DNA of 64,000 nt from Planctomycetota bacterium. Its GTDB lineage: Bacteria; Planctomycetota; Phycisphaerae; WQYP01. This document shows positions 1-64,000 of this stretch, in pieces. Each line of letters opens with the position of its first letter. Within the stretch, counting starts at the first letter, position 1. The translations under genes were made by a program, and so were the position numbers. The notes beneath the pieces are model-generated. The model was not told the origin of the DNA. It saw nothing but the letters and a program-made list of their open reading frames with translations, and ran no database searches. Where the stretch lies: NCBI GenBank assembly GCA_021805985.1, contig JAJZDN010000017.1:1-64000 (forward strand), in the 5' to 3' direction.

Positions 1-100
1 ACTGTTACCCATGGTGGCGTACTCCTAAAAAAGAACATTGAAAACACCCTTTAGGTTACGCCGCCTCTTTTCTCCCGTCCACAACTTTTAATAGTAGCCC

Positions 101-303
101 AGGAGGAGCTAGAAGTTAGGAGTTAGGAGTTAGAATTTTCTGGAAGCGCTGCGGCTTTACCATTTTGCCCGGCAGGATAAACCTGCCAGCTCGCGCCGTC
201 TTCTAGCTTCTAACTTCTAGCTCCTGACTCCTCGTCCAACCCGGTGGTTGGTTCGTGGCATTGGATCAACCACCGGATTGTCATCCGGTGCTCTCGGCGG
301 CGC
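101..303. repeat. Palindromic repeat family R1, copy 1
   Basis: A roughly 200-bp element seen again at 2361-2558 and 5609-5810 with only a few differences. The left arm (GAGGAGCTAGAAGTTAG) is the reverse complement of a right arm, interrupted in this copy by an extra GACTCCT. Inside lies the small hairpin GGCAGG-ataaa-CCTGCC. A second domain follows, in which CCGGTGGTTG pairs with CAACCACCGG and, as an alternative, CACCGGAT pairs with ATCCGGTG. This copy lacks the GTGACTGGG that precedes copies 2 and 3. No ORF is conserved among copies. It could be a MITE-like or REP-like element or a structured RNA. Confidence 0.85.
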
Positions 304-484
304 GGTACGTGGACACGACCGCTCTCCAACTCCTCAACCACCTGCCTTTTGAAGCACTCACTATACCGCTTTATTACCCGTATACGCATACCAAAACTCC
401 TGATAATTCCGTTGCCAAAAGTGACAACCTATATCGGGACGTGACATGTTGAACTGTCCCCTGTAACCAACTGTAACCTCGCCC

Positions 485-560
485 AATCCGCAGGTTGGTT
501 GGCGGCATTGGATCAACCACCGGATTGTCATCCGGTGCTCCCGGGCGCGGTGCGTGGGAG
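485..560. repeat. R1 repeat, partial copy (3' half only)
   Basis: This stretch repeats the 3' domain of R1 (GGTTGGTTGGCGGCATTGG, then CAACCACCGG and ATCCGGTG) plus about 20 bp of flank (GCGCGGTGCGTGG) matching the flank of copy 1. The A/G-rich left arm is missing. Sharing the flank suggests a local duplication of the 241-320 region rather than an independent insertion. Bases 304-484 show no credible gene. Confidence 0.75.
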
Positions 561-595
561 GGGGGAGGCTCGCGGGATGAGAAATTATATGGGCG

Positions 596-640
596 CAAAA
601 GAAAGCGGCCCGTTCCGACGTATCGGAACGGGCCGCAGGA
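596..640 (-). terminator. Intrinsic terminator of the prepilin gene
   Basis: GCGGCCCGTTCCGA (605-618), loop CGTA, and the perfect 14-bp complement (623-636). Read leftwards the hairpin is followed by TTTCTTTTG. It lies 37 bp past the prepilin stop codon, so it most likely ends that transcript. Confidence 0.85.
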
Positions 641-672
641 TTTTTTAGATTCAACAGAGGTGAAGCGAGAGC

Positions 673-1668
673 TTACCACGCACCGGTGCTGACATCGCGT
701 GCCGGAAGCATGCAGATGTCATACGGTGGGGTGTTAAACTGCATCGAAACCGCGGTCGTAGCTGAGCTGACCTGCGTCTGTCCACTCTGGTAGTTGGAAC
801 TGCCCGGGCCGCCCGAGTTGGTACCAGCAGCTTGCCATGTGAAAATGTTATCACCGCTTTGGCCAACGTAGGGGTTAACTTCCCACGACACGTGGTCATC
901 GCCAAAGCCGACATTCTGGCCATCGCCATTATGGTTGCCGGAATTGTAGATGTAGTTGCCGTAGGTGTTGCTCTGCGCCGTAGTCGTGAGGCGCTGCTGC
1001 GTGCTGCCAGTGGTGCCCGACGGACTCGACGGGGCCATATCACTGGCCACGGGAACATCGGAACCGGCATTATCGGTCCACCAGCCACCGACGCCGCCGG
1101 AGATCCCCCATGGATCTGCGATGGAATAGCTTTCGCCTTGGCCGTTGCCATTGCTTGCTGCTATGACACTGTCAAAGTTGCAGTAATATTCCGCACCATT
1201 GGCGCCAGCGGCGCTCTGGTATTCCAAGGACGGGGTTGTTGCGATGGGGTCGGACGGGCAGATATAGCTCTTGGGCGTGTCCTGACCTTGCAACACCAGC
1301 ATCCACAAGCAGGACAGTGGATCCTCAACAGTAGCTGCAGTAGGCCCGTACCATCCGTTGACGACGCCACCGGATGTGTAGTTTGACCCGCTCGCCGAGT
1401 TGGGTGGTGCACCGGGAGCTCCGCCAGCGGTAATCGCCCCTGTGGTGTTTCCATCGGTTGCCGGGAACTGTGAGTTGTTGCTCTGGGCGTAGATATAACA
1501 GGATTGAATAATACCGCGAACGTTCGCCGAGCAGACCGCCCGATTGGCCAGTTCCTTGGCGCGAGCCAAGCTGGGTAACAATATGGCAATGAGCAGCGCG
1601 ATGATCGAGATCACCACGAGCAGCTCAATGAGGGTAAACCCTCGTTTTTTTACGATATAACTTCGCAT
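673..1668 (-). CDS. Type II secretion/pilin-like prepilin protein
   Basis: 331-aa protein with a class III (PilD-type) signal: residues 1-10 end in KKRG, cleavage is expected before F11, and the mature protein begins FTLIE with the conserved Glu at +5 and a hydrophobic helix of about 20 residues. After [12 protein letters not shown] comes a low-complexity Gly/Ser/Asn/Thr-rich region and a globular C-terminus; this matches the planctomycetal family of prepilin-domain proteins with H-X9-DG-like tails. Such proteins form pseudopili or surface fibres; the substrate is unknown. The ATG at 1668 is chosen because GGAGG lies 8 nt upstream; a longer in-frame start exists at 1695. It is a single gene with its own promoter and terminator. 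PilT and a GspE-like gene lie at 10.7-13.7 kb. Confidence 0.85.
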
Positions 1669-2360
1669 AATGGAAGCCTCCGAAAAAGAGAACACTTAAT
1701 TGCGTATCCTGCCTCCCATAGCGCACCGATCTTAACTGCAAAGTATAAGGTCGGATTATTATGGGAACTGAATGCCGCGCGGGAGCCAGGGAAGGCGTCG
1801 GCTGGTTTCAACCATGAGAAACGCTCCCATGGTTTTGCCGATTCGGATGAACCTGCGCGTGGTAGCCCCAGGCCGCATAGCCTGAATATAAGCCACCTCA
1901 AAAGCTGTCAAGCCCTTTACTTCAGAGCCGGACACACAATCCTTTGTTGAAGAAATCCGCCCGTTTTGCGGGGCGCAACCATACCACCGGAACCAATTTC
2001 CAAAGGTATTTTGAGACCCGTGTCAAGGGTTCCGGCACTGCCGACGACGGATCAGGCGAATATGACGGTGGGTTGCGAAGGAGCGGAATAAAAGAAAAAC
2101 CACGGCTTAAAAGCCGCTGGCACCGGAATCCCGGAGCCAATGATGATGACGGTATACGAAACAATCGCTCCTGCTTCACACCACAAATCATCCTATCACC
2201 AGTTATCGGCGGGGTCAAGAGAAATCTTCAGGAATATTTCCAAAAGAAAAATTATGGGCGGCAGGGCTGAAGTACATTGGACCACTTCCGATAATGCAAA
2301 GCATTGGATTATGCCGATACGTAGCAGATTAGGGGCCGCGTGGCGTCATGGATCGCCGTG
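1669..2360. other. Prepilin leader and non-coding spacer
   Basis: No credible gene. Bases 1669-1876 would be a 5' leader of about 205 nt for the prepilin mRNA. It contains an imperfect hairpin (AACCAT ... ATGGTT with an inner GAG/CTC, 1810-1834), then C-rich sequence and the ribosome binding site. Bases 1912-2360 hold overlapping short ORFs on both strands without recognisable motifs or ribosome binding sites. The R1 repeat copy 2 begins at 2361. Confidence 0.5.
1883..1911 (-). promoter_or_regulatory. Sigma-70-type promoter of the prepilin gene
   Basis: On the minus strand TTGACA (1906-1911) is separated by exactly 17 bp from TATTCA (1883-1888). Transcription would start near 1876 and run into the prepilin gene. 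The perfect -35 and ideal spacing make this one of the clearer promoters in the window. Confidence 0.65.
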
Positions 2361-2558
2361 GTGACTGGGAGGAGGAGCTAGAAGTTAGGAGTTAGAATTT
2401 TCTGGAAGCGCTGCGGCTTTACCATTTTGGGCGGCAGGATAAACCTGCCAGCTCGCGCCGTCTTCTAGCTTCTAACTTCTAGCTCCTCGTCCAACCCGGT
2501 GGTTGGTTGGCGGCATGGGATCAACCACCGGATTACCATCCGGTGCTCTCGGGGCGCG
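2361..2558. repeat. Palindromic repeat family R1, copy 2
   Basis: Best-formed copy: GAGGAGCTAGAAGTTAG at the left and its perfect 17-bp reverse complement CTAACTTCTAGCTCCTC at 2472-2488, then the CCGGTGGTTG/CAACCACCGG hairpin and the alternative CACCGGAT/ATCCGGTG pairing. It begins with GTGACTGGG, as copy 3 does. Together with copy 3, in the same orientation, it brackets sucA. Confidence 0.88.
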
Positions 2559-2712
2559 ACGGGTGATTGGCCTGTTTGAGGATAGAAAAATTCGCGTTCA
2601 CGATTATTGTTTTTTGTTGGATTTTCCCTTGGGCATTTGCCTCTCCAGGCCGAAGTATGTAGAACAGAGGATGTGCGGGCGATAAAAACGCCCTGATTTT
2701 CGGAGAAAAAAC

Positions 2713-5577
2713 GTGGTTACCTCGGATGTTGCCGGTAGCGGTTCTCAACCATCGCTGGAGGGATTGAGTCCCGAATTTTTGCAGAATCTTTATGAACAAT
2801 GGAAACGCACGCCCGATGCGGTTGATCCGCAGTGGCAATGGTTTTTCCGCGGCTTTGATCTAGCTGCGGACACGCCTGCGGCGCAAGTTGGCGCAGCGGT
2901 CGCGGCTGCGCCCTTGGTGGATGGAGAGCCGGATTTACAGATCTCTGACTTAGTACATAGCTATCGCGAACTGGGCCATCTGATTGCCAACTTGGATCCA
3001 CTGGGGCATAACGGCGACGAACATCCATTATTAAGCCTCAACGAGTTTGGCTTAAGCGAAGCGGATTTGGATCGAACCGTGAATGCGGGAAGTTTTGGCG
3101 GCGGCGGCCGCGTGCCATTGCGGCAACTGATTTCCATGTTACGTACCACCTACTGCGGCACCCTGGCTGTGGAATATATGGACATACGTGATCCGGAGCA
3201 GCGGCAATTCTTGCAGGACATCATGGAGCCGACGCTCAATAAACCCCAGCTTTCCGATGCGGATCGCGGCTATATAATGTCGCGTCTGGCGGCCTCGGAG
3301 GATTTTGAATTATTCCTGCAGCGTCGGCACCCCACCACGAAGCGATTTAGTATCGAAGGTGCGGAATCTCTGATAAATCTGCTGGATGAAGTGGTGGAAA
3401 AAGCGGCTGAAAATGGAGTGGATGAAATTGTCATGGGCATGCCGCACCGCGGTCGGCTTAATGTCCTGGCCCACACCATGCACAAGCCTTACGAAATGAT
3501 TATGGCGGAAGTGTTGGATCGCCCCCAGAAATCCATGGGGGATGGGGATGTGAAGTATCACCTGGGGTATGCCCATGATTCCACCACGCGCTCCGGCCGG
3601 TCCATGCACTTATCGCTTTCGGCCAATCCCAGTCACCTGGAAATTGTTGACCCTGTGGTCGAGGGCATTGTCCGCGCTAAGCAAAACCGCAAAGGCGATG
3701 TAACGCGGCAACGTGTAATGCCCGTGCTCATGCACGGCGATGCCGCGTTTACCGGGCAGGGCATTGTGGCGGAAACGTTATATCTTTCAGAACTCGAAGC
3801 GTACCGCACGGGCGGCACGGTTCATATTATTGTCAATAATCAGATTGGCTTTACCACCGACCCCATGGACGGCCGCTTTACCCGCTATGCCACGGACGTG
3901 GCCAAGGCTATTCAGGCTCCGGTGTTTCATGTCAATGGTGATGATCCGGAAGCGGTGGTGCAGGCCGCCCGTCTGGCAATTGCGTTTCGTCAGCGTTTCA
4001 AGGCGGACGTGATTATTGATCTGATATGTTATCGCCGGCGCGGTCATAATGAACTAGATGACCCCAGCGTAACCCAGCCGGTGATGTATCGGGAAATTTC
4101 CAAACATGCCACCACGCGGCAACTTTATGCCAAGCATCTTATGGATTCCGGACACATCACCCAGGTGGAACTGGATAACATGGCGCATGAACTGCATGAC
4201 CGCCTGGATAAGGCGCATGAATACGCCCAAACTTTCAAACCCACCGAAGCGGCGCCGCCCGTCCGCGGCCCCTGGAAAGATCTTCTGAAAGTCCCACGCG
4301 ACATTCGCGATTGGCGCGTGGATACATCCGTAAGCTCGCAGGAACTCCTGAGCATTGCTGAAAAAGTTTGTAAGTTCCCTGATTCCTTTTCGCCCCATCC
4401 CAAAGTGGCACAAATGTACAAGCAGCGGCTTGATGCCGTGCGCAAGGGCGAAGGCATTGACTGGGGCAACGGGGAAATGCTGGCTATTGGCTCACTGCTG
4501 GATGAAGGCATTTGGGTTCGCCTGACCGGGCAGGATGTGTGCCGGGGAACCTTCAGCCATCGCAACGCCGTCATCTTTGATTCGGAAACCGGCAATCCAT
4601 ACAATCCTCTGGCGGCATTTGGCGAAGCCAAGGCACGCTTCACGATTATCAACACCATGCTTTCCGAGTTGGCTGTTGTAGGTTTTGAATATGGATTTTC
4701 ATCCGCTGATCCCCATGCGCTGGTCATGTGGGAGGCGCAATTCGGCGATTTCATCAACATGGCTCAGCCGATCATTGACCAGTTTCTGGTAAGCGCCGAA
4801 ACCAAGTGGAGCAAATACAACGGCATGGTCATGCTCTTGCCCCACGGTTATGAAGGGCAGGGGCCGGAACATTCCCACGCCCGGCTGGAACGATTCCTGC
4901 AGTTGGCTGCGGAAGATAATATTCAGGTGTGCAATCCCACAACGCCCGCGCAATATTTTCATCTGCTGCGCCGACAGATGCACCGCAGCTTCCGCAAGCC
5001 GCTGATTGTCATGGCACCCAAGAGCCTGCTTAGAAACAAAATGGCGGTTTCACGGCTGGAGGAATTCAGCGGCGGCCAATTTGAAGAAATCATCGATGAG
5101 ACATCCAAGCTTGACCGCTCACGCGTGCGCCGTGTGCTGGTTTGCAGCGGGAAAATTTATTATGAACTTCTGGCGGAGCGTGAGAAAAATCGTATTACCG
5201 ATATCGCCATTCTTCGCCTGGAACAAATTTATCCCTTCTATGCCGATCGGCTTACCGAAATCGCCCGCACGTATCCCAAAGGGGTGGAAATGGTATGGGT
5301 TCAGGAAGAACCGCGCAACAATGGCGTATATCCGTTTATCGGGGCTAAGCTGCATTATCATTGGCCGGGCATGCAGAAGTTGACCTATATTGGGCGCAAG
5401 CCGTCGAGTTCGCCGGCCGCCGGCTCGCATGAACGGCATGTGCATGAACAGGCGGAAATATTGGCCCGAGCGCTGAATTTGTCGGTTGCGGATGTCATCG
5501 GCAAAGAACACGCCCCGGCAGGCCAATCGCGCCCCAGCGAAGTGGAAGTTCGCGAAGGCGCACCCATGGCGAAGTAA
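2713..5577 (+). CDS. sucA: 2-oxoglutarate dehydrogenase E1 component
   Basis: 954-aa thiamine-diphosphate enzyme that decarboxylates 2-oxoglutarate and passes the succinyl group to the lipoyl arm of SucB in the cytoplasmic TCA-cycle complex. The N-terminus (FLQNLYEQWKRTPDAVDPQW) is the usual SucA entry domain. The body contains GMPHRGRLNVL, the ThDP/Mg segment around GDAAFTGQGIVAE and NNQIGFTTDP, and the transketolase-like C-terminal half (RLTGQDVCRGTFSHRNAV). Length is normal for the family. The start is GTG with GGAG 7 nt upstream. R1 repeats flank the gene on both sides in direct orientation, and sucB follows 331 bp later. No lpd gene is present in the window. Confidence 0.97.
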   Translation: MVTSDVAGSGSQPSLEGLSPEFLQNLYEQWKRTPDAVDPQWQWFFRGFDLAADTPAAQVGAAVAAAPLVDGEPDLQISDLVHSYRELGHLIANLDPLGHNGDEHPLLSLNEFGLSEADLDRTVNAGSFGGGGRVPLRQLISMLRTTYCGTLAVEYMDIRDPEQRQFLQDIMEPTLNKPQLSDADRGYIMSRLAASEDFELFLQRRHPTTKRFSIEGAESLINLLDEVVEKAAENGVDEIVMGMPHRGRLNVLAHTMHKPYEMIMAEVLDRPQKSMGDGDVKYHLGYAHDSTTRSGRSMHLSLSANPSHLEIVDPVVEGIVRAKQNRKGDVTRQRVMPVLMHGDAAFTGQGIVAETLYLSELEAYRTGGTVHIIVNNQIGFTTDPMDGRFTRYATDVAKAIQAPVFHVNGDDPEAVVQAARLAIAFRQRFKADVIIDLICYRRRGHNELDDPSVTQPVMYREISKHATTRQLYAKHLMDSGHITQVELDNMAHELHDRLDKAHEYAQTFKPTEAAPPVRGPWKDLLKVPRDIRDWRVDTSVSSQELLSIAEKVCKFPDSFSPHPKVAQMYKQRLDAVRKGEGIDWGNGEMLAIGSLLDEGIWVRLTGQDVCRGTFSHRNAVIFDSETGNPYNPLAAFGEAKARFTIINTMLSELAVVGFEYGFSSADPHALVMWEAQFGDFINMAQPIIDQFLVSAETKWSKYNGMVMLLPHGYEGQGPEHSHARLERFLQLAAEDNIQVCNPTTPAQYFHLLRRQMHRSFRKPLIVMAPKSLLRNKMAVSRLEEFSGGQFEEIIDETSKLDRSRVRRVLVCSGKIYYELLAEREKNRITDIAILRLEQIYPFYADRLTEIARTYPKGVEMVWVQEEPRNNGVYPFIGAKLHYHWPGMQKLTYIGRKPSSSPAAGSHERHVHEQAEILARALNLSVADVIGKEHAPAGQSRPSEVEVREGAPMAK

Positions 5578-5608
5578 GTGCGGAGCGCCGCAGCGCGTTA
5601 GAGCACCT

Positions 5609-5810
5609 TGGTGACTGGGAGGAGGAGCTAGAAGTTAGGAGTTAGGAGTTAGAATTTTCTGGAAGCGCTGCGGCTTTACCATTTTGCCCGGCAGGATAAA
5701 CCTGCCAACTCGCACCGTCTTCTAGCTTCTAACTTCTAACTCCTCGTCCAACCCGGTGGTTGGTTGGCGGCATTGGATCAACCACCGGATTACCATCCGG
5801 TGCTCTCGGG
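5609..5810. repeat. Palindromic repeat family R1, copy 3
   Basis: Near-identical to copies 1 and 2, including the preceding GTGACTGGG. It occupies most of the sucA-sucB intergenic region, so any sucAB co-transcript would carry its stem-loops. In this copy the right arm reads CTAACTTCTAACTCCTC, one change from perfect pairing. As an mRNA structure it could modulate sucB expression or stability; that role is inference. Confidence 0.88.
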
Positions 5811-5908
5811 AGGCTTTTCGCTGGCGCGCCGGCGCGTTATAAGATACAAGCGTTTAAGAAATGTGCCGCGAGGCTATGTTACCAATATCATGAAAGAACC
5901 CATACATT

Positions 5909-7159
5909 ATGAGTAACACACTTGTCGATTTATTCGTTCCCGGTCTGGGTGAATCAGTTACCGAAGCCCGCATTGCCAGTTGGGTAAAAGCTGACGGCGA
6001 TGCTGTCCTTGCTGATGACGTGGTGGCCGAACTGGAAACGGATAAAGCCACCGTTGAATTGCCCGCCGGTACGCAGGGAGTGCTGCGTATCGTCAAAACC
6101 GCCGGCCAGACCGTCAATGTCGGCGACGTTGTTGCGCGCGTGGAACAGGGAGCTAAGCCTGCCGCTAAAAATCCAACTGCCGCGCCTGCGACGGCTACGC
6201 CAAAAGCTGCCGGTGGCGACCGCTCCCCAAACAAGACGCTTTCACCCGCGGTGGAACGCATGGTGAAAGAAAACAATATTGACCCTGCAGTTGTTTCTCC
6301 TACGGGACCGGGCAACCGCATCACCAAGGGGGATGTGGTGCAGTTTTTGGAAACCCGCAGCAGTGCGCCGGCACCAGCGGTCACAGCGGCACCGGTTGCC
6401 GCCGCCCGACCGACCCCGGTTAAGCCTCCGCTCGCGGCCCCGACCATCCAAGCCGACGGCCCGGAAGAAACACGCGTGGAAATGTCAAAATTGCGCGAAA
6501 CCATCGCCCGCCGCCTCGTGGAGGCTCAGCACAACGCCGCCATCCTGACAACCTTCAATGAAATTGACATGTCCGCGGTCATGGCCTTGCGTGAGAAATA
6601 CAAAGAGAAATTTGAAAAAACGCACAGTGTGGGTCTGGGCTTCCTCTCCTTTTTCGCCCGTGCGGTTTGTGCCGCTGCCAAGGCTGTCCCCATTGTCAAT
6701 GCCCAACTGCAAAATCGGATAGTTATTTATAAAAACAATGTACATCTGGGCGTGGCGGTGGCCACAGAAAAAGGATTGGTAGTGCCGGTGGTGCGCTACG
6801 CCAATAAACTTTCCATGGCCCAGATTGAAGCGGAAATTAAACGCCTGGCCCAACGCGCTCGCGAAGGAAAAATTACGCTGGATGAACTGGGCGGTGGCAC
6901 ATTTACCATCACCAACGGTGGGGTATTCGGGTCGCTGTTGTCCACGCCGATTCTCAATCCGCCGCAGAGCGCTATTCTGGGTCTGCACAAAATTGAAAAG
7001 CGTGCCGTGGTCGTGAACGATCAAATTGTCATCCGCCCGATGATGTATGCGGCACTTTCTTACGATCATCGCATCATTGACGGCCAGCAGGCGGTAAGCT
7101 TTCTGGTACACGTAAAAGAATCCATGGAAGACCCCACAAGATTGCTGCTGGAAATTTGA
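5909..7159 (+). CDS. sucB: Dihydrolipoyllysine-residue succinyltransferase (2-oxoglutarate dehydrogenase E2)
   Basis: 416-aa E2 core of the 2-oxoglutarate dehydrogenase complex, transferring succinyl groups to CoA. One N-terminal lipoyl domain (residues 1-80) has the lipoylated lysine in ETDKATVE (Lys46). An Ala/Pro-rich linker follows, then a peripheral-subunit-binding domain ([16 protein letters not shown], about 113-150), a second linker and the catalytic domain ending with the active-site motif DHRIIDG (His387, Asp391). The sequence groups with succinyl rather than acetyl transferases because of its single lipoyl domain and its neighbour sucA. LipA at 53.4 kb would build its cofactor. Confidence 0.96.
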
Positions 7160-7270
7160 CAAACTTCTATGACGCCATTGCCTTCCGGCGGCCGCGATAG
7201 CGCTGCATTACGCCGTGGCGGGAAAGGTGATTTCCCCTATCCCGCCAAGGCGCGATACACTATGGGACAC

Positions 7271-7344
7271 GCGCTCGTAGCTCAATTGGATAGAGCATCC
7301 GCCTTCTAAGCGGACGGTTGTGGGTTCGATTCCCGCCGGGCGCA
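7271..7344 (+). tRNA. tRNA-Arg (anticodon UCU)
   Basis: A full cloverleaf can be drawn. Acceptor GCGCTCG pairs with CGGGCGC with one U-G pair. The D arm is GCTC/GAGC, the anticodon arm TCCGC-CTTCTAA-GCGGA gives anticodon UCU, and the T arm is GTGGG-TTCGATT-CCCGC, followed by discriminator A. CCA is not encoded. It reads AGA/AGG codons. The R2 repeat begins directly at its 3' end. Confidence 0.97.
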
Positions 7345-7488
7345 TTTTTGCCAAAGGCAAAAATAGAGCAGGAGTTTGGAGAGAGTAGAAAGTAGAGCAC
7401 ATAGGGTTGGAGCAAAAGAGAGGCTGTCGCCGAAACATAAAAACCCTCCTGCGGTCTACTCTCAACTCTCTACTTTCATCATCGGATA
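7345..7488. repeat. Palindromic repeat family R2, copy A
   Basis: It starts with the small palindrome TTTTTGCC-aaa-GGCAAAAA immediately after the tRNA, then TAGAGCAGGAG at 7364 and an A/G-rich arm (GAGAGTAGAAAGTAGAG) complementary to CTCTACTTTC near the right end. A middle block AAAAGAGAGGCTGTCGCCG is shared with all R2 copies. The four-helix-bundle start codon lies 4 nt after it. Confidence 0.82.
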
Positions 7489-7492
7489 ACAA

Positions 7493-7855
7493 ATGGCCTT
7501 CACCTTTGAAAAACTCGTCGTCTACCAGAAAGCAATCTCCTTCGCCGATCGCGTCTGTGCCCTCACTGAAAAATTCCCACGCGGTTACGGCTTCCTTTCA
7601 GACCAACTCAATCGAGCCTCTGTGTCCATCGCCGCCAATATCGCTGAAGGCAATGGACGATTCACCATTCCGGACCGGAGAAACTTTTTCATGATCGCCA
7701 GAGGATCCGTGCAGGAATGTGTGGCTCTACTGGAGATTGGGTTTCGTCGAAAGCTCATAGCGTTGGATATTCATTGCCAGCTTCGCAGTGATCTGGAGGA
7801 AATATCCAAAATGCTCTCCGGCCTGATCAACGGCCTGGAAAACCGCAAAGCTTGA
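7493..7855 (+). CDS. Four-helix-bundle protein (23S rRNA intervening-sequence-protein family)
   Basis: 120-aa protein matching the four-helix-bundle/S23 family (TIGR02436 type). It opens with FEKLVVYQKAISFADRV, then has RASVSIAANIAEGNGR, the family's most conserved stretch, followed by FMIARGSVQE and a C-terminal helix. In some bacteria relatives are encoded inside 23S rRNA intervening sequences, and Avd of diversity-generating retroelements has the same fold. Most stand-alone members have no known function. Here the gene sits between two direct copies of R2 just downstream of a tRNA. No good Shine-Dalgarno precedes the ATG; the upstream sequence is the R2 right arm, which could influence translation. 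Confidence 0.88.
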   Translation: MAFTFEKLVVYQKAISFADRVCALTEKFPRGYGFLSDQLNRASVSIAANIAEGNGRFTIPDRRNFFMIARGSVQECVALLEIGFRRKLIALDIHCQLRSDLEEISKMLSGLINGLENRKA

Positions 7856-7999
7856 GCATTTTTGCCGCAGGCAAAAATAGAGCAGGAGTTTTGAGAGAGT
7901 AGATAGTAGAGCACATTCGGCTGGGGCAAAAGAGAGGCTGTCGCCGCAACGAAACACCTCTCCTGCGGTCTACTCTCTACGTTCTACTCTCGAGGCCGG
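7856..7999. repeat. Palindromic repeat family R2, copy B
   Basis: It begins with GCATTTTTGCC-gca-GGCAAAAA overlapping the end of the four-helix-bundle gene, then TAGAGCAGGAG at 7878. It shares its leading palindrome only with copy A, so A and B form direct repeats bracketing the four-helix-bundle gene. GAGAGTAGATAGTAGAG pairs imperfectly with CTCTACGTTCTACTCTC. Confidence 0.85.
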
Positions 8000-8121
8000 A
8001 TAGAGCAGGAGTTTTGAGAGAGTAGATAGTAGAGCACATTCGGCTGGGGCAAAAGAGAGGCTGTCGCGGCAACGAAACCCTCTCCTGCGGTCTACTCTCT
8101 ACTTTCTACTCTCAAGGCCGG
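8000..8121. repeat. Palindromic repeat family R2, copy C (tandem unit)
   Basis: A 122-bp unit head-to-tail with copies B and D; TAGAGCAGG occurs at 7878, 8001 and 8123. GAGAGTAGATAGTAGAG pairs with CTCTACTTTCTACTCTC across the unit. No leading TTTTTGCC palindrome. Confidence 0.87.
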
Positions 8122-8227
8122 ATAGAGCAGGAGTTTTGAGAGAGTAGATAGTAGAGCACATTCGGCCGGCGCAAAAGAGAGGCTATCGCTGCAACGAAAC
8201 ACGCCTCCTGCGGTCTACTCTCTACGC
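8122..8227. repeat. Palindromic repeat family R2, copy D (3' truncated)
   Basis: Third tandem unit. It stops within CTCTAC just before the sod stop codon, so the last 15 or so bases of the right arm are absent. The B-D array fills the convergent space between the four-helix-bundle gene and sod and could end transcription from both sides. Confidence 0.83.
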
Positions 8228-8229
8228 CC

Positions 8230-8865
8230 TTATTTCGCGGCTTGATAAATCTCCGCCACTTTTGCCCAGTTGACCACTTCCCACCAATTGGTGATGTACT
8301 CGGGCCGGCGGTTTTGGTATTTGAGGTAATAGGCGTGTTCCCATACATCCAGGCCCATGATCGGCTTGCCCGACAACCCGCAAACGGCCTCGCCCATCAG
8401 TGGATTATCCTGATTGGCGGTTGAACCAATGGCGAGTTTGCCATTGTTTAGAACCAGCCAGGACCAACCTGAGCCAAAGCGTTTGGTCGCAGCTTCCCCG
8501 AAACGGGTCTTGAAATCCGCAAATGATCCAAAGGTGGAGTTAATCGCGGCGGCCAGATCACCGGTAGGCTCTCCGCCACCGCCCTTGCCCTTGGGGGCCA
8601 TGATTTGCCAGAACATGCTGTGATTGGCATGGCCACCGCCGTTGTTGCGTACCGCGGTACGGATGTCTTCGGGTACGGAAGCGAGATCTGCGACCAGTGC
8701 TTCCACACTTTTGGTTTCTAAAGCGGGTTTGCCGGCGACGGCATTGTTCAGATTGGTCACATACGCACCGTGATGCTTGCCATGGTGAATCTGCATGGTT
8801 TGGGTATCAATGACAGGTTCCAGTGCGCTAAAGTCATAGGGTAAAGAAGGAAGTTGAAAAGCCAT
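8230..8865 (-). CDS. sodA: Superoxide dismutase, Mn-type
   Basis: 211-aa Fe/Mn superoxide dismutase converting superoxide to peroxide and oxygen, cytoplasmic. Metal ligands fit His27 (IHHGKHH), His82 (HANHSMFW), Asp173 and His177 ([11 protein letters not shown]). Gly-rich GGGHANH together with Gln152 in TANQDNPL is the arrangement usual for Mn rather than Fe enzymes; cambialism cannot be excluded. Normal length. The tandem R2 array ends 2 bp past the stop codon. Confidence 0.95.
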
Positions 8866-8981
8866 GATGGAACTCCTGAAAAAAGATTACCAATTATACG
8901 GGCCACTAACGTGCGGCACTGTTTTCACTATCGTTATTGTAGCACAATTTCGCACGCGGCAAGGCCGCAATGCGTGGGAAT

Positions 8982-10619
8982 TTACTGCGCTATTGAATAG
9001 CTAACGATTTTATCGCTTGATGAAATCTTTATATTGGCCGTTGCGCCCTCATGCACGGTAACAGTTTGCAGCCAGACGCGCATTTGTCCGGCGGTGTGGG
9101 TCCAGATCAGGACAGTGTAGTGGGCCGGTCCGAGTTTAATGGGTTTGGTTAGCGCCCCCTGGGCGTTAAGCGTTCTCGCCGCTACGCGCTGGCTGGCCAG
9201 CAACGGCTTGATGGTATGGCGGAAGTAGCTGCGCATGCGCGTGAGGGACGTATTGGTATTGGTGCCCACCTGAGACGCAAATAATACAGGTAATAGCTGC
9301 GCCCATGCCGCGTCATGCTGCAATCGCAGATTCAAGGCGTTTTGATGGTACATGATCGTCATGGTCGTATTGGGCGTTCCATTGATTTGGGTATCCGACC
9401 AGGGCGGCTTGCCGGCAGCCATGGCTCGGCGAATTCGCCCCAGCCTGGCCGATGCGGGTTGCATGACCATACGCACCGCGCCCATGCGCGTTTCGGAGGG
9501 GAGAATCCACAACTTTACAGGGGCCGATGAAAGGTTCTTGGCCGCTAACTGCACGGTCAGAGAAGAATTATTGTAAGGCAGTTGCGGATAAGCCGACGCG
9601 CGCAGGGGCACAAGTTTTTCAGCGGACAGGCTCGTGAGGTCCACACTGGCGGTCTGCTTCATATGCAGGGCCAAGGGGTGGTCGCTGGAGGGGATAAGGA
9701 ATATCCAGTCTTGTATTACCTGCCGATGTCCATGCACCGTTCGGTAATCATCGACCATGGCATTGTTAAGCTTCACCGGCGTATATTGCCGGCCATCCTT
9801 AAGATATCCGCTGGGAAAATACATTTTTCCGCCCGTGGTGACCAATTGCACTTCTGCCGGTGTTAATCGAAAATAACCCTGGTCCGAGCTGACATTGGGT
9901 TGGGCGCTGCCATGCTTTACTTCTGTGCGGATTAAAATAGCCTGTTTTCCCGCAGCGGGAATACCATACTGCTTAATCAATGCTAGCGGCAGCGGGCCGG
10001 CAAAGGGAACATGCAGCAGACTTTGTGGAAGGGCTTTGGCCCCAGCGTATTGCACGGTATAACGGTCGGCATACCATTGCCGGAGGGGTTGCGGGTTGTA
10101 CTTGCTAAAGGGTTGGCCGCCCACGCTTCGGCCGCTGACCATGCCCCAGAGGCTGGTAACAAAACCGTCCGGGTCCAGCCACAGCCCGCTGGGTGAATTA
10201 CTGGCCAAATCCGCGGCCGAGCTGTATCGCGAATATCCCAGAATACTGCTGGGCATCGGCAGCATCTGCACGCCCACCATCACCGAACCGATTAAAATCA
10301 TGGCGGTAAAAAAGCCAAAAACACCTCCGACGATGCGCGACGGCCACAGCGGTAATTCCACATCGCCGCGAATCAGGTAGTCAAAGGCGGTGCGAATGAG
10401 CGAAAAAGCCAGGAAAAAAACCAGTATAAACGTAACGCCGTAAGCAAAATCAGGGCGATGATTCAGAATCGGCTTCGCCCACGCCTGATAGACCCCCATG
10501 GCCAGGGTAGAGGCAAAGAAACTGGCGCACAGCAGAAGCAACGCTGACAAAGGCCCCTCATTGGCCATATAAAGCGCAAAGAGGATGATGAACAACAGTA
10601 CGATGAATTGAAGAATCAT
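8982..10619 (-). CDS. CvpA-like membrane protein with large C-terminal domain
   Basis: 545-aa protein. Residues 1-130 form four hydrophobic segments in the pattern of the CvpA family (colicin V production/RNase-toxin-associated membrane proteins), including SRIVGGVFGFFTAMILIG. The remaining 400 residues have no family I recognise; they look extracytoplasmic and soluble, with no further membrane spans. It is the last of three leftward genes after pilT and the GspE-like gene (69 bp from the latter), which suggests an envelope or pilus-related role. The first 120 residues alone support the CvpA call. Confidence 0.72.
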   Translation of the reverse strand: MILQFIVLLFIILFALYMANEGPLSALLLLCASFFASTLAMGVYQAWAKPILNHRPDFAYGVTFILVFFLAFSLIRTAFDYLIRGDVELPLWPSRIVGGVFGFFTAMILIGSVMVGVQMLPMPSSILGYSRYSSAADLASNSPSGLWLDPDGFVTSLWGMVSGRSVGGQPFSKYNPQPLRQWYADRYTVQYAGAKALPQSLLHVPFAGPLPLALIKQYGIPAAGKQAILIRTEVKHGSAQPNVSSDQGYFRLTPAEVQLVTTGGKMYFPSGYLKDGRQYTPVKLNNAMVDDYRTVHGHRQVIQDWIFLIPSSDHPLALHMKQTASVDLTSLSAEKLVPLRASAYPQLPYNNSSLTVQLAAKNLSSAPVKLWILPSETRMGAVRMVMQPASARLGRIRRAMAAGKPPWSDTQINGTPNTTMTIMYHQNALNLRLQHDAAWAQLLPVLFASQVGTNTNTSLTRMRSYFRHTIKPLLASQRVAARTLNAQGALTKPIKLGPAHYTVLIWTHTAGQMRVWLQTVTVHEGATANIKISSSDKIVSYSIAQ

Positions 10620-10687
10620 CTAGAATCTTCCAATGCGCTGCGGCGTTTGAATTGCGATCCGGCAAGCAATACAAACGCCTGTGTCAC

Positions 10688-12454
10688 TTAACTGTTTCCA
10701 GCGGACGATCCGCCGGCCCGCGAGTTACCGGCACCCGTGGCACCGGCCTGAGATTGCCCCGGTATCTTTCCGGATTGGTCGGCACTGGCTTTGGCGTTGC
10801 CCGAAACGGAAGCTTTGGGCTTGGCTGCCTTTTTATCGGGAGTGCATACGCGAATCACTTCCTGGATCGACGTAATTCCCAAAGCAAATTTTCTAAAGCC
10901 GTGCTCTACCAGGAACATCATATTATTTTTACGAGACAAGGTGCGGATTTCTTCCGCCGGCCGCCCAGTGGCAATAGCCCTGCGAATTTCGTCATTGATT
11001 ACAAGGATCTCAAATATTCCGGTTTGTCCACGATAACCCAGGCTGGCACAATCCGGACACTTTATTAAGTTCCCCTTCTGATCCCGCGATGGTTGCGTGT
11101 TGGCCTTATAGGCCGAGAGATCGCGACCGATGGGCAAGTTCAACTTGGCCAGCATCGCTTCATCGGGTTGATAAGCGATTTTGCATGTCGGGCAAAGCAG
11201 TCGCGCCAACCGCTGGGATATGATGGCCCGCAAGGGCGTTGCGGCCACCTGGTTGTCGGGCAAAACCTTGCGCCATAGCTCCAGGGCGGCAAGGGCATCG
11301 GTGGCTCGCAAGCCAACATAAACGCGATGCTCTTCACGAGAATATTTTGCAATCAATTCTGCGGTTGCCGCGTCCGGGCATTGCGCCACCATCAGAACAT
11401 GCGGATCTTTGAGCATGAGGCTTTGCAGTGCTTTTGAGTGGCTTGCGTTGGCCGCTGCGGGGTCAAAGCGGGTTAAGGAGATGGATTCAAAATCGGCCCG
11501 TGGGTTAATTTCAAAGGTGTTGATGCTGGTGGTATACGCGTCATGATTAGACAGCAGAGAATAGAGCGTGGTTGTCCGGCCCATGTGCGGGGGGGATGAT
11601 ACGATAACCAGCCCTTCATTACCCTGTAGTGCTTCGCGCAATGCCGTGAGTTGTTCGGATGACATGCCCAGGTGATCCAGCGGCATTTTCCAATTATCTT
11701 TGGCGTTTACCTGCAGCCATAACCGTTCACCGGCCGTAGTGCCGCTGGTGTTGGCGGTCCAGTGGACTGGGTTGTTGTCCGCGTCGCGGGTGGTAAATGT
11801 TGCCGATTGCGGCCGCCGCCGCTCTTCCAGCGAAAGGCCGGTCAGTTGTTTGACGGATTGGATCAACGGTTCGGCATTGGTGCGCTGCATTCCGGATTGT
11901 GGATATGCCACGCCGTCGGTGCTGAAGGACATTTCATAAGCCTGAGACGACGGCATAAGATCGATGCGCTGTGCCCGGTTTTCCAAGCCTTGTATCAGCA
12001 ACTGATCCAGCAACACCACGCCATTGTACCCGGGGTCTTCTACCGCCGGCAGATGCAGCGGTCTACCCCCCTTACCTTCATACCGTAAGCCCAGTTGTGA
12101 AACAGATTTTTTGGCCCGCCGCCCGGCAGAGAATTGCTCCATGTGGCCGGATATAACACCCAGCAGATCACCCGATGATCCCAGCACCTGCACGCGCGTG
12201 CGCCAGTAATAGCCCAGTAAAGCACCGGGAATAAATATGTTCAGTATGAGTGCAAACCAGAAGTTTGGAACCAGTATCCAGATCGCCAGGAGAATGGCAA
12301 CCGATCCCAGCAAGGTGCCTTTCCATATGAGGGCTGGTTGTTCGGGCATGTTGGGCAAATCATTGTCAATCCAGACAAGAAAGCGTCCCCAGAGCGCCAG
12401 AATGGCAACCGCCACCACAATATAGATGATATTTACGTACATCAAAGCAATCAT
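10688..12454 (-). CDS. Membrane-anchored GspE/PilB-like ATPase with degenerate nucleotide-binding motifs
   Basis: 588-aa protein. The N-terminus has two or three membrane spans (about residues 8-25 and 50-85), unusual for a GspE/PilB protein. The C-terminal half is a type II/IV secretion ATPase, but the Walker A reads SPPHMGRTTTLY with Arg where Lys is required (about residue 293), and the Walker B region reads DPHVLMVAQCPD, with Gln in place of the catalytic Glu of GEIRD (about 358). The zinc tetracysteine is intact (CPTC about 421-424; CPDC about 466-469). The tail is Ala/Gly/Ser/Lys-rich. The ATG at 12454 is preferred because AAGG lies just upstream; 12442 and 12490 are alternatives. It sits between pilT and the CvpA-like gene. 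It is probably a structural or regulatory pseudo-ATPase. Confidence 0.82.
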   Translation of the reverse strand: MIALMYVNIIYIVVAVAILALWGRFLVWIDNDLPNMPEQPALIWKGTLLGSVAILLAIWILVPNFWFALILNIFIPGALLGYYWRTRVQVLGSSGDLLGVISGHMEQFSAGRRAKKSVSQLGLRYEGKGGRPLHLPAVEDPGYNGVVLLDQLLIQGLENRAQRIDLMPSSQAYEMSFSTDGVAYPQSGMQRTNAEPLIQSVKQLTGLSLEERRRPQSATFTTRDADNNPVHWTANTSGTTAGERLWLQVNAKDNWKMPLDHLGMSSEQLTALREALQGNEGLVIVSSPPHMGRTTTLYSLLSNHDAYTTSINTFEINPRADFESISLTRFDPAAANASHSKALQSLMLKDPHVLMVAQCPDAATAELIAKYSREEHRVYVGLRATDALAALELWRKVLPDNQVAATPLRAIISQRLARLLCPTCKIAYQPDEAMLAKLNLPIGRDLSAYKANTQPSRDQKGNLIKCPDCASLGYRGQTGIFEILVINDEIRRAIATGRPAEEIRTLSRKNNMMFLVEHGFRKFALGITSIQEVIRVCTPDKKAAKPKASVSGNAKASADQSGKIPGQSQAGATGAGNSRAGGSSAGNS

Positions 12455-12592
12455 TCCTGCCTTCGCGCGTAGATTCCGGCACCATGCCACGCGCCGCCAA
12501 ATGCAAAACTTACCATGATCTCGCTAATTAAGCCAGAGATTTTTAATCGGAATCATCCTTGACGCGCACGCCACAGCACCTGCGGCAGGGGG

Positions 12593-13726
12593 TTAACTCG
12601 TACGGATACCCTTCATGCGCATGCGTAATTCATCTGGATTGGGCGATGCAATATAAGCCTCTTTGTGCGTAATGGTCTCGCTGGCCACCAGATCGCACAG
12701 CATGTCGTTGAAGTCAATCATCCCGGCTCCGCGCTCGGACCGGATCACCTGAGTCAACTCATTTTCCCGGCCTTCAAGAATATATTTTCTGACCGAGGGT
12801 GAATTTAACATGACCTCTACCACCGGGACTCGGCCAATGGCCGGATCAATGGCGGGCACAAGCTTTTGGAAAATAATGGCCTTCATATTGTTGGCAATCG
12901 CCTGACGCATGTTCATGTGCATATCGGGAGGGAACAATTCCAGCACACGTGTGATGGCTCCCGGAGCACTGGCAGCGTGGATCGTGGAAAACACCATGTG
13001 CCCGGTTTCCGTGGCCTGTACCGCCGCCTGAAATGTCAGACGGTCACGCATTTCCCCAATCAAAATAACATCGGGGTCTTCACGCATCATGTAGCGGATC
13101 GCCATTTCAAAGCTTTCAACATCCAGGCCCACTTCGCGCTGGTTGATAAAGGCTTTCTGATCTACATAGGTGTATTCAATGGGATCTTCAATGGTGATAA
13201 TATGGCATGACCGCCGATCATTAACCTGTTGGAGCATCGCGGCGATGGTGGTGCTTTTGCCGCTGCCGGTGATGCCCGCCAGCATGACCAGGCCCTGTTC
13301 ATTTTCTGCAATTTTTTCAAAAACTTCGGGCAGGTGTAACTGGGCGAAATTCGGAATTTTCGGATTAATGCGCCGTGCCGCCAAGCTTACCATACCGCGC
13401 TGGCGAAAAATATTGACGCGGAATCGCTCGGTCGGGCCTATGGCGTAGGCGATATCCAGCGATCCGCGATGCAGGAAATCATGCCATTGCTCTTCAGTGA
13501 GCATTTCTTTGACCATCGCTTCGATTTCTGCATTGCTTAGCGGTGTGCCGGTAGTCGGAAGCAGCCGACCGGATTTGCGCACACGCGGCAGTACATCGGC
13601 CTTGATGTGCAAATCGCTGCCTTCCACCTTGGTGACAACATCAAAATATTTATGAATCTTCGGCGTTCCTCCGCGCTTGGAAGATTCGGCGACTTCAACT
13701 TTTATACTCTGCGATTCTTTCGTCAT
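12593..13726 (-). CDS. pilT: PilT-family twitching-motility ATPase
   Basis: 377-aa hexameric ATPase of the PilT/PilU branch, which powers retraction of type IV pili at the inner membrane. All motifs are intact: Walker A GITGSGKST, Asp box IITIEDPIEY, Walker B DPDVILIGEMRD and His box ATETGHMVFSTIHAAS. The N-terminal domain has the usual SDLHIK. It opens the leftward pilT/GspE-like/cvpA-like cluster, with 138 bp to the next gene. No pilB, pilC or pilQ gene is present in the window. Confidence 0.93.
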   Translation of the reverse strand: MTKESQSIKVEVAESSKRGGTPKIHKYFDVVTKVEGSDLHIKADVLPRVRKSGRLLPTTGTPLSNAEIEAMVKEMLTEEQWHDFLHRGSLDIAYAIGPTERFRVNIFRQRGMVSLAARRINPKIPNFAQLHLPEVFEKIAENEQGLVMLAGITGSGKSTTIAAMLQQVNDRRSCHIITIEDPIEYTYVDQKAFINQREVGLDVESFEMAIRYMMREDPDVILIGEMRDRLTFQAAVQATETGHMVFSTIHAASAPGAITRVLELFPPDMHMNMRQAIANNMKAIIFQKLVPAIDPAIGRVPVVEVMLNSPSVRKYILEGRENELTQVIRSERGAGMIDFNDMLCDLVASETITHKEAYIASPNPDELRMRMKGIRTS

Positions 13727-13773
13727 GCGACCGTTATCCTTATTGTTAAAAATAAAACTTACAATACACGCGA

Positions 13774-14463
13774 CTAAAAAGCCAGACCATCCAGGGTTTT
13801 TAACCCCAACGTTTCCTGAACAAAAAAGGGTTCCGCGAATTGGCGGCGAATCGTGCCGCCGAAATATCCGTTGATATTTTCAATGTAAGGGAGGATTTCC
13901 CATTGCGATTCTGCCGGCCGCCCCGTACTGAATTGCGATTCATAACACCGTACCGCCCGTCGTTTAACATCCATGGTATCCGTAACATCCAGACAGAATG
14001 AGGCCGGAAAATTAAACCGCAGGTGCGAGCAGAAATAGTAGATCAACCGCAGCGGATAAAACGGTTCGCCCGGAATGTCGGATTTTGTCAGCTTGGCGTC
14101 AAACCGGGCATCTTCCGCAATTTGGGTCACCTGCCGATGATCCGGGTGCGCATCATGGGGGTAGGGAAGAAATACGATATCCGGTCGAAGGCGACGAAAC
14201 ACGGCTGCGGTGGCATGGCGCGCCGCAAGGCTCCAGGTCACTTCACGATTTTTCAGGCCCAATGACAGGCGGTTAGCTCCCAAAATCTTCGCGGCCGCGG
14301 CGGATTCGGCAGCTCGCGTTTCCGGTGTACCGAAGGGCGTAGGCTCTCCGTTGGTCATGTCCAGCAGCGTTACGCAGTGGTTCTGCCGGGTCAGCAGTGC
14401 AATGGTAGCGCCCATAGCAATTTCCTGATCGTCGGGATGAGGTCCAATTACCAGAATGTTCAT
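13774..14463 (-). CDS. PIG-L/LmbE deacetylase, BshB1-like
   Basis: 229-aa zinc deacetylase. The metal-binding GPHPDDQE (residues 7-14) and HDAHPDHRQ motifs are typical of PIG-L proteins that remove acetyl groups from GlcNAc-linked metabolites. The layout NGEPTPFGTPETRAAES and SFCLDVTDTMDVKRRAV with YESQF is what bacillithiol-pathway BshB1 proteins carry, so GlcNAc-malate deacetylation is the best guess. Other bacillithiol genes (bshA, bshC) are not in the window. It lies 61 bp downstream of the citrate synthase gene and 47 bp upstream of pilT, all leftward. Confidence 0.86.
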   Translation of the reverse strand: MNILVIGPHPDDQEIAMGATIALLTRQNHCVTLLDMTNGEPTPFGTPETRAAESAAAAKILGANRLSLGLKNREVTWSLAARHATAAVFRRLRPDIVFLPYPHDAHPDHRQVTQIAEDARFDAKLTKSDIPGEPFYPLRLIYYFCSHLRFNFPASFCLDVTDTMDVKRRAVRCYESQFSTGRPAESQWEILPYIENINGYFGGTIRRQFAEPFFVQETLGLKTLDGLAF

Positions 14464-14524
14464 AGTATCAAGCCCGATAAGCGCGGAGGGGTTTCATTTC
14501 CACCGCGCGGTAAGACCCATTGCC

Positions 14525-15664
14525 TCAGCGGGATTCAAACGATTTCCAGTGCTGATTGCGCGGCCCGATATATTCCGCGCGGGGCCGGATCAGCTTGTTG
14601 TTCGAATATTGCTCCAGAATGTGGGCAATCCATCCACTGGTCCGGCTGATGGCGAAAATCGGAGTAAAAAGATCAGCCGGTATATGCAGGTAGTGATAGA
14701 CCGACGCGCTGTAAAAATCGACATTCGGTTTCAGATTTTTTGTTCGCACCACCAGATCTTCAATGCGCACGGACATTTCATACCAGCGCTGCTGCCCGGT
14801 CAGCGTGCCGAGCTGGCGCGACATTTCCTTAAGATGCCGCGCCCGCGGATCGCCATTTTTATATACAGCGTGTCCAAAACCCATAATTTTTTCGTGGTTA
14901 TCCAGCTTGGCTCGGATATAGGCATCCACGGTGTCGGGATTGCCGATTTCGTTAAGCATCCGCATGACCTGTTCGTTGGCTCCGCCGTGCAGCGGGCCTT
15001 TCAAGGCGCAAATGGCGGCTACCAGCGCCGAGTGCATATCGGTCAGCGTGCCGGCCGCCACACGCGCTGCAAATGTGCTGGCATTTAATTCATGATCCGC
15101 GTGCAGAATATAAGCTTTGTCCAAGGCGCGTGTGGCCAACGGTTCGGGTGAACGCCCGGTGAGCATATATAAAAAATTTGCCGCCAGGTTCAAGTCGCGG
15201 CGGGGTACCAAAGGTTCGCGATCATTGCGGATACGATCATACGCCGCTACGACACTGGCCATTTGACCTAAAATACGCAAGGATTTTCGCTGATTGGCCG
15301 CGGCAGACATATCTTCTGATTCAGCGTCAAACATGGCCATGGCACTGGCGGCTGTGCGTAGAGCTTCCATCGGCGTGCTGCGCCGGGGAAAGGATTTCAT
15401 CATGGCCAGCAGCCCTTCAGGCAATTGTGCCTGCTGGGCAATGGATTGGCGTAAATCATCCAGTTCGCCACGTGTTGGCAGGCGCCCATTCCAAAGCAGA
15501 AATACCACCTCTTCAAAGGTAGAATTTTCCGCCAGTTCATCAATGGAAATACCGCGATAGGTCAGCACGCCGTTTTCAATGGAGCAAATAGAAGAGCTTA
15601 ACGCCACGATGTCACGCAGGCCTCCGCTGGTTGCGGCGACGGTAGCCATGGGGGTCTGAGTCAT
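14525..15664 (-). CDS. Citrate synthase (short form)
   Basis: 379-aa citrate synthase condensing oxaloacetate with acetyl-CoA. Catalytic residues are visible in YILHADHELNAST, GFGHAVYKNGDPRA and NVDFYSASVYHYL. It resembles the CitZ or 2-methylcitrate synthase size class and lacks the extra N-terminal domain of the Gram-negative GltA at 57.2 kb. Methylcitrate synthase activity cannot be excluded, though no prpB or prpD lies nearby. The ATG at 15664 has GAGGAG 7 nt upstream; a TTG at 15679 would be the only longer start. An intrinsic terminator lies 80 bp upstream of the start, with a sigma-54 promoter beyond it, so expression may depend on read-through or on a separate proximal promoter. Confidence 0.93.
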   Translation of the reverse strand: MTQTPMATVAATSGGLRDIVALSSSICSIENGVLTYRGISIDELAENSTFEEVVFLLWNGRLPTRGELDDLRQSIAQQAQLPEGLLAMMKSFPRRSTPMEALRTAASAMAMFDAESEDMSAAANQRKSLRILGQMASVVAAYDRIRNDREPLVPRRDLNLAANFLYMLTGRSPEPLATRALDKAYILHADHELNASTFAARVAAGTLTDMHSALVAAICALKGPLHGGANEQVMRMLNEIGNPDTVDAYIRAKLDNHEKIMGFGHAVYKNGDPRARHLKEMSRQLGTLTGQQRWYEMSVRIEDLVVRTKNLKPNVDFYSASVYHYLHIPADLFTPIFAISRTSGWIAHILEQYSNNKLIRPRAEYIGPRNQHWKSFESR

Positions 15665-15737
15665 ACGATTACTCCTCAACGCACATCAGAGATCCTAATA
15701 ATACACACTGTATGTTGAATCGTATAGTTTTCAGCGC

Positions 15738-15778
15738 AATAAAAAAGCCGTGTGGAGGAGGGTAGGTCCACACGGCTT
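15738..15778 (-). terminator. Strong intrinsic terminator upstream of citrate synthase
   Basis: On the minus strand AAGCCGTGTGG, a 12-nt loop, CCACACGGCTT and then TTTTTTATT. The stem is a perfect 11 bp (15745-15755 with 15768-15778). The loop carries CCCTCCT, complementary to Shine-Dalgarno sequences. It faces the citrate synthase gene, so transcripts from the sigma-54 promoter would end here. Confidence 0.88.
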
Positions 15779-15970
15779 GGCGGAGGAGGAAACGAGTTTA
15801 AGTGATAGTGTATGGTGCAGATCACACCAGCACAGACCTCCAAGGTGTGCCCGGGAAGCGGTGGCCCTGCGCCATACCAAACCATATTCACTTGTCATAT
15901 TCGAGCACCGTCACGTTCTTGCGGCCCCGAATTTCTTGCACTCTCTGTCTCTCCCGCGGTCCTTGCCGCA
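15738..15970 (-). ncRNA. Candidate sigma-54-dependent small RNA or attenuated leader
   Basis: About 230 nt between a consensus sigma-54 promoter and an intrinsic terminator. No convincing ORF: the only in-frame reading (GTG near 15891) runs through the terminator stem and beyond. Two C-rich stretches, CCTCCTCC (minus strand of 15782-15789) and CCCTCCT in the terminator loop, could pair with ribosome binding sites, including the GAGGAG of the citrate synthase downstream. A hairpin TGGTG-tgatctg-CACCA lies in the middle. Either a trans-acting sRNA or a 5' leader with attenuation would fit. The 5' end is inferred from the promoter. Confidence 0.6.
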
Positions 15971-15980
15971 CGCTAGATAT

Positions 15981-15998
15981 ATTGCAACTCTCGTGCCA
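15981..15998 (-). promoter_or_regulatory. Sigma-54 (RpoN) promoter
   Basis: The minus strand reads TGGCACGAGAGTTGCAAT, matching the sigma-54 consensus TGGCAC-N5-TTGCA at every conserved position (GG at -24, GC at -12). Start of transcription is expected near 15970. The enhancer-binding activator is unknown; bases 15999-16385 hold no gene and could contain its sites. Confidence 0.8.
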
Positions 15999-16385
15999 GT
16001 TCGACCTGTGGCTGATTTTACTTTTAAAATTCTCGCCCCATGGCGGCCATGGAATTAATGAACCGGATTTTAATTGAAAAAAAGCAGGGCCTTTTGCCTT
16101 ATTATTGGACCGTCTTGGTTAAAGAACCCAGAAGGAGCATTAAAACAGGTGTGTGCCCAGGCCGGGCATCCCCTTAACCCAATGCCTAAAGTTAGTGCAT
16201 CAGCCGCCTGTGATGCTTATACGCCATGCAACGTGCTACTGCGGCGTGCGTAACACAATGGGGCGTTCCTGAGATTTGCGGGAATCGCTCCGGCAAGCTA
16301 AAACTGTTGCCGTACGCCCGCTCTGTGCCGGGGAACCTTGCCGGATTTTCAGAAGTGACCGGCGCAACCAAGATAAGGATCCGTT
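15999..16385. other. Spacer upstream of GT87 gene and of the sigma-54 promoter
   Basis: No credible gene on either strand; the short ORFs overlap one another and lack ribosome binding sites. It must hold the rightward promoter of the GT87 gene and may hold enhancer sites for the leftward sigma-54 promoter. I see no clear inverted repeat to assign to an activator. Confidence 0.4.
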
Positions 16386-17744
16386 GTGAACACCACCAGC
16401 ACCGCTAAGATTGGCCCTTTTGACCCGCTGACAAAAATTGAACGGTGGGGCCTGATCGCATTGCTGATAGGCGTTTTTGCCTTTGGCTGCGTTACGGAAG
16501 TTCGTTCCGCCTTTCTGAGGCGGCGAATGACCGATGTCGATACCTATTTTCGCGCCGCCTGGGCTGTGCGCGTGCATAAAGATCCTTACAACGTCACAGA
16601 TACCAATGGCTGGCATTACAATTATCCGCCTCTTTTGGCAACACTTTTGTACCCCCTGGCGGATGCCCCGGCCAAATTCAGCCGCGCGGGGTTATTGCCC
16701 TATCCCGTTTCCGTGGCGATCTGGTTTCTTGTCAGCATTGGATGTATCTGGTGGGGGAGTCACGCGCTGGCCGAGGCGCTGGAAAAAACGTGCACCGATC
16801 CGGCCGTGCGCAACATGCCGCGCTTTTGCCGCAGATGGTGGGCCCTTCGTATTATTCCAATCTTGGTCTGCCTGCCCGCTATTGGCCGCGCGGTGGTCCG
16901 CGGACAGGTCAATAGCGTTCTTCTCATGCTGTTCTGTTTTGCCGGGGCTGCTCTGGCCACGCGCAAACGCTTTTGGGCCGGGTTTGCCAATGGCTTGGCG
17001 GCGGCGCTAAAGGTTTTCCCCGGCTTTTTAATTCTCTATGGAATATCGCGGCTGCGATGGACTTATCTTGTGGGTATGGCGGCGGCGTTAGCCGTGGGCT
17101 TGGTGGTTATCCCGGGGATTATCATGGGGCCGCAACACATGATGGCCGCATATCACCGCTTTGCACAAGTGGTTTTGGAGCCTGCCCTGGGATTGAATCA
17201 TAACACCTCGCGTGATAAGGAACTTCTGGATGTTAATAAGACCGATTCCACCAGCTTTGAAGCGATGATTGATCACACCGTTTATCTGGGACGCCACGCC
17301 CCAGCCCCGGCCAAATGGATGAAACTGGCGCACTGGGGAATTTCCTGCGTGCTGGTGGCCATCACGCTGCTGGTGGAATTTCTGCGCCGAAAAGATGATC
17401 CAATATTTCGCAACCTCTTTCTGGGGGTGCTTATTACCATCATGATGCCGATTATCCCGATTTGTCATCCCCATTATTTCTGTATGGTGCTGCCGCTGAT
17501 TACAGTCCTTCTAGCGGCCCGTTGGGAACATGACCGGATGCTTCCTCTGGGGGGACCATTGGGTTGGGTGCTCATCTTTTTTGCCGCCTCCCATATTATG
17601 ACGGTGCTCCCGCCGCCATTTTATATCCTGCGTGGTCTGGGACTGGTTACCTATTCCGCTTTGGCGCTCTGGGGTCTGGGATTATTTGTGATGTGGCATT
17701 GGGAAACCCCGCGCGAATGGCTGCCCGCTGCGGCTGGAACATAA
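16386..17744 (+). CDS. GT87-family (DUF2029) membrane glycosyltransferase
   Basis: 452-aa polytopic protein with about ten membrane spans. The first extracytoplasmic loop has DVDTYFRAAWAV and DPYNVTDTNGWHYNYPPL, the pattern of GT-C fold polyprenyl-phosphate-mannose-type transferases, with the DVD aspartates as candidate catalytic residues. GT87 members transfer sugars, often mannose, from lipid carriers on the outer face of the membrane. The substrate here is unknown. Start GTG with AAGGA 7-8 nt upstream. It stands alone; the next gene is 149 bp away. Confidence 0.83.
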   Translation: MNTTSTAKIGPFDPLTKIERWGLIALLIGVFAFGCVTEVRSAFLRRRMTDVDTYFRAAWAVRVHKDPYNVTDTNGWHYNYPPLLATLLYPLADAPAKFSRAGLLPYPVSVAIWFLVSIGCIWWGSHALAEALEKTCTDPAVRNMPRFCRRWWALRIIPILVCLPAIGRAVVRGQVNSVLLMLFCFAGAALATRKRFWAGFANGLAAALKVFPGFLILYGISRLRWTYLVGMAAALAVGLVVIPGIIMGPQHMMAAYHRFAQVVLEPALGLNHNTSRDKELLDVNKTDSTSFEAMIDHTVYLGRHAPAPAKWMKLAHWGISCVLVAITLLVEFLRRKDDPIFRNLFLGVLITIMMPIIPICHPHYFCMVLPLITVLLAARWEHDRMLPLGGPLGWVLIFFAASHIMTVLPPPFYILRGLGLVTYSALALWGLGLFVMWHWETPREWLPAAAGT

Positions 17745-17893
17745 ACCACATCCTGAAGAGCTCGCGTGCCCAGAATTGTGCCCAGATTTGTGCATAGAAC
17801 TTCCCAAACCGGTCATGAGCGGATAAATTCATCAGCATCGCGGAGCCTGCGGGCCACACGCCGCGGCCCCTGCGAAAATGTTTTGGAGCTTTT

Positions 17894-18895
17894 ATGCAAA
17901 TGAACCCCTGGGTGCCGGCATCCAACCGATACGACACAATGGTGTATAACCGCTGCGGTAAATCCGGACTTAAGTTGCCGGCAATTTCCCTAGGATTGTG
18001 GCATAACTTTGGCGGGGTGGATCTGCTTGAAAATCAACGCTCTATGCTGCGTTGCGCCTTTGACCTGGGCATCACACATTTTGATCTGGCCAATAACTAT
18101 GGCCCGCCACCCGGATCAGCCGAGGAAAACTTCGGGCGTTTATTGCAACAGGATCTGCATCCGTGGCGCGATGAACTGATTATTTCCACCAAAGCCGGCT
18201 ACACCATGTGGTCCGGACCTTATGGTGATTGGGGCTCGCGTAAGTATCTGCTGGCCAGCCTGGATCAGAGCCTGCAACGCATGGGCCTGGATTACGTGGA
18301 TATTTTCTATTCCCATCGCCCGGATCCTCAAACGCCCCTGGAAGAAACCATGAGCGCCCTGGATGCGGCCGTGCGGCAGGGCAAAGCGCTTTATGTGGCG
18401 CTATCGAATTACAAGCCCGCTGAGGCCCGACAGGCGTTTGCGATTTTGAAATCCCTCGGTACGCCGTGTCTGATTCATCAGCCCCGCTATTCCATGCTTG
18501 AACGCTGGATTGAAAGCGAATTGCTGGATGTGCTGGGTGAACATGGGGTCGGAGCCATTGCATTTTGCCCGCTGGCCCAAGGCTTACTAACCAATAAATA
18601 TCTTAAGGATATCCCCGAAGACTCGCGGGCCGCCAAATCCTACAGCTTCCTCAAGGCTGATAAAATTACCCGGCAACTGCAAAGTCGCATCAAAAAACTT
18701 AATGATATTGCTTTAGCGCGGGGCCAGAGTCTGGCCCAGATGTCGCTGGTCTGGGTGCTCCGGGACTCGCGCGTCACCTCCGCCCTGATTGGTGCCAGCC
18801 GGGTTTCACAGATTCAGGAGAATGTCCAAGCTCTTAGCAATCGCAACTTTACCGTCGATGAACTCAAAGCCATTGATAGTGCCTTGGAAAGTTAA
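17894..18895 (+). CDS. Aldo/keto reductase, YghZ-like
   Basis: 333-aa NADPH-dependent aldo/keto reductase. DLANNYGPPPGSAEENFGR carries the catalytic Asp and Tyr, AGYTMWSGPYG carries the catalytic Lys, and IFYSHRPD the catalytic His. The GPPPGSAEE and WSGPYGDWGSRKY signatures are those of the AKR14/YghZ group, which reduces L-glyceraldehyde 3-phosphate and methylglyoxal. The C-terminal NADPH site is SALIGASRVSQ. ispE follows after 36 bp, a possible co-transcript, and a link to triose-phosphate housekeeping is plausible. Confidence 0.9.
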   Translation: MQMNPWVPASNRYDTMVYNRCGKSGLKLPAISLGLWHNFGGVDLLENQRSMLRCAFDLGITHFDLANNYGPPPGSAEENFGRLLQQDLHPWRDELIISTKAGYTMWSGPYGDWGSRKYLLASLDQSLQRMGLDYVDIFYSHRPDPQTPLEETMSALDAAVRQGKALYVALSNYKPAEARQAFAILKSLGTPCLIHQPRYSMLERWIESELLDVLGEHGVGAIAFCPLAQGLLTNKYLKDIPEDSRAAKSYSFLKADKITRQLQSRIKKLNDIALARGQSLAQMSLVWVLRDSRVTSALIGASRVSQIQENVQALSNRNFTVDELKAIDSALES

Positions 18896-18931
18896 GTGCC
18901 GCCCGTGTCATGAAATCCGGAATTTATAAAT

Positions 18932-19867
18932 ATGGTACACAACAATTTGGCAACAGATCAGCATACTGAAGTGGTCATAACGCCGGCAACCCCAACAGCC
19001 GACGCATTGACCTTCCGTGCCCCGGCAAAATTAAATTTGGGCCTGCGGATATTTCCCCGCCGCCCTGATGGATTTCACGATATTGAATCCTGGTTTGTCC
19101 CCATTTCCCTTTACGATACGCTGACCTTCCACAAAGCGCAAGCGCTGACCCTGCAACTCTCCGGGCTGGCGGCGAACCTTTCAAACGAGCCGGAAAAAAA
19201 TCTCGCGGGCCGCGCAGCGCTGGCATTGGCTGAAACAGCCGGCGTGCCCGCCCACGCGCATATTCATCTACATAAACTGATCCCTGCCGGCGGAGGTTTA
19301 GGCGGCGGAAGCTCTGACGCTGCAACAACCTTGCTGGCACTGAAACAATTATGGAATATTCCCATTTCCACCGCCGAATTGTCAAAGCTTGCCGCCGCGC
19401 TGGGCAGTGACGTGCCATTTTTCATTCATGGGCAGTCAGCGGTGTGCCGTGGTCGGGGCGAAATCATCGAATCGCTGCCATTCCAGCGGCTCTTGTTTGC
19501 CGTGTTAATCATTCCGCCCTATGGCACAAGCACCAAGGATGTTTATCAGGAATTTGATAATCAACCAGCGCCCGTGGACACTAAGGCGATCCCCTGGCAG
19601 GAGATATCGCAGTTGAGTGCCGCAGAAATCAGTGCGGCGATTCGCAACGATCTTGAAGCCCCCGCATTTTCCGTTACGCCCGGTCTGTGCGATTTACGGG
19701 ATAAAATCACAGCCTTAGTCAACCACCCCGTGCACCTCAGCGGCAGCGGCTCAACACTCTTTATCCTCACCAATCAACCCGCCCAAGCCGACGCCATAGC
19801 GGAAACCCTTGAAAACAACCTACCCGAAAACATCCGCATTCTGCCCGTGTGCATCAGCAATACCTGA
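18932..19867 (+). CDS. ispE: 4-diphosphocytidyl-2-C-methyl-D-erythritol kinase
   Basis: 311-aa GHMP kinase of the MEP isoprenoid pathway, phosphorylating CDP-methylerythritol. RAPAKLNLGLRI marks the substrate-binding N-terminus, PAGGGLGGGSSDAATTL is the GHMP ATP-binding loop, and LSGSGSTLFIL is the third motif near the C-terminus. Length is usual. The first 28 residues are Thr/Ala-rich and may be an over-long start; the next candidate initiators lack better ribosome binding sites. Confidence 0.95.
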   Translation: MVHNNLATDQHTEVVITPATPTADALTFRAPAKLNLGLRIFPRRPDGFHDIESWFVPISLYDTLTFHKAQALTLQLSGLAANLSNEPEKNLAGRAALALAETAGVPAHAHIHLHKLIPAGGGLGGGSSDAATTLLALKQLWNIPISTAELSKLAAALGSDVPFFIHGQSAVCRGRGEIIESLPFQRLLFAVLIIPPYGTSTKDVYQEFDNQPAPVDTKAIPWQEISQLSAAEISAAIRNDLEAPAFSVTPGLCDLRDKITALVNHPVHLSGSGSTLFILTNQPAQADAIAETLENNLPENIRILPVCISNT

Positions 19868-19970
19868 GCTTACAAACCGGGCGGCGGGGACATTGTGCCT
19901 TGGGCGGACCATGTGTCTGACACTGGACTGATCTGTTGTTGTCAACGAATTTCCCCGCTAAGATTTCTTC

Positions 19971-20930
19971 ATGAGCCATCGCTTATCCAACAATCTTGCA
20001 GTGATTATTCCCGCTGGAACACAAGTTGTCTCCCGGATAGAAATAAAAGGTAACGCGGGCCGTCCAATTCATCCAGCCGGGGTCGTTGGCATAATAACGG
20101 CTTCCCCGGCAGATCATGTTCATTGTTATCGCGTGCGATTCCCGGACGGCTACGAAGTTTCGCTGCGCCGCCATGAGATCATCACGCTCAAAGATTTCCA
20201 GGTAACGGGTCTTTCCGACCAATACAGCATTGTGGAACAATATAACTTGCGGGAATGTATCATCTACCGTTGTGTGGTCGGATCACGCGCCTACGGCTTG
20301 GAACATGCCGGGTCGGATACGGATCGCCGTGGCATTTATTTACCGCCGGCCGATTTGCATTGGTCGCTTTACGGTGTGCCTGAACAGTTGGAGAATCCGG
20401 AATCCCAGGATTGTTACTGGGAATTGCAGAAATTTCTCGTGCTGGCGCTCAAGGCCAATCCCAATGTGCTGGAATGCCTTTATTCACCAATAGTCGAGCA
20501 CGCCGACGCCTTGGGGCGCGAATTGGTTGCCATTCGGGCGGCGTTTTTATCAAAATTGGTCTATCAAACCTACAACGGTTATGTTCTTTCGCAATTTAAA
20601 AAGCTTGGCCAGGACCTGCGGACGCGCGGGGAAGTTAAATGGAAACATGTTATGCATCTGATCCGCCTGTTGCTGCAGGGGATTGCGACACTTCGCGAAG
20701 GATATGTCCCTGTTCATACGCAAGGTCACCGCGAAGAGCTTCTCGCAATCCTGCGCGGTGAACGCCAATGGGAGCATGTCGATCAACGGCGGCTGGAACT
20801 GCACCGCGAATTTGATGCCGCCGCGGTTGCAACAACTTTGCCGGATCGACCTGATTACCAAGTGGCAAACCGGTTTCTTATTAAAGCCCGACGTGCGATG
20901 GTGGCTGGAGAAAAAAATGAACTTACCTGA
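19971..20930 (+). CDS. Nucleotidyltransferase-fold protein (YcgL/COG3541-like), first of a pair
   Basis: 319-aa protein. Residues 1-72 form a beta-rich extra domain (VIIPAGTQVVSRIEIKGN ... RFPDGYEVSLRRHEI). The pol-beta nucleotidyltransferase motif GSRAYGLEHAGSDTD follows, with catalytic aspartates in DTD, then a helical C-terminal region. Its substrate is unknown; relatives are annotated only as predicted nucleotidyltransferases, with proposed links to RNA or nucleotide repair. It overlaps the next gene, a paralogue, by 14 nt, so both are probably translated together. Confidence 0.82.
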   Translation: MSHRLSNNLAVIIPAGTQVVSRIEIKGNAGRPIHPAGVVGIITASPADHVHCYRVRFPDGYEVSLRRHEIITLKDFQVTGLSDQYSIVEQYNLRECIIYRCVVGSRAYGLEHAGSDTDRRGIYLPPADLHWSLYGVPEQLENPESQDCYWELQKFLVLALKANPNVLECLYSPIVEHADALGRELVAIRAAFLSKLVYQTYNGYVLSQFKKLGQDLRTRGEVKWKHVMHLIRLLLQGIATLREGYVPVHTQGHREELLAILRGERQWEHVDQRRLELHREFDAAAVATTLPDRPDYQVANRFLIKARRAMVAGEKNELT

Positions 20931-21696
20931 GACGCAACTGCTTGGCCAGGTCCGGCGGCATCCCCGACCATTACTCTTCGCGACAATCAGCGGAGCGCAT
21001 TTGTATGGCTTTCCGTCGCCGGATTCTGATTACGATCTGCGCGGCGCGCACATCCTGACGATACCCGATGTAATCGGGCTTGATGCGAAAATGGAAACCC
21101 TCGAATTAGGAAACAAATCCACAGCCTCCGAAGATGGGATTGAAATGGATATTGTCAGTCACGATATCAAAAAATTTTTCACAATGCTTCTAAAAAAGAA
21201 TGGTTATGTATTAGAACAGCTCTATTCGCCGCTGGTGGTGTACTCCAGTCCCCAGCACGTTGAGCTTAAATCAATAGCTCGCGGATGTATCACACGCCAC
21301 CATGCCCATCATTATCTGGGATTCGCACAGACTCAGTGGAGGTTGTTTAACGGAGTAACTCCGCCTCGGGTCAAACCCCTGCTTTATGTTTACCGTGTGC
21401 TGCTGACGGGCATCCATTTAATGCAGACGGGAGAAATAGAGGCTAATGTCATACGCCTGAACGAGATTTTTAAGCTGCCGCAGTTGCCTGATCTCATCGC
21501 CCGCAAAATCGAGGGAACGGAGCGAGCGGCGTTGCCCGATTCCGGCCTTGAGGTGCACCAGCGGGACTACGATCGGCTGGTGGGCGAATTGCGAGCAGCC
21601 CAAGATGCCAGCACGCTCCCGGAAGCGCCGTCTGCCCGTCCGGAACTAAACGATCTATTGGTGCGGCTAAGGCTCTCGCCCCCAATCGCGCCCTAG
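20917..21696 (+). CDS. Nucleotidyltransferase-fold protein (YcgL/COG3541-like), second of a pair
   Basis: 259-aa paralogue of the preceding protein, without its N-terminal beta domain. The active-site motif is GAHLYGFPSPDSDYDLRGAH: the Ser of the usual GS pair is Ala, but the D-x-D is intact. The ATG at 20917 is chosen because GGAG lies 6 nt upstream and the overlap with the previous gene is short; a much longer in-frame ORF from 20683 would run over the upstream gene. The pair may form a heterodimer; function unknown. Confidence 0.82.
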   Translation: MNLPETQLLGQVRRHPRPLLFATISGAHLYGFPSPDSDYDLRGAHILTIPDVIGLDAKMETLELGNKSTASEDGIEMDIVSHDIKKFFTMLLKKNGYVLEQLYSPLVVYSSPQHVELKSIARGCITRHHAHHYLGFAQTQWRLFNGVTPPRVKPLLYVYRVLLTGIHLMQTGEIEANVIRLNEIFKLPQLPDLIARKIEGTERAALPDSGLEVHQRDYDRLVGELRAAQDASTLPEAPSARPELNDLLVRLRLSPPIAP

Positions 21697-21717
21697 GTTG
21701 GAACTATCCCCGTTGGT

Positions 21718-22803
21718 TTATTTACCCGAAATCCAGTGGCGGATCAGCGGTAGTACGGGTTCGCCTTGGGGCGAGTAGGCTCCGTAGTCGGTTGGTTTAC
21801 AGCCGGGAAGCCATTCCCAGATAAAAGCGCCCACAAAAGACCTTTCAGGCAATTTCCGCCAGACGCGTACAAACGCCTGGTAGGCAATGGCCTGATTGTG
21901 CGGATTTATCAGGCCTGTGCCAACATAATCCCATGGCTTAGCCAACGTGTTGTTGAGATTATCCCAACCGATTTCGGTAAACAGCGCCGGCTTTCGTTCC
22001 CGTGCGGCGAATGTCAAAATGCGCTGCTTAATGCGTTGCCAGTGGGCCACTACTTCAGCAATGGAAGGATCTTTGGAATCGGAAAGATCGTAATAGGAAT
22101 TCATGCCGATGTAATTAAGCTGTGGCCAGAAATGGACATATTGATAATGGTCCCAATTAGCGCTGTACGTAAGTTTTCCAGTAAAGCGCTGCCGCACCTG
22201 GCGAATAATGCGCAGCCACTGTGTGTTAAAGGGTTCGGTGGAAAGCAGCTCGCTGCCCACGCAGAAAATTGTCACGTGGGCTTGCTGGGCCCATGTGGCA
22301 GCGGCCAGAATATAGGCACGATAGCGGGCAAACCAGAGCTTCCAGCTTTTAGGTTTTATAACCCCGCGCCAATCGTTGCCGGTGGCATGATTCAAAAGAA
22401 CTATCGGCATAAGCATGGTATGGATACCCAGATGATGGGCTGCAAGCAGTACCTCGTGAATCTGCAGGGGTGTCAATGAAACTTTCGGATCGATATGAAT
22501 ATTATCCGCATGAACATCATGCTGCCGGGCGTTAATGACAAAATTAATCCAGGTACAACCCATGGCTCGCAGCTTCGCGATGGCGTGCAAATATCCGGAC
22601 AGCCCGCGGGAATTATTCAACTGCATTGAAAACCCGCGAATCGGCGGCAGCGCGGAAATCGGATAGTGCAGCGGCGGCAGGGGCGGCAAGCGCCGTGTGA
22701 GGGGCCGCTGAGGTCTGCCCATGCCGCTGACGTGCAGCATAAATATCATCGCACTTAATACGACTGTGCCCACCAGTAATGTTGCCGCGAATCTTCGGAC
22801 CAA
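21718..22803 (-). CDS. GH113-like TIM-barrel glycoside hydrolase
   Basis: 361-aa protein with an N-terminal membrane or signal segment (residues 5-25) and then a TIM barrel. FCVGSELLSTEP and LFTEIGWDN supply the likely acid/base and nucleophile glutamates, and MGCTWINFVINARQHD plus NSYYDLSD fit GH113 (mannanase-type) and the related barrel domains found near glycosyltransferases. Probably periplasmic or anchored to the membrane. The AAA ATPase gene ends 42 bp upstream on the same strand. Confidence 0.75.
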   Translation of the reverse strand: MVRRFAATLLVGTVVLSAMIFMLHVSGMGRPQRPLTRRLPPLPPLHYPISALPPIRGFSMQLNNSRGLSGYLHAIAKLRAMGCTWINFVINARQHDVHADNIHIDPKVSLTPLQIHEVLLAAHHLGIHTMLMPIVLLNHATGNDWRGVIKPKSWKLWFARYRAYILAAATWAQQAHVTIFCVGSELLSTEPFNTQWLRIIRQVRQRFTGKLTYSANWDHYQYVHFWPQLNYIGMNSYYDLSDSKDPSIAEVVAHWQRIKQRILTFAARERKPALFTEIGWDNLNNTLAKPWDYVGTGLINPHNQAIAYQAFVRVWRKLPERSFVGAFIWEWLPGCKPTDYGAYSPQGEPVLPLIRHWISGK

Positions 22804-22844
22804 ATCGTGATCTCCGAGTTAAAACAACAACGCGCTCCCTGCGC

Positions 22845-24041
22845 CTAGTCCGCAGTGGGGTGGGGCGCTGACTGCAAATAGAAATACAACGCGTAAATTT
22901 GGCTGGCAAAACGGTATTTTCCGCGCCCCATCTCCGAGGACTGCTGCACCACGCCCAACTGTTTCATCTTCTGTAGAAAATTATCCAATACTTTAGCGTC
23001 GTCGGGCGAGACGCGGGCCACCAGTTCGGCTTTGGAAAAATGCGGTTGCAATGGCGCGCTTACCATCCTTTTCAATATCCGCCGGTAACGCTTGCTCCAG
23101 ATGGCATCAAGCACCTTGGGCTCGATGTACTTTACGCCGATGATCTTCGCCGCCCCAACTATGCCGGCAAGGGCATCGTTTTCGTCAATGACTCCGTCGG
23201 TATCAGTCTTGAAGACGGCGTCCCCAATCTCGTGGAGGAACACCGGGTATCCGCCGGAAAAGCGCCACAACAAGTCCAGCGCGCCGGGCAAAATACGCAC
23301 ATTGACCTTCGCCAGAGCCTGTTGATAAAATTGTTGCGTTTCCGCTTCATTGAAGCCAGCGATACCGATAACATCGAATACACGATCAAGGGATGGCTGC
23401 TTCTGGATCAACTGAGCCCGCCGCTCGGGCATTCCTGCCAACACCAGGGTCAGGGGCAAATTCTCGCGGCCGGTTGCCAACTCATCAACAAAGCTTTTAA
23501 GCCAATTGGCGAACGCTCGATCCGCCGCCAGACCATTCAGGTCATCCAATACAATCATCAATCCTTTTCGATGAGAGCTGATCTGCGACAGAAGCTTTTG
23601 CAGCGTCGGCCCCAGTGTGCCTACGGCTTGCGCCAAGTCCCGCGGCGATGCCTCGAAAGCCAGCGAAACGCCGAACAGGCCGACCTCACGAACATTATTG
23701 CCGAGAAATTTCTTGACGCCCTCAAACCAACTGCGGTCCTGGCTAACCTGCAAGAGCCGCTCGAATATGCGGCGCACCATTTCCTCTAAAGACGTCACGC
23801 CGCCAAGAAATACATGCAGACCCAGTACCTCATGTTTCTCCTCCGCAATGCGCAACGCCATCCGGCACAGCGAGCTTTTGCCGATGCCGCGATCCCCCGA
23901 AATAAAAATCCGCTCGAGCGTTTTTCTTGACGCCGACTTTGCCACATGTTCCACAATTTCCGTGATCTCGCGTTCTCGGCCCACGAAAAATTCAATGGGC
24001 ACCGGCACGCCCGGCGTGAAGGGCGAATATTCCTTGGCCAT
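22845..24041 (-). CDS. AAA/STAND-type ATPase
   Basis: 398-aa P-loop ATPase. PIEFFVGREREITEIVEHV is the entry motif of AAA_16/ORC-like proteins. Walker A is GDRGIGKSSLC, Walker B is LMIVLDDLNGLAAD, and LVLAGMPERR is a sensor-1-like strand. Residues 320-390 look like a winged helix (FSKAELVARVSPDDAKVLDNF ending MGRGKYRFAS). No effector domain is fused. Such proteins act as regulators or parts of defence systems, but no partner is recognised here; the neighbours are a GH113-like enzyme and DHFR. Confidence 0.8.
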   Translation of the reverse strand: MAKEYSPFTPGVPVPIEFFVGREREITEIVEHVAKSASRKTLERIFISGDRGIGKSSLCRMALRIAEEKHEVLGLHVFLGGVTSLEEMVRRIFERLLQVSQDRSWFEGVKKFLGNNVREVGLFGVSLAFEASPRDLAQAVGTLGPTLQKLLSQISSHRKGLMIVLDDLNGLAADRAFANWLKSFVDELATGRENLPLTLVLAGMPERRAQLIQKQPSLDRVFDVIGIAGFNEAETQQFYQQALAKVNVRILPGALDLLWRFSGGYPVFLHEIGDAVFKTDTDGVIDENDALAGIVGAAKIIGVKYIEPKVLDAIWSKRYRRILKRMVSAPLQPHFSKAELVARVSPDDAKVLDNFLQKMKQLGVVQQSSEMGRGKYRFASQIYALYFYLQSAPHPTAD

Positions 24042-24118
24042 GTGAAACTCCTGTTTATCGCGCCGGTCAACGGCCCACGGCGGGCCGACGGTTCATTATG
24101 CCCGTGCCCGTGAATTGG

Positions 24119-24649
24119 TCAAACGCCGGGTTCATGCGCAGACAAGATGCGGTGGTGCGGCGCGATATTCCGAATGCGATAATACGTCAAAAAGTCTACC
24201 CCCTGTGACTGGCGGCATTCGGCTACCCGCCATTCATCTTCATTCCATTTCGGAAACCATGTATCGCCCGTGACGTGTGTTTCGCCCTTGATAATGCTGA
24301 TATACATGCGATCCGCCAGCGCCAACGCCAGCGCATAAATTTCCGCCCCGCCCACAACAAATAGTTCCTGCTCACCCGCTTGCTTGGCTGCGGCAAGCGC
24401 TTCCTGCAGTTGCGTAAACCACTGCGTGTCAGCAGGAGTGGCATCTGGAATTCGGCGGCTTAATATCAGATTGCGGCGCCTGGGCAGTGCCTTGCCGATG
24501 GAGTCGAAGGTTTTGCGTCCCATTAAAACCGCGTGTCCGGTAGTCAGGCGTTTGAAATGCTGAAGATCCTCCGGCACATGCCAGGGAAGTTGTCCTTTCC
24601 ACCCGATCACATGATCCGACGTCATCGCAGAAATAAGGCTGATAAGCAT
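24119..24649 (-). CDS. folA: Dihydrofolate reductase
   Basis: 176-aa NADPH-dependent enzyme regenerating tetrahydrofolate. Signatures: LISAMTSDHVIGWKGQLPW, the proton-relay PEDL, MGRKTFDSIGKALPRRRN and VVGGAEIYALAL. The ATG at 24649 has AGGTGG a few nt upstream and begins at the canonical family N-terminus (MLISLISAM); longer in-frame starts up to 24787 add an unrelated 46 residues. No thyA nearby. Confidence 0.94.
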   Translation of the reverse strand: MLISLISAMTSDHVIGWKGQLPWHVPEDLQHFKRLTTGHAVLMGRKTFDSIGKALPRRRNLILSRRIPDATPADTQWFTQLQEALAAAKQAGEQELFVVGGAEIYALALALADRMYISIIKGETHVTGDTWFPKWNEDEWRVAECRQSQGVDFLTYYRIRNIAPHHRILSAHEPGV

Positions 24650-25318
24650 TAACCACCTGTTGTAAAAATCGCGCCAGGAATGTACCGCCACCCCGCATCG
24701 CATATACAATCCGCACCGACCATCAATCGACACACCAGTCGCGGTTGGAATTCTCACAATTTTACGCCAAAATTCCGGTGCGTCCATAAAACGGAGGCGG
24801 GGCGATATTCCCGGACCACACGGCCGTGCGGGGAAACTTCACATAGCCGCCGGCTTTGCCGGTGGTGGAACGCACACTGGGAGGGTCCCTCTGTGCTTGG
24901 ACCAGACGGTGTGATTTGCCCCTGATTGAGCGTTATTTCGGCACGCCGTATGCAATTCAAAACAGACTGTAAAAAAGACCGCGGATTACGCGAATAACGC
25001 GGATAAACACTAGCCTGCCATGCTCCGGGACCTCCCTACGCCCCGCTGACGGCCCAGTTTGGTAACTGCCATGGCACTGAGAACTATTGTTTTTTCCGAT
25101 GCCAATCCGGCAACGATCCGAAACCGATCCTCCTCATATCCGCGTTATCCGCCGTCCACTCCTGTAATGTTCAATCTGCAAAGCATGGGTCTTGCCGAAA
25201 GGAATTGCCGATGTGCTTGACAGGGCCGGCCCACGGTATAGCATTTCCCTCAGCCATTGAAAATAAGGATAGCTACTTTTACGCCGAATAAAATGTCTAA
25301 ACGCGGAAAAATATCATT
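24650..25318. other. Non-coding spacer with short repeats
   Basis: No credible gene in about 670 bp. It contains ACCGCGGATTACGCGAATAA and an inverted partner (see 24978-25152), and CCACACGGCCGTG with GGGAAACTTCA (24815-24842), of which a close relative occurs at 40657-40678. The rightward promoter of the GNAT gene should lie near 25250-25318, but I see no clear hexamers. Confidence 0.45.
24978..25152. repeat. Inverted pair of the GCGGATTACGC short repeat
   Basis: ACCGCGGATTACGCGAATAA with the following CGCGGATA (24978-25005) and the inverted ATATCCGCGTTATCCGC (25136-25152) flank about 130 bp. Near-identical direct copies occur at 51153-51180 and, shorter, at 44438-44456. It behaves like a dispersed short repeat in intergenic DNA. 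Confidence 0.6.
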
Positions 25319-25738
25319 ATGAACGTCAAGAGAATCAGGACCAACCGGCAGATACAAGCGTGCTTCTCCGTCATCCGCCAATTGCGACCGCACGTGACGG
25401 AGGCAGATTTTGTTGTGCGCGTGCGCAGACAGGAGGAAACCGGATTTTGCCTGGCAGGGGTATTCAATGGGCGGGTCGTCTGCGCTGTGGCGGGGTATCG
25501 CGTCTCAGAATGCTTGTCACGAGGGCGCAATCTTTATGTTGACGATCTGGTTACCGATGAACACCGGAGATCACAAGGTATCGGAAAGCTAATGCTGGAT
25601 TGGCTGATCGCTGAGGCGCGGCGACAGAAATGCAACCACCTGGCCCTGGATTCCGGCGTGCAGCGGTTTGGGGCGCATCGTTTTTATCTGCGGCACGGTA
25701 TGAACATTACCGCCCATCATTTCGCATTAGATCTATGA
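25319..25738 (+). CDS. GNAT-family N-acetyltransferase
   Basis: 139-aa acetyltransferase. The acetyl-CoA loop is RRSQGIGKLMLDW (motif A), preceded by LYVDDLVTDEH and followed by ALDSGVQRFGAHRFYLRHGM (motif B), which is complete for the fold. Substrate unknown; small GNATs of this type acetylate amines of metabolites, antibiotics or proteins. Isolated gene; acs lies convergent, 89 bp away. Confidence 0.87.
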   Translation: MNVKRIRTNRQIQACFSVIRQLRPHVTEADFVVRVRRQEETGFCLAGVFNGRVVCAVAGYRVSECLSRGRNLYVDDLVTDEHRRSQGIGKLMLDWLIAEARRQKCNHLALDSGVQRFGAHRFYLRHGMNITAHHFALDL

Positions 25739-25827
25739 TTCCGCGTTTCCCGCAACGGCGAGCTTTCATATAATCATCTTGGCTCTTGGAGCGTGGCAAT
25801 GTTGATGGTGCTGTTTATGATGCAGCC

Positions 25828-27783
25828 TCACTCCTGATCTTCGCGCAACTTAGCCAACACCGAATAGTCTTCCAGCGTGCTGGTGTCGCCGACGGCCTGT
25901 TTCCCGGCGGCGATGTCTCGCAGCAGGCGTCGCATGATCTTGCCGGAGCGAGTTTTGGGCAATGTCTCGGTGAAACGCACTTCATCGGGACGGGCAATAG
26001 CCCCGATTTCCTTGGCCACCCAGGCTTTTAGTTCCTGTTTCAGGGCGTCATCGGTGGTAATTCCCGCCTTGACGGTGACAAACGCACACAAGGCCTGCCC
26101 CTTAAGCTCATCGGGTCTGCCAACCACTGCCGCTTCGGCAACTTTGTTGTGGGCCACCAGCGCGCTTTCAACTTCCATGGTGCCTAACCGATGGCCTGCA
26201 ACATTGACGACATCATCCACCCGGCCCATGACCCAGAAGTACCCGTCTTTATCCCGCCGCGCGCCATCACCGGTGAAATAATAGGGGGGAATATCACTGT
26301 AGTACTGTTTCTTAAAACGCTCGTCATCCCCATACACCGTGCGCAACATGCTGGGCACGGGTTTCCGAATTACCAGATATCCTCCCGTGTCCGCCGGCAC
26401 CTCCTGCCCGTCCCGATCCACCACCGCCAGATCCACACCAAAAAATGGGATCGCACAGCTCCCCGGTTTGCCTGGCGTGATTCCCGGCAAGGGTGTACAC
26501 ATAATTGAACCGGTTTCCGTCTGCCACCATGTATCGACAATGGGGCATTTTTCACCACCAATCACGCGGTGATACCACATCCACGCCTCCGGGTTGATCG
26601 GCTCGCCGACCGTTCCCAACAGGCGCAAGCTCGATAGGTCATGCCGATGCGGGAATTGATCACCCCATTTTACAAAGGCTCGTATGGCTGTAGGTGCCGT
26701 GTAAAATACACTGACGCGGTATTTTTCAATGATACTCCAGAATCGGTCCATATCCGGTTGATTGGGCGCACCTTCATACATGACAACACTGGCACCGCAG
26801 GCCAGCGGGCCATACACCATATAGGTATGCCCCGTTACCCAGCCGATATCCGCCGTGCACCAGTAGATATCTTCTTTACGTAAATCAAATACATATTTAC
26901 ATGTCATATAAGCGCCCAGCAGATAGCCGGCGGTGGTGTGCACCACACCCTTGGGCTTGCCGGTAGTGCCGCTGGTGTACAAAATGAAGAGCATCTGTTC
27001 GCTGTCCAAGGCGGCGGGGGGGCAATGGTCGGAACTGCCGGAAATAAAGTCGTCGTACCATACATCTCTTCCCGGCTGCATGGTGATATCCTGACCTGTG
27101 CGCTTGACGACAATGCAGCGTTGTACGCATGGGGCTTTGGCCAGCGCCGCATCGGCGTTCGCTTTTAATTCCACAATTTTTCCGCGCCGCCATCCTCCGT
27201 CGGCTGTGATTAACGCCACCGCCTGCGCATCAGTCATACGATCCGCGAGAGATTCCGCGGCAAAACCACCAAAAATCACGGTATGTACCGCTCCAATCCG
27301 GGCGCAGGCCAGCATCGCCACCGCGGCTTCGGGAATCATGGGCATGTAAATCGCCACGCGATCCCCCGGCTGAACCCCGTGAGATTTCAGCGCATTGGCC
27401 AGGCGGCAGACTTCTTTGAGTAATTCGCGGTAGGTCAAAGTTTTAGCGTCACCGGGTTCGCCCTCCCACAGGATGGCAGGTTTGTCGCCTTGGCCCGCAT
27501 CCACATGCCGGTCCAGACAATTTTGCGAAATATTGATTTTCCCCCCGGTGAACCATTTGATAAAAGGGGAATTACTGTCATCAAGAACATGACTGTAGGG
27601 GGTCAGCCAAGCCAGGTCGCTGGCCATCTCCGCCCAGAATTCCTGGGGATGGTCAATGGACTTGCGGTACATGCCTTCATATTGTTCCTGCGAACTAATG
27701 TGCGCTTTGGCGGCAAAGGACGTTGCCGGTGCAAACGTGCGATTTTCATGCATAAGAGATTCAATATTTGCGCCAACGGACAT
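25828..27783 (-). CDS. acs: Acetyl-CoA synthetase
   Basis: 651-aa AMP-forming enzyme making acetyl-CoA from acetate, ATP and CoA. Motifs: [15 protein letters not shown] (AMP-binding P-loop), [29 protein letters not shown] and [12 protein letters not shown], whose Lys615 is the catalytic lysine normally controlled by acetylation in this family. A GNAT gene lies 89 bp downstream, but proteins of that small size are not known Acs regulators, so no link is claimed. Feeds the TCA genes present in the window. Confidence 0.96.
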
Positions 27784-27866
27784 AACGGCTCCTCATGAAT
27801 TCCGGCGATTTCCGCCTAAATGACCACACGCCAAAGTATAATAACCAGCCCCCGAATAAAAAGCAC

Positions 27867-27899
27867 GGCCGTGACGCAGCCGTGATGCAGCCGTGACGC
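27867..27899. repeat. Short tandem repeat, three 11-bp units
   Basis: GCCGTGACGCA, GCCGTGATGCA and GCCGTGACGCT in tandem. It could be a regulatory direct repeat for acs, about 90 bp upstream of its start codon, or a chance expansion. Confidence 0.5.
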
Positions 27900-27948
27900 T
27901 TCCGCGTCCGTTGGCTAATTGTGTTTTCCGTAACCGCGCATGTCCCGT

Positions 27949-27973
27949 TAGCTCAATGCGGCAGCGTTGAGTT
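27949..27973. repeat. REP-like palindrome (inverted copy at 57038-57062)
   Basis: The core CTCAATGC-ggca-GCGTTGAG forms an 8-bp stem with one T-G pair. The 25 bases are the exact reverse complement of those at 57038-57062, 29 kb away, both intergenic and upstream of a central-metabolism gene (acs, citrate synthase). Confidence 0.7.
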
Positions 27974-28142
27974 GCACGCGGGATGTGTTGAGAAATAACA
28001 GGATGGTTGGTTCGGCAACTCCGGTGTGATCGCCCCATCGCGCAGTATCGATGGCGTAAATGCGAAATGTTGTGTCGATCCAACGTGATATTGCATTGGC
28101 GTTATCACACCCGAACACAAGCCGGACTTTTACATATTGGGT

Positions 28143-30287
28143 TCAAGCCGACGCGGGGGGCGGGTCCGCTGCGGACTTCTCCGGCGTGGCCGCATGGACG
28201 ATCAAAACCGAACACGTGCTTAGCACCGCAACGGAACTTTGATTGCTGCCCAGAAGATGCTGACGCAATTGCCATAAAGGGGACATGCCCAGAATCATCA
28301 GGTCATAATCGCGGGAGCGTTCGCTGACGGCGGAAACGGGCGTATCGGTTTCAATGACGGTCATGCGGATTTGATTGCCGCCATCGGTTCCGGGCAAAAA
28401 TCGATCCACAAGTTCCTTGACTCCCAAGGGTTCGGTGTCATTCGGGCGTTTGGGTTTCACCACATGCAGGATGGTGATTTCCACATCGGCATTTTTGCTG
28501 ATTCTTTGCGCGGCCAGCATGGCCCCAGCATCCTGCGCTTCACCGAGATAGGGCACCAGAACCCGGCGAATGGCGGTCAGGCGTTTGTTGATGAGAATGG
28601 CCACATTCCTGCGGCTGTGTTTCAGCACATAGTCCACCACGCCGCCCAGTACAGACGTATTCACGATTCCCTGGTGCGCCCCCAGCACGGTCCAATCAAC
28701 CTGTTGATGTTCAATAACCTTGCAAATATCCCGTGCAATGCGCAGGCTGGGCGGGGAAAGGGTTGTGAGTTCAAAATTCAAAGCTTTCGCTTCAGCTGTG
28801 GCAAGGGTAATAGGATCAAATTCGCCGACGTTTGCGGTATTACTAACGATCGATGATTCCGCAGGCTGACGCAGCAAAAGTGCCGTAATGCGCCCCGGTT
28901 CGCCGGCCAGTAGTGCGTGCGATACGTGTATTAACCCCCGCACCGTACCGGTTTGTGAAAGGGATGCCAGGATATGGAGCTTGGGGGTTTCATCTTTTGG
29001 TGTTTCGGTCGCAGTTGTTTCGTCCGGTGAGCGGCGGCGAGCGGGCAGCCGCGCCACACGCAGCAAAATGGAGGCTATCGTGGTAATAGCCAGAAACGCC
29101 AGCACCATCACCGTTAATGTTCTTGAGCTGATCGCGCCCATTTGCCAGGCCAGACTAAGCACCACGAGTTCCACCACGCCGTGAGTATTCATCAGCAGTC
29201 CGGTTAAACCCGCGGCGCTCCAGCTTGAGCCAGTGATTTTGGCCGTTACGCTGCTGAAGAAGAATTTCGTCAGCATCAAAATTGCAATCAGATACCCCCA
29301 GCTTTTCCAGACGGCCGCCGAATGCAGTTGGGTGATATTGGTGTGCATGCCGACGGTGGCAAAAAATATCGGAAGCAGCAGCAGCAACGTGATATCTTCG
29401 AGCTTGCTGGAAATATGCCGCACGAATTTTTCGCCCGATGGAAACACCATCCCCAGCATAAAGGCCCCGAATATGCCGTTGATACCCAGTGCCGTTGTCA
29501 CCAGGCTGCTGGCCAGGAGAAGAAAAAATGTCAGCGCCAGCACATCGCGGGTAATATGGCCCCGGAGTTCAAAGTGCGACTCAAAACGCCAGAGAAATCG
29601 GCGCACAAAAAACATCATCACAACAATATAGGCCCCGGCGAGAATCGCCGTTTTTATTCCCAACCCCACCGAGGATAATATATCGCCGCTGCCGGAAAGT
29701 TGTACTTTCGCCAGATCATACACGACCGCCAACAGGCACCATCCGGAGACATCCAGCACAGCCCCCGTGGTGATAACAAATGCTCCGACCTGGGTGTCTT
29801 TCAAATTCTGCTCACTGATGATCCGGGCCAAAACCGGAAAGGCGGTCATCCCCATCGCCAGTGCGGCCATCAGAATAAAGGCCCCGGGAGATTTTACATG
29901 CCCCACCAGAGCCGGGTGCTTGAGCATCAGCCAGGCAATAAGCAGTCCAGCCGAAAACGGCCCTAAAAGGCTTACTAAACCGGTGGCAACAACACTGGCC
30001 CCTTTGCCCCGCACGCGGGCCAAGTCCAGTTCCAGGCCCACGATAAACATAAAAAACATGACGCCCAGTTGGGCTAGCAGTTCCAGAAACTGCATTCCTT
30101 TAGCCGGAAATAGCCAGTGAAAATAAGCTCCGTGCGCCAGCAGACCCAGTCCGGAAGGCCCAATAATCAGGCCGCCGATCATTTCTCCAATGACCTCCGG
30201 CTGCCCCAAAAGCCGCAATACCGCCCCGCAAATGCGAGCCGCCAGCAGGATCACGGCAATTTGTAGAATCAGATGTTCAATGGTCAT
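28143..30287 (-). CDS. CPA2-family cation/proton antiporter with UspA-like C-terminal domain
   Basis: 714-aa protein. Residues 1-400 are a Na+/H+ exchanger-type domain with about 12 spans: GEMIGGLIIGPSGLG, LGVMFFMFIVGLELDL and GINGIFGAFMLGMVFP are KefB/CPA2 signatures. Residues 440-700 form a universal-stress-protein-like cytoplasmic domain (LHILASLSQTGTVRGLI, then VLVPYLGEAQDAGAMLAA). It exchanges K+ or Na+ for protons. No RCK/TrkA-N domain is present, so the Usp-like half may be the regulatory module. Confidence 0.88.
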   Translation of the reverse strand: MTIEHLILQIAVILLAARICGAVLRLLGQPEVIGEMIGGLIIGPSGLGLLAHGAYFHWLFPAKGMQFLELLAQLGVMFFMFIVGLELDLARVRGKGASVVATGLVSLLGPFSAGLLIAWLMLKHPALVGHVKSPGAFILMAALAMGMTAFPVLARIISEQNLKDTQVGAFVITTGAVLDVSGWCLLAVVYDLAKVQLSGSGDILSSVGLGIKTAILAGAYIVVMMFFVRRFLWRFESHFELRGHITRDVLALTFFLLLASSLVTTALGINGIFGAFMLGMVFPSGEKFVRHISSKLEDITLLLLLPIFFATVGMHTNITQLHSAAVWKSWGYLIAILMLTKFFFSSVTAKITGSSWSAAGLTGLLMNTHGVVELVVLSLAWQMGAISSRTLTVMVLAFLAITTIASILLRVARLPARRRSPDETTATETPKDETPKLHILASLSQTGTVRGLIHVSHALLAGEPGRITALLLRQPAESSIVSNTANVGEFDPITLATAEAKALNFELTTLSPPSLRIARDICKVIEHQQVDWTVLGAHQGIVNTSVLGGVVDYVLKHSRRNVAILINKRLTAIRRVLVPYLGEAQDAGAMLAAQRISKNADVEITILHVVKPKRPNDTEPLGVKELVDRFLPGTDGGNQIRMTVIETDTPVSAVSERSRDYDLMILGMSPLWQLRQHLLGSNQSSVAVLSTCSVLIVHAATPEKSAADPPPASA

Positions 30288-30412
30288 GCGGTACCTAACT
30301 TCCCAGTTTTTCCCAATAGGTACAGTACCATGCCCTTGCCACGAGGGCTAATGTACGAGGTCTATTTTGTGCGCGATTATGTGTGAGTGTATCAGCGCGG
30401 CAACTAATGCGC

Positions 30413-30418
30413 TATAAT
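30413..30418 (+). promoter_or_regulatory. Possible -10 element for argC
   Basis: A perfect TATAAT lies 47 bp upstream of the argC start codon. No good -35 is found at 16-18 bp upstream, so this is only a candidate. Confidence 0.35.
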
Positions 30419-30464
30419 GCGTGATTCGGGCCGTGACGTGTCCGAGTAAGGAACGTATTAAGTC

Positions 30465-31481
30465 ATGAAACAGATTCGTGTTGCCATCATAGGCGCTACC
30501 GGTTACACCTCCCTGGAGACCATTCGCTGGCTGCTGAAGCACCCGGCGGCAAAAATTACGTACCTTGCCAGCCGCAAGCAGGAACAGCCGATCAGTGAAT
30601 TATTCCCGGAACTTCTGGGCCGGATCCAGTTGCCCATAGCACCCTTTAATGTACCGGCCATTCAAGCTGCTGCGGATGTCGCGTTTTTGTGTTTACCGCA
30701 CGTCGCGGCGATGGAGTATGTTCCGCCGCTGCGGGACGCAGGGTTGAAGGTAATTGATCTTTCCGCTGATTACCGCCTGAAAGATGCGGCCATTTATGAA
30801 AAATGGTACAAGCACGCGCACAGCGATGCCAAAAATCTGGCGGCGGCGGTTTACGGCTTATCGGAGTTTTTCGCCCCAGAAATTAAAAACGCGCACTTTG
30901 TCAGTAATCCGGGGTGCTACGCCCTCGCGGCGGCTCTGGGCATAGCTCCGCTGCTGCAAGCCGGGCTGGTGGAGCCGACAGATATCATTATCAATGCGGC
31001 CTCCGGTATTTCCGGGGCCGGCCGAACGCCGTCGCAATCACATCATTTTCCGGAGCGCAACGAAACCTTTGAGCCGTATGCGATCGGGTCGCATCGTCAC
31101 GCCCCGGAAATTCAGCAGACGCTTGAAACCATTTCCGGCAACTCTGTGCACATGCTGTTTGTGCCGCACCTGATACCCATGGATCGGGGCATTCTGGAAA
31201 CCATCTATCTGAAAGCTAAGCCTGGGGCGACGCTTGATGACGCGCTGGCCGCTTATGAACGCGCTTATAGCGGCAAGCCGTTCGTGCGGATGCGTTTGAA
31301 TAATCCGCCAAGCACAAAATATGTGGCCAATACCAATTTTGCAGATATTTCCGTGAAATTATGCAATGGGCGGTTCGTGGTGGTTTGTGCTATTGACAAT
31401 ATGGTCAAGGGGGCAGCCGGGCAGGCCATTGAAAATATGAATCTGATGTTTGGAATTGATGAAACCGCCGGTCTGCTTTAA
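30465..31481 (+). CDS. argC: N-acetyl-gamma-glutamyl-phosphate reductase
   Basis: 338-aa NADPH-dependent enzyme of arginine biosynthesis. VAIIGATGYTSLETIRWL is the dinucleotide fold, and FVSNPGCYALA holds the catalytic cysteine (about residue 150). HRHAPEIQQTL and FVPHLIPMDRGILETIYL complete the family pattern. Normal length. No other arg genes are in the window. Confidence 0.96.
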   Translation: MKQIRVAIIGATGYTSLETIRWLLKHPAAKITYLASRKQEQPISELFPELLGRIQLPIAPFNVPAIQAAADVAFLCLPHVAAMEYVPPLRDAGLKVIDLSADYRLKDAAIYEKWYKHAHSDAKNLAAAVYGLSEFFAPEIKNAHFVSNPGCYALAAALGIAPLLQAGLVEPTDIIINAASGISGAGRTPSQSHHFPERNETFEPYAIGSHRHAPEIQQTLETISGNSVHMLFVPHLIPMDRGILETIYLKAKPGATLDDALAAYERAYSGKPFVRMRLNNPPSTKYVANTNFADISVKLCNGRFVVVCAIDNMVKGAAGQAIENMNLMFGIDETAGLL

Positions 31482-31639
31482 CCTCGGCGTTGTCATACCA
31501 CGTTAGCCTGCGGCTGAAAAACTCTGGTAGCGGGTCTGTTGTTAAGCTTGAGTTGCAAAAAGTCGGCCGACACTTTTTAATTTTATCCATCCGTCGGCAC
31601 GGTGCCCAACCGTATACGGATAACCTCTAACAGGAGCAC

Positions 31640-32629
31640 ATGATGACACGTTCCGCAACGTTATGCCGCCAGATAAGTCTGAGCCTTGCGACCCTCTTTG
31701 CGGCGGCGGCTGCCACGGGAATTTGCCGTGCCGGCGATACGCAATATCTGGCCCAGGACGCCTGGGCACCAGGAGAAAACGTCCAATCGCTGAATACAGG
31801 ACTCCTTGAAAATAAATCGTGGGTACGTAATGATTCTTCGCCCGCGCAGATCAGCATGCTGAATTTTTCCGGCCGATTACGCCTTGCGGACACGGGCCGC
31901 TACAGCCCCACGGTAGCCTATGATTCAACGTATATCGGTCTGGGCACCAGCACCGCACTGTTGCCACGTCAACTCAATGACGAGTCCGTATCCGTAGGAA
32001 CCCCCATCGGGAAATTTGGCCACTGGGGGGTGGGCGTGGCGCTTGGCGCGGGGTACTCGGGTAATAGCCCGTTTAATGATCCCATCGCCATTTACGGCAT
32101 GGCACGCATTACGGTGCAGCATAAGTTGTCGAAAAATACCGAACTGGATCTGGCCTTGGATTACAGCGGCAATCGGCAGTTCATGCCCGATGTTCCCTTG
32201 CCTTCCGTGGAAGTGCAGCACCATCAGAAGGGCCTGGAGTATGCCTTTGGATTTCCTTACGAATCCATAAACTGGAACGTCCTGCCCCGGCTGTGGCTCA
32301 AAATAAATTACTTCCCCATCGACACCGGCACGGCGGAGGCGGACTACACGATCCTGCATGGGCTTGCGGCGTACACAGAATTCGAAAGTGATTCCTGGGC
32401 GTTTCATGTCAGCAGCTATCAATCAGATCAGCGATTGTTTTTCACGCAGTGTCGAGTTCAGGCGGGCGTTAAACTATTTACGCTGCATCGGCATGTGAAT
32501 ATTAATATTGGCGGCGGCTACGCCTTTAATCAGGCCTTCAGCCAGGGCTTTGATGCGCGGGACGAACAGGCGGTAGCGCAAATTGCCAATGCGGCGTATG
32601 TCATGGTTAGCCTTAATGCGGAATTCTAA
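31640..32629 (+). CDS. Predicted outer-membrane beta-barrel protein
   Basis: 329-aa secreted protein. Signal peptide with hydrophobic core SLATLFAAAAATGICRAG, cleavage expected after about residue 32. The rest alternates amphipathic strands (WGVGVALGAGYSG, RITVQHKLSKNTELDLALDY, NVLPRLWLKINYFPI, VNINIGGGYAFNQAF) and ends in NAEF with a C-terminal aromatic residue, as in outer-membrane barrels. I recognise no specific family; it resembles the DUF6268-type proteins of Planctomycetota. Convergent with the RND operon, 29 bp away. Confidence 0.65.
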   Translation: MMTRSATLCRQISLSLATLFAAAAATGICRAGDTQYLAQDAWAPGENVQSLNTGLLENKSWVRNDSSPAQISMLNFSGRLRLADTGRYSPTVAYDSTYIGLGTSTALLPRQLNDESVSVGTPIGKFGHWGVGVALGAGYSGNSPFNDPIAIYGMARITVQHKLSKNTELDLALDYSGNRQFMPDVPLPSVEVQHHQKGLEYAFGFPYESINWNVLPRLWLKINYFPIDTGTAEADYTILHGLAAYTEFESDSWAFHVSSYQSDQRLFFTQCRVQAGVKLFTLHRHVNINIGGGYAFNQAFSQGFDARDEQAVAQIANAAYVMVSLNAEF

Positions 32630-32658
32630 GTCATTACACTCGGATAGGCTCCTGGCCA

Positions 32659-35600
32659 TTACACCACAGGGCGGCCAACTTTTACGCGGTGCACAATTCC
32701 CAATAACGCCGGCAGAATCACCAGCGTCAGCGGCAGTTGCACACATAGGCCGGTGATAATCGCAATAGCCAGCGGCTGCTGCATTTGCGATCCTTGTCCC
32801 ATGCCCAGAGCCAGCGGCAAAAGAGCTAAAATCGCGGCAACCGTCGTCATGGCAATGGGTCTCATGCGATTTTTCCCGGCGTCAATGAGCCGCTTTAGCA
32901 CGGGCGTATCCGCGCTCATATCATTGTATTCCGAGTAATAAAATATTCCGACTTCCGTCACAATTCCCACCACCATGGTCATGCCCATCATGGAAGAAAC
33001 ATTGAGTTCTGTATGCGTAATCCATAGCCCCACAAATACGCAGCACAGCGCCAACAGGGGAATCGACAGCATCGCCAAAGCCACGCGGAAATGTTCATAA
33101 AGAAACAGCAGAACCAGAAACACCAGTAGGACGGCTGCAATCATCACCACCAGCAATCCGCGAAAGGCGATCTGCTGCTGTTTATACAATCCGCCCATCG
33201 CATAATACATGCCGTGCGGAAACATACCGGGTTTATTAAGCACCTGCTGCACCGCTGCCACCGTGGAACCCATATCGCGGCCGTTGATACGGGCGGTAAC
33301 GGCAATCATGCGTTTGAGATTGTCGCTGAATATCTCCTGCTGCCCGGTGAGTGTCTTAATCGATGCCACATCTTTAAGTGGAAATAAATGCCCATCGGGC
33401 GCACGCAACAGGAGATTGCCAATATCCTGTTCCGTAGCGCGGTCGGCGTGGGGAACCCACACGCGCACGCCGATCATCTGCGGCCCACGTTGAATTTCTG
33501 TGGTCACCGTGCCGGAAAGATATTGATTTAAGGCGGTGGTAATAGCGCCAGCTGTCATGCCCTGCAGTGCGGCCTTGATGCGATTTACACGAATCTGCAA
33601 CGCATCGCCCGCGATCTGAATGCCGCTGCGCACTTCCACCACGCCGGGAATGGATGATATGGCTCGCTTCACTTTCAAGGCCTGTGCATCAAGCATCGGG
33701 CCGCTGTCCGAGAAAATTTTTATTTCAATGGGCTGCGGTACAGCGGTCAGATCTCCGATGAGGTCCTGCATCATCTGAGCAGTATCAATTTTCAGCCCCG
33801 GCACCCGCCGGCGGATTTGGCGGCGAATCGCAGTCATAACCTGCTCAATGGGCGGTCTGGGGAATCCTTTGAGACGGATAAAAAAGTCGCCCGTGTAGGA
33901 TCGCGTGGTGCCTCCGCCGAGTTGCAATCCGGTACGACGGGAAAACGTATCGACATATTTATTAGCGAGAATTATTTTCTCAACTTCCAGCAGTAGACGA
34001 TTGGTCTCTGTCGGGGATGCTCCGGGATTGGCGACGTAGTTCAGGATAAAGCCGCCCTCATCCATGTGCGGCATGAAGCCGGTGCCGACATTTCTATAAG
34101 CGGTAAACCCCAGTACCAGAATTGGAATAAGCACCGCCAGCACCAGTATCGGCGCGCGAAGAATACGTATCATGACCCATGCATAGACGCGATGAAGATA
34201 GGCGGTGATTTGCCCGCCTTCGGGCTGGTTGGCATCCCGTTGATTGAGAAAACCAGCGGCCAGCACCGGAACCGCCAGCCACGCCATAAAAAACGAAATA
34301 AGCAGGCTCGCCGCCATGGTCAATGACAATGCTTTGAAAAAGGCCCCTGTGACACCGGAAAGAAAGGCCAGAGGCGCGAAAATAATCATCGTGGAAGTGG
34401 ATGATCCGGCCAGCGGACCGGCAAATTCCCGCGTCGCTTTAATCACCCGCCCGCGTGTATCGCTGCCGGCCCCGCGCGTTCTTCGCACAATGTGCTCCAC
34501 CATTACAATGGCGTCATCAATAATCAATCCCACCGCCGCGGCCATGCCGCCCAGCGTCATGATATTGAATGTCATGTGGAACAGATACAAAAGAAGAATG
34601 GTGGAACTTAACACCGCTGGCACCACCATCGCCGCAATCAGCGTAATTTTCCAGTTACGCAAAAATAGCAGCAGTACCACCACCGCAAGAATGATTCCAA
34701 TAATGACTGCATCCCGCACAGATGCCGCAGAAGCCAGAATAAGTTGACTTTGATTGTACCATGTTGCAATCGTGATGCCTGCCGGAAGATTTTTCTTAAA
34801 ACGGTCTATTTTGTTTTTAATAGCCCTTGCAATTCGCACCGTGTTGCCGCCCGGCTGCTGAAAAACCTGTAAGAGCACGGCGGGATGTCCGTCCGCATCC
34901 ACGCGCGTCCACTGGGGCTTTGTGGAAAGCTTGACGGTGGCCACATCACCCAGCCGAACCAGCCCATTGGCACCCGTGCGCAGAACCACCTGTTGAATTT
35001 GTCGGATGCTGCGGTAGCTGGTGTTGGAAATAATCAGATATAATTTGTCATGATCTTCAAATTTCCCCACCGCACTTAGTACATTGGCCGCACTAAGGGC
35101 CTGGGAAACATCCGCCAGTGTCATATTAAATGCCTGCAGACGCGCCGGATCAACAATGACATGATATTCCGGAGTCGCGCCGCCCTGCACTTGCACCCGC
35201 GCTACGCCGCGCACCGTAGAAACCACCGGTTCAATCTGATATTTAGCAATCGTGCGCAGGCGGCTGGGAGACACCGTGGAGGAGGTCAGGCTGTATCCCA
35301 GTACCGGAAAGTTGGTGGTGTCCATGCGTTTGGCGCGGAAGGTTGTTTCTGCTGGCAGTCTGCGCAGAATGCCGTTAATCTGCGAATCCACCTCGAGCAG
35401 CGCCTGGGCCATGTTGGAACCCCAGGCAAATCCGATTTTCAACTCACAGGAACCCCGGCCGGTACGAGCTTGAACCGATTGCACGCCAGGAATGGATCGC
35501 ACCGCTTGTTCCACGGGATATGTCACAGCTACCGCCATCCGCTGTGCCGGTTGTTGGCCGGAATCCACCGAGACTTCAATACGTGGAAAGCTTACCCGCG

Positions 35601-35712
35601 GAAATAGCGCCACCGGCAACCCCATCGCGGCCAAGGCCCCACCCAATGCTAAAACCAGCATGATAAACAGCACCGACCGGGTGTGCTTATGAATCCATTG
35701 GTTAAAATTCAT
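32659..35712 (-). CDS. RND efflux permease
   Basis: 1017-aa inner-membrane proton-driven pump of the AcrB/CusA superfamily with two sets of six spans and large periplasmic loops. TM4 contains AVGLIIDDAIVMVEHIVRR. The double Asp there is typical of the HAE (drug-type) branch, whereas metal pumps of the HME branch usually have DGAVVMVEN. The C-terminal TM region includes MRPIAMTTVAAILALLPLALG. It is the last gene of the regulator-kinase-TolC-adaptor-permease operon, and its start overlaps the adaptor stop in ATGA. Substrate unknown; the operon context hints at metals but this motif does not. Confidence 0.93.
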   Translation of the reverse strand: MNFNQWIHKHTRSVLFIMLVLALGGALAAMGLPVALFPRVSFPRIEVSVDSGQQPAQRMAVAVTYPVEQAVRSIPGVQSVQARTGRGSCELKIGFAWGSNMAQALLEVDSQINGILRRLPAETTFRAKRMDTTNFPVLGYSLTSSTVSPSRLRTIAKYQIEPVVSTVRGVARVQVQGGATPEYHVIVDPARLQAFNMTLADVSQALSAANVLSAVGKFEDHDKLYLIISNTSYRSIRQIQQVVLRTGANGLVRLGDVATVKLSTKPQWTRVDADGHPAVLLQVFQQPGGNTVRIARAIKNKIDRFKKNLPAGITIATWYNQSQLILASAASVRDAVIIGIILAVVVLLLFLRNWKITLIAAMVVPAVLSSTILLLYLFHMTFNIMTLGGMAAAVGLIIDDAIVMVEHIVRRTRGAGSDTRGRVIKATREFAGPLAGSSTSTMIIFAPLAFLSGVTGAFFKALSLTMAASLLISFFMAWLAVPVLAAGFLNQRDANQPEGGQITAYLHRVYAWVMIRILRAPILVLAVLIPILVLGFTAYRNVGTGFMPHMDEGGFILNYVANPGASPTETNRLLLEVEKIILANKYVDTFSRRTGLQLGGGTTRSYTGDFFIRLKGFPRPPIEQVMTAIRRQIRRRVPGLKIDTAQMMQDLIGDLTAVPQPIEIKIFSDSGPMLDAQALKVKRAISSIPGVVEVRSGIQIAGDALQIRVNRIKAALQGMTAGAITTALNQYLSGTVTTEIQRGPQMIGVRVWVPHADRATEQDIGNLLLRAPDGHLFPLKDVASIKTLTGQQEIFSDNLKRMIAVTARINGRDMGSTVAAVQQVLNKPGMFPHGMYYAMGGLYKQQQIAFRGLLVVMIAAVLLVFLVLLFLYEHFRVALAMLSIPLLALCCVFVGLWITHTELNVSSMMGMTMVVGIVTEVGIFYYSEYNDMSADTPVLKRLIDAGKNRMRPIAMTTVAAILALLPLALGMGQGSQMQQPLAIAIITGLCVQLPLTLVILPALLGIVHRVKVGRPVV

Positions 35713-36812
35713 GGCTTAAACGTCCCTGTAACCGCCATTCCGTTAGTTAATTCCGCATTACCCACAATCACCGCCGGTTCCCCCTCAACCACGCTGCTGC
35801 CAAGCACCTGCACATATCGCGTATTGGCCAAGCCAATACGCACCCGATGCAATATCGCCCGGCCGTTGCGGACCGTAAATAATTCCTGTACATTCCCGGC
35901 CGGCAACACCGCCGCTCGGGGAACCACCAGCCCCGTGGCCTTCGCGATAATCAATTTCCCTTCCACATATTGCCCCAGCAGCAGCCCCGAGTGCATCTGC
36001 GGTGTCACAAACACATCCACCAGCCGCGTCAGTGGATTGACGCGCTGCGTAATTAAGGAAATCTTTCCTACAATGCGCTGGGTGGATTGTTCGCCAACCG
36101 GCAAAAGCGTCACGGTCTGTCCGCGCCGCACCTTTATGGAATCCTCCGGTTCCAGGCCTAACTGGACTTCAATATTTCGAGAGGACACCAGTTGTAAAAG
36201 GGGAGCACCAGGTAAAACAATTTGTCCCGGTCCAGAAAGTATCTTCGATACCACTCCGCCAGCGGGGGCTTTTATTAAACGCGGGCCGCCGATCCCCAGC
36301 GTTTTGAGATTTGTTAAATTCAGTTGTGCCAGTTTCAGTGCCTGCCGGGCCGCCAGCAGGCTTTGCCGGGTAGCCAGATGCAAGGCAAATTTTTGTTTTA
36401 CTTCCGATAGTTGCTCCTCTGCAGAAAGTGCCGAACTCTGGGCCTGCGCCAGCCGCAACAGCTCGGAACTGGTTGATTCCAGTTGCAGTAGCGGTTCGCC
36501 TTTTCTGACGTGCTGCCCGCCGGCGACCAGAATTCGCAACACCTGCGCATTAAAGGGAACCGCCACATTCCGAATCGAACTGGCCCGCGCCACGACCGTG
36601 CCATAAGCCACGACCGAAGCGGAAATACTTTGCCTGCGGACCGGCACGGTTTTGACATAGGCAATCACACGCGGACGCGTGTGGCTTCCTGGTGCGTGCG
36701 CAGTATTTGCCGCTGCCGTCTTCGGACCAGTTTGTCGCCAGATGGCAACACCCATTCCCAGTGCGGAAATAAGCACAAATGCCCAGGATATCCGTTTCAT
36801 GAATCGGGTCAT
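35709..36812 (-). CDS. RND periplasmic adaptor (membrane fusion protein)
   Basis: 367-aa HlyD/AcrA-type adaptor linking the permease to TolC. N-terminal anchor (residues 9-25), then barrel-sandwich halves VPFNAQVLRILVAGGQHVRKGEPLL and LIKAPAGGVVSKILSGPGQIV joined by a short helical hairpin, a beta-barrel and a C-terminal membrane-proximal domain. No His- or Met-rich metal-binding extension is visible. It overlaps both neighbours by 4 nt (ATGA). Confidence 0.92.
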   Translation of the reverse strand: MTRFMKRISWAFVLISALGMGVAIWRQTGPKTAAANTAHAPGSHTRPRVIAYVKTVPVRRQSISASVVAYGTVVARASSIRNVAVPFNAQVLRILVAGGQHVRKGEPLLQLESTSSELLRLAQAQSSALSAEEQLSEVKQKFALHLATRQSLLAARQALKLAQLNLTNLKTLGIGGPRLIKAPAGGVVSKILSGPGQIVLPGAPLLQLVSSRNIEVQLGLEPEDSIKVRRGQTVTLLPVGEQSTQRIVGKISLITQRVNPLTRLVDVFVTPQMHSGLLLGQYVEGKLIIAKATGLVVPRAAVLPAGNVQELFTVRNGRAILHRVRIGLANTRYVQVLGSSVVEGEPAVIVGNAELTNGMAVTGTFKP

Positions 36813-38350
36813 GGTTTGGTCGCTCCGTGTTGCGGGGGAACTGGGGTGGATCGCATCTCCGGCACATACGTGCCGGCGGCCAGAGCCAGCGCAATGCGAT
36901 TGCGCTCCAGCTGATTTTTAAGCTGGATCACGTTGATGCGCTTTTGAATCAATTGATCCACTTCCGTGTAATAGCTGACAATATCAACATTGCCGAACTT
37001 CAGTGCCTGTTGATACGTTTGCACAAGCTTCGCCAGACTTTTTACCGCCGCATCACTGGCGGCAATTTGTGCCCCTAACGCATGAATATCGGAATAAGCC
37101 AGGGCCACCGCGGAACGGGCGGAAAATTCGCGGGCGATATAGCTGTCATAAAGATACTTCCGGGTTGCTTTCTGAATAGCAATATTCCCCTGATTGCGAT
37201 CGAAGATCGGCAGGTCAATCGTGACGCCGAATCCCGTCGTATGAACATTGGTCGTGTCGCTGGCCTGCTGAAACCCCAGGCTTAAACGCGGAAATTGCCG
37301 TAGCACTGCCGCCCGTAGTGATTCCTGCTGGCTTTGATATCCCAATTTGAACGCCACCAGATCCAGCCGCAGACGCGGCAAATCTTTTAAAATAGCCCGC
37401 TCCGGTGGTAAGGCAATGCGTGCGGGAAACCGAATCGTGCGGCTTAAGCGAATGGGTGCGTCAATCGGCAGGCCCATAACCATCCGCAGGCGAATAAGAT
37501 TTTGGTCCCGTTTTTGTGTTAAAGACTCTACCAGCGCCTGCGCCTGTTGGCTGGCAGCACGGGCGGCGCTTAAATCCAGAATGGTATTTAGGCTTGCATT
37601 GTAGGCTTTCTGAACCACTTGTTCATTGGTTTGCAACTCGCTCTGCGCCAGGTGAGCCTGATGCAACTGCGCCTCTGTCGCCGCGAGATTATAAACCGCC
37701 AGCCGGGCCGCCTGCGCGGTTTGCCATTCCTGCCAGGCCACATCCAGATCCACTTGTCCACGGTGATATTTGGCCGACGCCACCCGGGCGTCATGATCAA
37801 TTAACTGTGTAACATCCCAACTCACACCAAGGCCATAACCGGTAAAGGTGCCGGTACGGTACCCGCCGGTAACCAACGCCGTTGATTCCGACACTTGCGG
37901 GTTGGGTAAAATGCCGGCCTGAATCACCTGCGCTGCCGCCTCATGGCGTTGATCCCGCACCGCACGCAGCGATGGATTAAGTATCACCGCGATGACCGCG
38001 GCCTCATTAGGCGTGATTCCACCCGTCGGCCGCAGTGGCAGCGGCGGCAGACCAATGCCGCGCACGCGTTGGGCGGAAATGCGCAACTGCTTCCATACCG
38101 GAACTTGCAATGCCTGATTAACCCGCGCCTCCGTCAGCGGCATGGCATGATAACTTTGACAGCCCGCCAACAGCAGAAGGCCCCAAAGAACCAGTACGCC
38201 AAGCCCATAACTCTCCCACGTCCGCAGGTCGGCAAACAGCAGGCTGAAAACCTTGCGTCCGGTGCATTTGCCGATACACGCGGTAAGAATTTTCTGATCC
38301 TGCCGGTGCGTGAGTGCCTCCCTATCGGCATTTCTATCTCGGAACGTCAT
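36809..38350 (-). CDS. TolC-family outer-membrane efflux lipoprotein
   Basis: 513-aa outer-membrane channel. Two outer-membrane-efflux repeats are visible (SAKYHRGQVDLDVAWQEWQ and QKATRKYLYDSYIAREFSAR with long coiled segments). A lipobox LLLLAGCQSY is present, but it is preceded by about 45 residues without a closer start codon, giving an unusually long n-region. The chosen ATG (38350) has GGAGG 11 nt upstream and overlaps the kinase stop by 17 nt; 38368 and 38419 are alternatives. Works with the adaptor and permease downstream. Confidence 0.88.
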   Translation of the reverse strand: MTFRDRNADREALTHRQDQKILTACIGKCTGRKVFSLLFADLRTWESYGLGVLVLWGLLLLAGCQSYHAMPLTEARVNQALQVPVWKQLRISAQRVRGIGLPPLPLRPTGGITPNEAAVIAVILNPSLRAVRDQRHEAAAQVIQAGILPNPQVSESTALVTGGYRTGTFTGYGLGVSWDVTQLIDHDARVASAKYHRGQVDLDVAWQEWQTAQAARLAVYNLAATEAQLHQAHLAQSELQTNEQVVQKAYNASLNTILDLSAARAASQQAQALVESLTQKRDQNLIRLRMVMGLPIDAPIRLSRTIRFPARIALPPERAILKDLPRLRLDLVAFKLGYQSQQESLRAAVLRQFPRLSLGFQQASDTTNVHTTGFGVTIDLPIFDRNQGNIAIQKATRKYLYDSYIAREFSARSAVALAYSDIHALGAQIAASDAAVKSLAKLVQTYQQALKFGNVDIVSYYTEVDQLIQKRINVIQLKNQLERNRIALALAAGTYVPEMRSTPVPPQHGATKP

Positions 38351-39845
38351 GCGATCCATCGCCTCCATGCTTTGGAAATAACAACACAATAGTAAACCAT
38401 TGGCCGGGGCAGGATTCAACTTTCACCCTGCCGCCGATTTGCCGCATGACATTCTGCACAATGGATAATCCTAATCCGCTGTGCCGGCCGTGATCTGTAC
38501 GGGAATCATCGCCGCGCCAAAACCGTTCAAATATCTGCTGCGACTGCTGCACGGAAATCGCACTGCCCGTGTTAGCCACCGTTAATATTGCCGCATCGGC
38601 ACCGTTTTCCAGCCCAACGCGAATCATGCCGCCCTTATTGACATAACTGACCGCATTGTCCAGTACATTGCGGAGTACCAGCAGCACCAACTCCGGCGGC
38701 GCCTTAACCACGGCCGGAGAAACACCACTATCATCCAACGTCACCGCCCGCGAAATAATGCTTTCCTGACAACTCTGCAAGTGCTGCTGGATCATCTGGT
38801 CCAGCGGGCAGTTTTCCGACGCCTGCGCCCACGCCCCCGCTTCCAACCGGGCCAGCGTCAGCAGGTTTTCCACCATCTCCTGCATTTGCACGCTGATATC
38901 CAGCGATTGCCGCAATGTTCGCTGATACTCGTCGCTGCTGCGCAAGCGGGTTAAAGCCAGTTCTGCGCCGGTGCGCAGGCCGGCCAGGGGCGTGCGCAAC
39001 TCATGGGCCATATCCGCGGTAAGTGCTTTTTCCCGGATAACCGCATCTTCCACACGCTCCAGCAGCTTATTTAGACGATCCACAATGGGAATCAGTTCGT
39101 GCGGAACATTGTGCGTGCTGATGCGATCCTTCAGGCGCGTCGCACCGACTCCCGCAATTTGCTCTGCAATGGTATCCACCGGCCGAAATCCACGATTTAC
39201 AAGCCATGCAATGAGAGCCGCCGAAAGCAACGTGGCCAGAGAGCAGGAAATCGCCAGCGACCAGGCGATACTGGAAAGTGCATGGTCCAGATCATCCGTG
39301 GGCCGGGCAACCGCGAGAATATAATCTAGTCCAATATGTTCCGTCTGGCCGGTGTCGGCCGGTCGGTTGTTGCGAATATCGCCCGTGTGGTCAGAGCCGT
39401 CATGGTGATGGTCCTCCTCGTGGTCATCACTATTTCCCTCGCGGAAGCGGATCGCCAGTTCTCTTCCGTCATGATCGTCCGGCAAATCAACCGCCGCAAA
39501 CCTGACGGCATTGCGTGCAGGGGCGAGGAATTTTAAATTGCGTTTGCCCAGTGCGGGCGGATGAAGCACCAATTTCCCGCGCGGCGTCCAAATCTGAAAA
39601 TAGCGCGGCATGCCATGCGCGTGACCATCCGTGACGGGCGTAAAGTCGGAAGTGATATGGAATCCGCGGTGCGGGTCCCAATCCAGTGTCGCCACCAGCA
39701 GGGTGGCGCGGGCGGTAAGAGAGGCGTTGAACTGGGACTCCAGTGAATGTTGCAGGGTCAGATACAAACTCCCGCCCAGCACCGCCAGCATCACGGCGAT
39801 GGCCGCGCCACATGAGAGCATGAGTTGTAATCGGATCGACCGCAT
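38334..39845 (-). CDS. Sensor histidine kinase with His/Asp-rich sensor loop
   Basis: 503-aa inner-membrane kinase. TM1 about residues 10-30, a periplasmic sensor of about 160 residues, TM2 about 193-217, HAMP, HisKA with ADMAHELRTPLAG (H-box), N-box LRNVLDNAVSYV and G-box HSGLGLSIV. Within the sensor, DDHEEDHHHDGSDHTGD is a likely metal-binding loop, suggesting Zn, Cu, Ni or Co sensing by analogy with CusS/CzcS systems. The ATG overlaps the response-regulator stop in TGATG, so the two are translationally coupled. A TTG 3 nt upstream is less likely. Confidence 0.93.
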   Translation of the reverse strand: MRSIRLQLMLSCGAAIAVMLAVLGGSLYLTLQHSLESQFNASLTARATLLVATLDWDPHRGFHITSDFTPVTDGHAHGMPRYFQIWTPRGKLVLHPPALGKRNLKFLAPARNAVRFAAVDLPDDHDGRELAIRFREGNSDDHEEDHHHDGSDHTGDIRNNRPADTGQTEHIGLDYILAVARPTDDLDHALSSIAWSLAISCSLATLLSAALIAWLVNRGFRPVDTIAEQIAGVGATRLKDRISTHNVPHELIPIVDRLNKLLERVEDAVIREKALTADMAHELRTPLAGLRTGAELALTRLRSSDEYQRTLRQSLDISVQMQEMVENLLTLARLEAGAWAQASENCPLDQMIQQHLQSCQESIISRAVTLDDSGVSPAVVKAPPELVLLVLRNVLDNAVSYVNKGGMIRVGLENGADAAILTVANTGSAISVQQSQQIFERFWRGDDSRTDHGRHSGLGLSIVQNVMRQIGGRVKVESCPGQWFTIVLLFPKHGGDGSHDVPR

Positions 39846-40519
39846 CAATCACCCGGCCCCAGCATATAGCCCTGCCCGCGCCGCGTGTGAATCAGGCGGT
39901 CCAGCGAATCGGCGTCAATTTTCTTACGCAGCAGACTCACAAATACATCCACCACATTACTTTCCGGCGGTGCTTCATCACAATGCACGTGCTCCCATAT
40001 TTCAGCGCGCGAGACAATTTCCCCCTGCCGCATGGCCAGATATTCCAGTATCGCATATTCCCGGGCGCTTAATTCAATTTCCACCCCGCCCTGAAAAACC
40101 CGCCGGGCGTTGAGATCTATCGCCAGTGTTCCGATGGTCAGGCGTGATGACGCAATTTTGTACCGCCGTCGTGTTAAGGCTCGGACTCTGGCCAGCATTT
40201 CCTCCAGCGCAAACGGCTTGGTGAGGTAATCATCGGCTCCCGCATCCAACCCTTTAACCCGGTCATCCACGGTGTCGCGCGCTGTCAGAACCAGTACCGC
40301 GGGCCGGGCTTTCATGCTTCCCATGGCCTTAAGCACCTGAAAGCCATCCACCCCCGGCATCATCAGGTCCAGGATAACCACATCAATATGGCCACTTTGC
40401 AAATGCCATAACGCCAACCGCCCGTCGCCGGCTTCATTAACCACATACGTCTGTTCGCGCAGGGCCTGCGCAATGGATTCCCGTAGCGTCTTAAAATCCT
40501 CAACTACCAATACCCGCAT
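39845..40519 (-). CDS. OmpR/PhoB-family response regulator
   Basis: 224-aa regulator. Receiver domain residues 1-115 with phospho-acceptor Asp51 (VVILDLMMPGVDG), Thr79 and Lys101 (YLTKPFA). The C-terminal winged helix contains LSAREYAILEYLAMRQGEI and the wing RRGQGYML. ATG at 40519 with AGGTG upstream gives the canonical MRVLVVEDF; an ORF extension to 40627 runs through the predicted promoter. First gene of a five-gene operon. Its likely operator precedes it and three nearby genes. Confidence 0.95.
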   Translation of the reverse strand: MRVLVVEDFKTLRESIAQALREQTYVVNEAGDGRLALWHLQSGHIDVVILDLMMPGVDGFQVLKAMGSMKARPAVLVLTARDTVDDRVKGLDAGADDYLTKPFALEEMLARVRALTRRRYKIASSRLTIGTLAIDLNARRVFQGGVEIELSAREYAILEYLAMRQGEIVSRAEIWEHVHCDEAPPESNVVDVFVSLLRKKIDADSLDRLIHTRRGQGYMLGPGD

Positions 40520-40581
40520 GAACGCACCTGCCAATGCCCGTCTTTGGAAGCAGGCGACCGGCGGCTGCAACCAAGCCCCTA

Positions 40582-40614
40582 AGTATAAAGGAGGTTTATG
40601 AAAGGAGAATGAAA
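40582..40614 (-). promoter_or_regulatory. OmpR-type operator and promoter of the regulator-RND operon
   Basis: Minus strand: TTCAT, 6 nt (TCTCCT), TTCAT (40598-40613), then exactly 10 nt and TATACT (40582-40587). The 11-bp period of the half-sites is that of OmpR/PhoB-family binding sites. The same architecture precedes PepSY1, the amidase and PepSY2. Its position 5' of the regulator gene implies autoregulation. Confidence 0.72.
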
Positions 40615-40825
40615 AGCCCCTGATCACTCACCGCGTGGCGGGCCATTATTTCCGTTCCACACGGCCGTGGGAACTTCATTTAGTTCCAGACATCCTTCTC
40701 CCGAAATACGAACATCTGTCACATGGCGCAACAATTCCCTGCAGTGGCAAGTATCGTGTTTTAAGGCACTTATGATGTTTAGTGGAGATGACAGGAGAGG
40801 AATTGCACATGGCGCAACAATTAAG

Positions 40826-42286
40826 TCACGCCCAAAACGGGACATAGCTTGCGTCCTTTGTGCTACCGCCGCCTTGGCGGATTAAGCCGACAGCAATAGT
40901 GTCGCGGATAACACGCGAAGTCACCGAGTGATCTTCGATCTTCAGCCGTTGGCGAAGCGAGCGATTCGTCATGCGCTTGCCCGAGACGTGCCACAGACAT
41001 GCGTGCTGGTAGCAGGCACGAATGCGCTCCCGCCGGTCCATGGCTGCGAAAGGCCGTGGCGCAAAGAGAACGGCAACAGTGTGCTGGGGCGTCGTGCGGA
41101 AATCCGGTGCGGGAAGTTGGTATTCCTCCACAGAAGTGATGACCATCTTGATCCCGCTTCCGCGCTCCTCACATATATTCATTCGTCGCATCAGCGCGGC
41201 CAAGATTTCATTACGAGATCGCGGCGGCTCGTCAATAAAACGCAATGGGTCAATCAATGGCTGACCGGGATTGGTTATTTCCATTCGGCCCGCAAAAACC
41301 TCAATCATCGGTCCGGTACCGGACAAGTTAAAATCCTGATGGATCAGCGCGTTGGCAACGAGTTCCCGGATGGCGACCTCCGGATAAAGGCGAACTGTCC
41401 TGCGAAGAGCCTGCCCAACGTGCTCATTCTGCGGTAGTTGATCATTGATCCATGCGAGCAGTGATTCAAACCCAACCGCGTAGCCCGGCCGGGGAACATC
41501 GGCGGCAATATCGGGATGCTCCTTAACCGTCTGCGTTTTGTTTTCGCCTTGGTAGATCACCACCCGCGGCACCTTGCGGGACAACCGTTGGAAATAACGG
41601 AGATCAGCGGCGAACAGCACCGCTCCGACGTTCGTGATGTCAAACCGGCCGGCCGGTTGGGGGGTAATCACGCGCTCCGCACCGAGTCGTTCCAAAATGG
41701 CGTGGCGGTTGCCGGGGAGCGGAATGCCCAATAGACGGAACGCTCCAACATAATCGATTGATGCCAGTACTTCGTCAGGGGAAGCGGACGGTAGCGCCAC
41801 TTCGGTTTCAAAGACCTTTTCCGAAAACACTGCCCAAAGTGCTCGCTCTTTTTCGGGAAAATCTCGGAGTTTCTTCTTGTAACTTCCCACCCGGATGTAT
41901 TCGGCACCGTCGAAAGCCACCGGCTGATGCGACACAGGGTGAATTTCCAGCAGCACCATGTGCTTGCCGTCCACTTCGCCCTCATGGAAGCGAAAGTCGA
42001 CTCGCGGGGCGAGCAGCCGGAGCAGCCAGTTTTCGAGTTCTTCGTTGCCGACTTTCGTCTGGCGTGGATGAAATGATGTGCCCGTTAATTTGTGCGAGCT
42101 GTTATCAATTCCCCACAGCAGGAAGGCTTGGGGGCGACGGTGTAACGCCGCGCCGTTGGATAGAGCGGAAATATACCCGCCGATCTCATGCGGATCGACG
42201 ATATTGTGCTTGAACTCAACCCACTCGGTTTCGCTCGGCAGCGAGCGAAGATTTTCGATAAGAGATTGGAGTTCCCTCGGTGTCAT
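40826..42286 (-). CDS. AlbA_2 (Schlafen-type) DNA-binding plus GHKL ATPase protein
   Basis: 486-aa protein of the COG2865 type. Residues 1-150 are an AlbA_2 domain (ETEWVEFKHN, LLWGIDNSSHKLTG, YIRVGSYKKKLRDFPEKE). A middle region includes NVGAVLFAADLRYF, then a GHKL-ATPase-like segment (AIRELVANALIHQDF, MEITNPGQPLIDP, ERGSGIKMV), and a C-terminal winged helix. Such proteins are often annotated as RecG-like or as transcriptional regulators and are common in accessory and defence loci. A second, divergent relative lies at 51.3 kb. No partner gene is evident here. Confidence 0.85.
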   Translation of the reverse strand: MTPRELQSLIENLRSLPSETEWVEFKHNIVDPHEIGGYISALSNGAALHRRPQAFLLWGIDNSSHKLTGTSFHPRQTKVGNEELENWLLRLLAPRVDFRFHEGEVDGKHMVLLEIHPVSHQPVAFDGAEYIRVGSYKKKLRDFPEKERALWAVFSEKVFETEVALPSASPDEVLASIDYVGAFRLLGIPLPGNRHAILERLGAERVITPQPAGRFDITNVGAVLFAADLRYFQRLSRKVPRVVIYQGENKTQTVKEHPDIAADVPRPGYAVGFESLLAWINDQLPQNEHVGQALRRTVRLYPEVAIRELVANALIHQDFNLSGTGPMIEVFAGRMEITNPGQPLIDPLRFIDEPPRSRNEILAALMRRMNICEERGSGIKMVITSVEEYQLPAPDFRTTPQHTVAVLFAPRPFAAMDRRERIRACYQHACLWHVSGKRMTNRSLRQRLKIEDHSVTSRVIRDTIAVGLIRQGGGSTKDASYVPFWA

Positions 42287-42676
42287 AAGCCCACTTCTCC
42301 GCGCGACCGCAGATATTCCGTCCCCACTACCAACCCAGGGGGGCGTCGCAATAAATTCGGGCAGGACTCTGGTGTGCCAGTTCCCAAGACGAGCCTTCTC
42401 TTAGCGAGGGCATTTATGCCGTCGATTTTGCCGCTTGCCCGGAAATATTGCCACGCCCAGCCAGGGGACGGGGAATCGATGAGGTTTTGTAAGCAGCGGA
42501 TTGGCGGTAGCATATTCATCTTAGGGACATTTGACGGTCCGTTTGCTGTCGTGTCAAGCAACGCCAAGCCTGAATTTACAAAGTATACCGCATTAGGGGA
42601 AGACAAACAGCAGGGCCAGCCCATAGCGCCATGAGCCAGCCCTGCTCAGGGAGGAGGATGCCTTTTTGTTCGACGG
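42287..42676. other. Spacer between the AlbA/GHKL gene and PepSY1
   Basis: No gene. It contains the hairpin at 42609-42646, which follows PepSY1, and the upstream region of the AlbA/GHKL gene. No promoter hexamers stand out. Confidence 0.4.
42609..42646 (-). terminator. Hairpin downstream of PepSY1
   Basis: On the minus strand AGCAGGGC pairs with GCCCTGCT, with an inner GCTCAT/ATGGGC stem. A modest T-rich tract (TGTTTGTCTT) follows. It lies 31 bp past the PepSY1 stop codon; an intrinsic terminator or 3'-stabilising hairpin. Confidence 0.6.
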
Positions 42677-43348
42677 TCAGTGGTTGTCGCCATGATTGTG
42701 ATCGCCATGGTCGCCATCGCCGTGGCCATGATCTTTGTGATCCCCATGATCTTTATCCCCATGGCCATGGTCTCCATGGTCTCCATGGTCTCCATGGCCA
42801 TCGTGATCAGCATGATCGCCATTTTCATGATCGCCGTGATCTTCTTTCTTAAGTTTTATTTTCAGCAGCGTGCCGTCGGGCAGCACTTTGAGTTTGTACG
42901 CGTGTTCGCCAATTTTTACTTTCGCTTTGTAAAATGCACTTCCGGCATCGGTATAATGTTCCTCAATATCGGAAGCGTTGCCGCCGCCCATTTCCTGTTT
43001 GATGGTTGCTGCAACCGCAGCGGGGAGTTCGGCCATCGTGAGTTCCATATCGCTTAAATGTTTTTTCAGCAGGATGCCATTCATGGCAATTTTAATTTCA
43101 TAAGGCATTTTGCTGATTACCACATCGGCCTGGTATGTGGCTCGGTGATCGCCAACGGCCATATCAATTTCCCCAACTTGCCCGCCCGCAACTTCCTGCG
43201 TAAGGGTCTTGGCGACAGCAGTGGGCAATTGCGCCATGGTCACCCTGCAGTCGCCGCGGTCCGGCGCATCAGCCCGCGCTGGCAGCGAACCTCTGGCTGC
43301 CAAACCCAATCCGACAACCCCGATAATAAGAAATGCTTTGCGATTCAT
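42677..43348 (-). CDS. PepSY-like periplasmic protein with His/Asp/Gly-rich tail (PepSY1)
   Basis: 223-aa secreted protein. Signal peptide at residues 1-25 (KAFLIIGVVGLGLAARGSLP). Two PepSY-like repeats each begin TMAQLPTAVAKTL or TMAELPAAVAATIKQE and end in YKLKVLPDGTLLK-type strands. The last roughly 55 residues are almost only His, Asp and Gly in HGD/DHG steps, a strong divalent-metal chelator (Zn, Ni, Cu, Co). The start has CAGGAG 8 nt upstream. Preceded by an operator like that of the local regulator. PepSY2 at 44.7 kb is a diverged duplicate without the tail. Confidence 0.85.
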   Translation of the reverse strand: MNRKAFLIIGVVGLGLAARGSLPARADAPDRGDCRVTMAQLPTAVAKTLTQEVAGGQVGEIDMAVGDHRATYQADVVISKMPYEIKIAMNGILLKKHLSDMELTMAELPAAVAATIKQEMGGGNASDIEEHYTDAGSAFYKAKVKIGEHAYKLKVLPDGTLLKIKLKKEDHGDHENGDHADHDGHGDHGDHGDHGHGDKDHGDHKDHGHGDGDHGDHNHGDNH

Positions 43349-43400
43349 AACCGCACTCCTGAAAAAATCACAGATCGAACCATACAATCTGCATAAACTT

Positions 43401-43432
43401 AAACTAACATCCAACCATGAAAGGAACGTGAA
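43401..43432 (-). promoter_or_regulatory. OmpR-type operator and promoter of PepSY1
   Basis: Minus strand: TTCAC, GTTCCT, TTCAT, 10 nt, then TAGTTT (43401-43406). One mismatch in the distal half-site. The operator is about 70 bp upstream of the start codon, identical in distance to that of PepSY2. Confidence 0.68.
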
Positions 43433-43468
43433 GCCCTGATTTAAACCGATGCTTTGCCGCGCGATGTT

Positions 43469-44146
43469 TCATCGTGTCACACGCAAATAGGCCTCAAGGC
43501 CGCGTACCAATCCCGCTGCCAGCCGTTGCTGGCCTGATTTTGACGTCAGGTATCTTAGATCATGCGGATCAGACATAAAACCCAATTCCACCAGCACCGC
43601 CGGGCAATTGCTTTTGTCCAGCACTTCCAGTCCACGCGTATCCCTGCGAACATTGTGACAGATAAAGCCCTCATGAATCAGCCCCACAGCGATGAGGTGG
43701 GCCGCCACATGAGAGTCATGGGAGGCGCCCTGCGCGTAAAGCACAGTAAAACCATCCATGCCGTGTTGCTTGAAATAATCACAATGAATACTCAACAGCA
43801 GACGATCACCCGGGCGATTGGCGATCTGTACCCGATCGCTGAGGCTCACATATTTATCCCGGTCGCGTGTCAAGACATACTTGATATGGTCATGCTTCAG
43901 CAGCGGAACCATATCCTTTGCCACCGCCAGAACAATCGTCTTTTCATCCACGCCCGTGCTGCTTCGCGTTCCCGGATCAATTCCCCCATGCCCCGGATCA
44001 ATAACAACAAACCCGGTCGTTTGATCCTTCCCCATCGCCCGATGCAGCCACAACGGAAAGGCCAAAAGACATACAACACTTAGCACAAGCAGTGCCTTCC
44101 ACCGGTTATCGCCGTAGGCGAAATTATTGCTGTCACACTGTTTCAT
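43469..44146 (-). CDS. N-acetylmuramoyl-L-alanine amidase (Amidase_3)
   Basis: 225-aa zinc amidase that cleaves the peptide stem from glycan strands of peptidoglycan. N-terminal signal anchor (residues 17-35). Zinc and catalytic motifs: VIDPGHGGIDPG, LLLSIHCDYF and AVLVELGFMSDPHDL with the catalytic Glu. No SPOR, AMIN or LysM domain, so it depends on its anchor for location. It has an OmpR-type operator 110 bp upstream, and PepSY1 follows 120 bp downstream. A decayed fragment of a second copy lies at 45384-45465. Confidence 0.92.
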   Translation of the reverse strand: MKQCDSNNFAYGDNRWKALLVLSVVCLLAFPLWLHRAMGKDQTTGFVVIDPGHGGIDPGTRSSTGVDEKTIVLAVAKDMVPLLKHDHIKYVLTRDRDKYVSLSDRVQIANRPGDRLLLSIHCDYFKQHGMDGFTVLYAQGASHDSHVAAHLIAVGLIHEGFICHNVRRDTRGLEVLDKSNCPAVLVELGFMSDPHDLRYLTSKSGQQRLAAGLVRGLEAYLRVTR

Positions 44147-44676
44147 GCCGTTCCTTTCGCAACCATAAACACCAGCGACATTCCACCTCCCACCGCTTTA
44201 CCCCAGCCGGAAAACCGGGGCGGAAATCGCTAAATCAAAGCATGCTGCCGAGTCAAAGTTATCAACGGAACATGAAGGGAACATGAAATTACCAAAGCCT
44301 GATGCGGAACACAGTTCCAGTGCTCCCCATCTCCCTGTTTTGCTCCGGAAATAAAGGATCGAAAGTCCCTGCCGGCCTTGCTCATCGCCGTGGTCTACCG
44401 TGTGTTGAAAGGTAAAGTTGCCCGGTGCGATTCTGGAACCGCAGATAACGCGAATAGGGGCGGCGAGGGACATTTGGGGGCCTGGGGCCGGATGGGAAAA
44501 GCGGTGTGTACCGCGGCTCTGCCCTGCGGGTGGCTGGCATCTTTTATGCCTTTCAAACACCCCGCGCTTTGTCAGGCATGCGGAATTTTATGGTTCCTGA
44601 CGTCTTAAATAGCCTCCGGGCTGGCTGCCAGAACTGTATGCCGTTGAAATACCGGGCCGCCCTGCTTCACCCTCGC
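44147..44676. other. Spacer upstream of the amidase
   Basis: No gene. Bases 44256-44287 hold the amidase operator and promoter, and 44438-44456 hold a short copy of the GCGGATAACGCG repeat. The rest shows only overlapping chance ORFs. Confidence 0.45.
44256..44287 (-). promoter_or_regulatory. OmpR-type operator and promoter of the amidase
   Basis: Minus strand: TTCATGTTCCCTTCATG (44271-44287), a perfect 11-bp direct repeat of TTCATG, then 10 nt after the second TTCAT and TAACTT (44256-44261). Same geometry as the other three sites. Confidence 0.72.
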
Positions 44677-45240
44677 TTACCGGCGTTCGTGGAAAGTTGC
44701 TTGAGGAATTGTCGATATTCCTGTCCCCTGTCGCGACCCCAGGGACTTTACACCGAACACGCCGCAAGCCTTACAGAAAATGAATACGAGAATAAGTGCT
44801 GCAATAATGCTAAGCCATCTGACCACGAGGCCTATCTCGTAAAAGAGCTGCTCACCAATATCAGAAGTGTTGCCATTTCTCATCACCTGCTTAATGGTGC
44901 CCTGGGCGAGTGCGGCCGAGTGGTTCATGGTCGGGATCAGGTTGTTTATCTGTTTTTTCAGCAGTGTGCCATCCATGGAGATTTTAATTTCATAAGAAAT
45001 TTTATTAACGACCACCTCGGCTTCATACGTGGCTTGATGATCGCCAGCGGTCCTATCAATTTCGCGGACGTACCCCCCTGCGGCTTCCTGCGTCAGCGTC
45101 TTGGCGACAACGGTTGGCAATTGTGCCATAGTAATTTTGGATTCCCCATGGTACGCCGCAGCCGCCCGTAGGGGTAGCGCACCCTTAGCCATTAAGCCCA
45201 AGCCAACAGCCCCGATGATAAGAAATATTTTGCAATTCAT
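44677..45240 (-). CDS. Diverged duplicate of the PepSY-like protein (PepSY2)
   Basis: 187-aa protein. Residues 1-115 align with PepSY1 (KIFLIIGAVGLGLMAKGALP signal, TMAQLPTVVAKTLTQEAAGG, YEIKISMDGTLLKKQI). After NGNTSDIGEQ, where PepSY1 reads GNASDIEEH, the reading frame shifts and the tail becomes a hydrophobic segment (LSIIAALILVFIF) plus a basic end. The His/Asp tail is lost. The upstream 90 bp, operator included, is also duplicated. It may be a working membrane-anchored variant or a decaying copy. Confidence 0.7.
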   Translation of the reverse strand: MNCKIFLIIGAVGLGLMAKGALPLRAAAAYHGESKITMAQLPTVVAKTLTQEAAGGYVREIDRTAGDHQATYEAEVVVNKISYEIKISMDGTLLKKQINNLIPTMNHSAALAQGTIKQVMRNGNTSDIGEQLFYEIGLVVRWLSIIAALILVFIFCKACGVFGVKSLGSRQGTGISTIPQATFHERR

Positions 45241-45292
45241 AATGGCGCTCCTGAAACGATAGCAGATCGAACCATTCATTCTGCGTAGACTC

Positions 45293-45324
45293 AAATTAGC
45301 ATTCCAGCATGAAAGGAACATGAA
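45293..45324 (-). promoter_or_regulatory. OmpR-type operator and promoter of PepSY2
   Basis: Minus strand: TTCATGTTCCTTTCATG (45308-45324), 10 nt after the second TTCAT, then TAATTT (45293-45298). Duplicated with the gene, but here the distal half-site is a perfect TTCATG. Confidence 0.7.
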
Positions 45325-45383
45325 GCGCAGCACGGGGCTCATGACATAGCGCGGTGCCTTACTGGGTCCCAGGCCAAGAAGCC

Positions 45384-45465
45384 GTGAGGCCGCGCATCAG
45401 GCCGCCACCCGTTGCCGCCGTGATTTTGACGCGACAGAGCGTAAATCATGCGGATCAGACATAAG
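45384..45465 (-). pseudogene. Remnant of an amidase C-terminus
   Basis: About 80 bp aligning with the 3' end of the amidase gene at 43490-43575: AGGCCGCG, CCCGTTGC, GATTTTGACG and ATCATGCGGATCAGACATAA are shared in order. Frame and upstream part are lost. Its distance to PepSY2 matches that of amidase to PepSY1, so it marks a segmental duplication. Confidence 0.75.
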
Positions 45466-45778
45466 CCGGGCCTCTGCTATGACAAGCTCTCAATAGATTT
45501 TTCGTATTTTTTCTCAAGCCCTATAACGGGTATGCCGATAACGTGAGAGTTGCGGCGTTATTGTTGTTTTAGCGTCACGGGTATAGGTTGTTGCGCGCGG
45601 TGGTTCCAGAATTTTATTTTCCATTGTTTTTTTGTAGAATCTCCTTGAACCTCTCTACAGGGGTAGCCGTATAAGACCTATGGACCATGGTGGACCCACA
45701 GTAAGACACAGTAAATACTAATAATCGGTTTTTTAGGCTGGAAATGGAACTTCCTGCAATTAAGACGGAGTGCTGACC

Positions 45779-46660
45779 ATGGATCTCAATAATATGCCCG
45801 AAGTATTGTTTCCTGAATTTTCCACCAAGTTATCCCGGCGGCGCTTGCTGGCCGGGGTTGTCGGCACGGCCGCCGCCGCCACTTTAGCGGGTTGTGCTGC
45901 CACTGCACCGAAATCCAATAGCAGCATAAGTTACCTGCCCAGTGGCGTCCTGCCGCCGGATGCAAACATGAGTCCTGGCCGCATGGATACGGGATACGCT
46001 CCCCCCGCTAATTTTAAGCCACGCGTGGTTTATCATCCGCCGGTGCCAGCCCATAAAATTGTTCCCGTGGGCGCATTTGGCATTATCCCGCGTAGCGCCT
46101 GGACTACCGCCGGACCCAATATGCGAACCATTCAGCCGATGGCCGGCGTGCATCTGATTACCTTTCATCACACCGGTGATCCGCACCCGATTTATTTTGA
46201 CTCGTTAGAACAGACCGCCCAGTATTGGGAACTCATACGTGAATACGAACGTCGTGTCGGTTTTGAGGACATTGCGTACCATTTTGGCATCGACCGGATG
46301 GGCCGGGTGTGGCAGTTGCGTGATTTAAAATATCGTGGCGAACACGTCCGGGACGGTTTTGCCCCGCCCCACTGGCTTATGGAGTATATACAATATCGCA
46401 ATTCCCCCACCCAACCGGTGCACGGGCGGTATATCTGGAACGCGCATAACATCGGCGTAGCCTCTATCGGTAATTTCATGCTGCAGGAACCCACGGTGCA
46501 GCAACGCCAGACCATTCTCCGTTTTGGTGCCCTGTTGCGCCGTTTATACAGCATTCCCATTTATCATTGCTATACCCACCGCGAACTTGTGGCCACGGAG
46601 TGCCCCGGCCATAATTTGCAGCCCTATATGGTTTACATCCGGAAAAATAATATTCTGTAA
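45779..46660 (+). CDS. PGRP/Amidase_2-type N-acetylmuramoyl-L-alanine amidase lipoprotein
   Basis: 293-aa exported protein. The N-terminus SRRRLLAGVVGTAAAATLAGC combines a twin-arginine-like signal with a lipobox, so export as a folded lipoprotein is likely. The peptidoglycan-recognition domain (residues 90-290) has zinc ligands in LITFHHTGDPH and YTHRELVATECPGH plus IAYHFGIDRMGRVWQLR. ATG at 45779 has GGAG 8 nt upstream; a GTG at 45770 overlaps that site. Probably trims or recycles peptidoglycan. Confidence 0.88.
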   Translation: MDLNNMPEVLFPEFSTKLSRRRLLAGVVGTAAAATLAGCAATAPKSNSSISYLPSGVLPPDANMSPGRMDTGYAPPANFKPRVVYHPPVPAHKIVPVGAFGIIPRSAWTTAGPNMRTIQPMAGVHLITFHHTGDPHPIYFDSLEQTAQYWELIREYERRVGFEDIAYHFGIDRMGRVWQLRDLKYRGEHVRDGFAPPHWLMEYIQYRNSPTQPVHGRYIWNAHNIGVASIGNFMLQEPTVQQRQTILRFGALLRRLYSIPIYHCYTHRELVATECPGHNLQPYMVYIRKNNIL

Positions 46661-46714
46661 TTCGCTTTACAGCGGGGTCATGTGACGGCAAAGCGTCAGG
46701 CGATGCAATGCGTT

Positions 46715-46775
46715 GTACCGCGGGCATCTTGCCTGCATTGAAAACACCAAAAAAGCAGGCGGGACGCCTGCGGTA
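46715..46775. repeat. Palindromic REP-like element
   Basis: GTACCGCGGGCATCTTGCCTGC (46715-46736 by position) pairs with 46754-46775 over 22 positions with four mismatches, around an A-rich 17-nt loop. The spurious translation (AGILPAL, then QAGRLRY) is one often seen where this palindrome occurs in Verrucomicrobia and Planctomycetota. It lies between the PGRP gene and tyrA and could act as a terminator. Confidence 0.75.
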
Positions 46776-46881
46776 CCTGTGTTGCTCCACCCCTTGCACC
46801 CAAATGTCATCAGCGCCCGTCTGGCTTTTACCCCTGATCCTTTATGGAGTTCCTGCGCGACTTCGTATACACTTCCTACCC

Positions 46882-47784
46882 ATGCAGGAACCGCAATTTC
46901 AATGTGTTACTATCATCGGCGTGGGTTTGCTGGGCGCTTCATTAGGCTTGGCGATTAAACGCCATGGCTTGGCAGTGCGCGTCAATGGCGTGGGCCGCGT
47001 CGCCTCGCCATCCAATCAAAAGGCCCTGGAAATAGGGGCCATCGATCAGGCCTTTACCGATCCAGCCACCGCGGTGCCCGAAAGCGATCTGGTTATTCTG
47101 GCGTCCAATGTGGGACAGTTTCCCGCCTTAATGGCCGCAATAGCCCCGGTGTTAAGCCCCGGCACCCTGGTGACAGATGTCGGTTCAACCAAGCAACAGG
47201 TCATGAAGTGGGCCGGCAAATTACTTCCCGCTACGGTTGATTTCATTGGTTCTCATCCTATGGCAGGCTCCGAAAAGCGCGGGCCGGAAAACGCCCGGGC
47301 AAATTTATATCAAGAGGCCCTGTGCCTGATCTGCCCGCCGAAACTGCGCGGTCGCGGTGCGTTTACCGGCAACCGTGTGGCCGCCGCCACGAAAAAAATT
47401 GAACAATTCTGGCAGTCCATGGCAATGCGGACGCACCAGCTAGATGCCCAGCAGCATGATCAATGGGTGGCCCTGATCAGCCATATTCCCCACGCCGCGG
47501 CATGTATAACCGCAGTGGTAGCCGGGCGTAATGAGGAAGCGGGCAGGGCTATTGCTGGCGGGTTTGTAGATACCACACGCGTGGCCTCCGGTGATCCGGC
47601 CATGTGGACCGATATATTTTTAACCAATCGTGTGGAAATCAATAGAAATTTAAACGTGGCTATACAATCGCTGCGGAAACTTCAGGGGGCCATTCGCCGT
47701 GAGGATCAGCAGGCGGTTCTGGAATTTTTGCAACTGGCCAAACAACGGCATGAATCGCTGCTTTCGCGGCGTGACGCGCGATGA
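46882..47784 (+). CDS. tyrA: Prephenate dehydrogenase
   Basis: 300-aa NAD-dependent enzyme making 4-hydroxyphenylpyruvate for tyrosine. VTIIGVGLLGASLGLAIKRHG is the dinucleotide-binding loop; TLVTDVGSTKQQV, FIGSHPMAGSEKRG and LISHIPHAAA are family signatures. It lacks an ACT domain. The chosen ATG (46882) starts just before the Rossmann strand; upstream in-frame codons translate the REP-like palindrome. Confidence 0.94.
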   Translation: MQEPQFQCVTIIGVGLLGASLGLAIKRHGLAVRVNGVGRVASPSNQKALEIGAIDQAFTDPATAVPESDLVILASNVGQFPALMAAIAPVLSPGTLVTDVGSTKQQVMKWAGKLLPATVDFIGSHPMAGSEKRGPENARANLYQEALCLICPPKLRGRGAFTGNRVAAATKKIEQFWQSMAMRTHQLDAQQHDQWVALISHIPHAAACITAVVAGRNEEAGRAIAGGFVDTTRVASGDPAMWTDIFLTNRVEINRNLNVAIQSLRKLQGAIRREDQQAVLEFLQLAKQRHESLLSRRDAR

Positions 47785-47785
47785 A

Positions 47786-48196
47786 TTACATTGCTTTAGC
47801 CAACAGATCCTCGGGATTTTTATAGCAGTTTGTTTCGTCGGTAAACAAGCCGGGCACAAAATGATATTCCGGATTGGCCTTGGGATGAAATGCCAGCAAA
47901 TGCAGCCGCCCTAAGCCGGTATTATAAAGGCAATGGGGCTTGCCCGGGGGCACCACAACCGTGGTTCCGGCCGCGACGCTGCGCGGATCCTGGCCAATAA
48001 AAACAATGCCCTCGCCTTCTAAAAACACAAGAATTTCTTCACAGTCATGGTAATGCGGCGGAACATGGCCCCGGGGATCATACGTCTCTTCCAGCACCAG
48101 TGAACTGCGCGTGCCGCTTTCCGGACACGCGAGAACTTCAATCACGCCGTTTCGCACGACTTCGCGCACCAATTCCATTTGTGAAACAGTATCCAT
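47786..48196 (-). CDS. Small cupin-domain protein
   Basis: 136-aa single-domain cupin. Motif 1 is PPHYHDCEEILVFLEGEG with metal ligands His, His, Glu; motif 2 is PPGKPHCLYNTG with the fourth His. A metal-binding beta-barrel whose ligand or reaction is unknown. It is convergent with tyrA, the stops separated by 1 bp. Confidence 0.85.
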   Translation of the reverse strand: MDTVSQMELVREVVRNGVIEVLACPESGTRSSLVLEETYDPRGHVPPHYHDCEEILVFLEGEGIVFIGQDPRSVAAGTTVVVPPGKPHCLYNTGLGRLHLLAFHPKANPEYHFVPGLFTDETNCYKNPEDLLAKAM

Positions 48197-48674
48197 TGTA
48201 TATCTCCTGACGAATCAACGGCCAGCCGATTTTTCGATCCATACAGGTTCCGGAAACATTTACCTGATCTCCGGACCCGTATCGAATTACCGGTCCGCTC
48301 GTTGAATGAGCCTCAATAATTCTCGGCTCATTGGGGACGTAAAGTTGAGGAAATTGCCAACGGTATTGCGCTTTATACGCCGCTATTCTTACAGGGCCTT
48401 TTTATAGGATGCCCTTGCGTTCTCCCATCGCCCGCGCAGGGGCAATAAAGGATGGATGCAGGGCGGATGGCGCGGTTGGAAAAGTAAAATATGCGCACAA
48501 TTATAATGATTCCAGAAAAAAATTCAGAAATTTTATTATTTGTGCGCTTCCCGTTGGTGGCACGCTTGGTTATTATTGAACCTGTTACAAATAGCGTGAT
48601 GGCACGCGTGTAATGACCGTCTGCGCACGTACAGGCGGTGGACATGGCTGCATAAAAAACTTACGGAGGACACG
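48197..48674. other. Intergenic region between cupin and MFS genes
   Basis: No gene in 478 bp. It contains the AT-rich inverted repeat at 48493-48547 and the presumed promoters of the divergent cupin and MFS genes. Confidence 0.5.
48493..48547. promoter_or_regulatory. Candidate operator: long inverted repeat upstream of MFS gene
   Basis: GCGCACAA (48493-48500) and TTGTGCGC (48540-48547) flank 39 bp of AT-rich sequence. The half-sites are perfectly complementary and about four helical turns apart, as for looping or cooperative repressors. It lies 128 bp upstream of the MFS start codon. A chance palindrome cannot be excluded. Confidence 0.4.
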
Positions 48675-50012
48675 ATGTCTAATTCACAAGCATCCCCGCC
48701 GGACTTTACGCAATCCAGAGGCTTTCACTGGCGCGGTTACCGCTGGGCGGTCTGCCTGGGCTTATTTCTTATTACCACAATCAATTATCTTGATCGCGTG
48801 ATGATGTCTCTGCTTGAGCCGCGACTGCTGACGCAGTTGCATTTTACTCAGGTGCAATATGGGTATATTGCTGCGGTGTTCAGCGCGATGTATGCCATCG
48901 GCTATGCCCTGTGCGGTTGGTTTATGGACGCGGTTGGTGTATGGATAGGCTTCGCGTTGACGGTGATCATATTCAGCGGCGCTGAAGCGGGCATGTACTT
49001 CGCGACGACCGTGGCCGGTTATATGGCCATTCAGGGAATCATGGGTGTGGCGCAGGGAGCCAATTTCCCTGGTGCCATTAAGGCAGTGGGCCAATGGTTT
49101 CCAAAAAAGGAACGCGCGTTAACGACCGGGATTTTTAACGCGGGAACCAGCTTGGGCGTAGCACTGGCTGCCCTGCTGGTGAATCAAGTTGCGCCTCGCC
49201 TGGGCTGGCAAACCGGGTTTCTGATAGCGGGTTCTCTTGGAATCGTGTGGGTAATCTGGTGGCTGCTGCGCTACCGGGAACCCGACAAGAATCCCAATCT
49301 TTCCACCGAAGAGCTGGCTTATATCCGCAGCGATCCGCCGGAGAAGGCCCATCGCATCCGATGGGCCACGCTGCTGGGTTACAGACAATCATGGGCTTTT
49401 ATTGTTGGAACGCTTTTTACCAGTCCGGTCTGGTGGTTCTGGCTGTTCTGGATTCCGGGCTTTTTCTACAAAGTACACCATGTAAAGATCACGGCCATGC
49501 TGTTGCCGATGATTATTATTTACGGCATGGCCGATCTGGGGAGCATCGGCGGCGGCTGGCTTTCAAGCTGGTTTTTGGCGCGCGGCTGGTCGCTTAATGC
49601 GGCCCGAAAAACAACCATGCTGATCTGCGCGGTGACCGTTATTCCGGTTTTTGGTGCGGCTTTCGTGGGGAATTATCTGCTGGCGTCCGTTCTCATAGGC
49701 TTGGCATGTGCAGGCCATCAGGGCTTTTCCGCGAATCTTTTTACCATGGCCTCGGACACCATGCCGGGTAAGGTGGTGGGATCCCTGGTAGGCCTCGGCG
49801 GGGCTGCGGCCTCCGGGCTAGGCTTCTTTGTGAACGCCGGCGTCGGCTGGCTGCTTCACTTAACGCACAGCAGCTACCAAATACTATTTGCGATAGCCGC
49901 GTCGGCTTATCTGGTGGCAATTCTGGCCATTCACCTTATTAACCCGCGCTGGGAAGCGGCCCATGAGGTAGCCGGCGTGACCGAGTCCGCGAATGGATAT
50001 TCCGGCGGCTGA
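48675..50012 (+). CDS. MFS transporter, anion:cation symporter family
   Basis: 445-aa, 12-span major facilitator. NYLDRVMMSLLEPRL in TM1, QYGYIAAVFSAMYAIGYALCG and GVAQGANFPGAIKAVGQWFPKKERALTTGIFNAG are close to the ACS family of sugar-acid (galactonate, glucarate, hexuronate) symporters. GGAGG lies 8 nt before the start. The substrate is likely a sugar acid; no catabolic genes adjoin. Confidence 0.9.
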   Translation: MSNSQASPPDFTQSRGFHWRGYRWAVCLGLFLITTINYLDRVMMSLLEPRLLTQLHFTQVQYGYIAAVFSAMYAIGYALCGWFMDAVGVWIGFALTVIIFSGAEAGMYFATTVAGYMAIQGIMGVAQGANFPGAIKAVGQWFPKKERALTTGIFNAGTSLGVALAALLVNQVAPRLGWQTGFLIAGSLGIVWVIWWLLRYREPDKNPNLSTEELAYIRSDPPEKAHRIRWATLLGYRQSWAFIVGTLFTSPVWWFWLFWIPGFFYKVHHVKITAMLLPMIIIYGMADLGSIGGGWLSSWFLARGWSLNAARKTTMLICAVTVIPVFGAAFVGNYLLASVLIGLACAGHQGFSANLFTMASDTMPGKVVGSLVGLGGAAASGLGFFVNAGVGWLLHLTHSSYQILFAIAASAYLVAILAIHLINPRWEAAHEVAGVTESANGYSGG

Positions 50013-50089
50013 TTTGCACGCAACGTCCGCTTGGTTTACAACAATACGCTTGGTAGTTGGTTATGTGTAAATGACAACGGAGTTGAAAA

Positions 50090-51025
50090 ATGAAACGTGC
50101 AAAAATAAGTATCATCGGTGCTGGCAATGTGGGAGCCACCGCTGCGCATTGGGCGGCTGCTAAAGAACTGGGCGACGTGGTGCTTGTGGACGTACCGCAA
50201 ATTGATGGCGTGCCGCAGGGCAAATCACTGGATTTGTCCCAGGCCGCCCCCATTGAAGGCTATGATGCCCGCCTCACCGGCGCAACAAGTTATGAAGCCA
50301 CCGCCGATAGCGACGTGGTAATCATCACGGCCGGTCTGGCCCGCAAGCCCGGTATGAGCCGCGATGACCTGCTGATTAAAAATACAGAAATTGTAAAATC
50401 CGTCACGCAACAGGTCGTAAAATATTCCCCCAAAAGCATTCTCCTGGTGGTATCCAATCCTCTGGATGCCATGGTGTATGTGGCGTACAAAGCCAGCGGT
50501 TTTGAACCCCAGCGGGTCATCGGGATGGCCGGCGTGCTGGACACCGCCCGCTATCGTTGCTTTATCGCCGCGGAACTGAATGTCAGTGTGGAAGATATTC
50601 AAGCGCTGCTGTTAGGCGGCCATGGCGATGACATGGTGCCGCTGCCGCGCTATACCAGCGTGGCGGGTATCCCCTTGCCTGAACTGCTGTCCGAGGAAAA
50701 AATTGAAGCCATCGTGAAGCGTACGCGCTCGGGCGGTGCGGAAATTGTCAATCTCCTGAAAACCGGCTCCGCGTATTACGCTCCGTCCGCGGCCGTGGTC
50801 CAAATGGCCGAGTCCATCATTAAAGATAAAAAACGTGTCCTGCCATGTGCGGCCTATTGTGATAAACAGTATGGCGTTGGCGGTTATTTCGTAGGCGTGC
50901 CGGTCAAGCTGGGCAGCAAGGGTGTTGAACAGATTATCGAAGTGCCGCTGACCACCGATGAGAAAAAACTCATGGATGCCTCCGTAGATCACGTGCGGCA
51001 ACTCGTGGCTACAATCCAGATATGA
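50090..51025 (+). CDS. mdh: Malate dehydrogenase
   Basis: 311-aa LDH-like NAD-dependent malate dehydrogenase. [17 protein letters not shown] is the NAD fold, [17 protein letters not shown] has the substrate-binding arginines, [12 protein letters not shown] and [10 protein letters not shown] hold the catalytic Asp/His region, and Arg follows in [19 protein letters not shown] (rather than the lactate-type Gln) supports malate. Completes several TCA steps in the window. Confidence 0.95.
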
Positions 51026-51152
51026 TCGCTGCCCGGGCGGCCTGATGGAATCACACCATGATGCAATTGCAGAACCTCTAAATGGTTGCTACCAGGCCCA
51101 TAGGCAAGAAAAAGTGCAGCGGGCATTGCCGTTGGGAACACGATGGGATGCA

Positions 51153-51180
51153 ACCGCGGATTACGCAGATAACGCGGATA
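51153..51180. repeat. GCGGATTACGC short dispersed repeat
   Basis: ACCGCGGATTACGCAGATAA followed by CGCGGATA; 26 of 28 positions match 24978-25005. It is the only notable structure between mdh (ends 51025) and the AlbA/GHKL gene (ends 51308). Confidence 0.6.
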
Positions 51181-51307
51181 CCCCGGGGCCTGTCCAAGTA
51201 ATCGCCGGGTTGCGACGGTGTGATTTTCGGCACCCATTATTTACTTTTCACGGAGCAGGAGCAATAAGCAACGATTAAAGCAATGATTAAAGATCGTATT
51301 GGGGCAG

Positions 51308-52807
51308 TTATACATTACTCTCCCTCGATTTGCTTCCGCCTCCAGCACGGCCCTGTTCTGTAAGCCGATATTCCTGCAAACGGCTGCCGGGTTTTTCGGG
51401 CAGCGTGTACTCAATAAGACCCTGCGCCAGGAGGTTTCGCACGGCTGTGTGTAATTGACCATCAGATTTTTTCTTGCCAACGGCCTGTGCGATTCGGACC
51501 TTGGAAGCGGGGCCTGACCGGAGCGCCGTAAGAACCCGAGTTGAAATATCGCGGGGTGACTCTACCTTTGACTCTACCTTTGACTCTACCTTTGACTCTA
51601 CCTCTCGGCCCGGAGTTACCATCTGAGCCTTGAACGTAACGATTAAAAATCCATGGCGATCCTCGAATACCGGCGCTGCCACTTTGTTTTGTTGGCACAT
51701 AGCGATCACCCGGTTTGTTCCGCGGCCCCAAACCTCAACCGCGCCAGTCCGATGGAAAGCTCCCGCGATCAGCGGGTTGGGAGGCTTTGAATCGTGCCGC
51801 CCCGAGAGTTGTTCCACTGTGACGCCTATGGGAAGTCTTCCGCAGCTTCGTATTTCGATCCGATCGTCAAACACGGCAATGGCAACATAGCCCGAGTAGT
51901 TGGAGTAATCGCGGTGCATTACGGCATTGAGCAGTATCTCCCGCAGAGCGCCAAGGGGAACCGGAAAACGGTCTTCCCGAAAAATTTTCCCCACCGGGAA
52001 ATTCGCCCCCAGCGGCATAGTACGCTCCAGAAACGCCATGCCTTCATGAACCATTGTGAAGGCGTTCATATATTCCTGCCGGTTATCCACGATCTCGCCG
52101 GTTACTTCCGTGCCCCGGAACCGTCCCATTTTCAGCAAGCACTGCGGGTAGTTGGGAAGAAATTTTTTGCCATAAAGCATCAGTGCGGCCTGTGTGAGAA
52201 CGCCGTCAATTCGCAGCCCTAAACGATCAAGGATTTCGCTAATGTCAGGGCTTGTATCCGCCGAAATGCGATTCTGCTGGATAGCCAGTTCACGTGTTCG
52301 CAGGATTTCCGTTCGGTCCAAGTCCTTAAGCGTCAAGCCTTCCACTGGGAGGTTTTCCCACCGGTGTTTGGCGTGGCCGCGCTCGACAAGTAGACGCTCA
52401 TACTTTGCCTGCGGCATCCGGCGCGTGGTGCTGCCGACCCGTTCATAAGCACGGCCCTCGTACACGAAGGGCCGCATGTCGCGTCCACCTTTGACAGCCA
52501 CGGCGATGGCTTCGTGGCCGGGGCCGACGTTGATGCGTTGCATTGAAACATGGGCGGGAGGTTCAAAGCGGTCGCAAGCCTGCGCGATGTCACGAAGCGT
52601 GTGGTCGGCAACATGCTGCCCTTCAATTTTTCCGTCGGGCCGAATGCCAAACAGCAACGTGCCTCCGGAGCTATTCAGGAAGGCACATAAGGTCTGCATA
52701 GCCTCCTTTAATTCGCCCGTAGAACGCTTGAACTCAAGGGTTTCGCCCTCGCCCTGTGCCAGAAGAGGGGATAGTTTCCTGATGCTGTTTATTAAGCCGA
52801 GGTTCAT
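51308..52807 (-). CDS. AlbA_2 plus GHKL ATPase, RecG-like (COG2865)
   Basis: 499-aa protein. AlbA_2 domain residues 15-140 (GETLEFKRSTGELKEA, GGTLLFGIRPDGKIEG, AYERVGSTTRRMP), a middle region (LTQAALMLYGKKF), a GHKL-like part (LREILLNAVMHRDYSN, IEIRSCGRLPIGVT, GRGTNRVIAMC), a linker of VESK repeats and a winged helix (SKVRIAQAVGKKKSDGQLHTAV). The linker is encoded by three perfect and one near-perfect 12-bp units at 51558-51605. ATG at 52807 has GGAGG 5 nt upstream and overlaps the stop of the helicase remnant as ATGA, so it was once the second gene of an operon. Confidence 0.88.
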   Translation of the reverse strand: MNLGLINSIRKLSPLLAQGEGETLEFKRSTGELKEAMQTLCAFLNSSGGTLLFGIRPDGKIEGQHVADHTLRDIAQACDRFEPPAHVSMQRINVGPGHEAIAVAVKGGRDMRPFVYEGRAYERVGSTTRRMPQAKYERLLVERGHAKHRWENLPVEGLTLKDLDRTEILRTRELAIQQNRISADTSPDISEILDRLGLRIDGVLTQAALMLYGKKFLPNYPQCLLKMGRFRGTEVTGEIVDNRQEYMNAFTMVHEGMAFLERTMPLGANFPVGKIFREDRFPVPLGALREILLNAVMHRDYSNYSGYVAIAVFDDRIEIRSCGRLPIGVTVEQLSGRHDSKPPNPLIAGAFHRTGAVEVWGRGTNRVIAMCQQNKVAAPVFEDRHGFLIVTFKAQMVTPGREVESKVESKVESKVESPRDISTRVLTALRSGPASKVRIAQAVGKKKSDGQLHTAVRNLLAQGLIEYTLPEKPGSRLQEYRLTEQGRAGGGSKSRESNV

Positions 52808-53151
52808 GCCAGCCTCCATCGAAAATAAATCACGGTCGTGGGGTTGGTTTTTTGTGCCAGTTTTGCCTCAGTCTTTACGATCAAGGCTCCGCGCCCCCGG
52901 TTCACCGCATCTTGTGCTTCAAATAAGGCCTTGTGCTTGGCGTTGCGCTGCGATTCCAGTGTTTTAGTGAGTTTCTGTCTGGCCAGGGGCATCTGAAGAT
53001 TGCGGCATTGCAGGCGTCCGGAAATTAGAGCGCAGAGGCGATCCGTGCCTTGGCTCGTGGTAAGGCGATTTTCGATGCTGCCGGCTGAACCGCGATTGGT
53101 CGACTCGTGAGCAAAATGTTTTAATGGTGTCTGGCTCATAATGCTTTGCAC
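52804..53151 (-). pseudogene. C-terminal remnant of a SNF2-like helicase
   Basis: An open frame of 115 codons. Its last 55 residues (TLESQRNAKHKALFEAQD, RGRGALIVKTEAKLAQKT, then VIYFRWRLA) resemble the extreme C-terminus of SNF2-type helicases of accessory and defence loci, where a basic coiled coil is followed by an IRWR-like strand. No helicase motif survives upstream. The stop overlaps the start of the AlbA/GHKL gene. Judged from memory of such tails, without alignment, so the family call is tentative. Confidence 0.5.
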
Positions 53152-53439
53152 ATCCCGCTATTGTCCACGGCCTTCGGATTTTACCAGTCGCTGTATGGGA
53201 CACACTATATTCAACTATCGCAAATAATGCACATTGTCTTGTGGCCTGCGGTGGGCAATTGCTGCATTGCCGCAATTCCGGGAGCCGGTAGGAGCTATCG
53301 CAATCTCGGCGGTTATTCTGGTAGGCGGCCAAGGGGAATCAATGAGGAATGAGTGAAAATAAGTTGGGAGTTAGGAGTCGCTTTTGCAGCGTGCGGGGCG
53401 GTTATTTTAGTTGCGGCCGCAAAGGGATTGGATCGCGGA

Positions 53440-54366
53440 TTACACGGATGCGGGGGCGGGGATGGTTCGGGCGGCTTGTTCGTCGGCGTGGTAGCTGGAG
53501 CGGACCAGTGGGCCGGATTCAACGACAGAGAATCCCAGATTAAGTCCTACTGTTTTCCAGTGGGCAAATTGTTCCGGGGTGACCCAGCGATCAATGGGCA
53601 GATGTTCGCGGGTGGGTTGCAGATATTGCCCCAGGGTGAGGATGTCCACATTTACAGCGCGAATGTCTTTCAGCGTTTGCTCGAGTTCCTCGTCGGTTTC
53701 ACCGATACCCAGCATTAAACCAGTTTTGGTAGTAAAGCCGCGATCTTTGGCGCGGCGCAGCAATTCAAGGGATCGCGCATATTTGGCCTGCGGGCGGACG
53801 CGGAAATATTGGCTGGGGACTGTCTCTATGTTATGGTTAAGAATGTCCGGACCGGCGTCCAGCACGCGGTTCAGATCATCCCAGTGGCCGCAAAAATCTG
53901 GAATTAACACTTCAATGGTGGTACCTGGCGATGCTTCCCGCACGCCAAGGATGCTTTGCGCCCAGATGGTTGAGCCGCCGTCTTTGAGTTCATCGCGATT
54001 TACCGATGTTATGACAATGTGCCGCAGTTTCATAATCGCCGCCGACTCGGCCACCCGACGCGGTTCATCCAGGTCCAGGATGGGAGGTCGGCCAGTTTTA
54101 ATATGACAGAATCCGCAACTGCGGGTGCAGACATCGCCTAAAATCATGATCGTGGCGGTGCCCCGACCCCAGCATTCCCCCATGTTTGGGCACTTGGCGG
54201 ATTCGCAAACGGTGTGCAGGCGATGCTCATCAATAATTTCCCGCACACGCGTGTAACCCGGGCCGGCCGGAAGTTTCACTTTCAGCCAGGAGGGCTTGCG
54301 GCCCGGCTGCATGTAATCGGGGCGGTTTTCCGCATTGGCTAACGGTAATGAAATTGGAGCAGTCAC
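53440..54366 (-). CDS. lipA: Lipoyl synthase
   Basis: 308-aa radical-SAM enzyme that inserts two sulfurs into octanoyl groups on E2 and GcvH lipoyl domains. Auxiliary cluster motif [12 protein letters not shown], radical-SAM motif [10 protein letters not shown], then [21 protein letters not shown]-like [21 protein letters not shown] and the C-terminal RSSYHADEQ. Complete. It serves SucB in this window; no lipB is seen nearby. Confidence 0.96.
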
Positions 54367-54433
54367 ACGCCTATCCTGTTAAAACCCATCCGGCAGCGGC
54401 CATTGGCTGAACGGATATAAGCCAGAAATTATA

Positions 54434-55108
54434 TCACAGGTGAACGGCCTTGATAAATGCACGCATTTTGGCATGATCCTTTATACCGGGTTGCCCTACC
54501 ACTTCCACGCCGCTTGAAACATCCACTGCCGCAGGATGCACGGCGTTTATCGCGTGGACGACATTTTCGACGGTCAGGCCGCCGGCAAGGATTATGGGGG
54601 GCAGCTGCCGCAATTCATCGGCTTTTTGTGCCTCAGAGAGCCAAGATAGATCAATTTTCTCACCGGTGCCCCCGAGGCCGCGGGCGGACCAGGCATCCAG
54701 CAGGAGGGTACTGGCGGAAAATGGCAGTTGGAGCAAGGCAGCGTGAAGCGTGCGCAAATCCTCGCGTTGGGCGATGCGAAATACCGGCCAATACTGGGCG
54801 TCTTTGACCGACAGCGATTTTGCCTCTGCGCGGGCACCATAGACTTGGAAGTTTCGCACGCCGAATTTCTCAGCCAACTGACTGCCAGTGGCAAAACCTT
54901 CAGGGCTGCTAAGGTCCACCAACGCGACAATCTGCTGCATATTATTTATGCTGGCGAAAATTTCTGCTCCTTGCTGGATCGTCAGCTTCCGCGGGCCGGC
55001 AAAGAAGTTCAGGCCGATAAAATCCGCGCCGTATTCCAACGCTGCCAGCGCGTCTTCGCGGCGCGTGATACCGCATATTTTAATTTTTATCTCTGCTGCC
55101 TGTGCCAT
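54434..55108 (-). CDS. trpF: Phosphoribosylanthranilate isomerase
   Basis: 224-aa TIM-barrel enzyme of tryptophan synthesis. KIKICGITRREDALAALEYGADFIGL holds the catalytic Cys, LLLDAW carries the catalytic Asp, and IILAGGLTVENVVHAI and VDVSSGVEVVGQPGIKDH bind phosphate. An ATG at 55108 is chosen; GTG at 55120 is possible, and neither has a strong ribosome binding site. No other trp gene lies nearby. Confidence 0.94.
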   Translation of the reverse strand: MAQAAEIKIKICGITRREDALAALEYGADFIGLNFFAGPRKLTIQQGAEIFASINNMQQIVALVDLSSPEGFATGSQLAEKFGVRNFQVYGARAEAKSLSVKDAQYWPVFRIAQREDLRTLHAALLQLPFSASTLLLDAWSARGLGGTGEKIDLSWLSEAQKADELRQLPPIILAGGLTVENVVHAINAVHPAAVDVSSGVEVVGQPGIKDHAKMRAFIKAVHL

Positions 55109-55217
55109 CGAATCTATCACCGTAATTTTATCATACTGCCCGGCGCATGGAGCTTCAACGCAATCGGGACGATATAATAGAAAGGCAACTTATCGGAAGC
55201 GAAAGGATGTACCTCAA

Positions 55218-55700
55218 ATGCATGCCAGACAGATCAAACGAATTTTCCCATCATTGTTGGTTTGCATAGGAGCTATGACACTTGCCGGCTGTGACAACTA
55301 CTGGGCTGGCGGATACTGGCGCAGCGGGGTTGTGGAGCAGGCCGGTCCGTATGCCTATGAGTATTATTATGACCCACAACTCCAAGCCTATTACTGCTAT
55401 TATCCCAGCTACGGCTGGCGCTATTACCCTTCCCCGCCACCGCCCGGAGCTGTGTTCTGGCGCGGTCCGGCACCTCTATATCTCCCCGGGCCGGAGCCAG
55501 ATGTGGGAGATCATTATTATTTTGATCCCGATCGGCATGTGTACTATTACCGCGGTCCGGATGACCGCTGGCGCTATTATCCGGGACGCCCACCTGAGGA
55601 AGCGAGATTCTGGCATGGGGGTCGTCCCGATGCTTTACCCCGGCCGCCGCGCGATGCGCGGGAATGGCATCCGGATGAAGAGGATCGCGATCGGCAGTAG
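55218..55700 (+). CDS. Tyr-rich lipoprotein
   Basis: 160-aa predicted lipoprotein. Signal sequence ends in MTLAGC (lipobox, Cys about residue 24). The mature part is rich in Tyr, Pro, Trp and Gly, with repeated YYYDP/YYRGPDDRWRYYP and PPPGAVFW/PPEEARFW units, about two imperfect repeats, and a charged C-terminus. No known family; function unknown. The long in-frame extension upstream overlaps trpF antisense and is not used. Confidence 0.7.
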   Translation: MHARQIKRIFPSLLVCIGAMTLAGCDNYWAGGYWRSGVVEQAGPYAYEYYYDPQLQAYYCYYPSYGWRYYPSPPPPGAVFWRGPAPLYLPGPEPDVGDHYYFDPDRHVYYYRGPDDRWRYYPGRPPEEARFWHGGRPDALPRPPRDAREWHPDEEDRDRQ

Positions 55701-55755
55701 CATCATTGATCCGCCGATCCGCGAGAGGTGATTTAACATTTGTCCGAGGGCTTTG

Positions 55756-56970
55756 ATGGCGGATTACGCACCGATACTGGCCTGGATTGACGCCCAGCAA
55801 CCGCGCATGGAAAGTTTGGTGTCACGCTGGGCAGGCATTAACTCCGGCAGTGGCAATATCGCCGGACTTGACCGCATGGTGCAGGAACTCACCGATGCGT
55901 TTGCCGTATTGCGGCAGCCCATTACGCGTGTCCCACTGCCGCCCCGGCAAGTTATCAAGGCGGACGGACGAATGGCCGCAGAGCCGCTGGGGGCGGCCCT
56001 GTCCATAAAGGCACGGCCGCAACGGCCGCTGCAGGTGTTACTGGGGATTCACTTTGACACGGTTTACCCCGCGGTTAGCGAATTTCAACTGGTGCAACGC
56101 AGCGCCCGGCAGACGCTTCACGGGCCGGGTGTAGCAGATGCCAAGGGCGGATTGGCGGTTATGCTAATCGCGTTGGAGGCCCTGGAGCAATCACCTTACG
56201 CAGTCAATATCGGCTGGGAGATATTGCTGAATCCGGATGAGGAAATTGGTTCCCCCGGCTCGGCCCCACTGTTTCTGGACGCGGCCAGGGGCAAAATTAT
56301 CGCGCTACTTTTTGAGCCGGCATTACCGGATGGCAGCTTGGTGGGGGCGCGAAAAGGTTCAGGCAATTTTGTTTTTGTCGTCCGGGGAAAAGCAGCGCAT
56401 GCCGGCAGAGATTTCCACACCGGCCGCAGTGCGATTGTCACGTTATCAGAGCTTGTTCTGGCATTACATAAGCTCAATGACCGCGGGCCGGATATAACGG
56501 TGAACGTTGGGCGCATCGAGGGTGGTGGGGCGTTAAATATTGTGCCGGATTTGGCCATAGCCCGGGTTAATATTCGTTGTCGGTTGCCGGAACAGCAGGA
56601 GCAAATTTACCGGGAGCTAGATGCCATCATACGACAAGCCGATGCGGTGGAGGGTATTACCGTTGAGCTGCACGGCGGATTTCATGCCCCACCGAGAATT
56701 TTTGATGATGCCCATACGCTATGGTTTAATCGCGCGGCGCAATGTTCAATGGAACTCGGTGCGCCCATTACGTGGCACGATAGCGGTGGGGCCTGCGATG
56801 GCAATCGTTTATCTGCAGCGGGGCTGCCGACCATTGATACATTGGGGCCGGTGGGGACCGGCATTCATAGTTTTGCTGAGCAAATTACGCTACCGAGCCT
56901 GGCGGAGCGGGCGAAACTGACGGCGCTGTTGCTGTTGAAGCTGGCGCACGGAGAATTTGGGATATCATAG
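55756..56970 (+). CDS. M20-family metallopeptidase (carboxypeptidase G2-like)
   Basis: 404-aa di-zinc hydrolase. Metal ligands in GIHFDTVYP (His), GPGVADAKGGLA (Asp) and LNPDEEIGSPGS (Glu, with catalytic Glu), and an inserted dimerisation domain at residues 180-290. Similar to glutamate carboxypeptidase and ArgE/DapE-type enzymes; exact substrate unknown. ATG at 55756 with GAGGG 5 nt upstream is preferred to the TTG at 55753. Confidence 0.9.
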   Translation: MADYAPILAWIDAQQPRMESLVSRWAGINSGSGNIAGLDRMVQELTDAFAVLRQPITRVPLPPRQVIKADGRMAAEPLGAALSIKARPQRPLQVLLGIHFDTVYPAVSEFQLVQRSARQTLHGPGVADAKGGLAVMLIALEALEQSPYAVNIGWEILLNPDEEIGSPGSAPLFLDAARGKIIALLFEPALPDGSLVGARKGSGNFVFVVRGKAAHAGRDFHTGRSAIVTLSELVLALHKLNDRGPDITVNVGRIEGGGALNIVPDLAIARVNIRCRLPEQQEQIYRELDAIIRQADAVEGITVELHGGFHAPPRIFDDAHTLWFNRAAQCSMELGAPITWHDSGGACDGNRLSAAGLPTIDTLGPVGTGIHSFAEQITLPSLAERAKLTALLLLKLAHGEFGIS

Positions 56971-57037
56971 TCCTCCATAAGTTGTGCCAATCGCGACGGG
57001 GGCCATGCATCGCTCCCGCAAACCCCATTCCGCATCG

Positions 57038-57062
57038 AACTCAACGCTGCCGCATTGAGCTA
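57038..57062. repeat. REP-like palindrome (inverted copy of 27949-27973)
   Basis: Exact 25-bp reverse complement of the palindrome upstream of acs. Here it lies 128 bp upstream of the citrate synthase start codon, in the 220-bp spacer after the M20 peptidase. Confidence 0.7.
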
Positions 57063-57190
57063 CTACGCGTGGTGATTGGAGCTGGACGGGTAATTGGGAA
57101 TGAAAAACGAAGCGGTATTCGCCAAACGAGAAAAAATTGTGTAATATTCCCTGCAGGCAGGAGTGATAGGATGAGGTAAAAGGACTTCGC

Positions 57191-58477
57191 ATGGCAGATT
57201 CGATTCAACTTTCCCTGGATGGAAAAACCTACCAATATCCCCTGGTCACGGGAACTGAGCATGAACGCGGTATTGATATCAGTCGCCTGCGATCAGATAC
57301 GGGTTTGATCACCTTAGATCCCGGCTACGGTAACACTGGGTCCTGTCAAAGTGCTATTACCTATATTGATGGGGACAAGGGTATTTTGCGGTATCGCGGC
57401 ATTCCCATTGAGGAATTTGCCAGTCATCCGAATTTTATTGAAGTTGCGTGGTTGCTAATCTTCGGCCGCCTGCCAAATAAAGCAGAAAAAGACCGATTCA
57501 GCGATCGGCTCACCGCCAATGCCCACCTGCATGAAGCTATGAAGCATACGTTTGAAGGATTCCCCATCACCGCACCGCCGATGGCCATTACTTCGGCCAT
57601 GATTAACACACTGGGATGTTTTCACTCGGAGCTTTATTCACTGGATGATGAAGTATTGCTGGAAGAGGCCGCCGCGCGGCTGATCAGCAAAATCAGAACC
57701 ATCGCGGCCTTTACCTATCGGCGTGTTAATGGTTTGCCGTACATTTATGCGGATCCCAAATTGCGCTATTGCGCCAATTTCCTGCACATGATGTTCTCCA
57801 TGCCGTATCAACAGCATCTGGTGGATCCGGAAATTGAAAATGCCCTGAATTTAATTTTTATCCTCCACGCGGATCATGAGCAAAACTGCTCCACAAGCAC
57901 CGTACGTATGGTGGGCAGCAGCAAGGCGAATTTGTTCGCCAGTTGTGCCGCGGGCGTGTGCGCCTTATGGGGACCCCTGCACGGCGGAGCCAATGTGGAA
58001 GTGCTGGACATGCTGGAGAAAATTCATGCCGGCGGCATGACGGCGGAGAAATATATTGAGTTATCCAAAAAGAAGGATAACAACATCCGCCTGATGGGCT
58101 TTGGTCATCGGGTGTATAAAAATTATGACCCACGGGCCAAAATGCTGCAAAGCGTTTGTGAGCGCGTGCTGAAAAAACTTAATGTCAAAGACCCGCTTTT
58201 GGACATCGCCCGGAAACTTGAAGAATTGGCTCTCCAGGATGAATATTTTGTCGCCCGCAAACTGTATCCCAATGTCGATTTTTACAGTGGCATGATTATG
58301 CGGGCCATGGGCATTCCAACGAATATGTTTACGGTGCTCTTCGCCATCGGGCGGCTGCCGGGTTGGATCGCCCATTGGAAGGAACAGCACGATGATCCAG
58401 CATCCAAAATTGCCCGGCCCCGGCAGATATATACCGGTCCGGTGGATCGCCACTATGTGCCCATCGATCAGCGTTAA
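57191..58477 (+). CDS. gltA: Citrate synthase (long, Gram-negative type)
   Basis: 428-aa enzyme with the N-terminal beta domain of type II citrate synthases (ISRLRSDTGLITLDPGYGNTGSC). Catalytic residues in ILHADHEQNCST, GFGHRVYKNYDPRA and NVDFYSGMIMRAMG. Length and extra domain mark it as the hexameric GltA class, in contrast to the 379-aa enzyme at 14.5 kb. Its start lies close behind GGACTTCGC; GATAGGATGAGG is the likely ribosome-binding region. Confidence 0.95.
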   Translation: MADSIQLSLDGKTYQYPLVTGTEHERGIDISRLRSDTGLITLDPGYGNTGSCQSAITYIDGDKGILRYRGIPIEEFASHPNFIEVAWLLIFGRLPNKAEKDRFSDRLTANAHLHEAMKHTFEGFPITAPPMAITSAMINTLGCFHSELYSLDDEVLLEEAAARLISKIRTIAAFTYRRVNGLPYIYADPKLRYCANFLHMMFSMPYQQHLVDPEIENALNLIFILHADHEQNCSTSTVRMVGSSKANLFASCAAGVCALWGPLHGGANVEVLDMLEKIHAGGMTAEKYIELSKKKDNNIRLMGFGHRVYKNYDPRAKMLQSVCERVLKKLNVKDPLLDIARKLEELALQDEYFVARKLYPNVDFYSGMIMRAMGIPTNMFTVLFAIGRLPGWIAHWKEQHDDPASKIARPRQIYTGPVDRHYVPIDQR

Positions 58478-58511
58478 TGTCGGGTAAATTTTTCATAAGC
58501 GTGTGACGCGT

Positions 58512-59459
58512 ATGAGCAGCATTGAATTACCCATGCGTCACCACCGCCCCGCAGCCCCGCGGTCACCATTGCGCCTGGCGCTGGACCGCTTTTTGGCCAA
58601 TCGCCTGGCGGTTGTGGGACTTATTGGATTGTGCTTCTTTGTGCTGGCCTGCTACGGATCGTTGCCTTGGACGCTGCATACCTTTAATCATCAGGATCTC
58701 CGGCAGGCGCTGGAGCCGCCCTCGTGGCAACATTGGATGGGCACCGATACGTTGGGGCGGGATTTGCTTTCGCGGTTTTTGCTGGGCGGAGCCATTTCTC
58801 TGCTCATCGGGATATTTTCGGCGCTGGTTGCCGTGGGAATCGGTTTAACGGTCGGGCTGGTTTCCGGATATGTAGGCGGCCGGCTGGATGCGCTGCTGAT
58901 GCGCGGCGTGGATGTGCTCTATGGTTTACCCTACATACTCCTGGTGATCCTGCTTCGCGTGGCACTGGTGGGGCGGATATCCGATTTCTTTACCGGCATG
59001 GGGTTGCCGCACGCCCAGGGCCTGGCGGGAATTGTGGTGCTGCTGGTGGGCATCGGTGGCGTAAGCTGGCTGACCATGGCCCGCGTAATTCGCAGCCAGA
59101 CTATGAGCCTGGTCAATCAGCCGTATGTAGAAGCGGCACGCGCTACCGGTGCCAAACCATCGCGCATTTTGCTGCGGCACATTCTGCCCAATCTGGTCGG
59201 TTCGGTCGCGGTGTACGCCGCCTTGACCGTGCCCAATGCAATTCTGGCAGAATCATTTTTAAGTTTTCTGGGTTTGGGTGTCCAGCCGCCGGTGCCGACA
59301 TGGGGAAATCTGGCCGCGTCGGGTGTAGAGGCGATCAACCCGATCCATACGCAATGGTGGCTGATTACCTGGCCTTGTGTCGGCTTGACGCTGGCCCTGT
59401 TATGCTTAAATTTTCTTGGTGACGCCCTGCGCGATGCACTGGACGTGCGAACGCGATAG
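58512..59459 (+). CDS. Peptide-type ABC transporter permease (OppC/DppC), first copy
   Basis: 315-aa, six-span permease. PPSWQHWMGTDTLGRDLLSRFL and the EAA loop EAARATGAKPSRILLRHILPN are OppC/DppC signatures; LSFLGLGVQPPVPTWGN near the C-terminus. It opens the transporter cluster ahead of the binding protein. A GTG 9 nt upstream is an alternative start. Since the cluster has a second OppC-like permease and only one OppB, either may pair with OppB. Confidence 0.9.
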   Translation: MSSIELPMRHHRPAAPRSPLRLALDRFLANRLAVVGLIGLCFFVLACYGSLPWTLHTFNHQDLRQALEPPSWQHWMGTDTLGRDLLSRFLLGGAISLLIGIFSALVAVGIGLTVGLVSGYVGGRLDALLMRGVDVLYGLPYILLVILLRVALVGRISDFFTGMGLPHAQGLAGIVVLLVGIGGVSWLTMARVIRSQTMSLVNQPYVEAARATGAKPSRILLRHILPNLVGSVAVYAALTVPNAILAESFLSFLGLGVQPPVPTWGNLAASGVEAINPIHTQWWLITWPCVGLTLALLCLNFLGDALRDALDVRTR

Positions 59460-59524
59460 AATTCACGGCGTATAAATGTTGCGATCGGCCTGTTCCGGCT
59501 GGCGCTGTGCAAACAGGTGAATCA

Positions 59525-61381
59525 ATGGATAATCGCTTTACGCTCAAAGATTTCATCTTCACTGTTCTATTGCTGCTGATCATTGGCGCAGCCATCATGG
59601 CGATGGCGCAATTCAATTATGTCAACAAGCAGGTCATTGCATTGTCCAGTCAAATAAAAACCCTTAACCAGCAGCAATTGGACCAAACGCAGATCCTGCA
59701 GCAGATTCTCCGCCATGGCCTGAAGTTGCAATCCGGCACGGTGCGGGACACCGCAGCGTCGCAAAAAGATATTCGCAAGACCCTCCCGGATGGGACACGT
59801 TATGTCTGCTATCCTAATCCGCCGTTGCTGCCGCACAATCCATACTCCCGTCCCGACTATGCCCGTGGCGATTGGCTGGTAGAAAACCTCGGTGAAAATC
59901 CGCGCACTTTAACGCCCTTTGTCGCACGTGATGAGGGTGCTACCGTCGTGCAGGGTTGGGTGCAGGAATCGTTGCTTTCGCGTGATCCCGTCACACTCAA
60001 ATGGGAGCCGTGGCTGGCCCGAAGCTACCGCGTTTCCGCCAACGGCCTGAAAGTAACGTTCAAAATTCGCCGTCGGGCGTGTTTCAGCAACGGGCACCCT
60101 GTCACCGCGCAGGATGTGCTGTTCAGCTATAACACCATGATGAACCCCGGCGTGGATGACGCGCCCCAGCGCGTTTACTTTAATGATGTAAAATCCTGCC
60201 GGGCCGTGGGCAAACGTACCGTTATCTTTACCTTTAAACATCCGTATTTTAAATCACTGGAAGTCGTAGGCGGATTGAGCGTATTGCCGGAAAGCGTCTA
60301 TCAATTCAAAAAAGCCAGTGAGTTTAACAAACGCGGTCGGCTGCTGGTTGGCAGCGGCCCTTATATGTATGACAAATGGACCAGCGGTGAAATTGTGCTG
60401 GTGCGTAATCCGCGTTACTGGGGGCCGCTGCCGACATTTAATCGCATTATTTATCGCTTCATCCAGAATCCCCAGGCGGCCTTGCAGGCGTTTCTCGGCG
60501 GCCACTTAGATACCGATCCCCCGGAGCCGTCGCAGTGGATGAAGTACATGAAACAACCTGGATTTGCGCAAAGCCATCACTGCTACAAATTCCTGACCCC
60601 CGCGGCCGGTTATAATTTTGTGTGCTGGAATCTCAAAAAACCGGAATTTAAGGATCGCCTTACTCGAACTGCGCTGTGTATGCTCGTAGATCGCAACGCC
60701 ATTATTAAAACATTTTTGTATGGACTGGCCCAGCCAATGACCGGCCCGTTTAATCCGCTTTCTCCGCAGAATAATTCAAAGATTAAACCTATTGCCTATG
60801 ACCCGGCGAAGGCCAGAATGCTTTTACGGCAGGCCGGCTGGAAAATGGGAACCGACGGCATCCTGCAACGGAATGGCAAAGCTTTTAAGTTTCAAATACT
60901 GCTGCCTTCGCGTGATCCGCTGATTCAGAAAATCTGCGTCTATATGAAACAGCAGTTTGCCAAAGCCGGCATTGATATGAGCGTGCAACCGCTGGAATTT
61001 TCCGTGATGATTGAAAAAATTGATAACCGCCAGTTCTCTTCGTTTTTTCTGGGATGGAGCGGCGGCATTGAAAATGATCCCTATCAGATTTGGGATTCCG
61101 CGTGCTACGCAGACAAGGGCAGTAACGCCGGAGATTTTGACAACGCGGAAGCGGATAAGCTGATTTCCCAAGGCCGGCGTGAAATGAATACGGCCAAACG
61201 CATGGCGATATGGCATAAATTTCAGGCCATCGTTTACCGTCAGCAACCCTATATGTTTTTGTTTACCTCGGACGCCCTGATGTTCATCAATCAGCGCTTC
61301 CACAATACCGCCCCGGTGGGTAAGTTCGGGCCGCTGGAAGCGAACTGGTTTGTGCCCGCAAAACTTCAGAAGTATCAGTGA
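59525..61381 (+). CDS. ABC transporter substrate-binding protein, family 5, membrane-anchored
   Basis: 618-aa solute-binding protein. Residues 9-30 are an uncleaved-looking membrane segment (FIFTVLLLLIIGAAIMAM), followed by a heptad-like coiled coil (residues 35-70, Gln/Leu-rich) and then an SBP_bac_5 domain (LARSYRVSANGLKVTFKIRR, FSNGHPVTAQDVLFSY, GSGPYMYDKWTSGE, LLRQAGWKMGTDGILQRNG). Peptide or related solutes are likely cargo. No lipobox. ATG at 59525 has AGGTGA 4-5 nt upstream. Confidence 0.9.
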   Translation: MDNRFTLKDFIFTVLLLLIIGAAIMAMAQFNYVNKQVIALSSQIKTLNQQQLDQTQILQQILRHGLKLQSGTVRDTAASQKDIRKTLPDGTRYVCYPNPPLLPHNPYSRPDYARGDWLVENLGENPRTLTPFVARDEGATVVQGWVQESLLSRDPVTLKWEPWLARSYRVSANGLKVTFKIRRRACFSNGHPVTAQDVLFSYNTMMNPGVDDAPQRVYFNDVKSCRAVGKRTVIFTFKHPYFKSLEVVGGLSVLPESVYQFKKASEFNKRGRLLVGSGPYMYDKWTSGEIVLVRNPRYWGPLPTFNRIIYRFIQNPQAALQAFLGGHLDTDPPEPSQWMKYMKQPGFAQSHHCYKFLTPAAGYNFVCWNLKKPEFKDRLTRTALCMLVDRNAIIKTFLYGLAQPMTGPFNPLSPQNNSKIKPIAYDPAKARMLLRQAGWKMGTDGILQRNGKAFKFQILLPSRDPLIQKICVYMKQQFAKAGIDMSVQPLEFSVMIEKIDNRQFSSFFLGWSGGIENDPYQIWDSACYADKGSNAGDFDNAEADKLISQGRREMNTAKRMAIWHKFQAIVYRQQPYMFLFTSDALMFINQRFHNTAPVGKFGPLEANWFVPAKLQKYQ

Positions 61382-61433
61382 GTATTACGGCTGCCACGCG
61401 GACGCCTTCGAAGTTACAAGATGGAATTCAGGC

Positions 61434-62444
61434 ATGACAACATATATTATCCGCCGCTTGCTGCTGATGATTCCTACCCTGCTGGGCATGACGTTCATGC
61501 TTTTTGCCGTCGTGCGCTTTGCCCCGGGACTGACCACTTCCGGCGGGCAATTTTCCTCGGGCATTATGCAATCCCGGCAGGCGCAGAAGCAGGAGCAGTT
61601 GATCATGGAGCGCCGGCTGCATCTGGTGGATAAAAATGGCCGGCCGATTAATTTAGCCATGCAATATATTCTCTGGCTTAAAAGCACCTGTGAAGGACAC
61701 CTGGGCACATCTATTGTATATCAGGAACCGGTCCTCACCCTTATTGAACAACGCCTGCCCGTGACCCTGACCATTAATGCCATCGCCATGGCGGTCATTT
61801 ATCTGGTATCTCTTCCCGGGGGCCTGATAACGGCTCTGAATCAGGGCCGATTGATTGATCGGGGGTACGGATTTTTTTCGCTGGCTCTGTATTCCCTGCC
61901 GGTGATCTGGTTGGGATCAACGTTGTTGGGTTTTTTTGCCAATCCCCAATATTTCAACTGGTTTCCGTCAGCAGGACTTCATTCCACCAATACTGGAAAT
62001 ATGACATTTTTTCGTTACATCGCCGATTATCTTTATCATATTGTCCTGCCGATTGTCTGTTCGGTTTATGGTGGATTTGCCTTTTTAAGCAAGCAGATCC
62101 GCGGTTCAATACTTGAAAATCTGCAGCAGGATTATGTGCGTACCGCCCGGGCCAAGGGGCTGCCGGAGTCCACGGTATTGGTGCGGCACGTATTTCGGAA
62201 CAGTCTTTTGAATCTTATTACGCTTACCGGAATGTCGCTGCCGGGATTGCTGGGCGGATCGGTAATTATCGAGCAGATATTTTCCATCAACGGCATGGGC
62301 CGCCTGGCCTATACCTCAACGTTGTCCCGTGATCTGCCGGTGATTCAGGATCTGGCCCTGGTGGGGTCGGTGCTGACGCTGCTATCTTATCTTGCTGTGG
62401 ATATATGTTATCATCTAGCTGATCCGCGGGTGATCTATGACTGA
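61434..62444 (+). CDS. Peptide-type ABC transporter permease (OppB/DppB)
   Basis: 336-aa permease. The start YIIRRLLLMIPTLLGMTFML is the OppB N-terminus, and the EAA loop reads RTARAKGLPESTVLVRHVFRN. Six spans with a sizeable first periplasmic loop. The ATG (61434) is chosen at the canonical N-terminus; the ORF opens at 61350, inside the previous gene. It overlaps the next gene by 8 nt. Confidence 0.92.
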   Translation: MTTYIIRRLLLMIPTLLGMTFMLFAVVRFAPGLTTSGGQFSSGIMQSRQAQKQEQLIMERRLHLVDKNGRPINLAMQYILWLKSTCEGHLGTSIVYQEPVLTLIEQRLPVTLTINAIAMAVIYLVSLPGGLITALNQGRLIDRGYGFFSLALYSLPVIWLGSTLLGFFANPQYFNWFPSAGLHSTNTGNMTFFRYIADYLYHIVLPIVCSVYGGFAFLSKQIRGSILENLQQDYVRTARAKGLPESTVLVRHVFRNSLLNLITLTGMSLPGLLGGSVIIEQIFSINGMGRLAYTSTLSRDLPVIQDLALVGSVLTLLSYLAVDICYHLADPRVIYD

Positions 62445-63678
62445 TCTGACACTTTCGCCGATGAACCAGCCGGTGCTACCCGCGCCGCGACCCTATTGGG
62501 GCTGGGTGGCAGCGAGATTGTTTCGTCCATTGCTGGTGCGGCTATGCGCCGCTTACCTCGCCGTGTTGGTGCTGATCGCACTATTGGTGCCGTTAATGGC
62601 CAACGGCCAGCCTTACACCTGCATAGTTCCAGCAACCGCCAGCCATGCTGCCATGCGCGACTATCCGTTGTTCCGCGACCTTAGCAGCGTGGATTGGATT
62701 TTACTGGTGGTGGCGGGGGCCTTAGCGGTGCAAGTCGTTGTTATGAGCATGTCACGCCGCCTCGCCGGGCCGCAACGCATGATGCGCCGCCGCATCGGCG
62801 CTGTTGTGATCACAGGTATTATCATTATCGCCGGCTCGTTGATTGCCGCACTGCACCATAATCGGCTCGATGCCGTTAATTACCGCAGCCTCGCGCGCCA
62901 TGGTCTTATTACGCACGCTGTATTTCCACCCGTGCCTTGGGGTTATGCGGAAATGGAGCCGTTGAGCAAAGGGTTAATCAATCAGTTTCCCTCCCGCCGC
63001 CATTGGCTGGGCACCGATGGCGACGGGCGCGATGAACTTTCCCGCCTGCTCTGGGGTGCCCGCATCGCCATGGGGGTAGGATTTGTCAGCCAGATAATTG
63101 CCTTGGCCCTGGGAATTGTAGTCGGCGCATTGACGGGCTATTTTGGTGGAATATTTGATATTATCCTGATGAGATTGGTGGAAATGGTTGAATCTATACC
63201 CACCTTTTTCCTGATCCTCACCTTTGTCGCCGTCTATGGACGCCATATTCTCGATATCATGGTCATTATCGGCGTGACCGGCTGGACGGGCTATGCGCGG
63301 CTTCTACGCGCAGAATTTTTCCGCATTCGTAATTTGGATTATGTCCTGGCGGCGCAAGGGACTGGTATGCCATTGTGGAGGGTGCTTTTCAAACACATGC
63401 TGCCCAACGGCGTTACACCTGTGTTGGTTTCCGCCGGTTTTGGCCTGGCTGGCGCGGTGACCATTGAAGCCTCTTTAAGTTATCTGGGTGTGGGCGTGCA
63501 GCCGCCCACCGCCTCATGGGGTTCTATGCTCAATTCCGCCGGCAATCCGGCAACCGTATTTCGGTGGTGGCAGGCATTAGGGCCGGGAATGTTGATTTTT
63601 ATTACTGTTCTGGCGTTTAATCTTTTTGCCGAATCGCTGCGCGACGCCATTGATCCCACTACAATGGGCCGGAGGTAA
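62437..63678 (+). CDS. Peptide-type ABC transporter permease (OppC), second copy with extended N-terminus
   Basis: 413-aa permease. C-terminal 250 residues are OppC ([31 protein letters not shown]-like loop [37 protein letters not shown]). The N-terminal 165 residues hold three extra hydrophobic segments, as in YejE-like permeases. The GTDGDGRDE segment is typical of that subgroup. Coupled to OppB by overlap. Confidence 0.92.
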
Positions 63679-63683
63679 ATGCC

Positions 63684-64000
63684 ATGGTACAAGATTCTCC
63701 CGCTGCCGTTACACCGCTACTGACTGTCCGCAACCTTGTCACGCGGTTTAATACAGCCGCCGGGGTATTTAACGCAGTAGACGGAATTTCGTTTTCAATT
63801 TATCCGGGACAAACCTTGGCTTTGGTAGGGGAAAGCGGTTGCGGGAAAAGTGTCACAGCATTGTCACTTATGCGGCTGGTGACTGAACCCGGGCGCATTG
63901 TCGGCGGACAAATCATCATGGGGAACCGCGATTTGTTATCCATTACCGAATCGCAGATGCGGCGGGTGCGGGGTGGCAAAATCGCGATGATTTTTCAGGA
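63684..64000 (+). CDS. Peptide-type ABC transporter ATP-binding protein (OppD-like), partial
   Basis: First 105 or so codons only; the window ends within the gene. [20 protein letters not shown] is Walker A, and the Q-loop IAMIFQ is just reached. GGAGG lies 8 nt upstream of the ATG, 5 bp after the preceding stop. A C-terminal oligopeptide-transporter domain and probably an OppF partner would lie beyond the edge. Confidence 0.92.

Follow-up and report, generated by a model that had tools for sequence, protein, structure and literature searches.

Among the described regulators that most resemble the one analysed here, BqsR/CarR of P. aeruginosa uses two 5-nt direct-repeat half-sites with a 6-bp spacer (TTAAG-N6-TTAAG), from which BqsR activates; the last half-site overlaps the -35 region, and further half-site clusters occur at the same period (PMC4682146); its partner is a cation-sensing kinase (PMC12666569). 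PhoB binds as a tandem dimer over the -35 region (PMC3348028), and the E. coli phoA promoter, as checked in sequence, reads GTCAT-N6-GTCAC-N10-TATAGT, a 5-6-5-10-6 layout identical to that described below. CusR/CopR/CzcR systems are alike in their operon plan of regulator, kinase, outer-membrane efflux protein (OEP), periplasmic adaptor (MFP) and RND permease. Regulators of this type use inverted-repeat-like boxes, unlike the direct repeat found here. To our knowledge, few transcription factor sites have been described in Planctomycetota, most members of which are uncultured; our literature search turned up no planctomycete regulon of this sort and no OmpR-type regulator that uses a TTCAT direct repeat.

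The locus lies in what we call the window, the whole 64,000-nt stretch of Phycisphaerae DNA that was analysed. Its half-site is TTCAY rather than the TTAAG of BqsR, with other target genes and in another phylum; compared with the Pho box, the first base of the half-site differs and the targets are not phosphate genes. We estimate a probability of roughly 0.8 that four sites in the window are the operators of a single stress switch under the control of the two-component regulator encoded nearby. We regard it as a new, well-delimited regulon of an established type rather than a new mechanism.

Four promoter sites and their genes

The original prediction comprised four minus-strand sites with N6 spacing and an N10 distance to four -10-like hexamers, placed before the regulator-RND operon, PepSY1, the amidase and PepSY2, and both the sequence check and the gene positions bore this out. 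Predicted operator 1 (40598..40613, TTCATTCTCCTTTCAT; full element with its -10, 40582-40613, TTCATtctcctTTCATaaacctccttTATACT; hexamer TATACT at 40582..40587) precedes the regulator-kinase-efflux operon and has orthologous sites in the related genomes G005, G004 and G002. Operator 2 (43417..43432, TTCACGTTCCTTTCAT; full element 43401-43432, TTCACgttcctTTCATggttggatgtTAGTTT; hexamer TAGTTT at 43401..43406) precedes PepSY1 and is kept in G005, G007, G002 and G004, with sites in other genera standing before His-rich/PepSY genes. Operator 3 (44272..44287, TTCATGTTCCCTTCAT; full element 44256-44287, TTCATgttcccTTCATgttccgttgaTAACTT; hexamer TAACTT at 44256..44261) precedes the amidase and is kept before Amidase_3 genes in G005, G004, G008, G010, L059, L061, L065 and others, and operator 4 (45309..45324, TTCATGTTCCTTTCAT; full element 45293-45324, TTCATgttcctTTCATgctggaatgcTAATTT; hexamer TAATTT at 45293..45298), which precedes PepSY2, is paralogous to operator 2. 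Each hexamer lies 10 nt from its operator, and the operators end 68-125 nt upstream of plausible ATG starts. Three of the four window promoters (those of operators 2, 3 and 4) have a TGn extended -10, as do 12 of 31 sites overall, and a promoter scan found no sigma-70 promoter with a -35 box at the four places.

All genes concerned lie on the minus strand. The first gene of the operon (39845..40519) encodes the proposed binder, an OmpR/PhoB-family response regulator as predicted, in which Pfam identified receiver (Response_reg) and winged-helix Trans_reg_C domains (E 5.5e-30 and 6.1e-22). The operon spans 32659-40519 in genes that overlap or adjoin, continuing with a sensor histidine kinase with a His/Asp-rich periplasmic loop (38334..39848; Pfam HisKA and HATPase_c; 4-nt overlap with the regulator gene), an outer-membrane efflux protein (36809..38419; Pfam OEP), an RND periplasmic adaptor (35709..36812; NCBIfam TIGR01730, above cut-off) and an RND permease (32659..35712), whose best NCBIfam matches, NF033617 and TIGR00914, are both below their cut-offs and do not separate a multidrug from a metal type.

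A structure model, Foldseek and alignment indicate that PepSY1 (42677..43348) is a secreted protein in which two PepSY-like repeats are followed by a His/Asp-rich tail. The model (mean pLDDT 66, repeats 73-91) forms a helix and four strands, twice, with a tail that is predicted to be disordered. Foldseek matched the repeats to DUF2874/PepSY-like periplasmic proteins (E 3e-5 to 1e-3), including those of Bacteroides (3db7, 4k61, 3u1w), some of which are described as calcium-binding or calcium-regulated; PepSY1 differs from them by its added tail and the sequence match is weak, with PepSY-like sequence models below cut-off (PF11396, E 0.02 and 0.009). A hairpin scan placed a terminator-like hairpin of 17 pairs after PepSY1 (42609..42646), and a similar hairpin was seen by eye upstream of the regulator promoter in G002, G006 and G003. 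The N-acetylmuramoyl-L-alanine amidase (43469..44146) is an Amidase_3 protein (Pfam E 1.7e-43). PepSY2 (44677..45240), a PepSY1 paralogue by alignment and model search, has one clear PepSY-like repeat and a C-terminal hydrophobic segment. Proteins of this type (L029, L028 and window 44677-45240) have lost the His-rich tail and have a hydrophobic end, and the PepSY gene behind the site in G006 and G003 is of the PepSY2 type.

Duplication and insertion at the locus

A duplication had been proposed behind two of the four sites, and blastn confirmed it with a 625-nt match at 71% between 42957-43578 and 44849-45464. The match takes in the operator and ~110 nt from the 3' end of the amidase gene, a remnant of which lies at 45355..45464 (minus strand, start approximate), corresponding to 43469-43578. 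The order in G005, operator-amidase-operator-PepSY1-operator-regulator-kinase-OEP-MFP-RND, is likely the ancestral arrangement; compared with it, a tandem duplication in the window gave PepSY2 and the amidase remnant, and PepSY1 is separated from the regulator by 2 kb of inserted DNA carrying a Schlafen-AlbA_2-type gene. Homology to G005 restarts beyond this insertion, 14 bp upstream of operator 1, so the operator was kept and the DNA above it replaced. The ~2-kb stretch, which stands for ~230 bp of G005 and is absent at that place in relatives, carries the Schlafen AlbA_2/HATPase_c_4 gene at 40826-42286, beside which a 17-nt direct repeat (CACATGGCGCAACAATT) occurs near 40720 and 40806.

Specificity within the genome

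A scan of the 4.68-Mb assembly (95.5% complete; genome-wide work was by pattern and model searches) could have shown the pattern scattered at random inside genes. Instead, TTCAY-N6-TTCAT-N10-TANNNT gave four exact matches, all in the window, and zero beyond the four sites, with none in the reversed control. The chance of four randomly placed matches all falling within one 4.7-kb stretch is ~4e-9, or 3e-6 if only three are independent. Allowing one mismatch (second half-site relaxed to TTCAY) added 15 scattered places against 10 in the control, which puts such matches near background, and TTCAT-N6-TTCAT without a -10 has 11 genome-wide matches, so much of the specificity comes from the fixed -10 distance. 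A profile built from 31 sites ranked the window's four far above the rest of the genome, bar one weak match, although this ranking is not independent because the profile includes the four sites themselves. That best weak match, C19:32280, falls antisense inside an open frame of 674 aa and was rejected as a fifth target. No site stands at the DUF347 gene of this genome (C94) or at its second RND operon (C72).

Conservation in relatives

Across 22 related Phycisphaerae loci, 40 half-site pairs were spaced by N6, whereas each other spacing from 0 to 25 gave 0-8 and the reversed control 0-4, bearing out the 11-bp half-site period proposed for the direct repeat. TA...T stood exactly 10 nt after the half-site pair in 33 of the 40, with every other distance yielding 0 or 1. 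Because sites were selected on their half-sites, the invariance of these is by construction. No such selection underlies the preferred spacing, the -10 distance, the final T of the hexamer or the pyrimidine-rich spacer (consensus GTTCCT). Over 34 distinct sites, only the half-sites, the -10 and part of the spacer are conserved, and both flanks drop to background.

Within the order, 28 genomes contained 52 matches against one in the control (~1.9 versus 0.04 per genome), and the class beyond the order, sampled in 127 genomes, contained ~36 (~0.3 per genome), some at regulator orthologue loci (L062, L064). By our tally, ~45 of the 52 order matches precede one gene set, namely Amidase_3, secreted PepSY and/or His/Asp-rich proteins, the regulator, PAP2, DUF347 membrane proteins and one RND efflux operon. 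The ~7 matches that fit no member include two inside open frames (G010:C66, G034:C492), one before a GH116 gene (G011:C69) and one before a HAD-like gene (G002:C136:15513). As read from the sites, the conserved core of the regulon is the amidase and PepSY/His-rich promoters, and small secreted His/Asp-rich proteins stand behind the site in G010, G011, G023, G029 and G033.

Several site-bearing genes lie apart from the regulator. The amidase and PepSY1 of G004 carry sites on C124 with the regulator on C21, PepSY2 of G002 carries one on C136 with the regulator on C217/C14, PAP2 genes with a site are unlinked from the regulator in three cases (G029:C124, G010:C119, G030:C352), and a site in G029:C75 precedes an unlinked DUF347-OEP-MFP-RND cluster. 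The idea of a local regulon stands as regards a common site on one gene set, which is conserved in relatives, but the regulon is not strictly local, as in relatives it takes in PAP2, DUF347 and one unlinked RND operon.

In G012 and G024 (L145, L144), a divergent amidase and PAP2 gene have one operator each in a common intergenic stretch. On G002:C136 (L032), three consecutive TTCAT half-sites with an 11-bp period (4530-4556) precede a HAD-like gene, resembling the extra half-site clusters of BqsR, and one operator occurs in two copies 227 nt apart before a PepSY2-type gene.

The regulator as proposed binder

Seven of the eight genomes of the genus (own included) encode the regulator, and orthologues extend through the family. 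The orthologues compared show 52-96% identity and an invariant recognition-helix segment, ESNVVDVF. Of the 21 order genomes that encode the regulator, 20 have the site, compared with two of the seven that lack it (Fisher p 0.0012), a co-occurrence weakened because a lost contig removes regulator and sites together, the MAGs are incomplete and the genomes are related. One of the two exceptions, G032, has a site before the amidase with the regulator not found at the threshold used, and G021, the sole order genome with the regulator but no site, carries the most distant homologue (48%). Set against this, the genome encodes further OmpR-type regulators, which might in principle bind the sites. On these sequence patterns, the adjacent OmpR/PhoB-family regulator is very probably the binder of the predicted operators.

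The proposed autoregulation holds in part. An operator stands before the regulator in the window, G005, G004, one G002 copy and L062 and is absent in G006, G003 and G007, and most other genera have no site match directly before the regulator; judged by the operator, autoregulation is kept in part of the genus only. Verrucomicrobial orthologues (L069-L074, 52-56%, same recognition-helix segment) had no site-model match near the regulator. They come from MAGs, several labelled Akkermansia muciniphila, and the species labels look doubtful.

Probable activation from the -35 region

A head-to-tail regulator dimer could occupy the two TTCAY half-sites, one DNA turn (11 bp) apart. With the -10 hexamer starting 10 nt past the second half-site, such a dimer would cover the -35 region, the operator lying at about -38 to -23 if the hexamer is placed at -12 to -7. 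Coverage of the -35 region, together with the lack of a sigma-70 -35 box, means that the regulator would most likely activate in place of the -35 contact, and the similar layouts of phoA and BqsR also favour activation. By this analogy, we consider that the regulator probably activates rather than represses.

Repression, in which an operator over the -35 region would block RNA polymerase until the signal arrives, is unlikely. An operator over the core promoter would suit it, and the TGn extended -10 of three window promoters could work without a -35 contact, yet TGn occurs in just the 12 of 31 sites noted above, and the 10-nt distance is invariant across genera, as expected for polymerase contact, whereas a repressor tolerates other positions. 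Furthermore, PhoB and BqsR are activators from this layout (PMC3348028, PMC4682146).

It is still less probable that the sites are Pho boxes of a separate PhoB acting under phosphate limitation. The phoA half-sites, GTCAT and GTCAC, differ by one base each from the sites here in the same layout, and PhoB and the window regulator belong to one family. However, no site was present in 19 kb around phoU or near either of two further OmpR-type regulator genes that were inspected (one adjoins a histidine-kinase gene), and a phosphate regulon was rejected on that ground; the targets are an amidase, His-rich proteins and efflux rather than phosphate uptake, and the regulator scored 173.4 against PhoB TIGR02154 (cut-off 296.2). 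Coincidence or common descent, with sites alike merely through promoter copying without selection by the regulator, can be practically discounted, for operators 2 and 4 are indeed copies but the leaders of the amidase, the PepSY and the regulator genes are not alike in other respects, and the confinement of conservation to the element in the 34 distinct sites mainly refutes a copying reading.

Signal and function

For activation by the adjacent regulator, the signal is somewhat more plausibly metal/envelope stress than not. The His/Asp-rich tail of PepSY1, the kinase loop, which alignment showed to be His/Asp-rich across the genus, and the recurrent His/Asp-rich targets point to periplasmic metal cations. 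The metal part of the proposed metal/envelope-stress set leans on these His/Asp-rich stretches and not on the RND pump itself, which scores below the metal-exporter cut-off (permease against TIGR00914, CusA/CzcA metal RND: 461.5, cut-off 701.5) and higher, yet also below cut-off, against the multidrug model NF033617 (535). The best NCBIfam matches of regulator and kinase are likewise sub-cut-off: TIGR01387 (CusR/CopR/CzcR; 207.7, cut-off 279.2) and TIGR01386 (CusS/CzcS; 239.2, cut-off 292.6). The ExxE iron motif of the Fe2+ sensor BqsS was not seen in the His/Asp-rich kinase loop of the window (GRELAIRFREGNSDDHEEDHHHDGSDH), a further difference from that system.

Under the proposed switch, the kinase would be stimulated, in our view by excess metal cations or metal-linked envelope damage, and would phosphorylate the regulator. 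The phosphorylated regulator would then turn on the peptidoglycan amidase, the periplasmic PepSY/His-rich proteins, which could act by metal binding or by damping the kinase, and, in the window genome, its own operon with the RND efflux pump. We tentatively suggest that the whole may form a Phycisphaerae-specific envelope and metal stress response that links remodelling of the cell wall by the amidase with PAP2 lipid phosphatases, DUF347 membrane proteins, RND efflux and secreted His-rich PepSY proteins, the last as a possible metal buffer and kinase feedback brake.

For a phylum of this kind, the regulator, its operator and a multi-family regulon become readable from sequence across ~10 genera. 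The search pattern is specific (~2 matches per genome in the order versus 0.04 in the control), making it usable to find further targets, and those within its reach include the unexplained DUF347 and His-rich PepSY proteins.
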